DNA from: a virus
DNA: 40,781 nucleotides
Reading direction: 5' to 3' (one strand)
Virus record (IMG/VR): IMGVR_UViG_3300042881_002368
Coordinates: 1 to 40,781 of that record
Within the stretch, counting starts at the first letter, position 1; each line of letters opens with the position of its first letter. This document shows positions 1-40,781 of this stretch, in pieces. Below the pieces are notes generated by a model that was given only the letters and a program-made list of their open reading frames with translations, ran no database searches and was not told the origin of the DNA. The position numbers and the translations under genes were made by a program.

Positions 1-608
1 CCAGTTGGGGCTAATATAACCCCAATTTCACCTTTTGCCAAACCACCTTTTAAAAGTCTGTCAATTCCTGGTATTCCCATTGGAATTGGGTGTCTATAGT
101 CTTCATTTAATACATCATCCAAATTGGAAAATACATTCAACATTCCACTTTCAACAATTCCGACTTGAAGGGCTTCACGTATCATTTCTTCAAGAGTATC
201 ATAACTCTCAAACTCACCACCATCAATTACTTTTTGTGCTTTAGTAATCGCTTTTTGTAGTTCTTGTTGTTTGCAAAACTTTAATGCTTTTTCTTGAACA
301 AACTCTCCACCAGATATTGGGGCTTCTTTAATTTTTCTAATTGTGTCAATAACAACTTTGGCAATATTTTCTTGTTGGAACTCTGATTTTGTTATCTGTT
401 CTAATGTTTCAAAAGAAGGTACACCATCCCATTTTTGACTATACTCTTTAATCATTTGGATAATGATTTTAAAGTACTTGTTATCAAAGTAAGTTGGTTC
501 TATTACATCAACAATAGACCTCGAAAATTCTTTATCTAGTACAATTTGATTAATAAGTTGTATTTGAAATGAGCTTCCTAGATAATCGAAATTTTTGTTA
601 GATGACAT
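1..608 (-). CDS. Replicative DNA helicase, gp41/DnaB type (partial, C-terminus outside window)
   Basis: About 202 codons are visible, starting at the ATG read leftwards from 608. The N-terminal half is helical, with a stretch around VPSFETLEQI, as in the N-terminal domain of DnaB and T4 gp41 helicases. It leads into a RecA-type ATPase domain: GIPGIDRLLKGGLAKGE, a hydrophobic strand, then APTG, which is the start of a Walker A loop cut by the window edge. The family is a hexameric 5'-3' helicase that unwinds the fork and works with primase. It is the last visible gene of the minus-strand replication operon, 27 nt after the unknown gene at 636-1091. The assignment rests on the fold pattern and on the neighbours (UvsX, gp32-like, exonuclease). 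The exact subfamily cannot be settled without the missing C-terminal half. Confidence 0.85.
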   Translation of the reverse strand, partial: MSSNKNFDYLGSSFQIQLINQIVLDKEFSRSIVDVIEPTYFDNKYFKIIIQMIKEYSQKWDGVPSFETLEQITKSEFQQENIAKVVIDTIRKIKEAPISGGEFVQEKALKFCKQQELQKAITKAQKVIDGGEFESYDTLEEMIREALQVGIVESGMLNVFSNLDDVLNEDYRHPIPMGIPGIDRLLKGGLAKGEIGVILAPT

Positions 609-635
609 ATGTTTGAATTGTTGTATGAATAAATA

Positions 636-1091
636 TTAGACTAGTGTGTTATATCCCAAATAATTAAATGTTAAATCTTTTTCGGATAAAATATCCGTTA
701 AATCATATAAAACACCCTTGATTTGTTGACGAATATCCACTGTATATCTGATTTTTGGGGGATATATCTTAGCATCAATTCTTCTATGGGAAATTATTTT
801 ATCATTTTGTTTTATGAAAATGTTAAAATATTCAGGACCCTCTACGAAAGAAGTATTAAGAATTGTTGGGTTGTGTGTGATGTCATATTGGTTTTCCAAT
901 AGATAGCTCACTGATTTCATTTTTAACGAATAATTAAGATTTTCAACCAACCCATTCATATATTCCAAGAATTCAATTGAATTTTTAGATTTTGGGTTGT
1001 AATCTCTTACATTGAAAAATCTTTGTACGATAATGTTATCATTTACCATCATCAAGAATTCTAGTTTGGTTACATCATTTTGTTCTCTCAT
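636..1091 (-). CDS. Conserved-looking hypothetical protein in replication operon
   Basis: 151 residues, not recognised. It is a mixed alpha/beta soluble protein with no signal peptide, membrane segment or cysteine motif. The N-terminal half has basic and aromatic residues (FFNVRDYNPKSK). The C-terminal half has alternating hydrophobic strands (YFNIFIKQND, RYTVDIRQQI) and a helix. It starts 6 nt after the exonuclease stop and ends 27 nt before the helicase start, so it is almost certainly co-transcribed and translated with them. A role in DNA replication or recombination is inferred only from that position; a mediator or loader would fit, but no sequence motif supports it. Confidence 0.75.
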   Translation of the reverse strand: MREQNDVTKLEFLMMVNDNIIVQRFFNVRDYNPKSKNSIEFLEYMNGLVENLNYSLKMKSVSYLLENQYDITHNPTILNTSFVEGPEYFNIFIKQNDKIISHRRIDAKIYPPKIRYTVDIRQQIKGVLYDLTDILSEKDLTFNYLGYNTLV

Positions 1092-1097
1092 TGTTAA

Positions 1098-2105
1098 TCA
1101 TTTTTTTGTTTTAAAATTGTGTTTTTCTTTTCTTGTAAGTTTCAAAAATGGTTTTAAAAAATTTACCCAAGCATCATCACCTTTTGGAAGGAATTTAAAG
1201 AACCCATCTTGCATCATCATCTTTATTAGATTTCTATGTCCTCTACCATTGGGGTCTAATGTCTCCTTATAATAAAGTTCAACCATCTCTTTTCCTTCAT
1301 CATCAATTAATGGTTCTGATAAATCTACAATCTTTTTATTGATTTCAAAGAATTCATCACCATATATTCCTGTCTTTGTTTTTCCTGTTAAAAGGTTTTT
1401 AATGGTGTTGTTTTCTTTATCTTCTTTCAAAAGATTTTCAGCCTTGGTTAAAATATCGTCAATTGTTACGTCTTGTTCAAGTAATTCTGGAAAAAATTTA
1501 AATAAAGTTTTATCACCCAAATAATATATCCCATCAATATTATCTGATTTATCACCACATAATACCTTGTATGTCAAAATATTATTATGTGGAATTGAAT
1601 GTTCTTTTAATTTAATCTTATCCCCATTTCTATATATTTGTTTTGCGGATGGTGAATAAATTGATACATTTGGGGAAATAAGTTGTGTTAAATCCTTATC
1701 AGATGAGAATATTATAATTGATTCATCTTTAGCAATTTGACAATAATAAGCAATTAAATCATCAGCTTCATTATTATCTATGTTAACTTGTCTAATAAAC
1801 ATTTCTTCCAAATATTGTTTAACCCTCTCCTTTTGATATGAGAAAGATTCTTCTTTAAACACATTGGAATCAACTACCCTATTTTCTTTGTATTGGGGAT
1901 ATATAATTTTCCTTTTACTTGAATTACCAGCACCATCCCAAAAAGCAATTACTTTATCAAAATTGTATTCCTCAATAAATCTTTTAGTTGTGTTAAGGAA
2001 GTGCCATATACCCCCAATATGATTACCATTGTGGTAATATTCTTTAACCCCATAGAAACCAATCTTCATTAGGTTGTTCCCATCGATTAATAATGTCTTT
2101 GTCAT
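1098..2105 (-). CDS. 5'-3' exonuclease / flap endonuclease (T4 RNase H-like)
   Basis: 335 residues of the FEN/5'-3' exonuclease family, which removes RNA primers and 5' flaps at the lagging strand using two Mg ions. Acidic metal-binding motifs appear in the expected order: LLIDGNNL (D8), AFWDG (D57) followed by the basic SKRK..YPQYKENR segment, NNEADDLIAYY (E113, D115, D116), FSSDKDLTQL (D136, D138), and CGDKSDNIDGI (D185, D188) in the helix-hairpin-helix region. Its length is close to T4 RNase H (305 residues). The basic C-terminal tail (KEKHNFKTKK) may bind DNA. It lies 9 nt after the methyltransferase and 6 nt before the next gene, in the replication operon. All catalytic carboxylates appear present. 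Confidence 0.92.
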   Translation of the reverse strand: MTKTLLIDGNNLMKIGFYGVKEYYHNGNHIGGIWHFLNTTKRFIEEYNFDKVIAFWDGAGNSSKRKIIYPQYKENRVVDSNVFKEESFSYQKERVKQYLEEMFIRQVNIDNNEADDLIAYYCQIAKDESIIIFSSDKDLTQLISPNVSIYSPSAKQIYRNGDKIKLKEHSIPHNNILTYKVLCGDKSDNIDGIYYLGDKTLFKFFPELLEQDVTIDDILTKAENLLKEDKENNTIKNLLTGKTKTGIYGDEFFEINKKIVDLSEPLIDDEGKEMVELYYKETLDPNGRGHRNLIKMMMQDGFFKFLPKGDDAWVNFLKPFLKLTRKEKHNFKTKK

Positions 2106-2114
2106 TAATTTTTT

Positions 2115-3122
2115 TTAAGGGTTAACAAAATTGTTTTCTTCTTTTTTGAATTCAGATGTAATGTATTCACCCAAAAATTCTGTAAATATTGCTTCCATTA
2201 CTGGAATACATATGGAGTTACCAGCTAACGAAATGTGATTGTTTGTTGTTAGACTTGTTGATAATAATTTATCAATATCTTCTTCTCTAACACCCATAAA
2301 TCTATAGGCTTCTCTACCAGTAATTGTTCTTATTCTACCATCCTCAGTCATAATTTGTGGTGAACCAGTTGTCGTTAAACAAGGGGAACATCCTTCAATA
2401 GAATAGATACGTCTTGCTTGGTCATATTTAATATCGTTTCTACGTCCCACAAGTCTGCACACACTATTCTTTTTAGGTTCGTTAGGTGTTATATCACATT
2501 GAATGAATAAGTCTTCCATAATGTCATTTTCAATGAATGGTCTCATTGATACTCTTTCTTTCCTATGTTTCTGAACTCCGTTCATTATTGATTCAACTTC
2601 TTCATTTGACATCCCATATACTGACATCATAAAGACTCGTTCTCTATTCTGTGGACAACCATAGTCAGCACCATTTAAAACCCTCCAAGAACATCCATAT
2701 CCCAATTCATTTAAAAATAATATATGAGCTTTAAAGTTATCTATATGGTTGTGAGATACTAAGTTTTTAACATTCTCCATCAAAAGATACTTTGGTTGAT
2801 TCTTTGTTAAAATCCTCTCAACTTCATATAATAAGCCACTTCTCGTACCTTTTTGAATACCTTTTTGAACTCCTGATATTGATATATCTTGACAAGGGAA
2901 TGAGTAAGTCATTAGGGCACATTGGGGGTAATTGTCCTCGTTTACCTTCGAAATGTCCCCCAAGTTACCCAATGTTGTTGTATGTAATGAATCATAAGCA
3001 ATATTCGCGGTTTTGAGGATGTCACAATTAGCAACATTCTCAAAATCAACACCAATGTATTTTAGTGCCAATTCTTGTGTCCCATAACCCGAAAATAGTG
3101 ATATTACTTTTAATTTATTCAT
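2115..3122 (-). CDS. DNA (cytosine-5) methyltransferase
   Basis: 335 residues, a complete C5-cytosine methyltransferase that transfers a methyl group from S-adenosylmethionine to cytosine in DNA. Visible motifs: I (SLFSGYGTQELAL, residues 8-20, SAM binding), IV (SFPCQDIS with catalytic Cys77), VI (LLMENVKNL, E116-N117-V118), VIII (GCPQNRERVFM, near residue 158), IX (REAYRFMGV) and X (LAGNSICIPV). The target-recognition region between VIII and IX has about 100 residues, so sequence specificity cannot be read. There is no adjacent restriction endonuclease. It sits 6 nt after uvsX and 9 nt before the exonuclease, so it is expressed with the replisome. This suggests methylation of the phage's own DNA during replication, perhaps against host restriction (inference). 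Confidence 0.95.
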   Translation of the reverse strand: MNKLKVISLFSGYGTQELALKYIGVDFENVANCDILKTANIAYDSLHTTTLGNLGDISKVNEDNYPQCALMTYSFPCQDISISGVQKGIQKGTRSGLLYEVERILTKNQPKYLLMENVKNLVSHNHIDNFKAHILFLNELGYGCSWRVLNGADYGCPQNRERVFMMSVYGMSNEEVESIMNGVQKHRKERVSMRPFIENDIMEDLFIQCDITPNEPKKNSVCRLVGRRNDIKYDQARRIYSIEGCSPCLTTTGSPQIMTEDGRIRTITGREAYRFMGVREEDIDKLLSTSLTTNNHISLAGNSICIPVMEAIFTEFLGEYITSEFKKEENNFVNP

Positions 3123-3128
3123 AATTTT

Positions 3129-4130
3129 TTAATCCTCGTAAGAAATATCATTTGTTTCTGACACGCTTTCATCCAATGTAATTTCACCAGTACCACTTAG
3201 AATTGCATTCCAATATTGTGAATATTCTTTTTTATATTTCTCCAAAGCTTCTTTAGTATCCGAGATATATCCTTGAGGGACTGCAATTATTTTACCATCA
3301 TTATAACCAAGTCCATTTACGTGATTCTTTATAATTGATATTTTTGTTCTAATTGCGTATCGAACAGTTCTACCACTTTTTGTTGCGGTAATATGATTAA
3401 TACCAGCCTTTTTCTGATTACCAAATAAGAAAACTAAAGATGAAGCTAACCATAGTGCCTCGCCACCTTTTGCTTTAATTTCTGGTTGTCCAAAAGGATT
3501 ATCAGGTAAATCAACCCAAGGTTGGTTAACTACCACCATAGTATTGTAATAAGGATAATCTTCTTTTTTTGATTTGGCAATCCTTGAATGAATACCCATA
3601 CCAATTTTATCGGCTAAAGCTGATGCGTTGTGCATTTTACCCCCTTTACCTTCAAATGTCATTTTACAAGGAATTGAACCCACAGAGTCCCATAGGAATA
3701 ATAAATTATATGGTAATTCTCCTTTTTCTTGAGCATCTATTAAATCATTAACGTAATCAGTAGCTTGTTCAATATAATCAAAACTATCATTAAAAATAAA
3801 ATCACCATCCCATTCACCTTCATCGTTTTGTACTGCGTTTAATCCTAATTCAACTGCGTGACTCCAACTCCATTTCTTTTCAGTGATTATAAAAACGGGT
3901 AGATGTCCTTTTTTTTGTGCATCAACCCCACTAAGAATCATTGCGGTAGTTTTACTACTATTTGAGTGCCCCAAAAACATATTAATCCCTCCCATAATAG
4001 GGCCTGGTAACCCACAAGCTTCCATAAAAGCATCACCACAATTGTAGTAACTTTCTGGTTTATATTTTGTTTTAGTTGAAAACTTGGATTTAATTGAATC
4101 CAAACTTATTTCTTTTTTCTTAATCGCCAT
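3129..4130 (-). CDS. uvsX: UvsX-like RecA-family recombinase
   Basis: 333 residues. It forms an ATP-dependent filament on single-stranded DNA, pairs homologous strands and drives recombination-dependent replication. A RecA-core P-loop reads GHSNSSKTT (residues 54-62). It is followed by ITEKKWSW with a glutamate (E84) in the catalytic position, then the Walker B strand LLFLWDSVGS (D148). A loop after MVVVNQPW resembles the DNA-binding loop region, and KAKGGEALWLASSLVFLF matches the UvsX segment around MGGGTGPMYSADTVFII. The acidic C-terminus (ESVSETNDISYED) resembles the UvsX tail. Its start overlaps the preceding small gene by 11 nt, and it is followed after 6 nt by the methyltransferase. It lies downstream of the gp32-like gene, whose product UvsX competes with on DNA. 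Confidence 0.88.
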   Translation of the reverse strand: MAIKKKEISLDSIKSKFSTKTKYKPESYYNCGDAFMEACGLPGPIMGGINMFLGHSNSSKTTAMILSGVDAQKKGHLPVFIITEKKWSWSHAVELGLNAVQNDEGEWDGDFIFNDSFDYIEQATDYVNDLIDAQEKGELPYNLLFLWDSVGSIPCKMTFEGKGGKMHNASALADKIGMGIHSRIAKSKKEDYPYYNTMVVVNQPWVDLPDNPFGQPEIKAKGGEALWLASSLVFLFGNQKKAGINHITATKSGRTVRYAIRTKISIIKNHVNGLGYNDGKIIAVPQGYISDTKEALEKYKKEYSQYWNAILSGTGEITLDESVSETNDISYED

Positions 4131-4347
4131 TGTTTAAATTATATTTTACGAATTCTTTTAATGTTTCCAATTTATCGTTGGCATTGGCTATTTGTTCAAC
4201 AAGTTTGTCCATTTCATATAAATGTTGTGGATGTTCTCCAATTCCAACAGGATTAGAAAAATAAACTAATAAAGTTGCCTCAGCCTCTGCAATCTCACTC
4301 TCATACTTAAGAGTAAGTGCATCAATCATTTTCTTTTGAATTTTCAT
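4120..4347 (-). CDS. Small helical protein of unknown function upstream of uvsX
   Basis: 75 residues, not recognised. The sequence is almost wholly alpha-helical, with two charged helices (ALTLKYESEIAEAEATLLVYF and HLYEMDKLVEQIANANDKLETL regions) likely to form a short coiled-coil hairpin. It begins just after the terminator hairpin that follows the ssDNA-binding gene and overlaps the uvsX start by 11 nt, indicating translational coupling. Position between the gp32-like and UvsX genes invites comparison with a recombination mediator such as UvsY, but it is about half the size of UvsY and no motif supports that reading. Confidence 0.7.
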   Translation of the reverse strand: MKIQKKMIDALTLKYESEIAEAEATLLVYFSNPVGIGEHPQHLYEMDKLVEQIANANDKLETLKEFVKYNLNNGD

Positions 4348-4357
4348 TTAATTTTTT

Positions 4358-4390
4358 TAAAAAAGAACCCCACCTTCAACAATGGGGTTC
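4358..4390 (-). terminator. Rho-independent terminator after ssDNA-binding gene
   Basis: On the minus strand GAACCCCA pairs perfectly with TGGGGTTC around a 10-nt loop and is followed by a run of six T. It begins 17 nt after the stop of the gp32-like gene. It should let the abundant ssDNA-binding protein be transcribed separately, with some read-through into the uvsX operon. Confidence 0.88.
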
Positions 4391-4406
4391 ATGTTAGATA
4401 ATAATT

Positions 4407-5252
4407 TTAGAAAGGTAAATCACCATCAGCATCAAAGTCAGCCTGTGGGTCTTCATAAGATTTTTTACCACCAAAGGATACTTCGCCAACCTCAGAGTTA
4501 CCATACACATAACCACCTTTTTCACTATCCCATTTTGGTGTTTCACCTTTTGCAATAGCTTCCAAGTATTCAACTGGTTTTTTAGAATACACATCAGCCC
4601 AACCTAATTCATCATTTACCCAAGAATCAGCCTTAGACTTATCAGAATGAATTGGTGCTGGGTCATCATACATAATTGTTTGTATAACTGTGTATGTAGC
4701 ACCTTTTGGTGTTTTGGCTTTAGTCATTTCAAGGATAATGTCTCTACCTTTTTCAGCGTCAGTTACATCACCTTTAGCACGGAAGATAGGAATTAGTTTG
4801 TCTAATATACCTTCGTTTTTGTAGTTGTGTTTAAATCTCCAAAATTTTACACCATCTTGTTCGTTGTCACGATCAATTAATTTAACGATGTAAAATTTAC
4901 GAGGTTTATATTGTTTGGCAAGTTCTTTGTCAGCCTCTTTACCAGTTGCCATTAGTTCTTCATGTACCTCAGAAAGCGGTGAACGTTCATTGTCGTTCTT
5001 TCCTGGGTCATAGAACTTTTGCCATTTACCATCAACTTGGATTTCGTGAAACCACACTTCTTTAAAAGGAGAAGTTCCATCATTGGTTGGTAAAATTCTT
5101 AGTCTTTTTTGTCCTTGTTTTTCATTGTCTTTAAGAAGAGCTGCGAAGTATTTCTTCATTCTCTCATCTTGAGACATTTTGTTAGTGTTTGTACTTGATT
5201 TTTGTGATTGCTCGTACTGAGCCAAAATCGCATCTAAAGGATTTGTCGCCAT
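4407..5252 (-). CDS. gp32: Single-stranded DNA-binding protein, gp32-like
   Basis: 281 residues. It coats single-stranded DNA at replication forks and organises helicase, polymerase and recombinase. The N-terminus is short and basic, followed by an OB-fold-like core rich in K, R, W, F and Y (KRLRILPTNDG, FKEVWFHEIQVDGKWQKFYDPG, KFWRFKHNYKNEG). A low-complexity linker then leads to an acidic tail ending DFDADGDLPF, like the protein-interaction tip of SSB and gp32 tails. T4 gp32 holds a zinc ion through Cys/His ligands. This protein has no cysteine at all, so the core must be stable without zinc. It is monocistronic up to the terminator at 4358-4390. The A/T-rich leader lacks a Shine-Dalgarno sequence and also lacks the late-type AATATTTAT element. 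Confidence 0.85.
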   Translation of the reverse strand: MATNPLDAILAQYEQSQKSSTNTNKMSQDERMKKYFAALLKDNEKQGQKRLRILPTNDGTSPFKEVWFHEIQVDGKWQKFYDPGKNDNERSPLSEVHEELMATGKEADKELAKQYKPRKFYIVKLIDRDNEQDGVKFWRFKHNYKNEGILDKLIPIFRAKGDVTDAEKGRDIILEMTKAKTPKGATYTVIQTIMYDDPAPIHSDKSKADSWVNDELGWADVYSKKPVEYLEAIAKGETPKWDSEKGGYVYGNSEVGEVSFGGKKSYEDPQADFDADGDLPF

Positions 5253-5327
5253 GTTTTTTTAAATTTTTTGATTAGAAAATATTATACACAATAATAAGTG
5301 TCAGCCGTGAATTTGTCAAATAAAGTT

Positions 5328-6059
5328 CTAGTATATTTTTTTGAATCTAGACATATCAGTGTTTTGTGTCATTTCATCATCACCAAAATCTCTAAAACTT
5401 TTTTGTATTTCGTTTGGTGAATAACTTTCAACATCATCAGGTGTTATGATATATTGTTCTCTCCCTGTTTTTTCAAAATCATCTTCTTTGTCTTCAAAAA
5501 ATTGACTTAATTTTTGATTAAAAGGTCCCGAATCTAATGTTCTTAGTTCTAATCTTTCTTCAGGACTTTTTGTTCTATATTTTTCAATCTTAGTTTCTAA
5601 TGAATTTAATTTAGAAATTATTTCATCCATTGTACTTAATTTATTTTCCAAATCATTTAAATGACCAAAAAGAGTATCAAAATATTCTTCTTGTTTTTCT
5701 TCAACAGATTTTTGACTTTTAACTAAATCAGTTACTTCAATTTCTTCTTTATTACCTTTGTCTTTTTCGTCTTCAATTTTTTCAACATCAGGGTCGTTTT
5801 CAATATCAACTGGTGTTGGTTCAGTCGCTCCTGTTGGTGCTGCTGGTGGTGGTGTTCCTACACCTGGGGGTGGTGGGGGTAATTCTTCACCTCCTGGAGG
5901 TGGGGGTAATTCTTCACCTCCTGGAGGTGGGGGTAATTCTCCTCCTGGAGGTGGGGGTAATTCTCCTCCTGGAGGTGGGGGTAATTCTTGTTCAGTTATA
6001 TAATTATTAATTTGATTATATCTTCTAATTTCTTCAATAATTTTTAAATCAATTTTCAT
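5328..6059 (-). CDS. Polyproline-repeat, coiled-coil protein with packaging-type leader
   Basis: 243 residues of unknown function. Order: an amphipathic N-terminal leader (residues 1-23) ending NNYITE, then five repeats of (E)ELPPPPGG (about residues 24-66), a P/T/A-rich hinge, an acidic stretch (PDVEKIEDEKDKG), a coiled coil (about 110-165, HLNDLENKLSTMDEIISKLNS), and a C-terminal region with DVESYSPNEIQKSF. The leader matches the (I/L)-x-E cleavage pattern described in the findings, which would expose the repeats at the new N-terminus. It follows the 74-residue gene by 7 nt at the end of the baseplate cluster. A virion or scaffold-associated protein is plausible. Each PPPP run could stall ribosomes without EF-P. 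Confidence 0.75.
   Translation of the reverse strand: MKIDLKIIEEIRRYNQINNYITEQELPPPPGGELPPPPGGELPPPPGGEELPPPPGGEELPPPPPGVGTPPPAAPTGATEPTPVDIENDPDVEKIEDEKDKGNKEEIEVTDLVKSQKSVEEKQEEYFDTLFGHLNDLENKLSTMDEIISKLNSLETKIEKYRTKSPEERLELRTLDSGPFNQKLSQFFEDKEDDFEKTGREQYIITPDDVESYSPNEIQKSFRDFGDDEMTQNTDMSRFKKIY
5864..5987. repeat. In-frame 24/27-bp tandem repeats
   Basis: About five copies of a unit containing GGAGGTGGGGGTAATTCT, alternating between 27-bp and 24-bp versions, encode the (E)ELPPPPGG repeats on the minus strand. The units are nearly identical at DNA level, so copy number could vary by slippage or recombination. Local G+C is far above the surrounding sequence. Confidence 0.92.
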
Positions 6060-6066
6060 TTTTAAA

Positions 6067-6291
6067 TTATCCGTTTAATAATTGTTTTATACCTGTAGTG
6101 GTCTCAACTTGAATTTTTTTGTTGGTTTTTAAAGTGTTATCAACTCTTTCAATTAAACCATCTTTCATTCTTATAGTGTAACATTCGCCTGTTTGTAAGT
6201 CACAAACTTGTTTAGTTCCATCACCCATATCTCTTTCGGTTGTTTGGGTTTGTCTACCTAAGTAGTTTTCTAGTATATTTTTTACGCTCAT
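6067..6291 (-). CDS. Small hypothetical protein, late-type promoter upstream
   Basis: 74 residues, not recognised. A helical start (SVKNILENYLGRQ) is followed by beta strands: DMGDGTKQVCDLQTGECYTIRMKDGLIERVD, where two cysteines 7 apart sit on neighbouring strands. It ends with a short helix (TGIKQLLNG). It has its own candidate late promoter 22 nt upstream and runs into the polyproline gene after 7 nt, so both are probably expressed late with the structural genes. There is no signal peptide or membrane segment. A small virion or assembly protein would fit. Confidence 0.7.
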   Translation of the reverse strand: MSVKNILENYLGRQTQTTERDMGDGTKQVCDLQTGECYTIRMKDGLIERVDNTLKTNKKIQVETTTGIKQLLNG

Positions 6292-6304
6292 ATTTTTTGT
6301 TTTA

Positions 6305-6316
6305 TTATAAATATTA
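6305..6316 (-). promoter_or_regulatory. Candidate late promoter element
   Basis: Minus-strand reading gives GTAATATTTATAATAAAAC, with TATTTAT beginning 22 nt before the ATG of the gene at 6067-6291. It matches the AATATTTATnnTAAA element found before most late genes here. Confidence 0.5.
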
Positions 6317-6333
6317 CAAATTAGTAAAAAAAA

Positions 6334-9300
6334 TTATCTAATTGTTGTAGAATTGTATAAATTATATGCTTCAGTAACAACTTTAGTATAATCAGATAAT
6401 GTACCATCTTGAACTAATTTATTATAATAAGTTTCACCTTCACTATTGTTATTGAACCCATTAACAATAACAAATTTAGTTACAAAATCTATAATCTCAG
6501 TTTTATTATTCCTTGATGGTAATGTTTTATAACCATCAAGTCTAGGTCTCCATCTTTCATTTAAGAAATTAACATTCTTAGTTAAATTTCCAAAAATTAA
6601 ATAAGGTGTATTATTATTAGAACAATAAAATTTATTTTCCGTATATGGTGTTAAATCTCCCCAATCACTATTTAATGCTAATCCAATAAAATTATATCCA
6701 TATGCTTGTATTGTTGATTGTGCACTCCTACTTCCAATATATAGCTTAGCAAATATACTAATAGATAATAAATCTCTATTAGTTTTTAAATTTTCTGGGG
6801 TTGGTATTGATAATATTTCAGTAACTATCGTTGTAATCACATCTTGGACAGTTATAGTATTCCTTGTCGGAGATTCATTTATAAACTTTTCATATCTACT
6901 AATAGTAGGTGTGCAAGTTTGACTACCATTAATTGTATTAGAATTTGTTGCCAATAAACTTTGACCTTGAGTTGATAGTCCTAAAATATTTGTAGGATTT
7001 TTAGCTGTTTCTACATCCTTTTCTTGAGTGATAACTTCATTAATTTTACTTATTAAGTTTGTCTTTAATGCTTGTAAATAATTATCAATTTTAGGTAATG
7101 ACGCAGTTGGTTGTCTAATACCTTTTATATCAGTAGAAAAATTACCCTCATTAATTTGGTGATTAACTTCTAATATCATATATGGTCCACTAAACATTGG
7201 TACATTTCTCAAATTAAAATACATTGTTGGTTGGATTAACGCATTTCCCAACATATTAACTTGACAAGAATAACTTCTATTTTTATATAAATTATATAAT
7301 GAAACATTTTGAGTTGACCCCCCTCGATTTCCACCTTGATTTGCCATTTGATTTAAGATTTCTAAAGATTCCGCCGTAGCTAATCCTGAATTTTGTCCAA
7401 CACTAAAAGATTTAAATACCCCTTGGTTTTGAGGTCCAATGTCAACATTGAATCCAACAACTTTGTTTGATTTATCCCAATCTTTTTTTCCTGTTAAATC
7501 TTCAATTAATGGATTGTCACTTGCTCTTCTCAAATCAAATGCGTCATTTCTAAATCTATAGTCAACATTTTTTATATCCAATTGTTCACTTGGTTTACCT
7601 CCATAAAAACAAACCATTTTAGCAGATGAATCTCGATAATCAACATTTAAAAATGTACCAAATAATGTATTGGCAAAATCAGCACTTCCCTCAACTTTTG
7701 GCTTAGGATTTTTGGTCGCCTCTTGAACATTATAAAAATTAACATAAGAAGGTATGTTCATAACAACAAAATTATTTTCAATTATTATTGTTTGAACAAA
7801 TGATAACATGTCCACTTTTGGGGAAATTGTTGTTAAAGTTTCTCTCAATTTAAAAATATCAATTAGAACTTTATCCCCAATATTTCTACTTGCTCGGTCT
7901 AATAAAAGAATATCTTCAAATAATGTTTTATTTTTAAAATCATTACCTGCAATCCATTTATCATTTAATGCTTTAAAAGATTCCCATAATTCAACTTTAG
8001 GTTGAGGTTCACTTTTTAATTCACTTGATTTAATAGGTTCTATCGTATTATTAACATTTGGTAAATCTTTTTGTAATTTTGGTATTAATATGTCTAATAT
8101 CTTACCTTGGAAATCCTCAACCCCATTCAAGAATGTTGTCATTCCATTTAAAAAAGCATTGTATCCATTCTTATTTAATGAATTAGGTATTTGATCATAC
8201 GTTGGAGGGTCAATTTCCTCTAATCTAATAATAAATTGTGGGTCATTTGGATTGGTTGACGTACTACCATAAACTCCAATAATAACTTCGTCAATTAATT
8301 TTTGAACATCATTAGGTGTACCAACAACATAAGAGCCATCAAATAATATTAATCCTTCAACATTTTTATATATCGTTTTTAATTTATTACCTAAACTTAG
8401 TACTGATATTGTATAATAGTTTTTAAGTAAAGCAATCGCAATTGTAGTTGGAGGTGTACTTGGTATAGGTGTTGGTGGACTAATAACATTACTCTGAAAT
8501 TGATTTAATTTTTGAGTAGCATACATCTTTATAATCTTAGCAAATTGTTGAATATTCAATTCAGTGAATGCTACATTTAAATCAATAAAAAAGTCAGTTA
8601 TATATGAACCATTATTACTATACACTAATTTTGATATGTCCGAAAAACCAACATAAGTTTCCAATGCTTTCCAAGCTATTGGATAGTTAGTTCTTGATGA
8701 TAATAATGTAACCCCACCTCCATTTGTTGGTAAAGCATTTGGTGTTGCTACTGTATATTTATTCCATTCGTAAGAGTCAACTAATGGTGAATTTGAAAAT
8801 GAATAAAATAATTTTTTGTCGTAGTTTGATGGATTGCCAAATTTGAAATAAACATCAAATTGTATAAATTGATTAATGTAATTATTAAATAATTCAAATT
8901 GTTTTGATTGATATTTAGAAACTATTTCTGTTCCAGTTTTTCCAGTAATATTTGGTAATTTCATCATTTCTCTCATAAATGATTGGAAATTACGAATATT
9001 CTTTTCAGAGACTGTACCACTATCTTGACTTTGTGTTATATTAATAATTTCTAAAGAACCAATACTATCATCCGCATCATAGGCTGATTTTGAGAATTTT
9101 AAAAATTCATTCTCAAATCCATCCAATACTGATTTCTCAAAGACAGATAAAATCTCATACATTTTTGTATAAGCCGAAACACCATTTAATGAAAAATTTT
9201 CTTGATTTAGTCTATCTGAAAATATCTTTTTGATATATTCAGTTGGTGAGGGTTTGTTAATTTTAGTATTGTCGAAGTACCCATAATTTGGTGCTGTCCA

Positions 9301-12300
9301 AAATAATCTAACAGAACCATTGTGTATTGATGTATTCCCAGTTAATTGAACTTTTAAATCATTGTCTTTAAACGTTTCATACTTAGTTTGATTTAATAAA
9401 GCCCCATGTGATGGTATTAAATATGCAAACTTCTTATCTAAGGTATTAATGGTTAAAGACCAAGGAATAACCCTAACACTTTTAGTTTGATTAGGATTAG
9501 TCCAATCAATAATTGAGTCCTTAACATAGTTTAATGTTAAACCAGATGAAAATGAATCATTAATACTCGCACTAGTAAATCCACCAAAAGGAACATTAGT
9601 TACACTAAATAATGCTGTTGTTGCTGTTTGTGATATATTAATTTCATAGTCACCAGTTCCACCAGTCGCACCATTTAAAAATGAAACGATTGTGGTATTT
9701 GGTAATATATTTAATCCTGCGAGTATGTTTCCTACTTGTAGTAAACCACCATTAATTTGATTTATAGTTAATGTAGTTCCATTAATAGTACAAGCTCCAT
9801 TTACTTGGGTATTAGTTTTTATAATTTCAAATCCTTGTAAAAATAAATTAAAGTCATTAATTAATTTAGGATAAAAACCTGTGTTTATGATTACAGATGT
9901 TTGAGAACCTAAAACATTTATATCCTCCAATATAATATCAATATTAGAGCCTTCATATGTTAAACTATATGTTTTGGTTAAAGCTGAAGTACCTGGGTCA
10001 TAATTAGTTAAACTATCAAAGTTTTTCCAAGAATCATTTAAAATATCAATGCCAGTTTCGGTATACTTTTTATATCTATGCCAAATTGAACCCATTTTTA
10101 ATATCCAAGAATATGGCATCTTATGTACCGCACCAAACTTTTTAAGTGATGCGAATATATAATTTAAGTCTTCAGATTGATTATTTGTATATGATTTAAA
10201 TTTTTCTCTTAAAGTTGATAAGGGTAAACTATTTAAAAACAAATATGCCGCAGAAACAAATGGATATTTATCATATTCCCTAAATTTTTTAACACCTTCT
10301 TGTATTGCATTGATAAAATATGGGGTATTCAAAATAGATGTAGTTTGTTCTGAATTAACAAAACCATTGTAATTTTTATATCTTAAATTACCTTCAGTTA
10401 TTATCTGTTTGTCAAATGTATTAATTCTATTTTCATAAAATGTTTTTAAATTAATACTTTGATTTTGTCCAATAGGTTGTGGTTCTTGAGGTGACTTTGT
10501 GATAAAATTAGTATATGGTCTAATTTTATCTGTACTAGTAGTATCACTAAAATTAGTTATAGTCTTTCTGCTTTGACTATAATTCAATACTTTTCTAGTG
10601 TCAAAACTTGACTTAATATCAGATATTGAATTACCATCTGACAAATTTGTTTTTATCCACTCTAGATTAGTAAATGGAAATGTGTCACTATAATCAATTG
10701 TATTTGAATCCGTTGAACCCGTTATATAATTAATAAGTTTATCTTCACCTGTTATTGAAACTTGTGGCTGAGATAATCTACTATTGAAAGTAGTAGGTGA
10801 TATAAATTCAAATTGACTATTTTCAACTATATTTTTTATATATTTAGTATTAAAAATACCACGTATATAGTTTTGCCAACTAATCCCAGTACCCCCATTT
10901 GAGAATTGTTTTAGTATTGTTGTTATATTACTTGAATTAATTCCATAGTTTTTAAGTTTCTGAATAATAAAAGGATTATTATTAGATAAACTATTAACAA
11001 TATTAATTTTTTCAGTCTCAGCTAAAATTTCAGTTATTTGTCCAACATATGAATTTGAAAGATACGCCCTTGATAATTTTGAATAATTTGAAATGAATAT
11101 CAATCTTTCATAGATTTCATAAAAATACTTCACCTCTTCTTTATTACTAAACAATTGATTTGTAACTGGGAACTCTATAGCATTAAAAGTTACTCTATTT
11201 ATATCATACAATTCATTTTGAGTCGGTCCTAGTTCTTTTCTAGGATTAGTCCTTTGAACATATCCTTTAATGAACTCTTCCACAAATTCAATCTCAGGCC
11301 AAGCGACATAATCATCACCCTTTGTTATTTTAATTAACGAATTATCACCAGGGTATCTTATTTCATATTTCTCTTGACCTTTATCTCCATTGGTTGCCAA
11401 GATGACTTGAGGCCAAGGATAAACTGGGTTATTTGAAATGTCCCCAGAATTTAAATTATCTTGTGACGCCCCCGCAACTTCTTTATTAAATACGACATTT
11501 TTCCTAACATCACTATTTCTTTGTTCCCAGGCATTTGTATGAACATCATCCATTAATCGAATAAATGCTTCGCCACTTGCAAAAATAACAGCAAGAACGT
11601 TTCTAAGATTTGGTACAAACCCAACACCAGTATTATTGTTTTTTAATAAATCAGATAATAGATTTGTAATCTCAGTTTCAACATTTTCTTTAATTTTTAG
11701 TCGTTCAACTTCCATTTCTTTGGTTAAGTCCATAAATCTACCTTGACCTTCAAAAATAAAAAAATCTGAGGCTGAAGTTATTTCACCATTTTTATTTGTG
11801 ATTTCAGTTGACTTAAATTGAGTTGACTTTAATTCGGCATTTAATTCCTCAATTTTATCTGTAGTTGGTTCTTTTCCAGTTCTTTTAACATATGTTTCAT
11901 TTAAATCTATATCCTCAACATTTAATATTGTTTTAAATATTTCTAATGTTATTTTGTTTGGTATTGACGCTGGAACAAATTTGTCGCCAATTTTATATCC
12001 AGTTTGGTCTAATTGACCAGTACCACAAGTTTTATTTTTATTTAAATTATTATTATATTTTTCTATTAATGAATTAAGTTTACTAAATGCTTCTTCTCTC
12101 TTTTTAGGTGTATTATAATCAGATTTAAATATGTAAACTTTAGTTGTCAAATCTTTTAATACATAAAAATTTTTGATATCCATATAGATGTTAAACCAAG
12201 ATTTTGTGCCTGCAACAAATGTATAAACCTCACCTTGATAATCAGCTAATTGCGTTCTATATAACTCCAAATTTGTTAATGGTGTCATATTTTGTTTAGC

Positions 12301-13272
12301 AAAAGTTTCTAACTTGTTTTTTATAAAAAAATCAAGTCTATCTCTTAATTGTAAAATAGTTAATTCAGGAAAATCATCAGGAATTAATCCCTTTGATTTA
12401 TATTCACTATATAATTCTTGTATTTTTTGATAACCCCTCTCAACTTCGCCATTACTCATAGTGGTGAAATTACTAACACCACCTTTAGTATTTTGTATAC
12501 TTAATTTTGATTTATACATATGTGGTGTGGCTAATAGATTTCCCATTGAAATTTCAGCCAATATTGTATATTTGTAAGTAACAAACTCTAAATCTATTTT
12601 AAAATTACCACTTCCTGTATCATATGACGCCCCAAAAGATTTTAACATCAGTGATAGTCTAACAGCTTTACCTAGGTATCCTTTAATTGTTAAATAAAAA
12701 GTTGGGTATGGTAAATTGAAAAAGGCGGCATATGGTGATTGGTCACCAGATTCAAATAATGCTCGACCTTTAATGTCCTCCAATGTTATTCTAACTTGGG
12801 GTGTAAATGATGTATTTTGTCTAATAGATATGCTTTTAATACCCAATAATCCATTATCAGTAGGTCCTGGTTTTCCTCCTGATAATATTGTTTGTCTAAT
12901 ATAGTAATCATTTGACTGATTAGGGTTTTTAAGAGCAGTTATCTTTGGTTGATTAACACCCTCACCTTTAATTGTGTCTTTACCAGTAATTTCATCCGTA
13001 TAAGAATTGTCTAAAAATTGTTTACCACCTGGTTTTAGAAAGTTAATAGTTGCAATTGATACTGTTTGAATTGCGTCATTGTTTGCCACCCCAATAGCCA
13101 ATTTAGTTCTTGGTAATAAATTACATTCCAAGTTAGCATACATAACCAAATCTTCACTTCTAATTAATCTTTCTTTTGCAACACCAAATTCATCAACAAC
13201 CTTATTGGGGTCAATTATTGTAATGTTGTTGTAATCAAATTCTACTAATATATTTTCAGGTCTATTTACCAT
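6334..13272 (-). CDS. Giant baseplate hub-like structural protein
   Basis: 2312 residues, the largest gene in the window. The N-terminal 350 residues (GIKSISIRQNTSFTPQ, VRITLEDIKGRALFE, FYLTIKGYLGKAVRL) look like the beta-barrel domains of gp27/gpD-type hub proteins. The C-terminal part near residues 2000-2060 (GNALIQPTMYFNLRNV, FSGPYMILEVNHQI, NFSTDIKGIRQ) has the hub signature of a barrel that must pass particle contents and dock the spike. The middle is a very long, N/S/T-rich, low-charge insertion. Around residues 1155-1225 lies a beta-rich module (LQVGNILAGLNILPNTTI, GGTGDYEINISQTATT) of a kind repeated in many phage structural proteins. Its start overlaps the gp53-like gene by 11 nt. 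T4 gp27 is only 391 residues, so this is a multi-domain expansion. The hub call is inference from pattern and gene order. Confidence 0.7.
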   Translation of the reverse strand: MVNRPENILVEFDYNNITIIDPNKVVDEFGVAKERLIRSEDLVMYANLECNLLPRTKLAIGVANNDAIQTVSIATINFLKPGGKQFLDNSYTDEITGKDTIKGEGVNQPKITALKNPNQSNDYYIRQTILSGGKPGPTDNGLLGIKSISIRQNTSFTPQVRITLEDIKGRALFESGDQSPYAAFFNLPYPTFYLTIKGYLGKAVRLSLMLKSFGASYDTGSGNFKIDLEFVTYKYTILAEISMGNLLATPHMYKSKLSIQNTKGGVSNFTTMSNGEVERGYQKIQELYSEYKSKGLIPDDFPELTILQLRDRLDFFIKNKLETFAKQNMTPLTNLELYRTQLADYQGEVYTFVAGTKSWFNIYMDIKNFYVLKDLTTKVYIFKSDYNTPKKREEAFSKLNSLIEKYNNNLNKNKTCGTGQLDQTGYKIGDKFVPASIPNKITLEIFKTILNVEDIDLNETYVKRTGKEPTTDKIEELNAELKSTQFKSTEITNKNGEITSASDFFIFEGQGRFMDLTKEMEVERLKIKENVETEITNLLSDLLKNNNTGVGFVPNLRNVLAVIFASGEAFIRLMDDVHTNAWEQRNSDVRKNVVFNKEVAGASQDNLNSGDISNNPVYPWPQVILATNGDKGQEKYEIRYPGDNSLIKITKGDDYVAWPEIEFVEEFIKGYVQRTNPRKELGPTQNELYDINRVTFNAIEFPVTNQLFSNKEEVKYFYEIYERLIFISNYSKLSRAYLSNSYVGQITEILAETEKINIVNSLSNNNPFIIQKLKNYGINSSNITTILKQFSNGGTGISWQNYIRGIFNTKYIKNIVENSQFEFISPTTFNSRLSQPQVSITGEDKLINYITGSTDSNTIDYSDTFPFTNLEWIKTNLSDGNSISDIKSSFDTRKVLNYSQSRKTITNFSDTTSTDKIRPYTNFITKSPQEPQPIGQNQSINLKTFYENRINTFDKQIITEGNLRYKNYNGFVNSEQTTSILNTPYFINAIQEGVKKFREYDKYPFVSAAYLFLNSLPLSTLREKFKSYTNNQSEDLNYIFASLKKFGAVHKMPYSWILKMGSIWHRYKKYTETGIDILNDSWKNFDSLTNYDPGTSALTKTYSLTYEGSNIDIILEDINVLGSQTSVIINTGFYPKLINDFNLFLQGFEIIKTNTQVNGACTINGTTLTINQINGGLLQVGNILAGLNILPNTTIVSFLNGATGGTGDYEINISQTATTALFSVTNVPFGGFTSASINDSFSSGLTLNYVKDSIIDWTNPNQTKSVRVIPWSLTINTLDKKFAYLIPSHGALLNQTKYETFKDNDLKVQLTGNTSIHNGSVRLFWTAPNYGYFDNTKINKPSPTEYIKKIFSDRLNQENFSLNGVSAYTKMYEILSVFEKSVLDGFENEFLKFSKSAYDADDSIGSLEIINITQSQDSGTVSEKNIRNFQSFMREMMKLPNITGKTGTEIVSKYQSKQFELFNNYINQFIQFDVYFKFGNPSNYDKKLFYSFSNSPLVDSYEWNKYTVATPNALPTNGGGVTLLSSRTNYPIAWKALETYVGFSDISKLVYSNNGSYITDFFIDLNVAFTELNIQQFAKIIKMYATQKLNQFQSNVISPPTPIPSTPPTTIAIALLKNYYTISVLSLGNKLKTIYKNVEGLILFDGSYVVGTPNDVQKLIDEVIIGVYGSTSTNPNDPQFIIRLEEIDPPTYDQIPNSLNKNGYNAFLNGMTTFLNGVEDFQGKILDILIPKLQKDLPNVNNTIEPIKSSELKSEPQPKVELWESFKALNDKWIAGNDFKNKTLFEDILLLDRASRNIGDKVLIDIFKLRETLTTISPKVDMLSFVQTIIIENNFVVMNIPSYVNFYNVQEATKNPKPKVEGSADFANTLFGTFLNVDYRDSSAKMVCFYGGKPSEQLDIKNVDYRFRNDAFDLRRASDNPLIEDLTGKKDWDKSNKVVGFNVDIGPQNQGVFKSFSVGQNSGLATAESLEILNQMANQGGNRGGSTQNVSLYNLYKNRSYSCQVNMLGNALIQPTMYFNLRNVPMFSGPYMILEVNHQINEGNFSTDIKGIRQPTASLPKIDNYLQALKTNLISKINEVITQEKDVETAKNPTNILGLSTQGQSLLATNSNTINGSQTCTPTISRYEKFINESPTRNTITVQDVITTIVTEILSIPTPENLKTNRDLLSISIFAKLYIGSRSAQSTIQAYGYNFIGLALNSDWGDLTPYTENKFYCSNNNTPYLIFGNLTKNVNFLNERWRPRLDGYKTLPSRNNKTEIIDFVTKFVIVNGFNNNSEGETYYNKLVQDGTLSDYTKVVTEAYNLYNSTTIR

Positions 13273-13585
13273 AATAAAAAAAATAATTTTCTAATTCATT
13301 TTTATAATCTTGTAGGGAGGTTATCAATGGATATGGTATTGTTAAAATAGCCCCATCAGGAATATTCCATTCTAACCCACCATAAATTGGATTACCCATT
13401 AAAATTAACCAACCAAATGTAGGACTACCATAATATTGTTGTGATACTTTATCCAATCTTGTCATACCTACTTTATAAATGTATCTCTTATCAGTTGATT
13501 TACTTTGTAAATTTATATATGGAACAACTGTCTGTTGTCCATCCACAAGAAATTCATTATATCGATTATAAATTTGTCTAGCCAT
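13262..13585 (-). CDS. Baseplate wedge protein, gp53/LysM-like
   Basis: 107 residues. The central segment has a LysM-type layout: RLDKVSQQYYGSPTFGWLILMGNP, then IPDGAILTIPYP, resembling the LysM-like fold of T4 gp53. In T4, gp53 clamps neighbouring wedges around the hub at the end of baseplate assembly. The protein is short relative to gp53 (196 residues) and contains little beyond this domain. It starts 2 nt before the large tube-cap/OmpA gene ends and overlaps the following hub-like gene by 11 nt, so the three are translationally coupled. An alternative is a general peptidoglycan-binding LysM protein, but the baseplate context argues for the structural role. Confidence 0.72.
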   Translation of the reverse strand: MARQIYNRYNEFLVDGQQTVVPYINLQSKSTDKRYIYKVGMTRLDKVSQQYYGSPTFGWLILMGNPIYGGLEWNIPDGAILTIPYPLITSLQDYKNELENYFFYYGK

Positions 13586-13587
13586 AA

Positions 13588-16500
13588 TTAAAATTCTAAT
13601 CTATTTGTTTTTTTTGTATATAGTGCTAATATTTGAGTTTTTTGAGTTGTTTCATTTGGTCCTGGAACTGTAGTGTATTCAAATTTTCTTGTTTTACCTT
13701 TTGCGTATAATTTTACTAATGGTTCGTCAACATATTTTTTGAAATCTTTATTTTTTCTAAATTTTTCAAATACTTTTTCTCCGTTTCTTAATTCTTTTGA
13801 ATACTTGTTTTGCAGTTTCTCAACAACTTTTTCCAACTTGTTTTTAAAGTTATTTTTACTAACTGAAGTTCCTTTAGTCATTTCAGTTATAAATTCTTGT
13901 TTTTTATTTTTGTTATCTAATATCCTAGATATTAACATAAAGAATAATTTGTCTTCTAAATCCCAAGTTTCACCAGCATTTGCCAATAAGAAATCCCCTC
14001 CATTATATTCATCACTTGTTGTAATACCACTAGTATCTAATAAATCCGAATAATTTTTAAGTGAATCTATTGTATTTTTATAATCCGAATTTAGTTCTTC
14101 AAATGTATCTTGTGGTTTATCCGCTAATATTAAACTTGATTCACTAACTGGTTTAGTTGGTGTAATATTATATGCTCTTGGTACGTTACTTTCTAAAATC
14201 TTTCCATCGGTTTTCGTTTCCAATAAATTTAATTTTCTAAAGTATTGCACATAATTATTTTCAAAATTCACAACCTCAGAATAAGTAGTAACAATACCAT
14301 TTGAAAAGTCTGAAGTTAATTTTTTAATATAATTTGTTAAATTTAATTTTAATTCTTTTATTTCAGGGTCTGTTATCTCCCATCCACTTTGGCTATTTGT
14401 TTTTAATAAACCTAAAATTAATGGATTATCATTAGATTCTATTTGTTCTAAAACATCAGTAAATAAATTAGTTAACTGTTTATCATCTCCAGCTGGTTGT
14501 CCCCAAATTATACTTCTTTCTTGAGTTGTATCAGGTACTCCATTTTGATAAATCGTACCTTTTTTATAAACTCTTACATCGTTTATCAATTTTAAAATAC
14601 CCCAATTATAAGTAAGATTAATTTTTTCCATTTGGTTAATCACCGTATTGAAATATGTAACAGTTTCATCAAAGAACTTATCCATAAATTTTTGATATGA
14701 AGTAACACCAGTTTGTCCTGCTGGTATTGGGATATTTGTTTGAATTTCACCAATAGTATCTCCACCATCATTTGTTGGGGTATTAGTAACATTATTAATT
14801 GTTGCCGATTTTTCCCCAGCCAAAATTACTTGTTCTAGTTCTTTATCAATCTTTTTATATGAATCATCTGTAGGTGTAGCCCTTTCATCATATATTTCAG
14901 TGTTCGCATAATAATTGAATGATAAAGCATTTTGTAATTGTTCGACAGGTTTTGCTAATCCGTGACCTCCAATCATACTAAACCCTAAAGTTACTTTTAC
15001 AATCATAGGTTGGATACCAATCCCTTCGGGATTCATATCCAATAAATTATTTTCATAAGTGAACCCAACCGATCCTGGAATAATTTTTGTATTATAAAAA
15101 TCACCAACCCTTAATACAAGCACTGGTGGAGCACCAAATGAAGTATTTACAGCATCATTGTATTTCGGTCTTCCATCCGCTCCAATTACTGGAATAGTTT
15201 CACCAGGTCTAACGCATTGATTTAAAAATGTTAAACGAGCATTTAATCCTTCAGGAGTCATAGAATGAAATGCAGGATTAAAATATTTTATCTTCTCTTT
15301 GATTGTTTGATATATCATAGGATTTTCTCTTTGAATTACTTCAAAGTAATCGCATTCAGAAAATAAATTTCTTAATATTTTTTTACTAATACCATCTTTT
15401 AATTTTTTTGTAACACTTACATTTGGTTGTAATCTAGGTGGAACAACTTTATTCGTTTCAACAATTGTTTTAGTTTCTGGAGTGACTGGGTCAGTTTTAA
15501 GTACTATAGTTTCTTTTACCTCTATTTGTTTTAAATTACTAACAATAATATTTTCAATTTTAACTCTTCTACACGCCATTGCATAAACGGAATATATTTG
15601 AGCATTGTAATTATCTGTAGCACTCTGTGTTCCTCCTTTTATATCTTGTGTACAATTTACTTCAAAACCAAACGTGTTACCAGTCCCTGCTTTTGGTATT
15701 GATATTTCTTCACCCTTACCTTCTGCGGACTTTATAATAAATTTTTTATCAGCAATAGCTTGTTTTAAATTAGCATTACCTATAGTAGTTTGTTCAAAGA
15801 ATTTTTTAACTGAATCAATTCTTCTCTTTGATAAATCAACATTATAATCCGCACTACCAGGTGCTGAGGCTGAACCAATCATATTAATTGTAATTTCCCC
15901 ACCGCTTTGTATAATATTATAGGCATCAACAATAAAATTTTTAGGATTTTCTGCTGCTAATTTAAAATTACTATCAATAATAGTATCAAAAAATTCTTTA
16001 ACATTTTTAGCCTCATTACAATATTGTTGGTAAGATTTACTAGTGTTAGGAACATTACCACTTTTACTACAAAAAGATGTACCATACAATGATTTGGAAT
16101 AACTTTCATATGATGGTATTAATCCTTTATAAGCATCATAAGTTTGTTTGTACGGCTGGTTTGAAATTGTTTCAGATTGTGGTCCTGGTATATCATTATG
16201 AAAGTAAAATGCTAATTCATTATAATTAGTTTCAAACTCCTTTTTTCTAGGGTCATCTTCAAGTTTCGTTTGTTCAGTATTCGTTAAATTACCATTCCCA
16301 GCATTACCATTAGTTGACCCCTTTTCTGGTGGTGGTATTGTTATTGTTTTTTGAATTTCAAAATTAACACCTTCTAGTTCTTCCCTTGTTAATCTTGGAT
16401 TATTTAATATTTCTTGATATTCATATATGTCAGATGCTTTTAACATATTGAATTTTTTGGCCAATTCATAAATATCATATTTAACACAACCAGCGAAAAA

Positions 16501-18648
16501 TGAATCAATGATAGAATCAACTCTTTCTTTTTGTTGACCTTTTAATTGTTTTTCAATTATCGTATTCATTACTGAAGGGTGGTCAACAATAATTTTCCAA
16601 GATATACTACCAGTTCTTGTTGTATTATTATATGTATATATAGGTTCAGGTCTACCTAAAAAAGTAGTTGATTGAAAACTAGCAGTACTTGTATCATTAA
16701 ATGATAAATCATATGGTGGAAACCACATAATTCTACCACCATTAGGACCTCGTTCACAAGCAGGTAAATCATCATAAGTTAATCCTGGTCTACTTGATGT
16801 TCGCCAAGCCAAGTTCTCAATTGAGAACATATATTTTTTTGCAATTAATTGTCCTTTCTCATTTGGTTGTAAGTTAGTTGAACCTGGATTTTTTAATGGT
16901 GCTATGTTTAAATTATAAGTGTTATCAAAAACAGAATTAACAAATCTTCTACCTGATGTTGTTATACCATCTGTTTTTTGTAAATCATTATATGTATAGT
17001 ATGGAGTATCTTTAGTAAAAATTCTACAATATTCAATCCCAGCTTCACCTCCAGTTGTATTATCAACATAAGATAAAACTCTAGAACCTTTAGTTATTTC
17101 TTTATACCCATCATTAAAAACTTTACTTACTTGATTAATTGCATTACCAACATGTTTTAATTTTGTAATACCCGCGACATTATCAGCTGATTCTATTAAT
17201 CTTTGTGTCGAATCTAATATTGATGATGGTTTAAATGTAACATTAGTTGATTCATTACTAGTATATTGTGAACTTATTTGATTGAATTCACTATCTAATG
17301 AACCAACACCACCACCTGGTGTTGCTTTGTATCCAGCATTTGCCTTATATTTTGGAGATGTCCAAACAAATTGGCCATCAATTCCCCCACCATTAGTAAA
17401 GGATTTACCTGCCAATCCAAAATTTAATTTGTTTTCATTACCCTCAAATAAAATTCCCAATTCTGAAGGGCCATAAACTGGTGTTTGTATTTGTCTACCA
17501 AAATTATCAACGGGGATTTGATTTGGAGGTGATGTTATTGTTGATGGGTCAGCGTTTCTACTACCAACATAATAACCTCCACTAAGTTCAAGAGCATTTA
17601 ATGCAAATGGTACAACTGAAGCCCCACCCAAATTTCTATCATATCCTGGTTGATATCTATTATAATCTAAATTTGAAAAAAGAATTGACCTTTGTCCATT
17701 TCCAGTATTAGCTAGAAATATTTGAGATGGATTTCTGATTACATTAAGAATTCCACCTAAAGCCCCACCTGTTAATTGATTAATCGTATTAACACCACTA
17801 ACAATTTGAGCACTGGCCCCACCATTCAATGGACTTTCATTAAAATAATCTCCAGGTATTGGTGATGCTGGAAAATAATTTTCAGATAATCTCGTTGTTA
17901 ATGATTGTGAAGTACCAAGTCCTTGTTCTGGTATTGTTATTTTATAATTCTTATTAGTAGTATCTATTCTACCAGACACAAGTAAACTTGCACCAAAAGG
18001 ATTGCTAAATGTGTCTAAATTACCCGCACTACCATTAATTTGAGCATTCTCGACATCTATTCTATCTTGTAATAAATCTTTAAGAGTCTTAGCCCCTAAT
18101 TTGATTATAAATGAATCTTGAGATAATAATCCATCTGAACCATTGGGGTCGTTTGATAATAAGATTTGATATGGTGCGTATGATGATGGTATAAATGTAG
18201 GTGGGTCCCAATATGGAGCATATAGTCTATTTTTATTCTCCAATGAGTCAATTACAACCATACTCATATATCCACCTCTAGGTCCATATCTATTTTCAAT
18301 ATAAGCCGCATCAATATAGAATTCATTAACCAAATCTAATTCGGTATCATTAGGGTCATATTCTCCTCTATTTGGCTTAATGGGGTATTTGTTGTTAATT
18401 ACAGTATTAATATATCCACCATCAGGACCATATTCGTTTAAAGGATATAATTGGTCAGGGAATGGACTATCACCAATAAGATTATTTGGTGAGTCAATAA
18501 CATTTAAATCTCCAATAATTGTTGGGTAGTTTATACTAGACACAGGTGGTGAATATACACCTTGTATTGTGTATGGACTTAAATTACGAGAAATTAAACT
18601 ATTCCTAAAACTAGCGGTAGATATAAATGATAATGAACTATCTGACAT
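13588..18648 (-). CDS. Giant baseplate/tube-initiator protein with OmpA-like domain
   Basis: 1686 residues. The N-terminal 550 residues are G/N/P/Y-rich, with repeated GPxGGY motifs. Residues around 600-720 (YMFSIENLAWR, LGRPEPIYTYNN, GSISWKIIVDHPS) and around 1150-1240 (RVGDFYNTKIIPGS, MIVKVTLGFSMIGGHG) look like tube-type beta domains. That suggests a gp48/gp54-like tube cap on the baseplate. Between them, about residues 808-1035, is an OmpA/MotB-like peptidoglycan-binding domain: LAFYFHNDIPG strand, then GSADYNVDLSKRRIDSVKKF. The conserved Arg is present, but the Asp of the usual TD motif is replaced by Ser. The C-terminal 250 residues are basic and helical. The gene lies between tape measure and gp53-like gene, as expected for this role. 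Confidence 0.72.
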   Translation of the reverse strand: MSDSSLSFISTASFRNSLISRNLSPYTIQGVYSPPVSSINYPTIIGDLNVIDSPNNLIGDSPFPDQLYPLNEYGPDGGYINTVINNKYPIKPNRGEYDPNDTELDLVNEFYIDAAYIENRYGPRGGYMSMVVIDSLENKNRLYAPYWDPPTFIPSSYAPYQILLSNDPNGSDGLLSQDSFIIKLGAKTLKDLLQDRIDVENAQINGSAGNLDTFSNPFGASLLVSGRIDTTNKNYKITIPEQGLGTSQSLTTRLSENYFPASPIPGDYFNESPLNGGASAQIVSGVNTINQLTGGALGGILNVIRNPSQIFLANTGNGQRSILFSNLDYNRYQPGYDRNLGGASVVPFALNALELSGGYYVGSRNADPSTITSPPNQIPVDNFGRQIQTPVYGPSELGILFEGNENKLNFGLAGKSFTNGGGIDGQFVWTSPKYKANAGYKATPGGGVGSLDSEFNQISSQYTSNESTNVTFKPSSILDSTQRLIESADNVAGITKLKHVGNAINQVSKVFNDGYKEITKGSRVLSYVDNTTGGEAGIEYCRIFTKDTPYYTYNDLQKTDGITTSGRRFVNSVFDNTYNLNIAPLKNPGSTNLQPNEKGQLIAKKYMFSIENLAWRTSSRPGLTYDDLPACERGPNGGRIMWFPPYDLSFNDTSTASFQSTTFLGRPEPIYTYNNTTRTGSISWKIIVDHPSVMNTIIEKQLKGQQKERVDSIIDSFFAGCVKYDIYELAKKFNMLKASDIYEYQEILNNPRLTREELEGVNFEIQKTITIPPPEKGSTNGNAGNGNLTNTEQTKLEDDPRKKEFETNYNELAFYFHNDIPGPQSETISNQPYKQTYDAYKGLIPSYESYSKSLYGTSFCSKSGNVPNTSKSYQQYCNEAKNVKEFFDTIIDSNFKLAAENPKNFIVDAYNIIQSGGEITINMIGSASAPGSADYNVDLSKRRIDSVKKFFEQTTIGNANLKQAIADKKFIIKSAEGKGEEISIPKAGTGNTFGFEVNCTQDIKGGTQSATDNYNAQIYSVYAMACRRVKIENIIVSNLKQIEVKETIVLKTDPVTPETKTIVETNKVVPPRLQPNVSVTKKLKDGISKKILRNLFSECDYFEVIQRENPMIYQTIKEKIKYFNPAFHSMTPEGLNARLTFLNQCVRPGETIPVIGADGRPKYNDAVNTSFGAPPVLVLRVGDFYNTKIIPGSVGFTYENNLLDMNPEGIGIQPMIVKVTLGFSMIGGHGLAKPVEQLQNALSFNYYANTEIYDERATPTDDSYKKIDKELEQVILAGEKSATINNVTNTPTNDGGDTIGEIQTNIPIPAGQTGVTSYQKFMDKFFDETVTYFNTVINQMEKINLTYNWGILKLINDVRVYKKGTIYQNGVPDTTQERSIIWGQPAGDDKQLTNLFTDVLEQIESNDNPLILGLLKTNSQSGWEITDPEIKELKLNLTNYIKKLTSDFSNGIVTTYSEVVNFENNYVQYFRKLNLLETKTDGKILESNVPRAYNITPTKPVSESSLILADKPQDTFEELNSDYKNTIDSLKNYSDLLDTSGITTSDEYNGGDFLLANAGETWDLEDKLFFMLISRILDNKNKKQEFITEMTKGTSVSKNNFKNKLEKVVEKLQNKYSKELRNGEKVFEKFRKNKDFKKYVDEPLVKLYAKGKTRKFEYTTVPGPNETTQKTQILALYTKKTNRLEF

Positions 18649-18656
18649 ACTTTTTT

Positions 18657-18669
18657 ATAATAAATAGAT
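18657..18669 (-). promoter_or_regulatory. Candidate late promoter element
   Basis: Minus-strand reading ATCTATTTATTATAAAAAAG, with TATTTAT 18 nt before the ATG of the giant baseplate gene ending at 18648. It fits the shared AATATTTATnnTAAA element. Confidence 0.5.
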
Positions 18670-18685
18670 ATTTTTATTTTTTTTA

Positions 18686-26997: not shown

Positions 26998-28031
26998 ACT
27001 AATAAAGGTCTTTCTATTTTAATCATTGATTGTAATGAGTTATCAGTTTTATCTACTTCAATTCTCAATACATCCCCAGTATTAATTTGAATCTCGTTAA
27101 TGTCACTCCCATAATAATCGTTATTTATATAAACATCAAAATTTTGAACATTATCAGTTTCTAATATTGATAGATTTGTTGTATAATCTAATGTTTGTGA
27201 TAATGTGGTATTACCAACAACAAATACAGCGTCAAAAATATTAGGTAATGATGTATTTCTATTTTTTCCCCTTTTTATTGTGGTAGTATCTACTTCTAAA
27301 ACTTGTAATACTCTAGTTATTGCTGGAGAAACCTCAAACTCATCTTCATCAATTAAAAATCCTAACATTATAAAATCATAACTTTGGATATAATATTTTC
27401 TTTTTTCCATATCCATTACTGATTCATCAGATATATTACTCATTATTATTGGAATATAATGACCTTTAATTATTTGGTATGCTTGTCTAGAACTAAATTT
27501 TTCAATAACATTTTTATTAAATTTATTTAATTCTCTCATTCTATTACAAACAATTTTTACTTGAAATGTAATATCAACAGGCACTGGTTGTGGTATTTTG
27601 TAAATATCCATACCACTCCTTTGACCATCCCAAGTTGGGACTTGAGCATAAAAATATTGTCTTCTATTTGGTATTGTATATAATACAGCTGGATTTGTAC
27701 CATACTTTACTTCAGGTATTCTAACAATTGAAATAAATGGGGGTTCAACATTATTATCCAAATTTTGTATATCCCAAGTTTCAGTAAATTGTGCCCAATT
27801 TTGAGTTGTCATTAATATATCAATTGTTGGTATAACTTTACCATCAACAATAGTCTTTAATTCATTCTTAACAAAATCCAAAAAACCACCATCCAAATCT
27901 GCGTGTAATAAAGACTTGGGTAAATAAGTACCATCTTTGTTAATCTTATCAACCAATTCCCTTCTTTTTTCCAAAAGAATCTTTGATTCAGTTAATGGTA
28001 TATCTTTTTTTATTTTTTTTGGTAATGGCAT
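26994..28031 (-). CDS. Tail terminator / sheath stabiliser (gp15-like)
   Basis: 345 residues. The central part parallels T4 gp15: IVRIPEVKYGTNPAVLYTIP, FYAQVPTWDGQRSGMDIY, VDITFQVKIVCNRMRELNKFN, and EKRKYYIQSYDFIMLGFLID, which corresponds to the RRRIEWSLTFEVNGW region of gp15. In T4, gp15 hexamers cap the finished tail and bind the neck. A C-terminal beta domain of about 90 residues (NFDVYINNDYYGSD, IQINTGDVLRIEVDK) is extra relative to T4. It starts 2 nt after the gp14-like gene and precedes the sheath gene, which is the T4 gene order 14-15-18. The family assignment is from pattern and order and not from an alignment. Confidence 0.62.
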   Translation of the reverse strand: MPLPKKIKKDIPLTESKILLEKRRELVDKINKDGTYLPKSLLHADLDGGFLDFVKNELKTIVDGKVIPTIDILMTTQNWAQFTETWDIQNLDNNVEPPFISIVRIPEVKYGTNPAVLYTIPNRRQYFYAQVPTWDGQRSGMDIYKIPQPVPVDITFQVKIVCNRMRELNKFNKNVIEKFSSRQAYQIIKGHYIPIIMSNISDESVMDMEKRKYYIQSYDFIMLGFLIDEDEFEVSPAITRVLQVLEVDTTTIKRGKNRNTSLPNIFDAVFVVGNTTLSQTLDYTTNLSILETDNVQNFDVYINNDYYGSDINEIQINTGDVLRIEVDKTDNSLQSMIKIERPLLV

Positions 28032-28033
28032 AA

Positions 28034-28552
28034 TTACAATCCTCTAAATTCATTATCAACAACTGCCGAAGCTGTTATTGTTCTATAATATGGTTTATAA
28101 CCAGCATAGTTATGTTTATTGTCTGATACAACCCTTCCATCATTATTCACGACATAATACCTAATTCTGTTCTCAGTTTCGTTATAACCCAAATAATCAC
28201 CAAAAGCAATATCAATTCCCAATTCATCCAATTGTTTTTGATAAATGGAGAATCTCATATTACCAGGTTCAGTTTGGTTAATTCCTGGTTTACTTCCCGC
28301 AATCTGTTTATTTTCAGGTGCTGATATTTGAACATATCCTTTAAGTTCAATTGGGGGTAGAAATTTAATCCCATCCTTTAATGCTTCACCATACACATCA
28401 TCAGTCTTGGTTTTTAATCTATCTATACGATATAATACAACGGTAAAGTTCATATCCCCATATAACCATTCCTCACCCATTGATATATCCAATTGATAAT
28501 CACTTGCATCAAAGAATTTACCAATTCTTGTTATAGGTATTTTATTTGTCAT
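28034..28552 (-). CDS. Neck protein (gp14-like)
   Basis: 172 residues. The pattern VYGEALKDGIKFLPPIELKG, then NMRFSIYQKQLDELGIDIAFGDYLGYN, and YAGYKPYYRTITASAVVDNE resembles T4 gp14, where an equivalent FGEDLKNKF segment is followed by LIYFPMDN and ITAGKF. In T4, gp13 and gp14 complete the filled head and receive the tail. It is 84 residues shorter than T4 gp14. It is first in the minus-strand tail module, with a late-type promoter ending only a few bases before its ATG, and is followed by the gp15-like gene after 2 nt. The likely gp13 partner is 5 kb away on the other strand. Confidence 0.58.
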   Translation of the reverse strand: MTNKIPITRIGKFFDASDYQLDISMGEEWLYGDMNFTVVLYRIDRLKTKTDDVYGEALKDGIKFLPPIELKGYVQISAPENKQIAGSKPGINQTEPGNMRFSIYQKQLDELGIDIAFGDYLGYNETENRIRYYVVNNDGRVVSDNKHNYAGYKPYYRTITASAVVDNEFRGL

Positions 28553-28556
28553 ATTG

Positions 28557-28566
28557 ATAAATATTA
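28557..28566 (-). promoter_or_regulatory. Candidate late promoter element of the tail module
   Basis: Minus-strand CTTAATATTTATCAATATG: TATTTAT begins 11 nt before the gp14-like ATG, the shortest spacing seen. If it is the promoter the mRNA would have almost no leader. Confidence 0.45.
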
Positions 28567-28599
28567 AGATATCAACTATTTTTATGTTAAAAATTTACT

Positions 28600-30366
28600 T
28601 TGAGTTTAACAGGTAAAACATCTAATCTTATTGAATCTAAAGCACTTGATATTTTGGACACATATTCAGGTGGAAATAACTTTATTTTAAAACTAAAACA
28701 TTATAAAGAAACCAATAAGAAATTCTATCCCACACGTTCCCAAGCTGAATATATAATTAACTATCATTCAGTTGAACCAAAGGTTGCCAAGAAGTGGGTT
28801 AACATTGAACCCTATTTTGCAAATAAAATTGCTGATGAAAAAAATATGTTAACAATCCCAACTGATATTTGGGTTGAAAAGTTATTGGTGGATAAAGATA
28901 AATCATATCATATTTGGGGCAGATTTAACTCAGGTGACACTTTAACTGATATTTGGTTACCCAAGGCCGCATTATTAAAAACTCACAACACAGAGGAAGT
29001 TAAGATTGATTATTCAAAGTATGGTCATCGACCTCCACTTGAACATCAAAAAATTGCAATAGAAAAATTGGTTGGTAGTAAAAGATTTATTTTAGCAGAC
29101 GACATGGGCGTTGGAAAAACGACCTCAGCAGTTATTGGGGCACTTGAAACTGATATAAAGAAAATATTAATTATCTGTCCAGCATCACTTAAAATAAATT
29201 GGGAAAGAGAAATTAGAAATTATACTGATAGAAGTGTTTATATATCGGAGGGAAAGAATTTCTCCACTGACCACGACTTTGTTATTGTGAATTATGATAT
29301 TCTTAAAAACTTTTATGATTTAAAGAATAAAGAGAATTCACCAATAGCAAAAGCTAATTTTGATTTGGTTATAATTGATGAGGCTCATTATATTTCCAAT
29401 CCCCAAGCCGCAAGAACGAAACTAATAAATGACTTTGTAAAGAAATCAAAATATCTTTGGTTGTTAACTGGTACACCAATGACAAATAGACCAATTAATT
29501 ATTACAATTTATTGAATCTAATTGAAAGTCCTGTTGCTCAAAATTGGATGGCTTATGTTATTCGTTATTGTCAAGGTTATCAATTCAAAGCGGGGAATAG
29601 GAAAGTGTGGAATGTGAATGGTGCATCTAACTTGGAAGAGTTAAGAGATAGAACATCAAGACAAGTATTGAGAAGATTAAAAACTGATGTATTAGATTTA
29701 CCTGAAAAAATTATTACCCCAATCTATTTGAGATTAAAATCAAAACAATATGAAGAATTGATGGGGGAATATTATGAGTGGTATAATAAACATCCAGAAG
29801 AATCAAAGTCATTAACTGTTCAATTCAACAAACTTATGAAAGTAAGACAAGTTATTGCTGATGAGAAAGTTCAAGAGACAATTGGTTTAATTGAGAATAT
29901 ATTAGAACAAGGTAAAAAGGTAATTGTATTTACGAACTTTACAGATAGTTTACAAAAAATACATTCTCATTTTGGAAAACAATCAGTTTATTTGGATGGG
30001 ACTTGTAGTAAAACTCAAAGACAATATTCTGTTGACCAATTCCAAGAAAACGATAAAATAAAAGTATTCGTTGGAAATGTACAAGCGGCAGGTGTTGGTA
30101 TTACATTAACTGCGGGTGAGGTTGTATTGTTTAATGACTTATCTTTTGTTCCCGCACATCACCAACAAGCCGAAGATAGAGCTTATAGATATGGTCAAAA
30201 AAATTGTGTTTCAGTTTATTATCCCATATTTGAAAATACAATTGAAGGTGTTATCTATGATATGTTAATTAATAAAAAGAATATAATTGATACTGTGATG
30301 GGTGACAATTTGGATAAGGCCGAATTCATTGAACAAATTATGAATAGGATTAATAATGTTAATTAA
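28600..30366 (+). CDS. SNF2-family DEAH-box helicase/translocase
   Basis: 588 residues. Superfamily 2 motifs: I DDMGVGKTTSA (about residue 167), Ia ICPASLKINWEREI, II VIIDEAHYISN (about 258), III LLTGTPMTNRP, IV VIVFTNFTDSL, V AAGVGITLTAGEVVLFNDLS, and VI QAEDRAYRYGQKN. The last is typical of SNF2 proteins, which move along double-stranded DNA and remodel protein-DNA complexes or forks; in phage a UvsW-like branch-migration role is possible. The about 140-residue N-terminal region (LLVDKDKSYHIWGRF) is not recognised. No in-frame ATG precedes the motifs until residue 83, so a TTG start is used here. An ATG at 28584 would join this frame if one A of the run at 28589-28593 were missing. Its end overlaps the convergent gene by 4 nt. 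Confidence 0.9.
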   Translation: MSLTGKTSNLIESKALDILDTYSGGNNFILKLKHYKETNKKFYPTRSQAEYIINYHSVEPKVAKKWVNIEPYFANKIADEKNMLTIPTDIWVEKLLVDKDKSYHIWGRFNSGDTLTDIWLPKAALLKTHNTEEVKIDYSKYGHRPPLEHQKIAIEKLVGSKRFILADDMGVGKTTSAVIGALETDIKKILIICPASLKINWEREIRNYTDRSVYISEGKNFSTDHDFVIVNYDILKNFYDLKNKENSPIAKANFDLVIIDEAHYISNPQAARTKLINDFVKKSKYLWLLTGTPMTNRPINYYNLLNLIESPVAQNWMAYVIRYCQGYQFKAGNRKVWNVNGASNLEELRDRTSRQVLRRLKTDVLDLPEKIITPIYLRLKSKQYEELMGEYYEWYNKHPEESKSLTVQFNKLMKVRQVIADEKVQETIGLIENILEQGKKVIVFTNFTDSLQKIHSHFGKQSVYLDGTCSKTQRQYSVDQFQENDKIKVFVGNVQAAGVGITLTAGEVVLFNDLSFVPAHHQQAEDRAYRYGQKNCVSVYYPIFENTIEGVIYDMLINKKNIIDTVMGDNLDKAEFIEQIMNRINNVN

Positions 30367-31184
30367 TTTTTACTTTTTAAAATAAAAGAGGTCATTTTAT
30401 TTTCAATATTTGAAATATTATTGGATATAAAATTATTTAATTTTTCACAAATTTTTTCATCTATATCATTATTTTTATTTTTACACTCAAAAGTATTAAA
30501 TCTTTTATTAATTGAAACCTGAAATGGTGCATTTATATTTTTATTACTATGAAAAACATACAAATACCCATTTAGAATATATTCAAAAAATTTTGATGGG
30601 TTAGCTACAGTACATAACTTAATTTTACCTCCTTTTTTTCTATCGTCACAAACACCTAATATGTTCTTATATACTTTATACAATTCACTCGTATCAATAT
30701 TTAATTCCCCTATTGTATCAAAATTAGGGACAATAAAAACTTGGAAGTCATCAAAAATTCCATAATATAAAATTCCATATTCTTCTAATTTATTAATATC
30801 ATCATTTTTAATAACATAATTAATATTTTCTTCTATCTTTTCAGAATTATCATATACTATATTAATCATATTTTTAACGTCATCACAACTTTTAATTTGT
30901 CCAATATCTTTTATAGGAAAATTTTTTTTGTGTTTATCAAAAAAATTTAGATAATCTACAAAATCGAAAATTTCGTCTTGACTAATACAATTTTGTTCAA
31001 TTTTTTTTATTATCCAAATAAAATGATTCCATTTTGGAAATAAATCCTTAATCACACCGAATTCTTCATCAGTTAAAATTTGTTTTTCAGTAACATATAT
31101 ATGTCTGATTACTTCAGGGTCTTGGATTTCATTTATCACACCCATCATTGACTTCATTCTTTGTATTTGTTCGTTAAGATTCAT
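30363..31184 (-). CDS. Unknown protein with packaging-type leader
   Basis: 273 residues, not recognised. Residues 1-19 (MNLNEQIQRM, KSMMGVINE) form an amphipathic helix ending in I-N-E, matching the leader family described in the findings, after which the sequence changes to IQDPEVIRHIYV. The body is K/N/I/D-rich with alternating strands (YGILYYGIFDDFQVFIVPNF), a helix pair, and two cysteines in KSCDDVKN and LGVCDDRK. There is no signal peptide or membrane helix. It is transcribed from the divergent promoter region shared with the superoxide dismutase polyprotein and converges on the SNF2 gene with a 4-nt overlap. A virion-internal protein delivered to the host is the working hypothesis. Confidence 0.78.
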   Translation of the reverse strand: MNLNEQIQRMKSMMGVINEIQDPEVIRHIYVTEKQILTDEEFGVIKDLFPKWNHFIWIIKKIEQNCISQDEIFDFVDYLNFFDKHKKNFPIKDIGQIKSCDDVKNMINIVYDNSEKIEENINYVIKNDDINKLEEYGILYYGIFDDFQVFIVPNFDTIGELNIDTSELYKVYKNILGVCDDRKKGGKIKLCTVANPSKFFEYILNGYLYVFHSNKNINAPFQVSINKRFNTFECKNKNNDIDEKICEKLNNFISNNISNIENKMTSFILKSKN

Positions 31185-31196
31185 TTTAACTAAATT

Positions 31197-31208
31197 TATT
31201 TATAAATA
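31197..31208 (-). promoter_or_regulatory. Candidate late promoter, palindromic, at divergent junction
   Basis: TATTTATAAATA is a perfect palindrome, so the element and the T4-type late sequence TATAAATA read the same on both strands. On the minus strand it lies 24 nt before the 273-residue gene; on the plus strand TATAAATA ends 40 nt before the polyprotein ATG. Confidence 0.5.
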
Positions 31209-31235
31209 TAAATGATTAAAGTAATCTTTTAGAAG

Positions 31236-31244
31236 ATATTTATA
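31236..31244 (+). promoter_or_regulatory. Candidate late promoter element of the polyprotein gene
   Basis: GAAGATATTTATATTTTATG: TATTTAT begins 12 nt before the ATG at 31249. Matches the first half of the shared element. Confidence 0.45.
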
Positions 31245-31248
31245 TTTT

Positions 31249-33942
31249 ATGGAAAAGAAATTAGAACTATTAAAAGAAACTATATTATTAGGTGAAAGTT
31301 TAATAACTGAAGCCAAAAAGATTGGAATTGATAAATTACCATATGGTTATGATTCCCTTACAAGATTCATTGATGTAAAAACAATGAATGTTCATTACAA
31401 CAACCACTATAAAGGATATGTTAAGAAACTTAACGATGCCTTATCAAAAAAGAATTATGGTAATGTTGAATTGGAAGATATTATCAAATCAATAACAAGA
31501 TATCCAAAAGTAATTAGAAATAATGGTGGTGGGGCTTACAACCATTCATTATTTTGGAAAATGTTATCCCCTGAGAAACAAACAATCAAAGGAGAAATAT
31601 TAACCAAAATTAATAAAGAATTTGGGTCTTACAAAGAATTTAAGAAAAAATTTGAAGAAGAATCCATTGGAAGATTTGGGTCAGGCTGGGCTTGGTTGGT
31701 ATTAACCAAAAACAATAGATTGAAAATTATGACAACACCAAATCAAGACAATCCCCAAATGAATGACATTGATGGTGGTTATCCTTTATTGGGATTGGAT
31801 TTATGGGAACACGCCTATTATATAAAATATCAAAGTAAAAGAGATGAATATATTAAAAGGTTTTGGGATGTTGTGAATTGGGAATTCGTTAATGATGTTT
31901 ATTTATCAAAACTAAAAACAAAATTAAGAGAATCAATTAAAGAACAAAAGAATGATTTTATCTATGACCCAATTGAAGATTTTGGTAAAGATTTTAAATA
32001 TATAAAGGATAATGGTAGAGTGAATCCAAAAGTTTTCAAAATAATGTTACCCAAAGTTTATCCAGAATGTTCACCAAAAATTATAGAAAATTATAATCTT
32101 AATACACGAATTGAAACTCCTTGTTTTGGTAAAATAAAAACTGATGAATGCAAAACCGCTTATGGTGTAATTGGTGGTAAATATGCTGTTAGTCAAAGAG
32201 GTGGGATTGGTGAATGGTCTGTCATAAATTGGTTTGATGGTAATACTAATGTTAGTGATAATATTTTGGAGTTATATGAAAAATATAATAGTGAAGGTTC
32301 TGATTTTATTAATTGGTTTTTTAAAATGAAATACACTTTATTAGGTAATGATGGTAAATTTGTACCAAAATTGGCTAATTTTATATTGAACCCAAAAACT
32401 AAAAAAGGAACATTAGATTATGGTTTATCTCGTGAAGAGTTGGCCATCCAAATTTTAAATAGTAATTATAAAAATTTAAACATTACAAGATTTTGTGATG
32501 GTGATGTAAGGGATAAATATAAAGGTCAAGATATGATGATAATCCAAAATAATGTATCAAAATATCTACAAGTTAAACCAACAAGAGATTTATATGAAAC
32601 AAACATTAACGGACAAGTAAAATATATCTTCAAAAGTAAAAACATCTATAAACCTGAAAATATTAATGTTTTTGGTTTTATTGATAATATTAAAAACTAT
32701 GTATTTTTTGACTTTGACAAAGCGGAAATAAAAGATGAAGGCTTGGAATCTAAAGAAAGATATTCTTATATTTTTGACTCTAGTAGTATTAAAATTAAAT
32801 CAGATAGATTATACCTATCAAAAATTAATTTAACTGAATCTATAACAAAAAGGGAATTATTAAATGAAGCTAAATCTGATTTTCCAAATTATAAAACTAT
32901 GCGTAGTATAATTCAAAGTGTTTATGATAAATGTGATAGTAATAATCCATTTGATGGTTGGGTTAATGGTTGTAAAGGTGATTTAAATATACCAGAATGT
33001 GGTCCAACTAATATTGGTATTATTGGAGGTAAATATACTGAAGAAAGATATGGTGGAAAAGGTAATTGGTCATTAGTAAATAGATGGGATGCGAATAGTA
33101 ATGTCCATAGCGAAATAGAAAAAATATATAAAGAAGAAGCTGAAAAATATAAAACAGGAAAAAAAGTAAAATATCCCATATCATTGAGGCAATGGATTGA
33201 TGAAAATAAAGTAAGATTATTTTCAAATGATGGAGAATGGATTGATAGATTGGCAAAAATCTCAATTGAAAACTTTGAACAAGGTTTAAAAAATGAAGAA
33301 TATGGAAGAGATATGATTAATTTAGCCTTCGGTTTAGATAGATATAAACAAGACATTGAATATAAAATTAATTTTAATTGTGGTGGTTCGGTTGCTGACA
33401 CAAAAAAAGGGCAAGATATCGTTTTAAAATTTGAAAATGAAGAACCAATATATTTCCAAATAAAACCTATAAAAGAAGGGTATGTTAAAATTTTTAATTC
33501 TGATAGGGGTAAGTATTATAGGGTGGCATCTTGGCATGAACACACAAAATATAAAGAAGAAAATGTTGATTTAATAGTTTATGTTAATCAAGAAAATAAA
33601 GAATATATCATTTTTGATAATGATTTTTCAAAAATAATAACAACACCAAATTCTAATTATAAAAGAAATAATCTTGAAGGTGATATAAATATACCTAAAT
33701 ACATTTACTATTATGAAGAACCTAGAAAGACAAATATAACTAACATACCTATAATAGAACCAACACCAAAAACTAATATAAAACCAAGATTAGAAAAAGA
33801 TAAAGACCAATTAATTAAACTCTATCAAGAAAGAATGGCTTATTATAAAAACAAATTAAAAGAATTAGGAATAAATGATGAAAATATTTCTGAAGCTATT
33901 AGGTTTTATAAAAATAAAATAAATAAACTACTTTATAGTTAA
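31249..33942 (+). CDS. Polyprotein: Mn-type superoxide dismutase plus two nuclease-like modules
   Basis: 897 residues. Residues 1-21 are an amphipathic leader ending LITE. Residues 28-225 are a full Fe/Mn superoxide dismutase: metal ligands H49 (MNVHYNNH), H99 (AYNHSLFW), D184 and H188 (GLDLWEHAYY), second-sphere H53 and Y57, and GSGWAWLVL. Gly95 and Gln166 (TPNQDNP) favour manganese. Two related modules follow, A (about 233-540) and B (about 541-820). Each has IGGKY, then GxGxWSxxNxxDxNxNV, then GQD (D428; D723) and QxK (Q441-K443; Q737-K739), a PD-(D/E)xK-like pattern whose nuclease role is inferred. A helical tail ends the protein. Candidate prohead-protease sites at E21, E232 and E540 lie at the domain borders. 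No fused gene of this kind is known to me. Confidence 0.88.
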   Translation: MEKKLELLKETILLGESLITEAKKIGIDKLPYGYDSLTRFIDVKTMNVHYNNHYKGYVKKLNDALSKKNYGNVELEDIIKSITRYPKVIRNNGGGAYNHSLFWKMLSPEKQTIKGEILTKINKEFGSYKEFKKKFEEESIGRFGSGWAWLVLTKNNRLKIMTTPNQDNPQMNDIDGGYPLLGLDLWEHAYYIKYQSKRDEYIKRFWDVVNWEFVNDVYLSKLKTKLRESIKEQKNDFIYDPIEDFGKDFKYIKDNGRVNPKVFKIMLPKVYPECSPKIIENYNLNTRIETPCFGKIKTDECKTAYGVIGGKYAVSQRGGIGEWSVINWFDGNTNVSDNILELYEKYNSEGSDFINWFFKMKYTLLGNDGKFVPKLANFILNPKTKKGTLDYGLSREELAIQILNSNYKNLNITRFCDGDVRDKYKGQDMMIIQNNVSKYLQVKPTRDLYETNINGQVKYIFKSKNIYKPENINVFGFIDNIKNYVFFDFDKAEIKDEGLESKERYSYIFDSSSIKIKSDRLYLSKINLTESITKRELLNEAKSDFPNYKTMRSIIQSVYDKCDSNNPFDGWVNGCKGDLNIPECGPTNIGIIGGKYTEERYGGKGNWSLVNRWDANSNVHSEIEKIYKEEAEKYKTGKKVKYPISLRQWIDENKVRLFSNDGEWIDRLAKISIENFEQGLKNEEYGRDMINLAFGLDRYKQDIEYKINFNCGGSVADTKKGQDIVLKFENEEPIYFQIKPIKEGYVKIFNSDRGKYYRVASWHEHTKYKEENVDLIVYVNQENKEYIIFDNDFSKIITTPNSNYKRNNLEGDINIPKYIYYYEEPRKTNITNIPIIEPTPKTNIKPRLEKDKDQLIKLYQERMAYYKNKLKELGINDENISEAIRFYKNKINKLLYS

Positions 33943-33945
33943 TTT

Positions 33946-33961
33946 GATATTTATAGATAAA
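33946..33961 (+). promoter_or_regulatory. Candidate late promoter element of the gp13-like gene
   Basis: GATATTTATAGATAAA, with TATTTAT 22 nt before the ATG at 33970 and 4 nt after the polyprotein stop. Strong match to the shared element. Confidence 0.55.
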
Positions 33962-33969
33962 AACTAACT

Positions 33970-35091
33970 ATGTCAATAATTCCAGAACCAGAAAGAAGTC
34001 AATTATACACAAGATTAAGACACCTACTAGGTGCTCCTCTCAGAAGTATTGAATTGGAAGATGAACAATTAGATTCATTATTAGCTTTATCTATTGAAGA
34101 TTATTCTCAATATATACAAGATTGGTTAATTGAATCTCAATGGTCATCATTATATGGTTTAAATTTAGATACCGAATCATTAACCAAAGCATTTATTACC
34201 AAAAGCTTTGATTTTGAAGATCGTTATTCTTACGCATATTCAAAAATAGTTGGCTTACAAGCTGGTGGGGATAATGTAATGAAAAAAGATTATATACAAC
34301 TCGTACCCAATCAACAAGTATATGAAATACCAGCAGGTAGAGAATTAAATGAATTATTGTGGTTTACACCTAGTACAATAAATAACATTTTTTTTGATGC
34401 CTTTTCATTTGGGGCTTTAGGTGGTACTGGTGTAGGTGGACCTGGTGGATTCGCCCAAATAGGTAATACCGGTTCATATTTCATGGCACCAGTCTTTGAT
34501 ATGTTATTAAGGATGCAAGAAGTCAACATCCAAAGAAGAATTATTGCGGGTGATTTGACTTATCGTATCACAGCCCTACCTGAAGGTAAAAAAGCCGTTC
34601 ATTTAATGCAAACACCTGGAGGTAAATTTGACTTTGGAAATAGGTCGTTAATGGGTGGTAAAGTTTGGTATTGGTATTATGAAGTTGATGGTCCTGATAG
34701 AGATGATTGTTTGAAAAAGAATCCTGATATAATTAAATTACCCTCAGATGTTCCACTTAATAAAATTGGTTGGACTGATTTAAATAATCCTGCTCAAATA
34801 TGGATACGTAGATGGTTCTTTGCCACAGCCAAGGAAACTCTAGCTAAAGTAAGAGGTAAGTTTAGTGGTAACATTAAAACACCAGATAGTGAACTTACAA
34901 TGGATTATCAAATATTAGCAACTGAAGGTAAAGATGAAAAAATTAAATTACTTGAAGAATTAACTGGGGCCGAAGGAAAACTATCAAGATTAAGACCTGA
35001 AAAGGTTATGGAAAGAGAAGCGTTAATTGCTGACAACTTAAACAAGGTAAAGAAATTCCAAGCTATGCCTAGACAAATATATGTAATCTAA
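33970..35091 (+). CDS. Neck / head-completion protein (gp13-like)
   Basis: 373 residues (T4 gp13 has 309). The N-terminus, LYTRLRHLLGAPLRSIELEDEQLDSLLALSIEDYSQY, fits the pattern YCLRxLGxPVxxIxVxDxQxxDxIxxAL found in gp13-type neck proteins. The second half has IWIRRWFFATAKETLAKVRGKF, then ELTMDYQILATEGKDEKIKLLEELTG and a final MPRQIYVI, also typical. A G-rich loop (GALGGTGVGGPGGFAQIG, about 148-165) interrupts the middle. In T4 this protein joins the neck after DNA packaging. It has its own late-type promoter and its stop overlaps the next gene start (TAATG). Confidence 0.7.
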   Translation: MSIIPEPERSQLYTRLRHLLGAPLRSIELEDEQLDSLLALSIEDYSQYIQDWLIESQWSSLYGLNLDTESLTKAFITKSFDFEDRYSYAYSKIVGLQAGGDNVMKKDYIQLVPNQQVYEIPAGRELNELLWFTPSTINNIFFDAFSFGALGGTGVGGPGGFAQIGNTGSYFMAPVFDMLLRMQEVNIQRRIIAGDLTYRITALPEGKKAVHLMQTPGGKFDFGNRSLMGGKVWYWYYEVDGPDRDDCLKKNPDIIKLPSDVPLNKIGWTDLNNPAQIWIRRWFFATAKETLAKVRGKFSGNIKTPDSELTMDYQILATEGKDEKIKLLEELTGAEGKLSRLRPEKVMEREALIADNLNKVKKFQAMPRQIYVI

Positions 35092-35630
35092 TGAGAGCTA
35101 TTATTAGAAAAATATTAAAAGAAGAATTTGAATACACAGATGAAATATTAGATTTATTATTATCTCCTGATTCATCAAATAATGAACTAGGATTTACTTT
35201 TATAAAGTACAATGATATTCCAATAGAACCTATTGTTGATAAAATTATTAATTCTTTTCGTATTAAAAATGAAGAAATTAATGATTTACAAAAAGAAATA
35301 GATAAATTAGAGAATGAATCTGGTTACATTTTATTTGAATTCTCAAATAATTGGATATCAATTGAATATTCTGTTATTAAAGATTATGGTGATGAAGATT
35401 ATTATGATGATGATGATTACGATGATGAAGATTGGGGACTAAATGAAAATTTAGCTAATTATACATTATCATACGAAATAAGAATTGGTGACCAAGAAAA
35501 ATTTAATGGATTTAGTGATTACAACGTAGTAACCCAATCAATATTAGATTCAATACAAATAATAAATTTTATTTTAGAAAAACAAATAAAACCTAGAATT
35601 TTAAAATATTTTAATAAAAAAGTTAAATGA
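35091..35630 (+). CDS. Unknown acidic protein with packaging-type leader
   Basis: 179 residues, not recognised. It starts MRAIIRKILKEEFEY, a short basic leader ending I-L-K-E like those of other proteins here. A helix with a heptad pattern follows (INDLQKEIDKLENE), then a run of acidic residues (DEDYYDDDDYDDEDWG, near residue 100) and a beta-rich C-terminal half (YTLSYEIRIGDQEKF, then a helix and KPRILKYFNKKVK). The start overlaps the gp13-like stop by 1 nt, so it is translationally coupled to a neck gene and expressed late. Strong acidity could mimic DNA, but this is speculative. Confidence 0.75.
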   Translation: MRAIIRKILKEEFEYTDEILDLLLSPDSSNNELGFTFIKYNDIPIEPIVDKIINSFRIKNEEINDLQKEIDKLENESGYILFEFSNNWISIEYSVIKDYGDEDYYDDDDYDDEDWGLNENLANYTLSYEIRIGDQEKFNGFSDYNVVTQSILDSIQIINFILEKQIKPRILKYFNKKVK

Positions 35631-35686
35631 AAAAAATATTGATTAAATTATAAATCATATCTATAATATGGTAAAATCTAAATAAT

Positions 35687-36025
35687 ATGGAAAAGAAAAA
35701 AATTGGAGAAGTTACCAAAACTTTAAGATATGGTCAATCACCATCCACCAAAATTAAAAAGATTGTCAATACACCAACTTATGAAACAAATGGTGAATAT
35801 CTTTTAATTGTTAAAGATGTTGATAAATGTACAATTACTTTGGATGGTTATACCACAGAATCTGTTAAAATTAAAGTTTTAACCAAAACAAGTATTATTC
35901 CAAAATATTCTTTAATAGATGAACAATATAATGAAATTGAAATTGATAATGGAGCTTGTGTTGAACTTGAATATGTTGAAGGCGGTTGGTATATAATCTC
36001 CTCAGATGGAATGAAATTAGAATAA
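35687..36025 (+). CDS. Small beta-rich protein, possibly virion or fibre-associated
   Basis: 112 residues, not assigned. After a lysine-rich start it is almost all beta strand: EYLLIVKDVDKCTITLDGYT, VKIKVLTKTSIIP, and a C-terminal IEIDNGACVELEYVEGGWYIISSDG. The last segment resembles the closing strands of phage fibre and decoration proteins (GASVxLxYxxxxWxIIS). It is a separate gene 56 nt after the acidic protein, followed at once by a terminator. The upstream sequence ATATCTATAATATGG resembles the shared late element only weakly. Confidence 0.7.
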   Translation: MEKKKIGEVTKTLRYGQSPSTKIKKIVNTPTYETNGEYLLIVKDVDKCTITLDGYTTESVKIKVLTKTSIIPKYSLIDEQYNEIEIDNGACVELEYVEGGWYIISSDGMKLE

Positions 36026-36031
36026 AAATTT

Positions 36032-36058
36032 AACCCCACCTTTTGAGTGGGGTTTTTT
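36032..36058 (+). terminator. Rho-independent terminator of plus-strand gene cluster
   Basis: AACCCCAC pairs with GTGGGGTT around a 7-nt loop, followed by six T. It lies directly after the stop at 36025 and before the convergent gene end at 36062. Confidence 0.9.
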
Positions 36059-36061
36059 ATT

Positions 36062-36385
36062 TTAGTATTCACCTACATCAGCAAACGCATCACTTAATTG
36101 TTTACACGTAAAATCATCATAACCAATTTCAAGATTATTCTTTTCATATTTTATTTTAACAATTCCATTTTTAGTTAATAATTTAAAATTATTATCCACT
36201 TTTATTTTTTTTGGAGTGTTTAATTCTAAATTAATACCATTAATTTTTGCAGTACCTTTCTTTAAAGTGAATTCTGCATATTTACCTGAACAAAAATCTA
36301 AACCAAAATTATCTGATTCTTCTTTAATTACTCTTTTCACCAATCTTATTAAATCGGATTCTGTTAATCTTACTATTTTTCTCAT
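36062..36385 (-). CDS. Small protein with strong packaging-type leader
   Basis: 107 residues from the ATG at 36385. A longer frame reaches 36505 but would run through the polymerase terminator, so the shorter start is chosen. The leader MRKIVRLTES, DLIRLVKRVIKE (residues 1-22) is the clearest of the shared amphipathic leaders, ending I-K-E. The mature part is a small beta protein (YAEFTLKKGTAKINGINLELN, IVKIKYEKNNLEIGYDDFTC) with two cysteines. It has its own palindromic late-type element 20 nt upstream. Convergent to the plus-strand cluster across a terminator. Function unknown; internal virion protein inferred. Confidence 0.78.
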   Translation of the reverse strand: MRKIVRLTESDLIRLVKRVIKEESDNFGLDFCSGKYAEFTLKKGTAKINGINLELNTPKKIKVDNNFKLLTKNGIVKIKYEKNNLEIGYDDFTCKQLSDAFADVGEY

Positions 36386-36393
36386 ATTTTTTT

Positions 36394-36406
36394 TATTTAT
36401 AAATAT
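36394..36406 (-). promoter_or_regulatory. Candidate late promoter element, palindromic
   Basis: Minus-strand GTGATATTTATAAATAAAAA, with TATTTAT 20 nt before the ATG at 36385. It contains the palindrome TATTTATAAATA also found at 31197-31208 and starts 10 nt after the polymerase terminator. Confidence 0.55.
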
Positions 36407-36415
36407 CACATCAAT

Positions 36416-36440
36416 AAAAAAACACCATTTAAATGGTGTT
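36416..36440 (-). terminator. Terminator after DNA polymerase gene
   Basis: AACACCATTTAAATGGTGTT is a perfect inverted repeat, with seven A on one side and seven T on the other, so it can work in both directions. It lies 4 nt after the polymerase stop. Confidence 0.88.
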
Positions 36441-36443
36441 TTT

Positions 36444-39245
36444 TTATTGGTCAATATAACTTTCCCATCCTTCTTCTGCCAAGTCATAAATATAGTTGGG
36501 GTCAATTCCTCTCTTCTCCCAATACTCCAATTCCTTTGGTTCTAAATCTAATAAGTCTTCTTGGATTCTATCTTGGTCTTTTTCTTCAAATGGAACACCA
36601 TTAATCAATTCACATTGTTGACTTGTGAAGAAAGTTCTTTTCTCAGGATTATCAACAATTAAGTTATCTCTAATATCTTGTTTAAATACAATCAATAAAG
36701 GTTCAATACGATTATTGAATGTTGTTATTGCTCTTGGTACATTGTAATCCCCAGTCATATTAGGATTGTTTTCAATGTCGTTTGAATTTAACATATAACA
36801 ATTAAGTTGAATAACAGAATCAATTTGGTCTGAATTAATTTTAGTATTTTGGAAATAAGTTTTTAATTGTTCTTCACTCCATCCTTTTTTTGGTTTGTTT
36901 ACTTTTTGTACATCTCCGTGACTTGCTTTAGTTCCATTATTAACATAATAAATTACTTCACCAAGATTAACTTTTAGATTGTGTTTAATTACCAATTCCA
37001 TATGAGCCATTCTAGACATAGCACCACCTGATTTAGTTGTTTGTTTTGACCTATCAATATAATCTTTGATACTTAATTTTACTTTTGCTCTTTGGGCAAT
37101 TTTAAGGAGTGGGATTTCTTTATTGTAAATCTTTGTAAGGTATTCATAATACCACTCAACAAATTGTTGACCTTCACCCTCTAATAAAAGTTTGATAGCT
37201 TTATCCAAGAAATCCTCAATATATAATGGAAGTTTTTTGGATTTGATTGAATTACCTGTAAGTTTAACTTTACCATTATGTTCCATTGTGGCATAATTCT
37301 TCCTTGCCAAGTTAATACAAGATTTCCAAGTACCATCGCAATCAAGGGCCATTGCCCCCCTCATAAATATATCATTATACTCCGCAACATCAGCGTCATA
37401 ACCTCGATATTCTTTATCTTTCTTAACTTTCCAATTAAGACCTTTACCTATATAAACTCTGTTATCAACACCACCTTCAGGTAATGAGAAGTTCTGACCA
37501 TCCGTATCACACACAAGTGGAGTATAACCTTTCTTAATAAAGAACTTTGACATCTGACGAAGATATTGTCTTCCAGTACAAGTAATCTGTTCACCCATAA
37601 ACATATCGCCCCATGGGAATACTTGTGGAGCTGATAATGCACCAAATAGCGAGTTTATAAAAATCTTTATAGGGAGTTGTTTTCTATCATAAGAGAGAGA
37701 TTTTTTCTTATCTTTTTCATACCACTCTGCCGCCAAGTTCTTATAGTTAATACGGGCATTTCTAAAATAACCTAACTTACCTTTCATTGCCCCCATTATA
37801 TCACAAGTTGGGAATACATCATGAACCAATTGTATTGATGGATATAGAGAAGAAAAGTCAAGCTTTAACACATTCTTTGAATAACCAACTTTAAACAATC
37901 TTGATAACCCCCCAACAAAATCTTTCTTTTGTTCTTTTTGTGGAATTGCCAATTTGTATTTATAAGACCAAGCCAACATCAACATTTTCCAAATCGTTGC
38001 CGTTCCCATGGTTGAAACCCTCTCATAAGTGGTTGGAATCATTGATGCCAACATAAATGTACCTTGATTAAATTCTTCATCCACTTTAAGGGTTTCTTCC
38101 AAGTCATCATCCAAATATCTCTCAACAAGATTGTCACTAGTTGTTTTGATATACACTTTATCGTGTTTTTCACAAATGGAATCAATCTTGGGGTCAACAC
38201 CCACTTTTCTATATTTGCCATTCTCAATATTTAACCAATACTCTTCTTTTTTTGAATAGAATGGTGCAATGTCCAAGTGGTCAATATAAACTCGGTCTTT
38301 GGCTTCAGCATTGATATATTGGGTAATATATTTAAGACCAGCAGATTTGATACTTGAATTGATTGCTTGAGCTCTTCTAACTGAGTGTAGGACATCTATA
38401 ATATTGTATCCCCACATACTAACTTGATTAAAGGATTCAACTTCATTGGCCAACTTTAACATCCCATTAGATTGTTTAAATTTATATTCAGGATGTAGAG
38501 TCTTACAAATCTTTTTAATATCCAAATGTAGAGCTTTACATCTTTCCATAATCCAATACCAGTCGAAGTTGAATGAATTGTATCCACCAATAATACTTGG
38601 TTTAATTTCATCAATTAATCTAAAGAATTCAACTAAACCAGCTCGTTCTTGGTCTTCATTAGAACATTCAATTACTTTTTGTAATCCTTTATTTGTTTTG
38701 ATTCCAATCATAAAGATTCTACCATCCTTCGGTTCTAAGGAGGTAGTTTCTAAGTCGAATCCAAATCTTGTTACATCATTGTATTCTTCATAACCTTTAA
38801 ACAATCTTTTTTCTTTTTGAATAAGGTATTGTTCAACTGGGGGTAGAACTAATATTAAATCCTTGGTTTTTTCACCCCAAGGGTCAACTCCACCTTCTTT
38901 AAAGAATTGCATTAGGTTTCTATAACCTTTAAGGGACTTAACCATAAATTTAAGTCCATTCTCCAATCTTTCATTGTCGCCAGTTTGTAATTTTTCTATT
39001 AGGATTCCGTGTTTTGTCATCGCTTCTTTTTGAAGACCTTTGGATGACTTATAGAAATTAAGACCATGTAAATCACCAACCCAAGCAAAGGCTGTGAATG
39101 TGTCTTTTCTTATTTCTTTTCCTTTACCAGGAATTTCTTTGATTTTAAAAACGGAATCTGTTGCGTAATCGTATTCTACTGCTACGATAAATTGTTCGGG
39201 GTCGTTCCCATTAAGGAACATTTCAATTTGTTCTTGTGATATCAT
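36444..39245 (-). CDS. gp43: DNA polymerase, family B (gp43-like)
   Basis: 933 residues (T4 gp43 has 898). The 3'-5' exonuclease motifs are Exo I FGFDLETTS (D164, E166), Exo II GGYNSFNFDWYW (D228) and Exo III GYNIIDVLHS (D284). Polymerase motifs are A LDFSSLYPSI (D462), B IKIFINSLFGALSAP (K526, N530) and C PLVCDTDGQNF (D579, D581). All metal-binding aspartates are present, so both activities should be intact. Motif C reads DTDG where most family B enzymes have DTDS. It replicates the phage genome with the gp41-like helicase and ssDNA-binding protein. The gene is alone in its block, with a terminator after it. The start codon lies in a long inverted repeat. Confidence 0.97.
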   Translation of the reverse strand: MISQEQIEMFLNGNDPEQFIVAVEYDYATDSVFKIKEIPGKGKEIRKDTFTAFAWVGDLHGLNFYKSSKGLQKEAMTKHGILIEKLQTGDNERLENGLKFMVKSLKGYRNLMQFFKEGGVDPWGEKTKDLILVLPPVEQYLIQKEKRLFKGYEEYNDVTRFGFDLETTSLEPKDGRIFMIGIKTNKGLQKVIECSNEDQERAGLVEFFRLIDEIKPSIIGGYNSFNFDWYWIMERCKALHLDIKKICKTLHPEYKFKQSNGMLKLANEVESFNQVSMWGYNIIDVLHSVRRAQAINSSIKSAGLKYITQYINAEAKDRVYIDHLDIAPFYSKKEEYWLNIENGKYRKVGVDPKIDSICEKHDKVYIKTTSDNLVERYLDDDLEETLKVDEEFNQGTFMLASMIPTTYERVSTMGTATIWKMLMLAWSYKYKLAIPQKEQKKDFVGGLSRLFKVGYSKNVLKLDFSSLYPSIQLVHDVFPTCDIMGAMKGKLGYFRNARINYKNLAAEWYEKDKKKSLSYDRKQLPIKIFINSLFGALSAPQVFPWGDMFMGEQITCTGRQYLRQMSKFFIKKGYTPLVCDTDGQNFSLPEGGVDNRVYIGKGLNWKVKKDKEYRGYDADVAEYNDIFMRGAMALDCDGTWKSCINLARKNYATMEHNGKVKLTGNSIKSKKLPLYIEDFLDKAIKLLLEGEGQQFVEWYYEYLTKIYNKEIPLLKIAQRAKVKLSIKDYIDRSKQTTKSGGAMSRMAHMELVIKHNLKVNLGEVIYYVNNGTKASHGDVQKVNKPKKGWSEEQLKTYFQNTKINSDQIDSVIQLNCYMLNSNDIENNPNMTGDYNVPRAITTFNNRIEPLLIVFKQDIRDNLIVDNPEKRTFFTSQQCELINGVPFEEKDQDRIQEDLLDLEPKELEYWEKRGIDPNYIYDLAEEGWESYIDQ

Positions 39246-39326
39246 TATACTTAATTTTAGATGGTATATTAGCTGTCATACTAAAGTGATGACATTTACC
39301 TTGTCCTTATAAGTATAATGATATCA
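39237..39326 (-). promoter_or_regulatory. 17-bp inverted repeat enclosing the DNA polymerase start codon
   Basis: TGATATCATTATACTTA (39237-39253) and its exact reverse complement (39310-39326) are 56 nt apart. The polymerase ATG (39245-39243) lies within the near arm. Inside the spacer TGTCAT and ATGACA (39274-39279, 39289-39294) form a second small stem. In mRNA this would give a long hairpin masking the start. The far arm also begins ATG and would encode a 6-codon leader (MISLYL). T4 and RB69 gp43 repress their own translation by binding a hairpin before their gene. Confidence 0.6.
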
Positions 39327-39342
39327 TTCTAATTCGTCAATT

Positions 39343-39582
39343 TTATTTTTTAAGTAAAGATAAAAGTTCTTTTTTTTCTTCTCTCGACATTGGTTTGTTC
39401 TTAAACATATTAACAACTTCAGTAATTTCTTCAGAAGTATATTTATTAAGTAACTCAGTTTTTATATTCTTACACTCTATAAGAGTCATTTCATAAGCTT
39501 CTTTTGAGTTATCAACCCAAACATCGTTTTCTAAAGATTGTAGAAACTTATTATCACTTTTTCTTTTAATGTATTGTATCAT
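39343..39582 (-). CDS. Small helical hypothetical protein
   Basis: 79 residues, not recognised. An N-terminal half with a possible strand and tryptophan (KSDNKFLQSLENDVWVDNSK) is followed by three charged helices (AYEMTLIECKNIKTELLNKY, EEITEVVNMFKN, REEKKELLSLLKK). It lies between the fibre-like gene and the polymerase, 97 nt before the polymerase start. There is no late-type element in front of it. A compact sequence with normal codon use and good spacing suggests it is real. Confidence 0.65.
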   Translation of the reverse strand: MIQYIKRKSDNKFLQSLENDVWVDNSKEAYEMTLIECKNIKTELLNKYTSEEITEVVNMFKNKPMSREEKKELLSLLKK

Positions 39583-39606
39583 TTTTTTTCTGTTTTAATT
39601 TTTTTA

Positions 39607-40781
39607 TTAGTCATTGAAAACATAAAATGTTAATGTACTATTAGTACAGAATTGATTTTTAAGATTTGTTGCCATAGTTAAAATTATGTTTCCACCATCA
39701 TCAGAAAACGTACCAAGAAAACTTGTGTTGGTATCTGTATTCAATATGTTAACAACTTCAGGTATGTCATTAACAATAGTACCACCACTTGTGTAAAACG
39801 ATTGAATAAACATATCACCACAGTAAAACTCAATACTTACATTTGTGAAAGGAAATGATGTTGTAGTTCCACTTATTACGATTGGTGTTGTGTTTGTATC
39901 TTGTAGAATTTGAATCTCGATAGGAAAATAATACAAACTATTAGAGACTGATTCAGGAACACTTAAATCAAAAACCGCTAAAAGAATGGTATCGTCTTTT
40001 TCATTAACAGTATAGGGTAATACGAAAGTTTCTATTGCGGTAGGACCAAAAAATGGTATTGCAATATTTCCACCTAAAACAAATGTTGTGCTTCTATTAA
40101 AAGTATTATATAGTGGTCCTGTAATTGAATTAAAAGCGATGTAAATACCTCCCCCCATAAAATCCTCGACCCATTCAATATCATAACCCAAATTGTTTTC
40201 TAACACTTTTACAACTAAATTACCCCTAGATTCTAAAGTAGAACCATTATTCCAATTTGTAGGTAATTCTCCTATTGCGATAAAAACAGAACCTGTTTCA
40301 TTTGGATTCTCGGTAGTTGCACTATCAACTGTTATTGTTATGTCGTTATCTGGACTAACACCCCCAACATTAGTGCCCAATATCGTTATTGTATCACCAC
40401 TTACATAACCATAACCAATGGTAACGATGTTGACTGATTCATAAGCATCATTGTTTACTACGATATCAAACTCAATACCAGAACCTCCACCACTTGTGAA
40501 TCCACCAGAAGTATATGTATTGGTTACCCCAGTTACCGCTGTTCCACTATAACTATATGTAAGAACAACCCCACTCAACGCATTTGCAATATTACTGAAA
40601 TCATCACCACTCTGATAATTTAATATTTCATAGGTTTCGCCTATAATTAAACCACCATTAAAATCACCTAAGTCAGTGCCACTCTGAACACCCAATTGGG
40701 TTAGTAATGCTTTATATGTGGCCAAACTTCCAGTTGTAACTCCAGTGACACTTAAATTTCCATTTATTGTTACGTCACCAT
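39607..40781 (-). CDS. Fibre-like structural protein (partial, N-terminus outside window)
   Basis: At least 391 residues; the frame stays open to the right edge, so the start lies outside. The first visible residues, GDVTINGNLSVTGVTTGSL, are the trimer-type motif found in many phage tail fibres and appendages. Then come LIIGETYEILNYQSGDDFSNI and a beta module (GSGIEFDIVVNNDAYESVN, IGYGYVSGDTITILG, DNDITITV) repeated in many phage structural proteins. The C-terminal part is beta-rich with three cysteines. No enzymatic motif is visible. Its position beside the polymerase and away from the tail operon is unusual and may mark an accessory host-contact gene. The apparent internal start at 40725 is a TTG and is not used. 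Confidence 0.75.
   Translation of the reverse strand, partial: GDVTINGNLSVTGVTTGSLATYKALLTQLGVQSGTDLGDFNGGLIIGETYEILNYQSGDDFSNIANALSGVVLTYSYSGTAVTGVTNTYTSGGFTSGGGSGIEFDIVVNNDAYESVNIVTIGYGYVSGDTITILGTNVGGVSPDNDITITVDSATTENPNETGSVFIAIGELPTNWNNGSTLESRGNLVVKVLENNLGYDIEWVEDFMGGGIYIAFNSITGPLYNTFNRSTTFVLGGNIAIPFFGPTAIETFVLPYTVNEKDDTILLAVFDLSVPESVSNSLYYFPIEIQILQDTNTTPIVISGTTTSFPFTNVSIEFYCGDMFIQSFYTSGGTIVNDIPEVVNILNTDTNTSFLGTFSDDGGNIILTMATNLKNQFCTNSTLTFYVFND

Follow-up and report, generated by a model that had tools for sequence, protein, structure and literature searches.

Internal head proteins of phage T4 (IPI-III and Alt) are carried in the head and bear a short N-terminal leader that ends in (I/L)-x-E, the prohead protease gp21 cleaving after L/I-X-E; in the account given by PMC9026906, 10 residues of IPIII are enough for targeting, which depends mainly on residues 4 and 7, while processing depends on residues 8 and 10. 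The 'polyvalent proteins' of phages and plasmids (Iyer et al. 2017, as presented in PMC5512222) are multidomain proteins of disparate activities with exchanged domains and predicted injection. Their processing is attributed to zincin-like metallopeptidases, and the word 'superoxide' is absent from the main text of that article.

Viral superoxide dismutases (SODs) packaged in the particle are known from chlorovirus PBCV-1 (A245R) and from giant viruses. The chlorovirus enzyme is a single-domain Cu/Zn SOD from a virus of a eukaryote, whereas the SOD described here is of Mn type, comes from a phage and is predicted to be packaged. PBCV-1-infected cells contain less superoxide than cells infected with a virus devoid of the SOD gene (as summarized in PMC7019647), and SOD is among the giant-virus virion proteins listed in PMC9405923. 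Among phages, PA5oct encodes a SOD homologue (EST35_0261) whose SOD domain is preceded by an IAE↓A triplet (the arrow marks the putative cut). It is annotated ESI-MS/MS, a tag found mainly on structural proteins in the slice of the PA5oct record that was considered. Unlike the protein described here, with which it shares 24.5% identity over the match, it has a single domain and belongs to another phage group. The SOD of Vibrio phage 2.275 has no leader of the type described below, and that of MW462191 starts four codons ahead of the matched part, which leaves no room for one. Bacteroidetes phages that encode bS21 and sister contigs of our locus share the placement of this gene, which is next to those for protease, capsid and portal but on the other strand; the main text of the corresponding article (PMC9723584) does not contain 'superoxide'. 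Among the titles listed on SODs in phages and on prohead-protease polyproteins, mostly from outside the subscription literature, none describes a protein such as the one reported here.

The window, i.e. the whole 40,781-nucleotide stretch of IMG/VR record IMGVR_UViG_3300042881_002368, contains a genuine 897-residue ORF with an ATG start (31249-33942, + strand), in which a leader is followed by a complete Mn-type SOD and then by modules A and B, which are homologous to each other and have PD-(D/E)xK residues. The features of the locus are as follows.

31249-31311, + strand: residues 1-21, N-terminal leader and putative propeptide for capsid targeting (MEKKLELLKETILLGESLITE), with ITE↓A at its end
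31309-31311, + strand: codon of E21, last residue of the leader
31312-31914, + strand: Mn-type SOD domain, residues 22-222 (PF00081/PF02777, PDB sequence matches)
31915-32013, + strand: border 1 linker, residues 223-255, with the conserved site KLRE228↓S
31930-31932 and 31942-31944, + strand: codons of E228 and E232, border 1
32014-32820, + strand: module A, residues 256-524, PD-(D/E)xK-like (E396, GQD428, Q441-V-K443, from alignments)
32821-32868, + strand: border 2 mini-leader, residues 525-540 (KINLTE↓SITKRELLNE↓A), with E530 and E540
32836-32838 and 32866-32868, + strand: codons of E530 and E540, border 2
32869-33735, + strand: module B, residues 541-829, PD-(D/E)xK-like nuclease (E683, GQD723, Q737-I-K739)
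33736-33942, + strand: C-terminal tail of module B, with a linker, a modelled helical hairpin (residues 852-896) and the stop codon
33970-35091, + strand: neighbouring gene for an Ad2-like head-tail adaptor (PHROG 211, E 8.2e-9)

A preliminary description of this gene had proposed a SOD-nuclease polyprotein with (I/L)-x-E sites at E21, E232 and E540. The domains, the GQD..QxK motifs of both modules and the three triplets are all present, but E232 does not hold as a conserved site. E540 does come after the segment described as leader-like, INLTESITKRELLNE, and Ala is the next residue. We consider it probable that the gene encodes a head-targeted cargo polyprotein of a T4-type phage, cut by gp21/S77 so as to free an Mn-SOD and two PD-(D/E)xK nucleases. 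Such a protein would be a variation on T4-type internal proteins and 'polyvalent proteins'. It differs from IPI-III and Alt by its several enzymes per chain, its internal leader-like segments and its predicted SOD and nuclease cargo, and from polyvalent proteins in that the prohead protease is proposed to process it, at a site on every border.

The SOD domain (residues 27-216) matches Sod_Fe_N (1.1e-19) and Sod_Fe_C (1.2e-39) as well as PDB sequences (from 8.6e-60). All four ligand positions (H49, H99, D184 and H188) are present, as are H53, Y57, Q166, W186, E187 and Y191, which bears out the initial view of a complete Mn-type enzyme with intact second sphere; the roles of these residues and the Mn-type assignment follow the usual assignments in the family. 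By its Pfam domains and ligands it is an Fe/Mn superoxide dismutase, with predicted activity. SOD relatives occur at no fewer than 555 IMG/VR loci, and the best 80 of 555 were read, so that our counts lean towards window-like members. The 150 ORF readings yielded 107 distinct SOD proteins, four of which (L076, L054, L099 and L005) are contained in longer ones, so that a few genes are counted twice or are fragmentary; three are open at the 3' end. Fourteen active-site positions are invariant in all 107 proteins (93 distinct SOD-domain strings).

An I/L-x-E triplet lies directly ahead of the SOD in 66 of the 67 readable distinct leaders, the remaining one having V-x-E. Glu is found at P1 in 67/67, Ile (34), Leu (32) or Val (1) at P3, and Phe, Leu or Ile at P4 in 67/67; the leaders are otherwise mostly variable. 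The rule is obeyed in the window (ITE21↓A), in 14/14 leader clusters at <40% identity, and by N-terminal and internal leaders alike (27 and 38, respectively, of the 65 that were sorted, the internal ones located behind a HExxH module). Exact duplicates were removed for these counts; 15 ORF readings were missed by a first pattern and 4 by a wider one. The latter comprise L188 (LIE↓M), L207 (LLE↓M), L073 (LLTE↓M upstream in frame, but no ATG) and L076, which has no readable leader and is identical to the last 343 residues of the L070 protein, itself endowed with one. As in T4-type internal head proteins, an L/I-X-E leader end thereby precedes the predicted mature protein. Over 275 ORFs of at least 100 residues from five contigs, (I/L)-x-E is only mildly enriched at N-termini (0.75 versus 0.52 per 40 residues).

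Plain counting of (I/L)-x-E in the polyprotein was rejected as evidence: there are 19 triplets, compared with 12.1 +/- 3.1 in 2000 shuffles, and the three picked initially are therefore weak by themselves. Many matches cannot be sites, since the motif is so common and one of them is inside the SOD active site (LWE187). A stricter motif, [ILV][TNQ]E[AEQSGTK], is confined to the borders in 8/8 proteins, but it was chosen post hoc and is not used as proof. Comparison of the relatives was more telling. E21 and both Glu residues of border 2 (E540 and E530, the latter being an additional site, LTE↓S) are kept in SOD-A-B relatives, and E232 (IKE↓Q) is not. At border 1, close relatives carry KLKE↓SIKSNKVI(T/N)E↓E, and the conserved pattern therefore probably consists of E228 and another site further on (VITE↓E, VINE↓E or VITE↓Q), which the window lacks, with E232 probably not a site.

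Alternatively, the protein might be packaged with removal of the leader alone, and SOD, A and B injected as one 'polyvalent' chain, the inner sites being fossils of gene fusion. The virion RNA polymerase of N4, packaged unprocessed according to PMC5512222, offers a precedent, and the inner sites are looser than the leader site, as seen with E232, with FTE↓S at border 2 of L004 and with [LIVM][YF]E where the HExxH module ends. However, fossils should decay, and the conservation of inner sites thus counts against this reading. From 99 proteins read, 88 with at least 30 residues behind the SOD gave 75 distinct 45-residue linkers, all of which contain at least one [ILV]xE (mean 2.24, versus 1.11 +/- 0.10 after shuffling), and two sites are 9-11 residues apart in 41/75 (4.2 +/- 1.9 after shuffling). 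These shuffles ignore common descent; a version with 25 clusters at <40% identity, which allows for kinship in part, still gives 2.04 sites versus 0.84 +/- 0.15. We therefore regard the single-chain scenario as unlikely, though the strongest of the alternatives.

Returning to the polyprotein, what follows the SOD is exchanged among relatives: A+B, A+C, A+D, B, C, D, E or nothing, and the changes fall at (I/L)-x-E sites. Modules change on both flanks while the SOD is kept, giving 10 SOD architectures, a total that excludes SOD+AB, an open fragment seen once, and SOD+E+E, in which a single partial E had been called twice. Domains of disparate activity, at least two per chain, are thus exchanged among relatives, as in polyvalent proteins, and the HExxH module of many of them fits the metallopeptidase theme reported for these proteins in PMC5512222. 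That module has only weak sub-threshold matches (SprT-like, 0.009; Peptidase_M78, 0.095). Fifteen proteins are of the M+SOD type, four of which (L099, L093, L101 and L082; 426-507 residues) have a C-terminal stretch without profile, and M+SOD+B proteins end in a tail similar to that of module B. Among 21 module C proteins without SOD, 13 begin like MKIIITEEQ or MKIIISESQ, which resembles the internal border KKIIITEEQ.

Module A shows homology to module B (30% identity, E 1.9e-18), and GQD..QxK occurs in both, in line with the two nuclease-like copies first noted. Mrr-like nucleases use QxK. The PD-(D/E)xK residues (E683, D723, Q737 and K739 in module B) are invariant in 19/19 A/B rows, and the nuclease residues are found in 39/39 module C and, by pattern, 24/25 module E sequences. 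In the window protein and in a set of 8 proteins, the SOD alone passed the Pfam cut-off. NCBIfam and PHROGs added nothing for A and B, scans of genome contigs gave no relative of A/B or of C, and profiles of A/B and C run against solved structures gave no convincing relative (2 and 0 hits, respectively, up to E 1). We folded B and C as separate modules; full-length alignments were dropped, because rows with module B only were placed on the SOD or split over A and B. In the AlphaFold2 model of module B (pLDDT 77.9), the E...D...QxK residues are located on a helix (141-169) and strands (181-185, 200-204 and 210-216), the tail forms helices 328-349 and 354-372, and the border 2 segment (model residues 1-18, i.e. 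525-542 in the window protein) has pLDDT values below 50. I-Ssp6803I chains take the first three Foldseek places (E 4.7e-3 to 7.5e-3, probability 0.99-1.00); 0/147 matches reach 1e-3, and further down, at higher E, acyl-CoA dehydrogenases predominate. VIA gave Z scores, all below 8, of 7.1 for SPARDA, 6.7 for Hjc and 6.4 for I-Ssp6803I, and all but two (Rep15:Rab3B) of the 28 listed rows over the core are nucleases or resolvases of the PD-(D/E)xK fold, several repeating one protein. The module B model thus probably resembles PD-(D/E)xK nucleases, and its activity is predicted. For module C, Foldseek gave no match at E <=1e-3, and the best VIA rows, DpnI (Z 4.9) and HinP1I (3.9), stand among unrelated ones.

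Sister contig G001 encodes T4-type gp20, gp21 (S77 protease), gp23 and bS21. We found gp23 in 9 of the 30 contigs searched (21 without match), with the site (H/F)LINE↓A in 9/9 of these capsid proteins, and the S77 protease in 8 of 13, all eight with gp23 (5 without match). The pair expected of phages with T4-type internal head proteins, gp21/S77 and gp23, is thus found in G001 and eight other contigs; neither had a match within the window, a 40.8-kb fragment. The head-tail adaptor gene immediately follows that of the polyprotein in the window, G001, G002, G003, G004 and L008. bS21 matches occur in 7/9 capsid-bearing contigs, 5 of them above the cut-off. By analogy, the phage host is probably a member of the Bacteroidota, and phages with such polyproteins probably infect freshwater bacteria.

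This genetic context also bears on the idea of a non-virion fusion enzyme acting in the infected cell, in which the conserved I/L-x-E would cap the SOD structure or have arisen by chance. Leaderless SODs are indeed annotated in other phages, such as Vibrio phage 2.275. We nevertheless find this explanation quite improbable, as the triplet agrees with the previously known motif of the T4 protease and with the site in gp23 of these phages themselves, the leaders vary except mainly at P1, P3 and P4, and the gene adjoins that of the head-tail adaptor. An inert, purely structural role of the SOD as a carrier that loads nucleases into the head, its chemistry being irrelevant, would fit its constancy between changing modules, but the invariance of its active site and the existence of four distinct SOD-only proteins leave this idea very little likelihood.

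Comparative sequence data thus lend strong support to the idea that the polyprotein is packaged in the head and that a T4-type protease matures it, on the grounds of the pre-SOD site kept in nearly all distinct leaders, the swapping of modules at sites, the internal-border-type leaders of SOD-less module C proteins, the presence of gp21/S77 and of gp23 with LINE↓A in sister contigs, and the PD-(D/E)xK-like model of module B with its low-confidence border segment. The ESI-MS/MS tag on the remote SOD-like protein of PA5oct points the same way. Weighing against the idea are the abundance of (I/L)-x-E in the protein, the missing second site of border 1 in the window, FTE↓S in L004, the single leader with Val at P3 and the unreadable one of L076, the mildness of the N-terminal enrichment, the capsid gene being present in only 9/30 contigs, the acyl-CoA dehydrogenases among the Foldseek matches of module B, and the SODs of Vibrio phage 2.275 and MW462191, which have no such leader. 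In the proposed mechanism, the N-terminal leader would act as a capsid-targeting sequence and bring the precursor to the core of the prohead. As the head matures, gp21/S77 would cut after the Glu of hydrophobic-(I/L)-x-E at E21, E228, E530 and E540, so that the Mn-SOD and both PD-(D/E)xK nucleases would be set free within the capsid. Judging from the leader and context, these might be injected along with the DNA, the SOD blunting superoxide during host-cell takeover and the nucleases possibly attacking host or rival DNA. More tentatively, and with somewhat less than even confidence, we envisage a combinatorial cargo train, by which a clade of T4-headed phages would load its capsids via a polyprotein made of cargo units with their own leader and cut site. 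Cassettes around the constant SOD would be appended, dropped or swapped, some on an internal leader, gp21 cleavage would be the switch that frees nucleases inactive in the precursor, and SOD and nucleases would enter with the DNA before gene expression.

If this is correct, phage capsids carry an antioxidant enzyme, and the loading of phage heads follows a polyprotein logic close to that of many animal viruses, which make several proteins from one chain. Given the number of loci with SOD relatives, the system could be common. One could then test what phages deliver at time zero to counter oxidative stress and to act on host DNA, and short portable tags would become available for placing chosen proteins in phage heads.

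The gene at 31249-33942 joins a superoxide dismutase (SOD) to two nuclease-like modules, as the preliminary description had it, with the following layout.

31249-33942 (+) of the 40,781-base IMG/VR record: ORF encoding 897 aa
Residues 27-216: Fe/Mn SOD (Pfam)
Residues 256-524: module A, behind the SOD
Residues 541-829: module B, behind module A
C-terminal end, after module B: helical-hairpin tail

Solved SODs are sequence matches of the SOD domain, from E 8.6e-60. Modules A and B are homologous (30% identity, E 1.9e-18), with no Pfam or NCBIfam match above cut-off and no PHROG match. A 273-aa ORF on the opposite strand and a SNF2-like helicase ORF (the latter named by eye) lie upstream, and a head-tail adaptor gene (PHROG 211) downstream. 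The tail sheath gene of the window (23143-26715 (-), 1190 aa) has Pfam/PHROG matches mainly in its C-terminal third and a large N-terminal part without any.

We scanned IMG/VR with the whole protein (10 relatives), A/B (22 loci), the SOD (at least 555 relatives confirmed, of which the best 80 were used) and module C of relatives (79 loci), the four scans overlapping. Among the matches listed, with the SOD set so restricted, there were 107 distinct SOD-containing proteins, four of them contained within longer ones, and 93 distinct SOD-domain strings. None of 28 INPHARED records with SOD matches reached 60% identity, and the clade is therefore seen only in metagenomes within the collections searched. 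In some relatives, an in-frame ATG precedes the conserved MEKK/MERA start (MIFIRYLYLMEKK.. in locus L005, 6327-9134; MRYLYLMERAA.. in L040, from 5242), making the true start uncertain there.

Cleavage by a T4-type prohead protease had been proposed at E21, E232 and E540. The polyprotein harbours 19 (I/L)-x-E triplets versus 12.1 +/- 3.1 in shuffles, a count that alone says little; comparison with relatives decides. Leaders were readable in 103 of the 107 SOD proteins (best 80 of 555), yielding 67 distinct sequences. At the site before the SOD, P1 is Glu in 67/67 and P3 is Ile in 34, Leu in 32 and Val in 1; P4 is Phe (33), Leu (28) or Ile (6), Met (59) predominates at P1' over Ala (7) and Thr (1), and the other columns are mostly more variable. 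All 14 leader clusters (below 40% identity) keep I/L-x-E, in agreement with the L/I-X-E rule of T4 gp21; T4 IPIII has a targeting sequence of 10 residues, of which 4 and 7 serve targeting, and 8 and 10 processing (accessible text of PMC9026906). In 38 of 65 sorted leaders, the leader is internal, behind a ~130-residue HExxH module that itself ends in [LIVM][YF]E (38/38 distinct strings) and has only weak Pfam matches (SprT-like, M78). In locus L095, from about 3518, residues 1-130 form such a metallopeptidase-like module (RTLAHEWVH..GGQNEDEAN) before the internal SOD leader, as in other M+SOD proteins; inspection of these proteins revealed no N-terminal leader of the module's own.

None of the 75 distinct linkers behind the SOD is without an [ILV]xE (in shuffles, 52.9 linkers on average have one), and there are 2.24 sites per linker versus 1.11 +/- 0.10 in shuffles; in 41 linkers, two sites are spaced 9-11 residues from each other, against 4.2 +/- 1.9 in shuffles. 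The 25 linker clusters below 40% identity have 2.04 sites each versus 0.84 +/- 0.15, and 14 of them have paired sites (8-11 aa apart) versus 1.19 expected from shuffles. E232 is not conserved in relatives and is probably not a cut site; the first border of the window has KLRE228↓S (arrow, presumed cut) and lacks the relatives' second site. A like double-site pattern recurs between A and the third module in the window, L005 and L051.

Sites at the border between A and the third module
Window: NLTE↓SITKRELLNE↓A
L005: LVTE↓SKLKKIIITE↓E
L051: LTE↓STRKNRLLLE↓G
L004: FTE↓S

The border with E530 and E540 forms the first 18 residues of the module B model, at pLDDT below 50, and is thus probably not buried.

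Architectures assigned by profile search point to module exchange.

Distinct proteins per architecture, among the matches listed (SOD set, best 80 of 555; M, HExxH module; AB, A- or B-type; C, D, E, other modules)
M+SOD+C: 26
SOD+E: 25
C without SOD: 21
M+SOD: 15 (four with a C-terminal stretch matching no module profile)
M+SOD+D: 12
M+SOD+AB: 6
SOD+AB+C: 6
SOD+AB+AB: 5 (the window's type)
SOD only: 4
SOD+C: 3
SOD+E+E: 2 (343 and 373 aa; a partial E)
SOD+AB+D: 2
SOD+AB: 1 (open fragment)

Thirteen of the 21 SOD-less C proteins start like MKIIITEEQ, MKIIISESQ or MKLIISESQ, three more loosely (MLNIKLSKKQ), and five have another N-terminal module. The internal A/C border, KKIIITEEQ, is of the same type as these N-termini. 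The simplest reading of these sequences is that cargo genes were fused with leader and site retained.

All 19 rows of A/B share E683, D723, Q737 and K739 (numbered as in module B of the window), and all 39 rows of C share D225, E247 and K249; by pattern only, module E has GxD..QxKP in 24/25 and module D PYD..IS[CI]K in 13/14. For the module B model (pLDDT 77.9), Foldseek ranks three I-Ssp6803I chains highest, at E 4.7e-3 to 7.5e-3 with prob 0.99-1.00; nothing lies at or below E 1e-3, and many lower matches are acyl-CoA dehydrogenases. VIA matched the core to SPARDA (Z 7.1), Hjc (6.7), I-Ssp6803I (6.4), D212 (6.3), NhoI (5.8) and DpnI (5.8); 26 of 28 listed core rows, with repeats, are what we take to be PD-(D/E)xK enzymes. 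VIA rows outside the core match the helical tail. Since all are below Z 8, the fold is likely, not settled. The module C model (pLDDT 85.5) gave weaker matches than B (DpnI 4.9, HinP1I 3.9) amid unrelated rows.

Genes for gp20, gp21/S77 and gp23 are present in G001, a sister contig with a polyprotein that matches the window's at 85% identity in the best segment. A first search of 8 records found S77 or gp23 in G001 only. Sought in 30 contigs, mostly picked by length, gp23 was present in nine, namely G001 and eight more with 80-91% identity, and near residue 60 all 9 proteins have (H/F)LINE↓A. The protease was found in 8 of 13 contigs searched, all eight also having gp23. A bS21 gene match occurs in 7 of the 9 gp23-bearing contigs (5 above cut-off), in the arrangement known from phages whose predicted hosts are freshwater Bacteroidetes (accessible text of PMC9723584), from which we infer Bacteroidetes hosts.

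Other window genes have leader-like N-termini, and the last four listed probably encode more head cargo.

22236-23069 (-): FDWDDN.. protein, HAD-like by eye, with leader MRILVTENQLKSLVE; the same mature protein follows MRNLIRRILREQ and MKNTIIRILREI in relatives (G002 62309-63223; L008 1311-2195)
5328-6059 (-): NNYITE↓QELPPPP
30363-31184 (-): RMKSMMGVINE↓IQ
35091-35630 (+): MRAIIRKILKE↓E
36062-36505 (-): inner start with RLTESDLIRLVKRVIKE↓E

Another tandem cargo-like protein (L017, about 1588-2478; G001:39588-40478 +) has segments KKILTE↓ATSESGSRGSFIAPLRMG.., INE↓ATFGYGGEYNAPLEIGM.. and ILTE↓DLAVWFGTKKKPKG...

Among other phage SODs, that of Vibrio phage 2.275 lacks such a leader and that of MW462191 has no room for one. 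The remote SOD-like protein EST35_0261 of PA5oct shows SIAE↓A before the SOD domain. Its record notes ESI-MS/MS, as for 23 of 52 features in a 45-kb slice of the PA5oct record, nearly all structural by name, with one rIIB-like protein. The accessible part of the MIJ3 paper, on a close relative, identifies four structural proteins and leaves superoxide unmentioned (PMC6892783).

In the proposed working, the leader would carry the precursor into the prohead core, where gp21 would remove it and cut the borders; SOD and nucleases would remain inside the capsid and pass into the cell along with the DNA. There the SOD would bring superoxide down at an early stage, as has been suggested for the SOD in virions of chlorovirus PBCV-1 (accessible text of PMC7019647), and the nucleases would cut host or rival DNA. 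The phage's own DNA would perhaps be protected by the nucleases staying fused until late cleavage, or also by a C5 cytosine methyltransferase-like ORF (2115-3122 (-); recognised by eye from LFSGYGT.. and PCQDIS), which may partner the nucleases in self-protection. With packaging presumed, the polyprotein would work like T4 internal proteins and the 'polyvalent proteins' (accessible text of PMC5512222); new here are the SOD, the leader and prohead-protease site predicted at each border, and the apparent cassette exchange.
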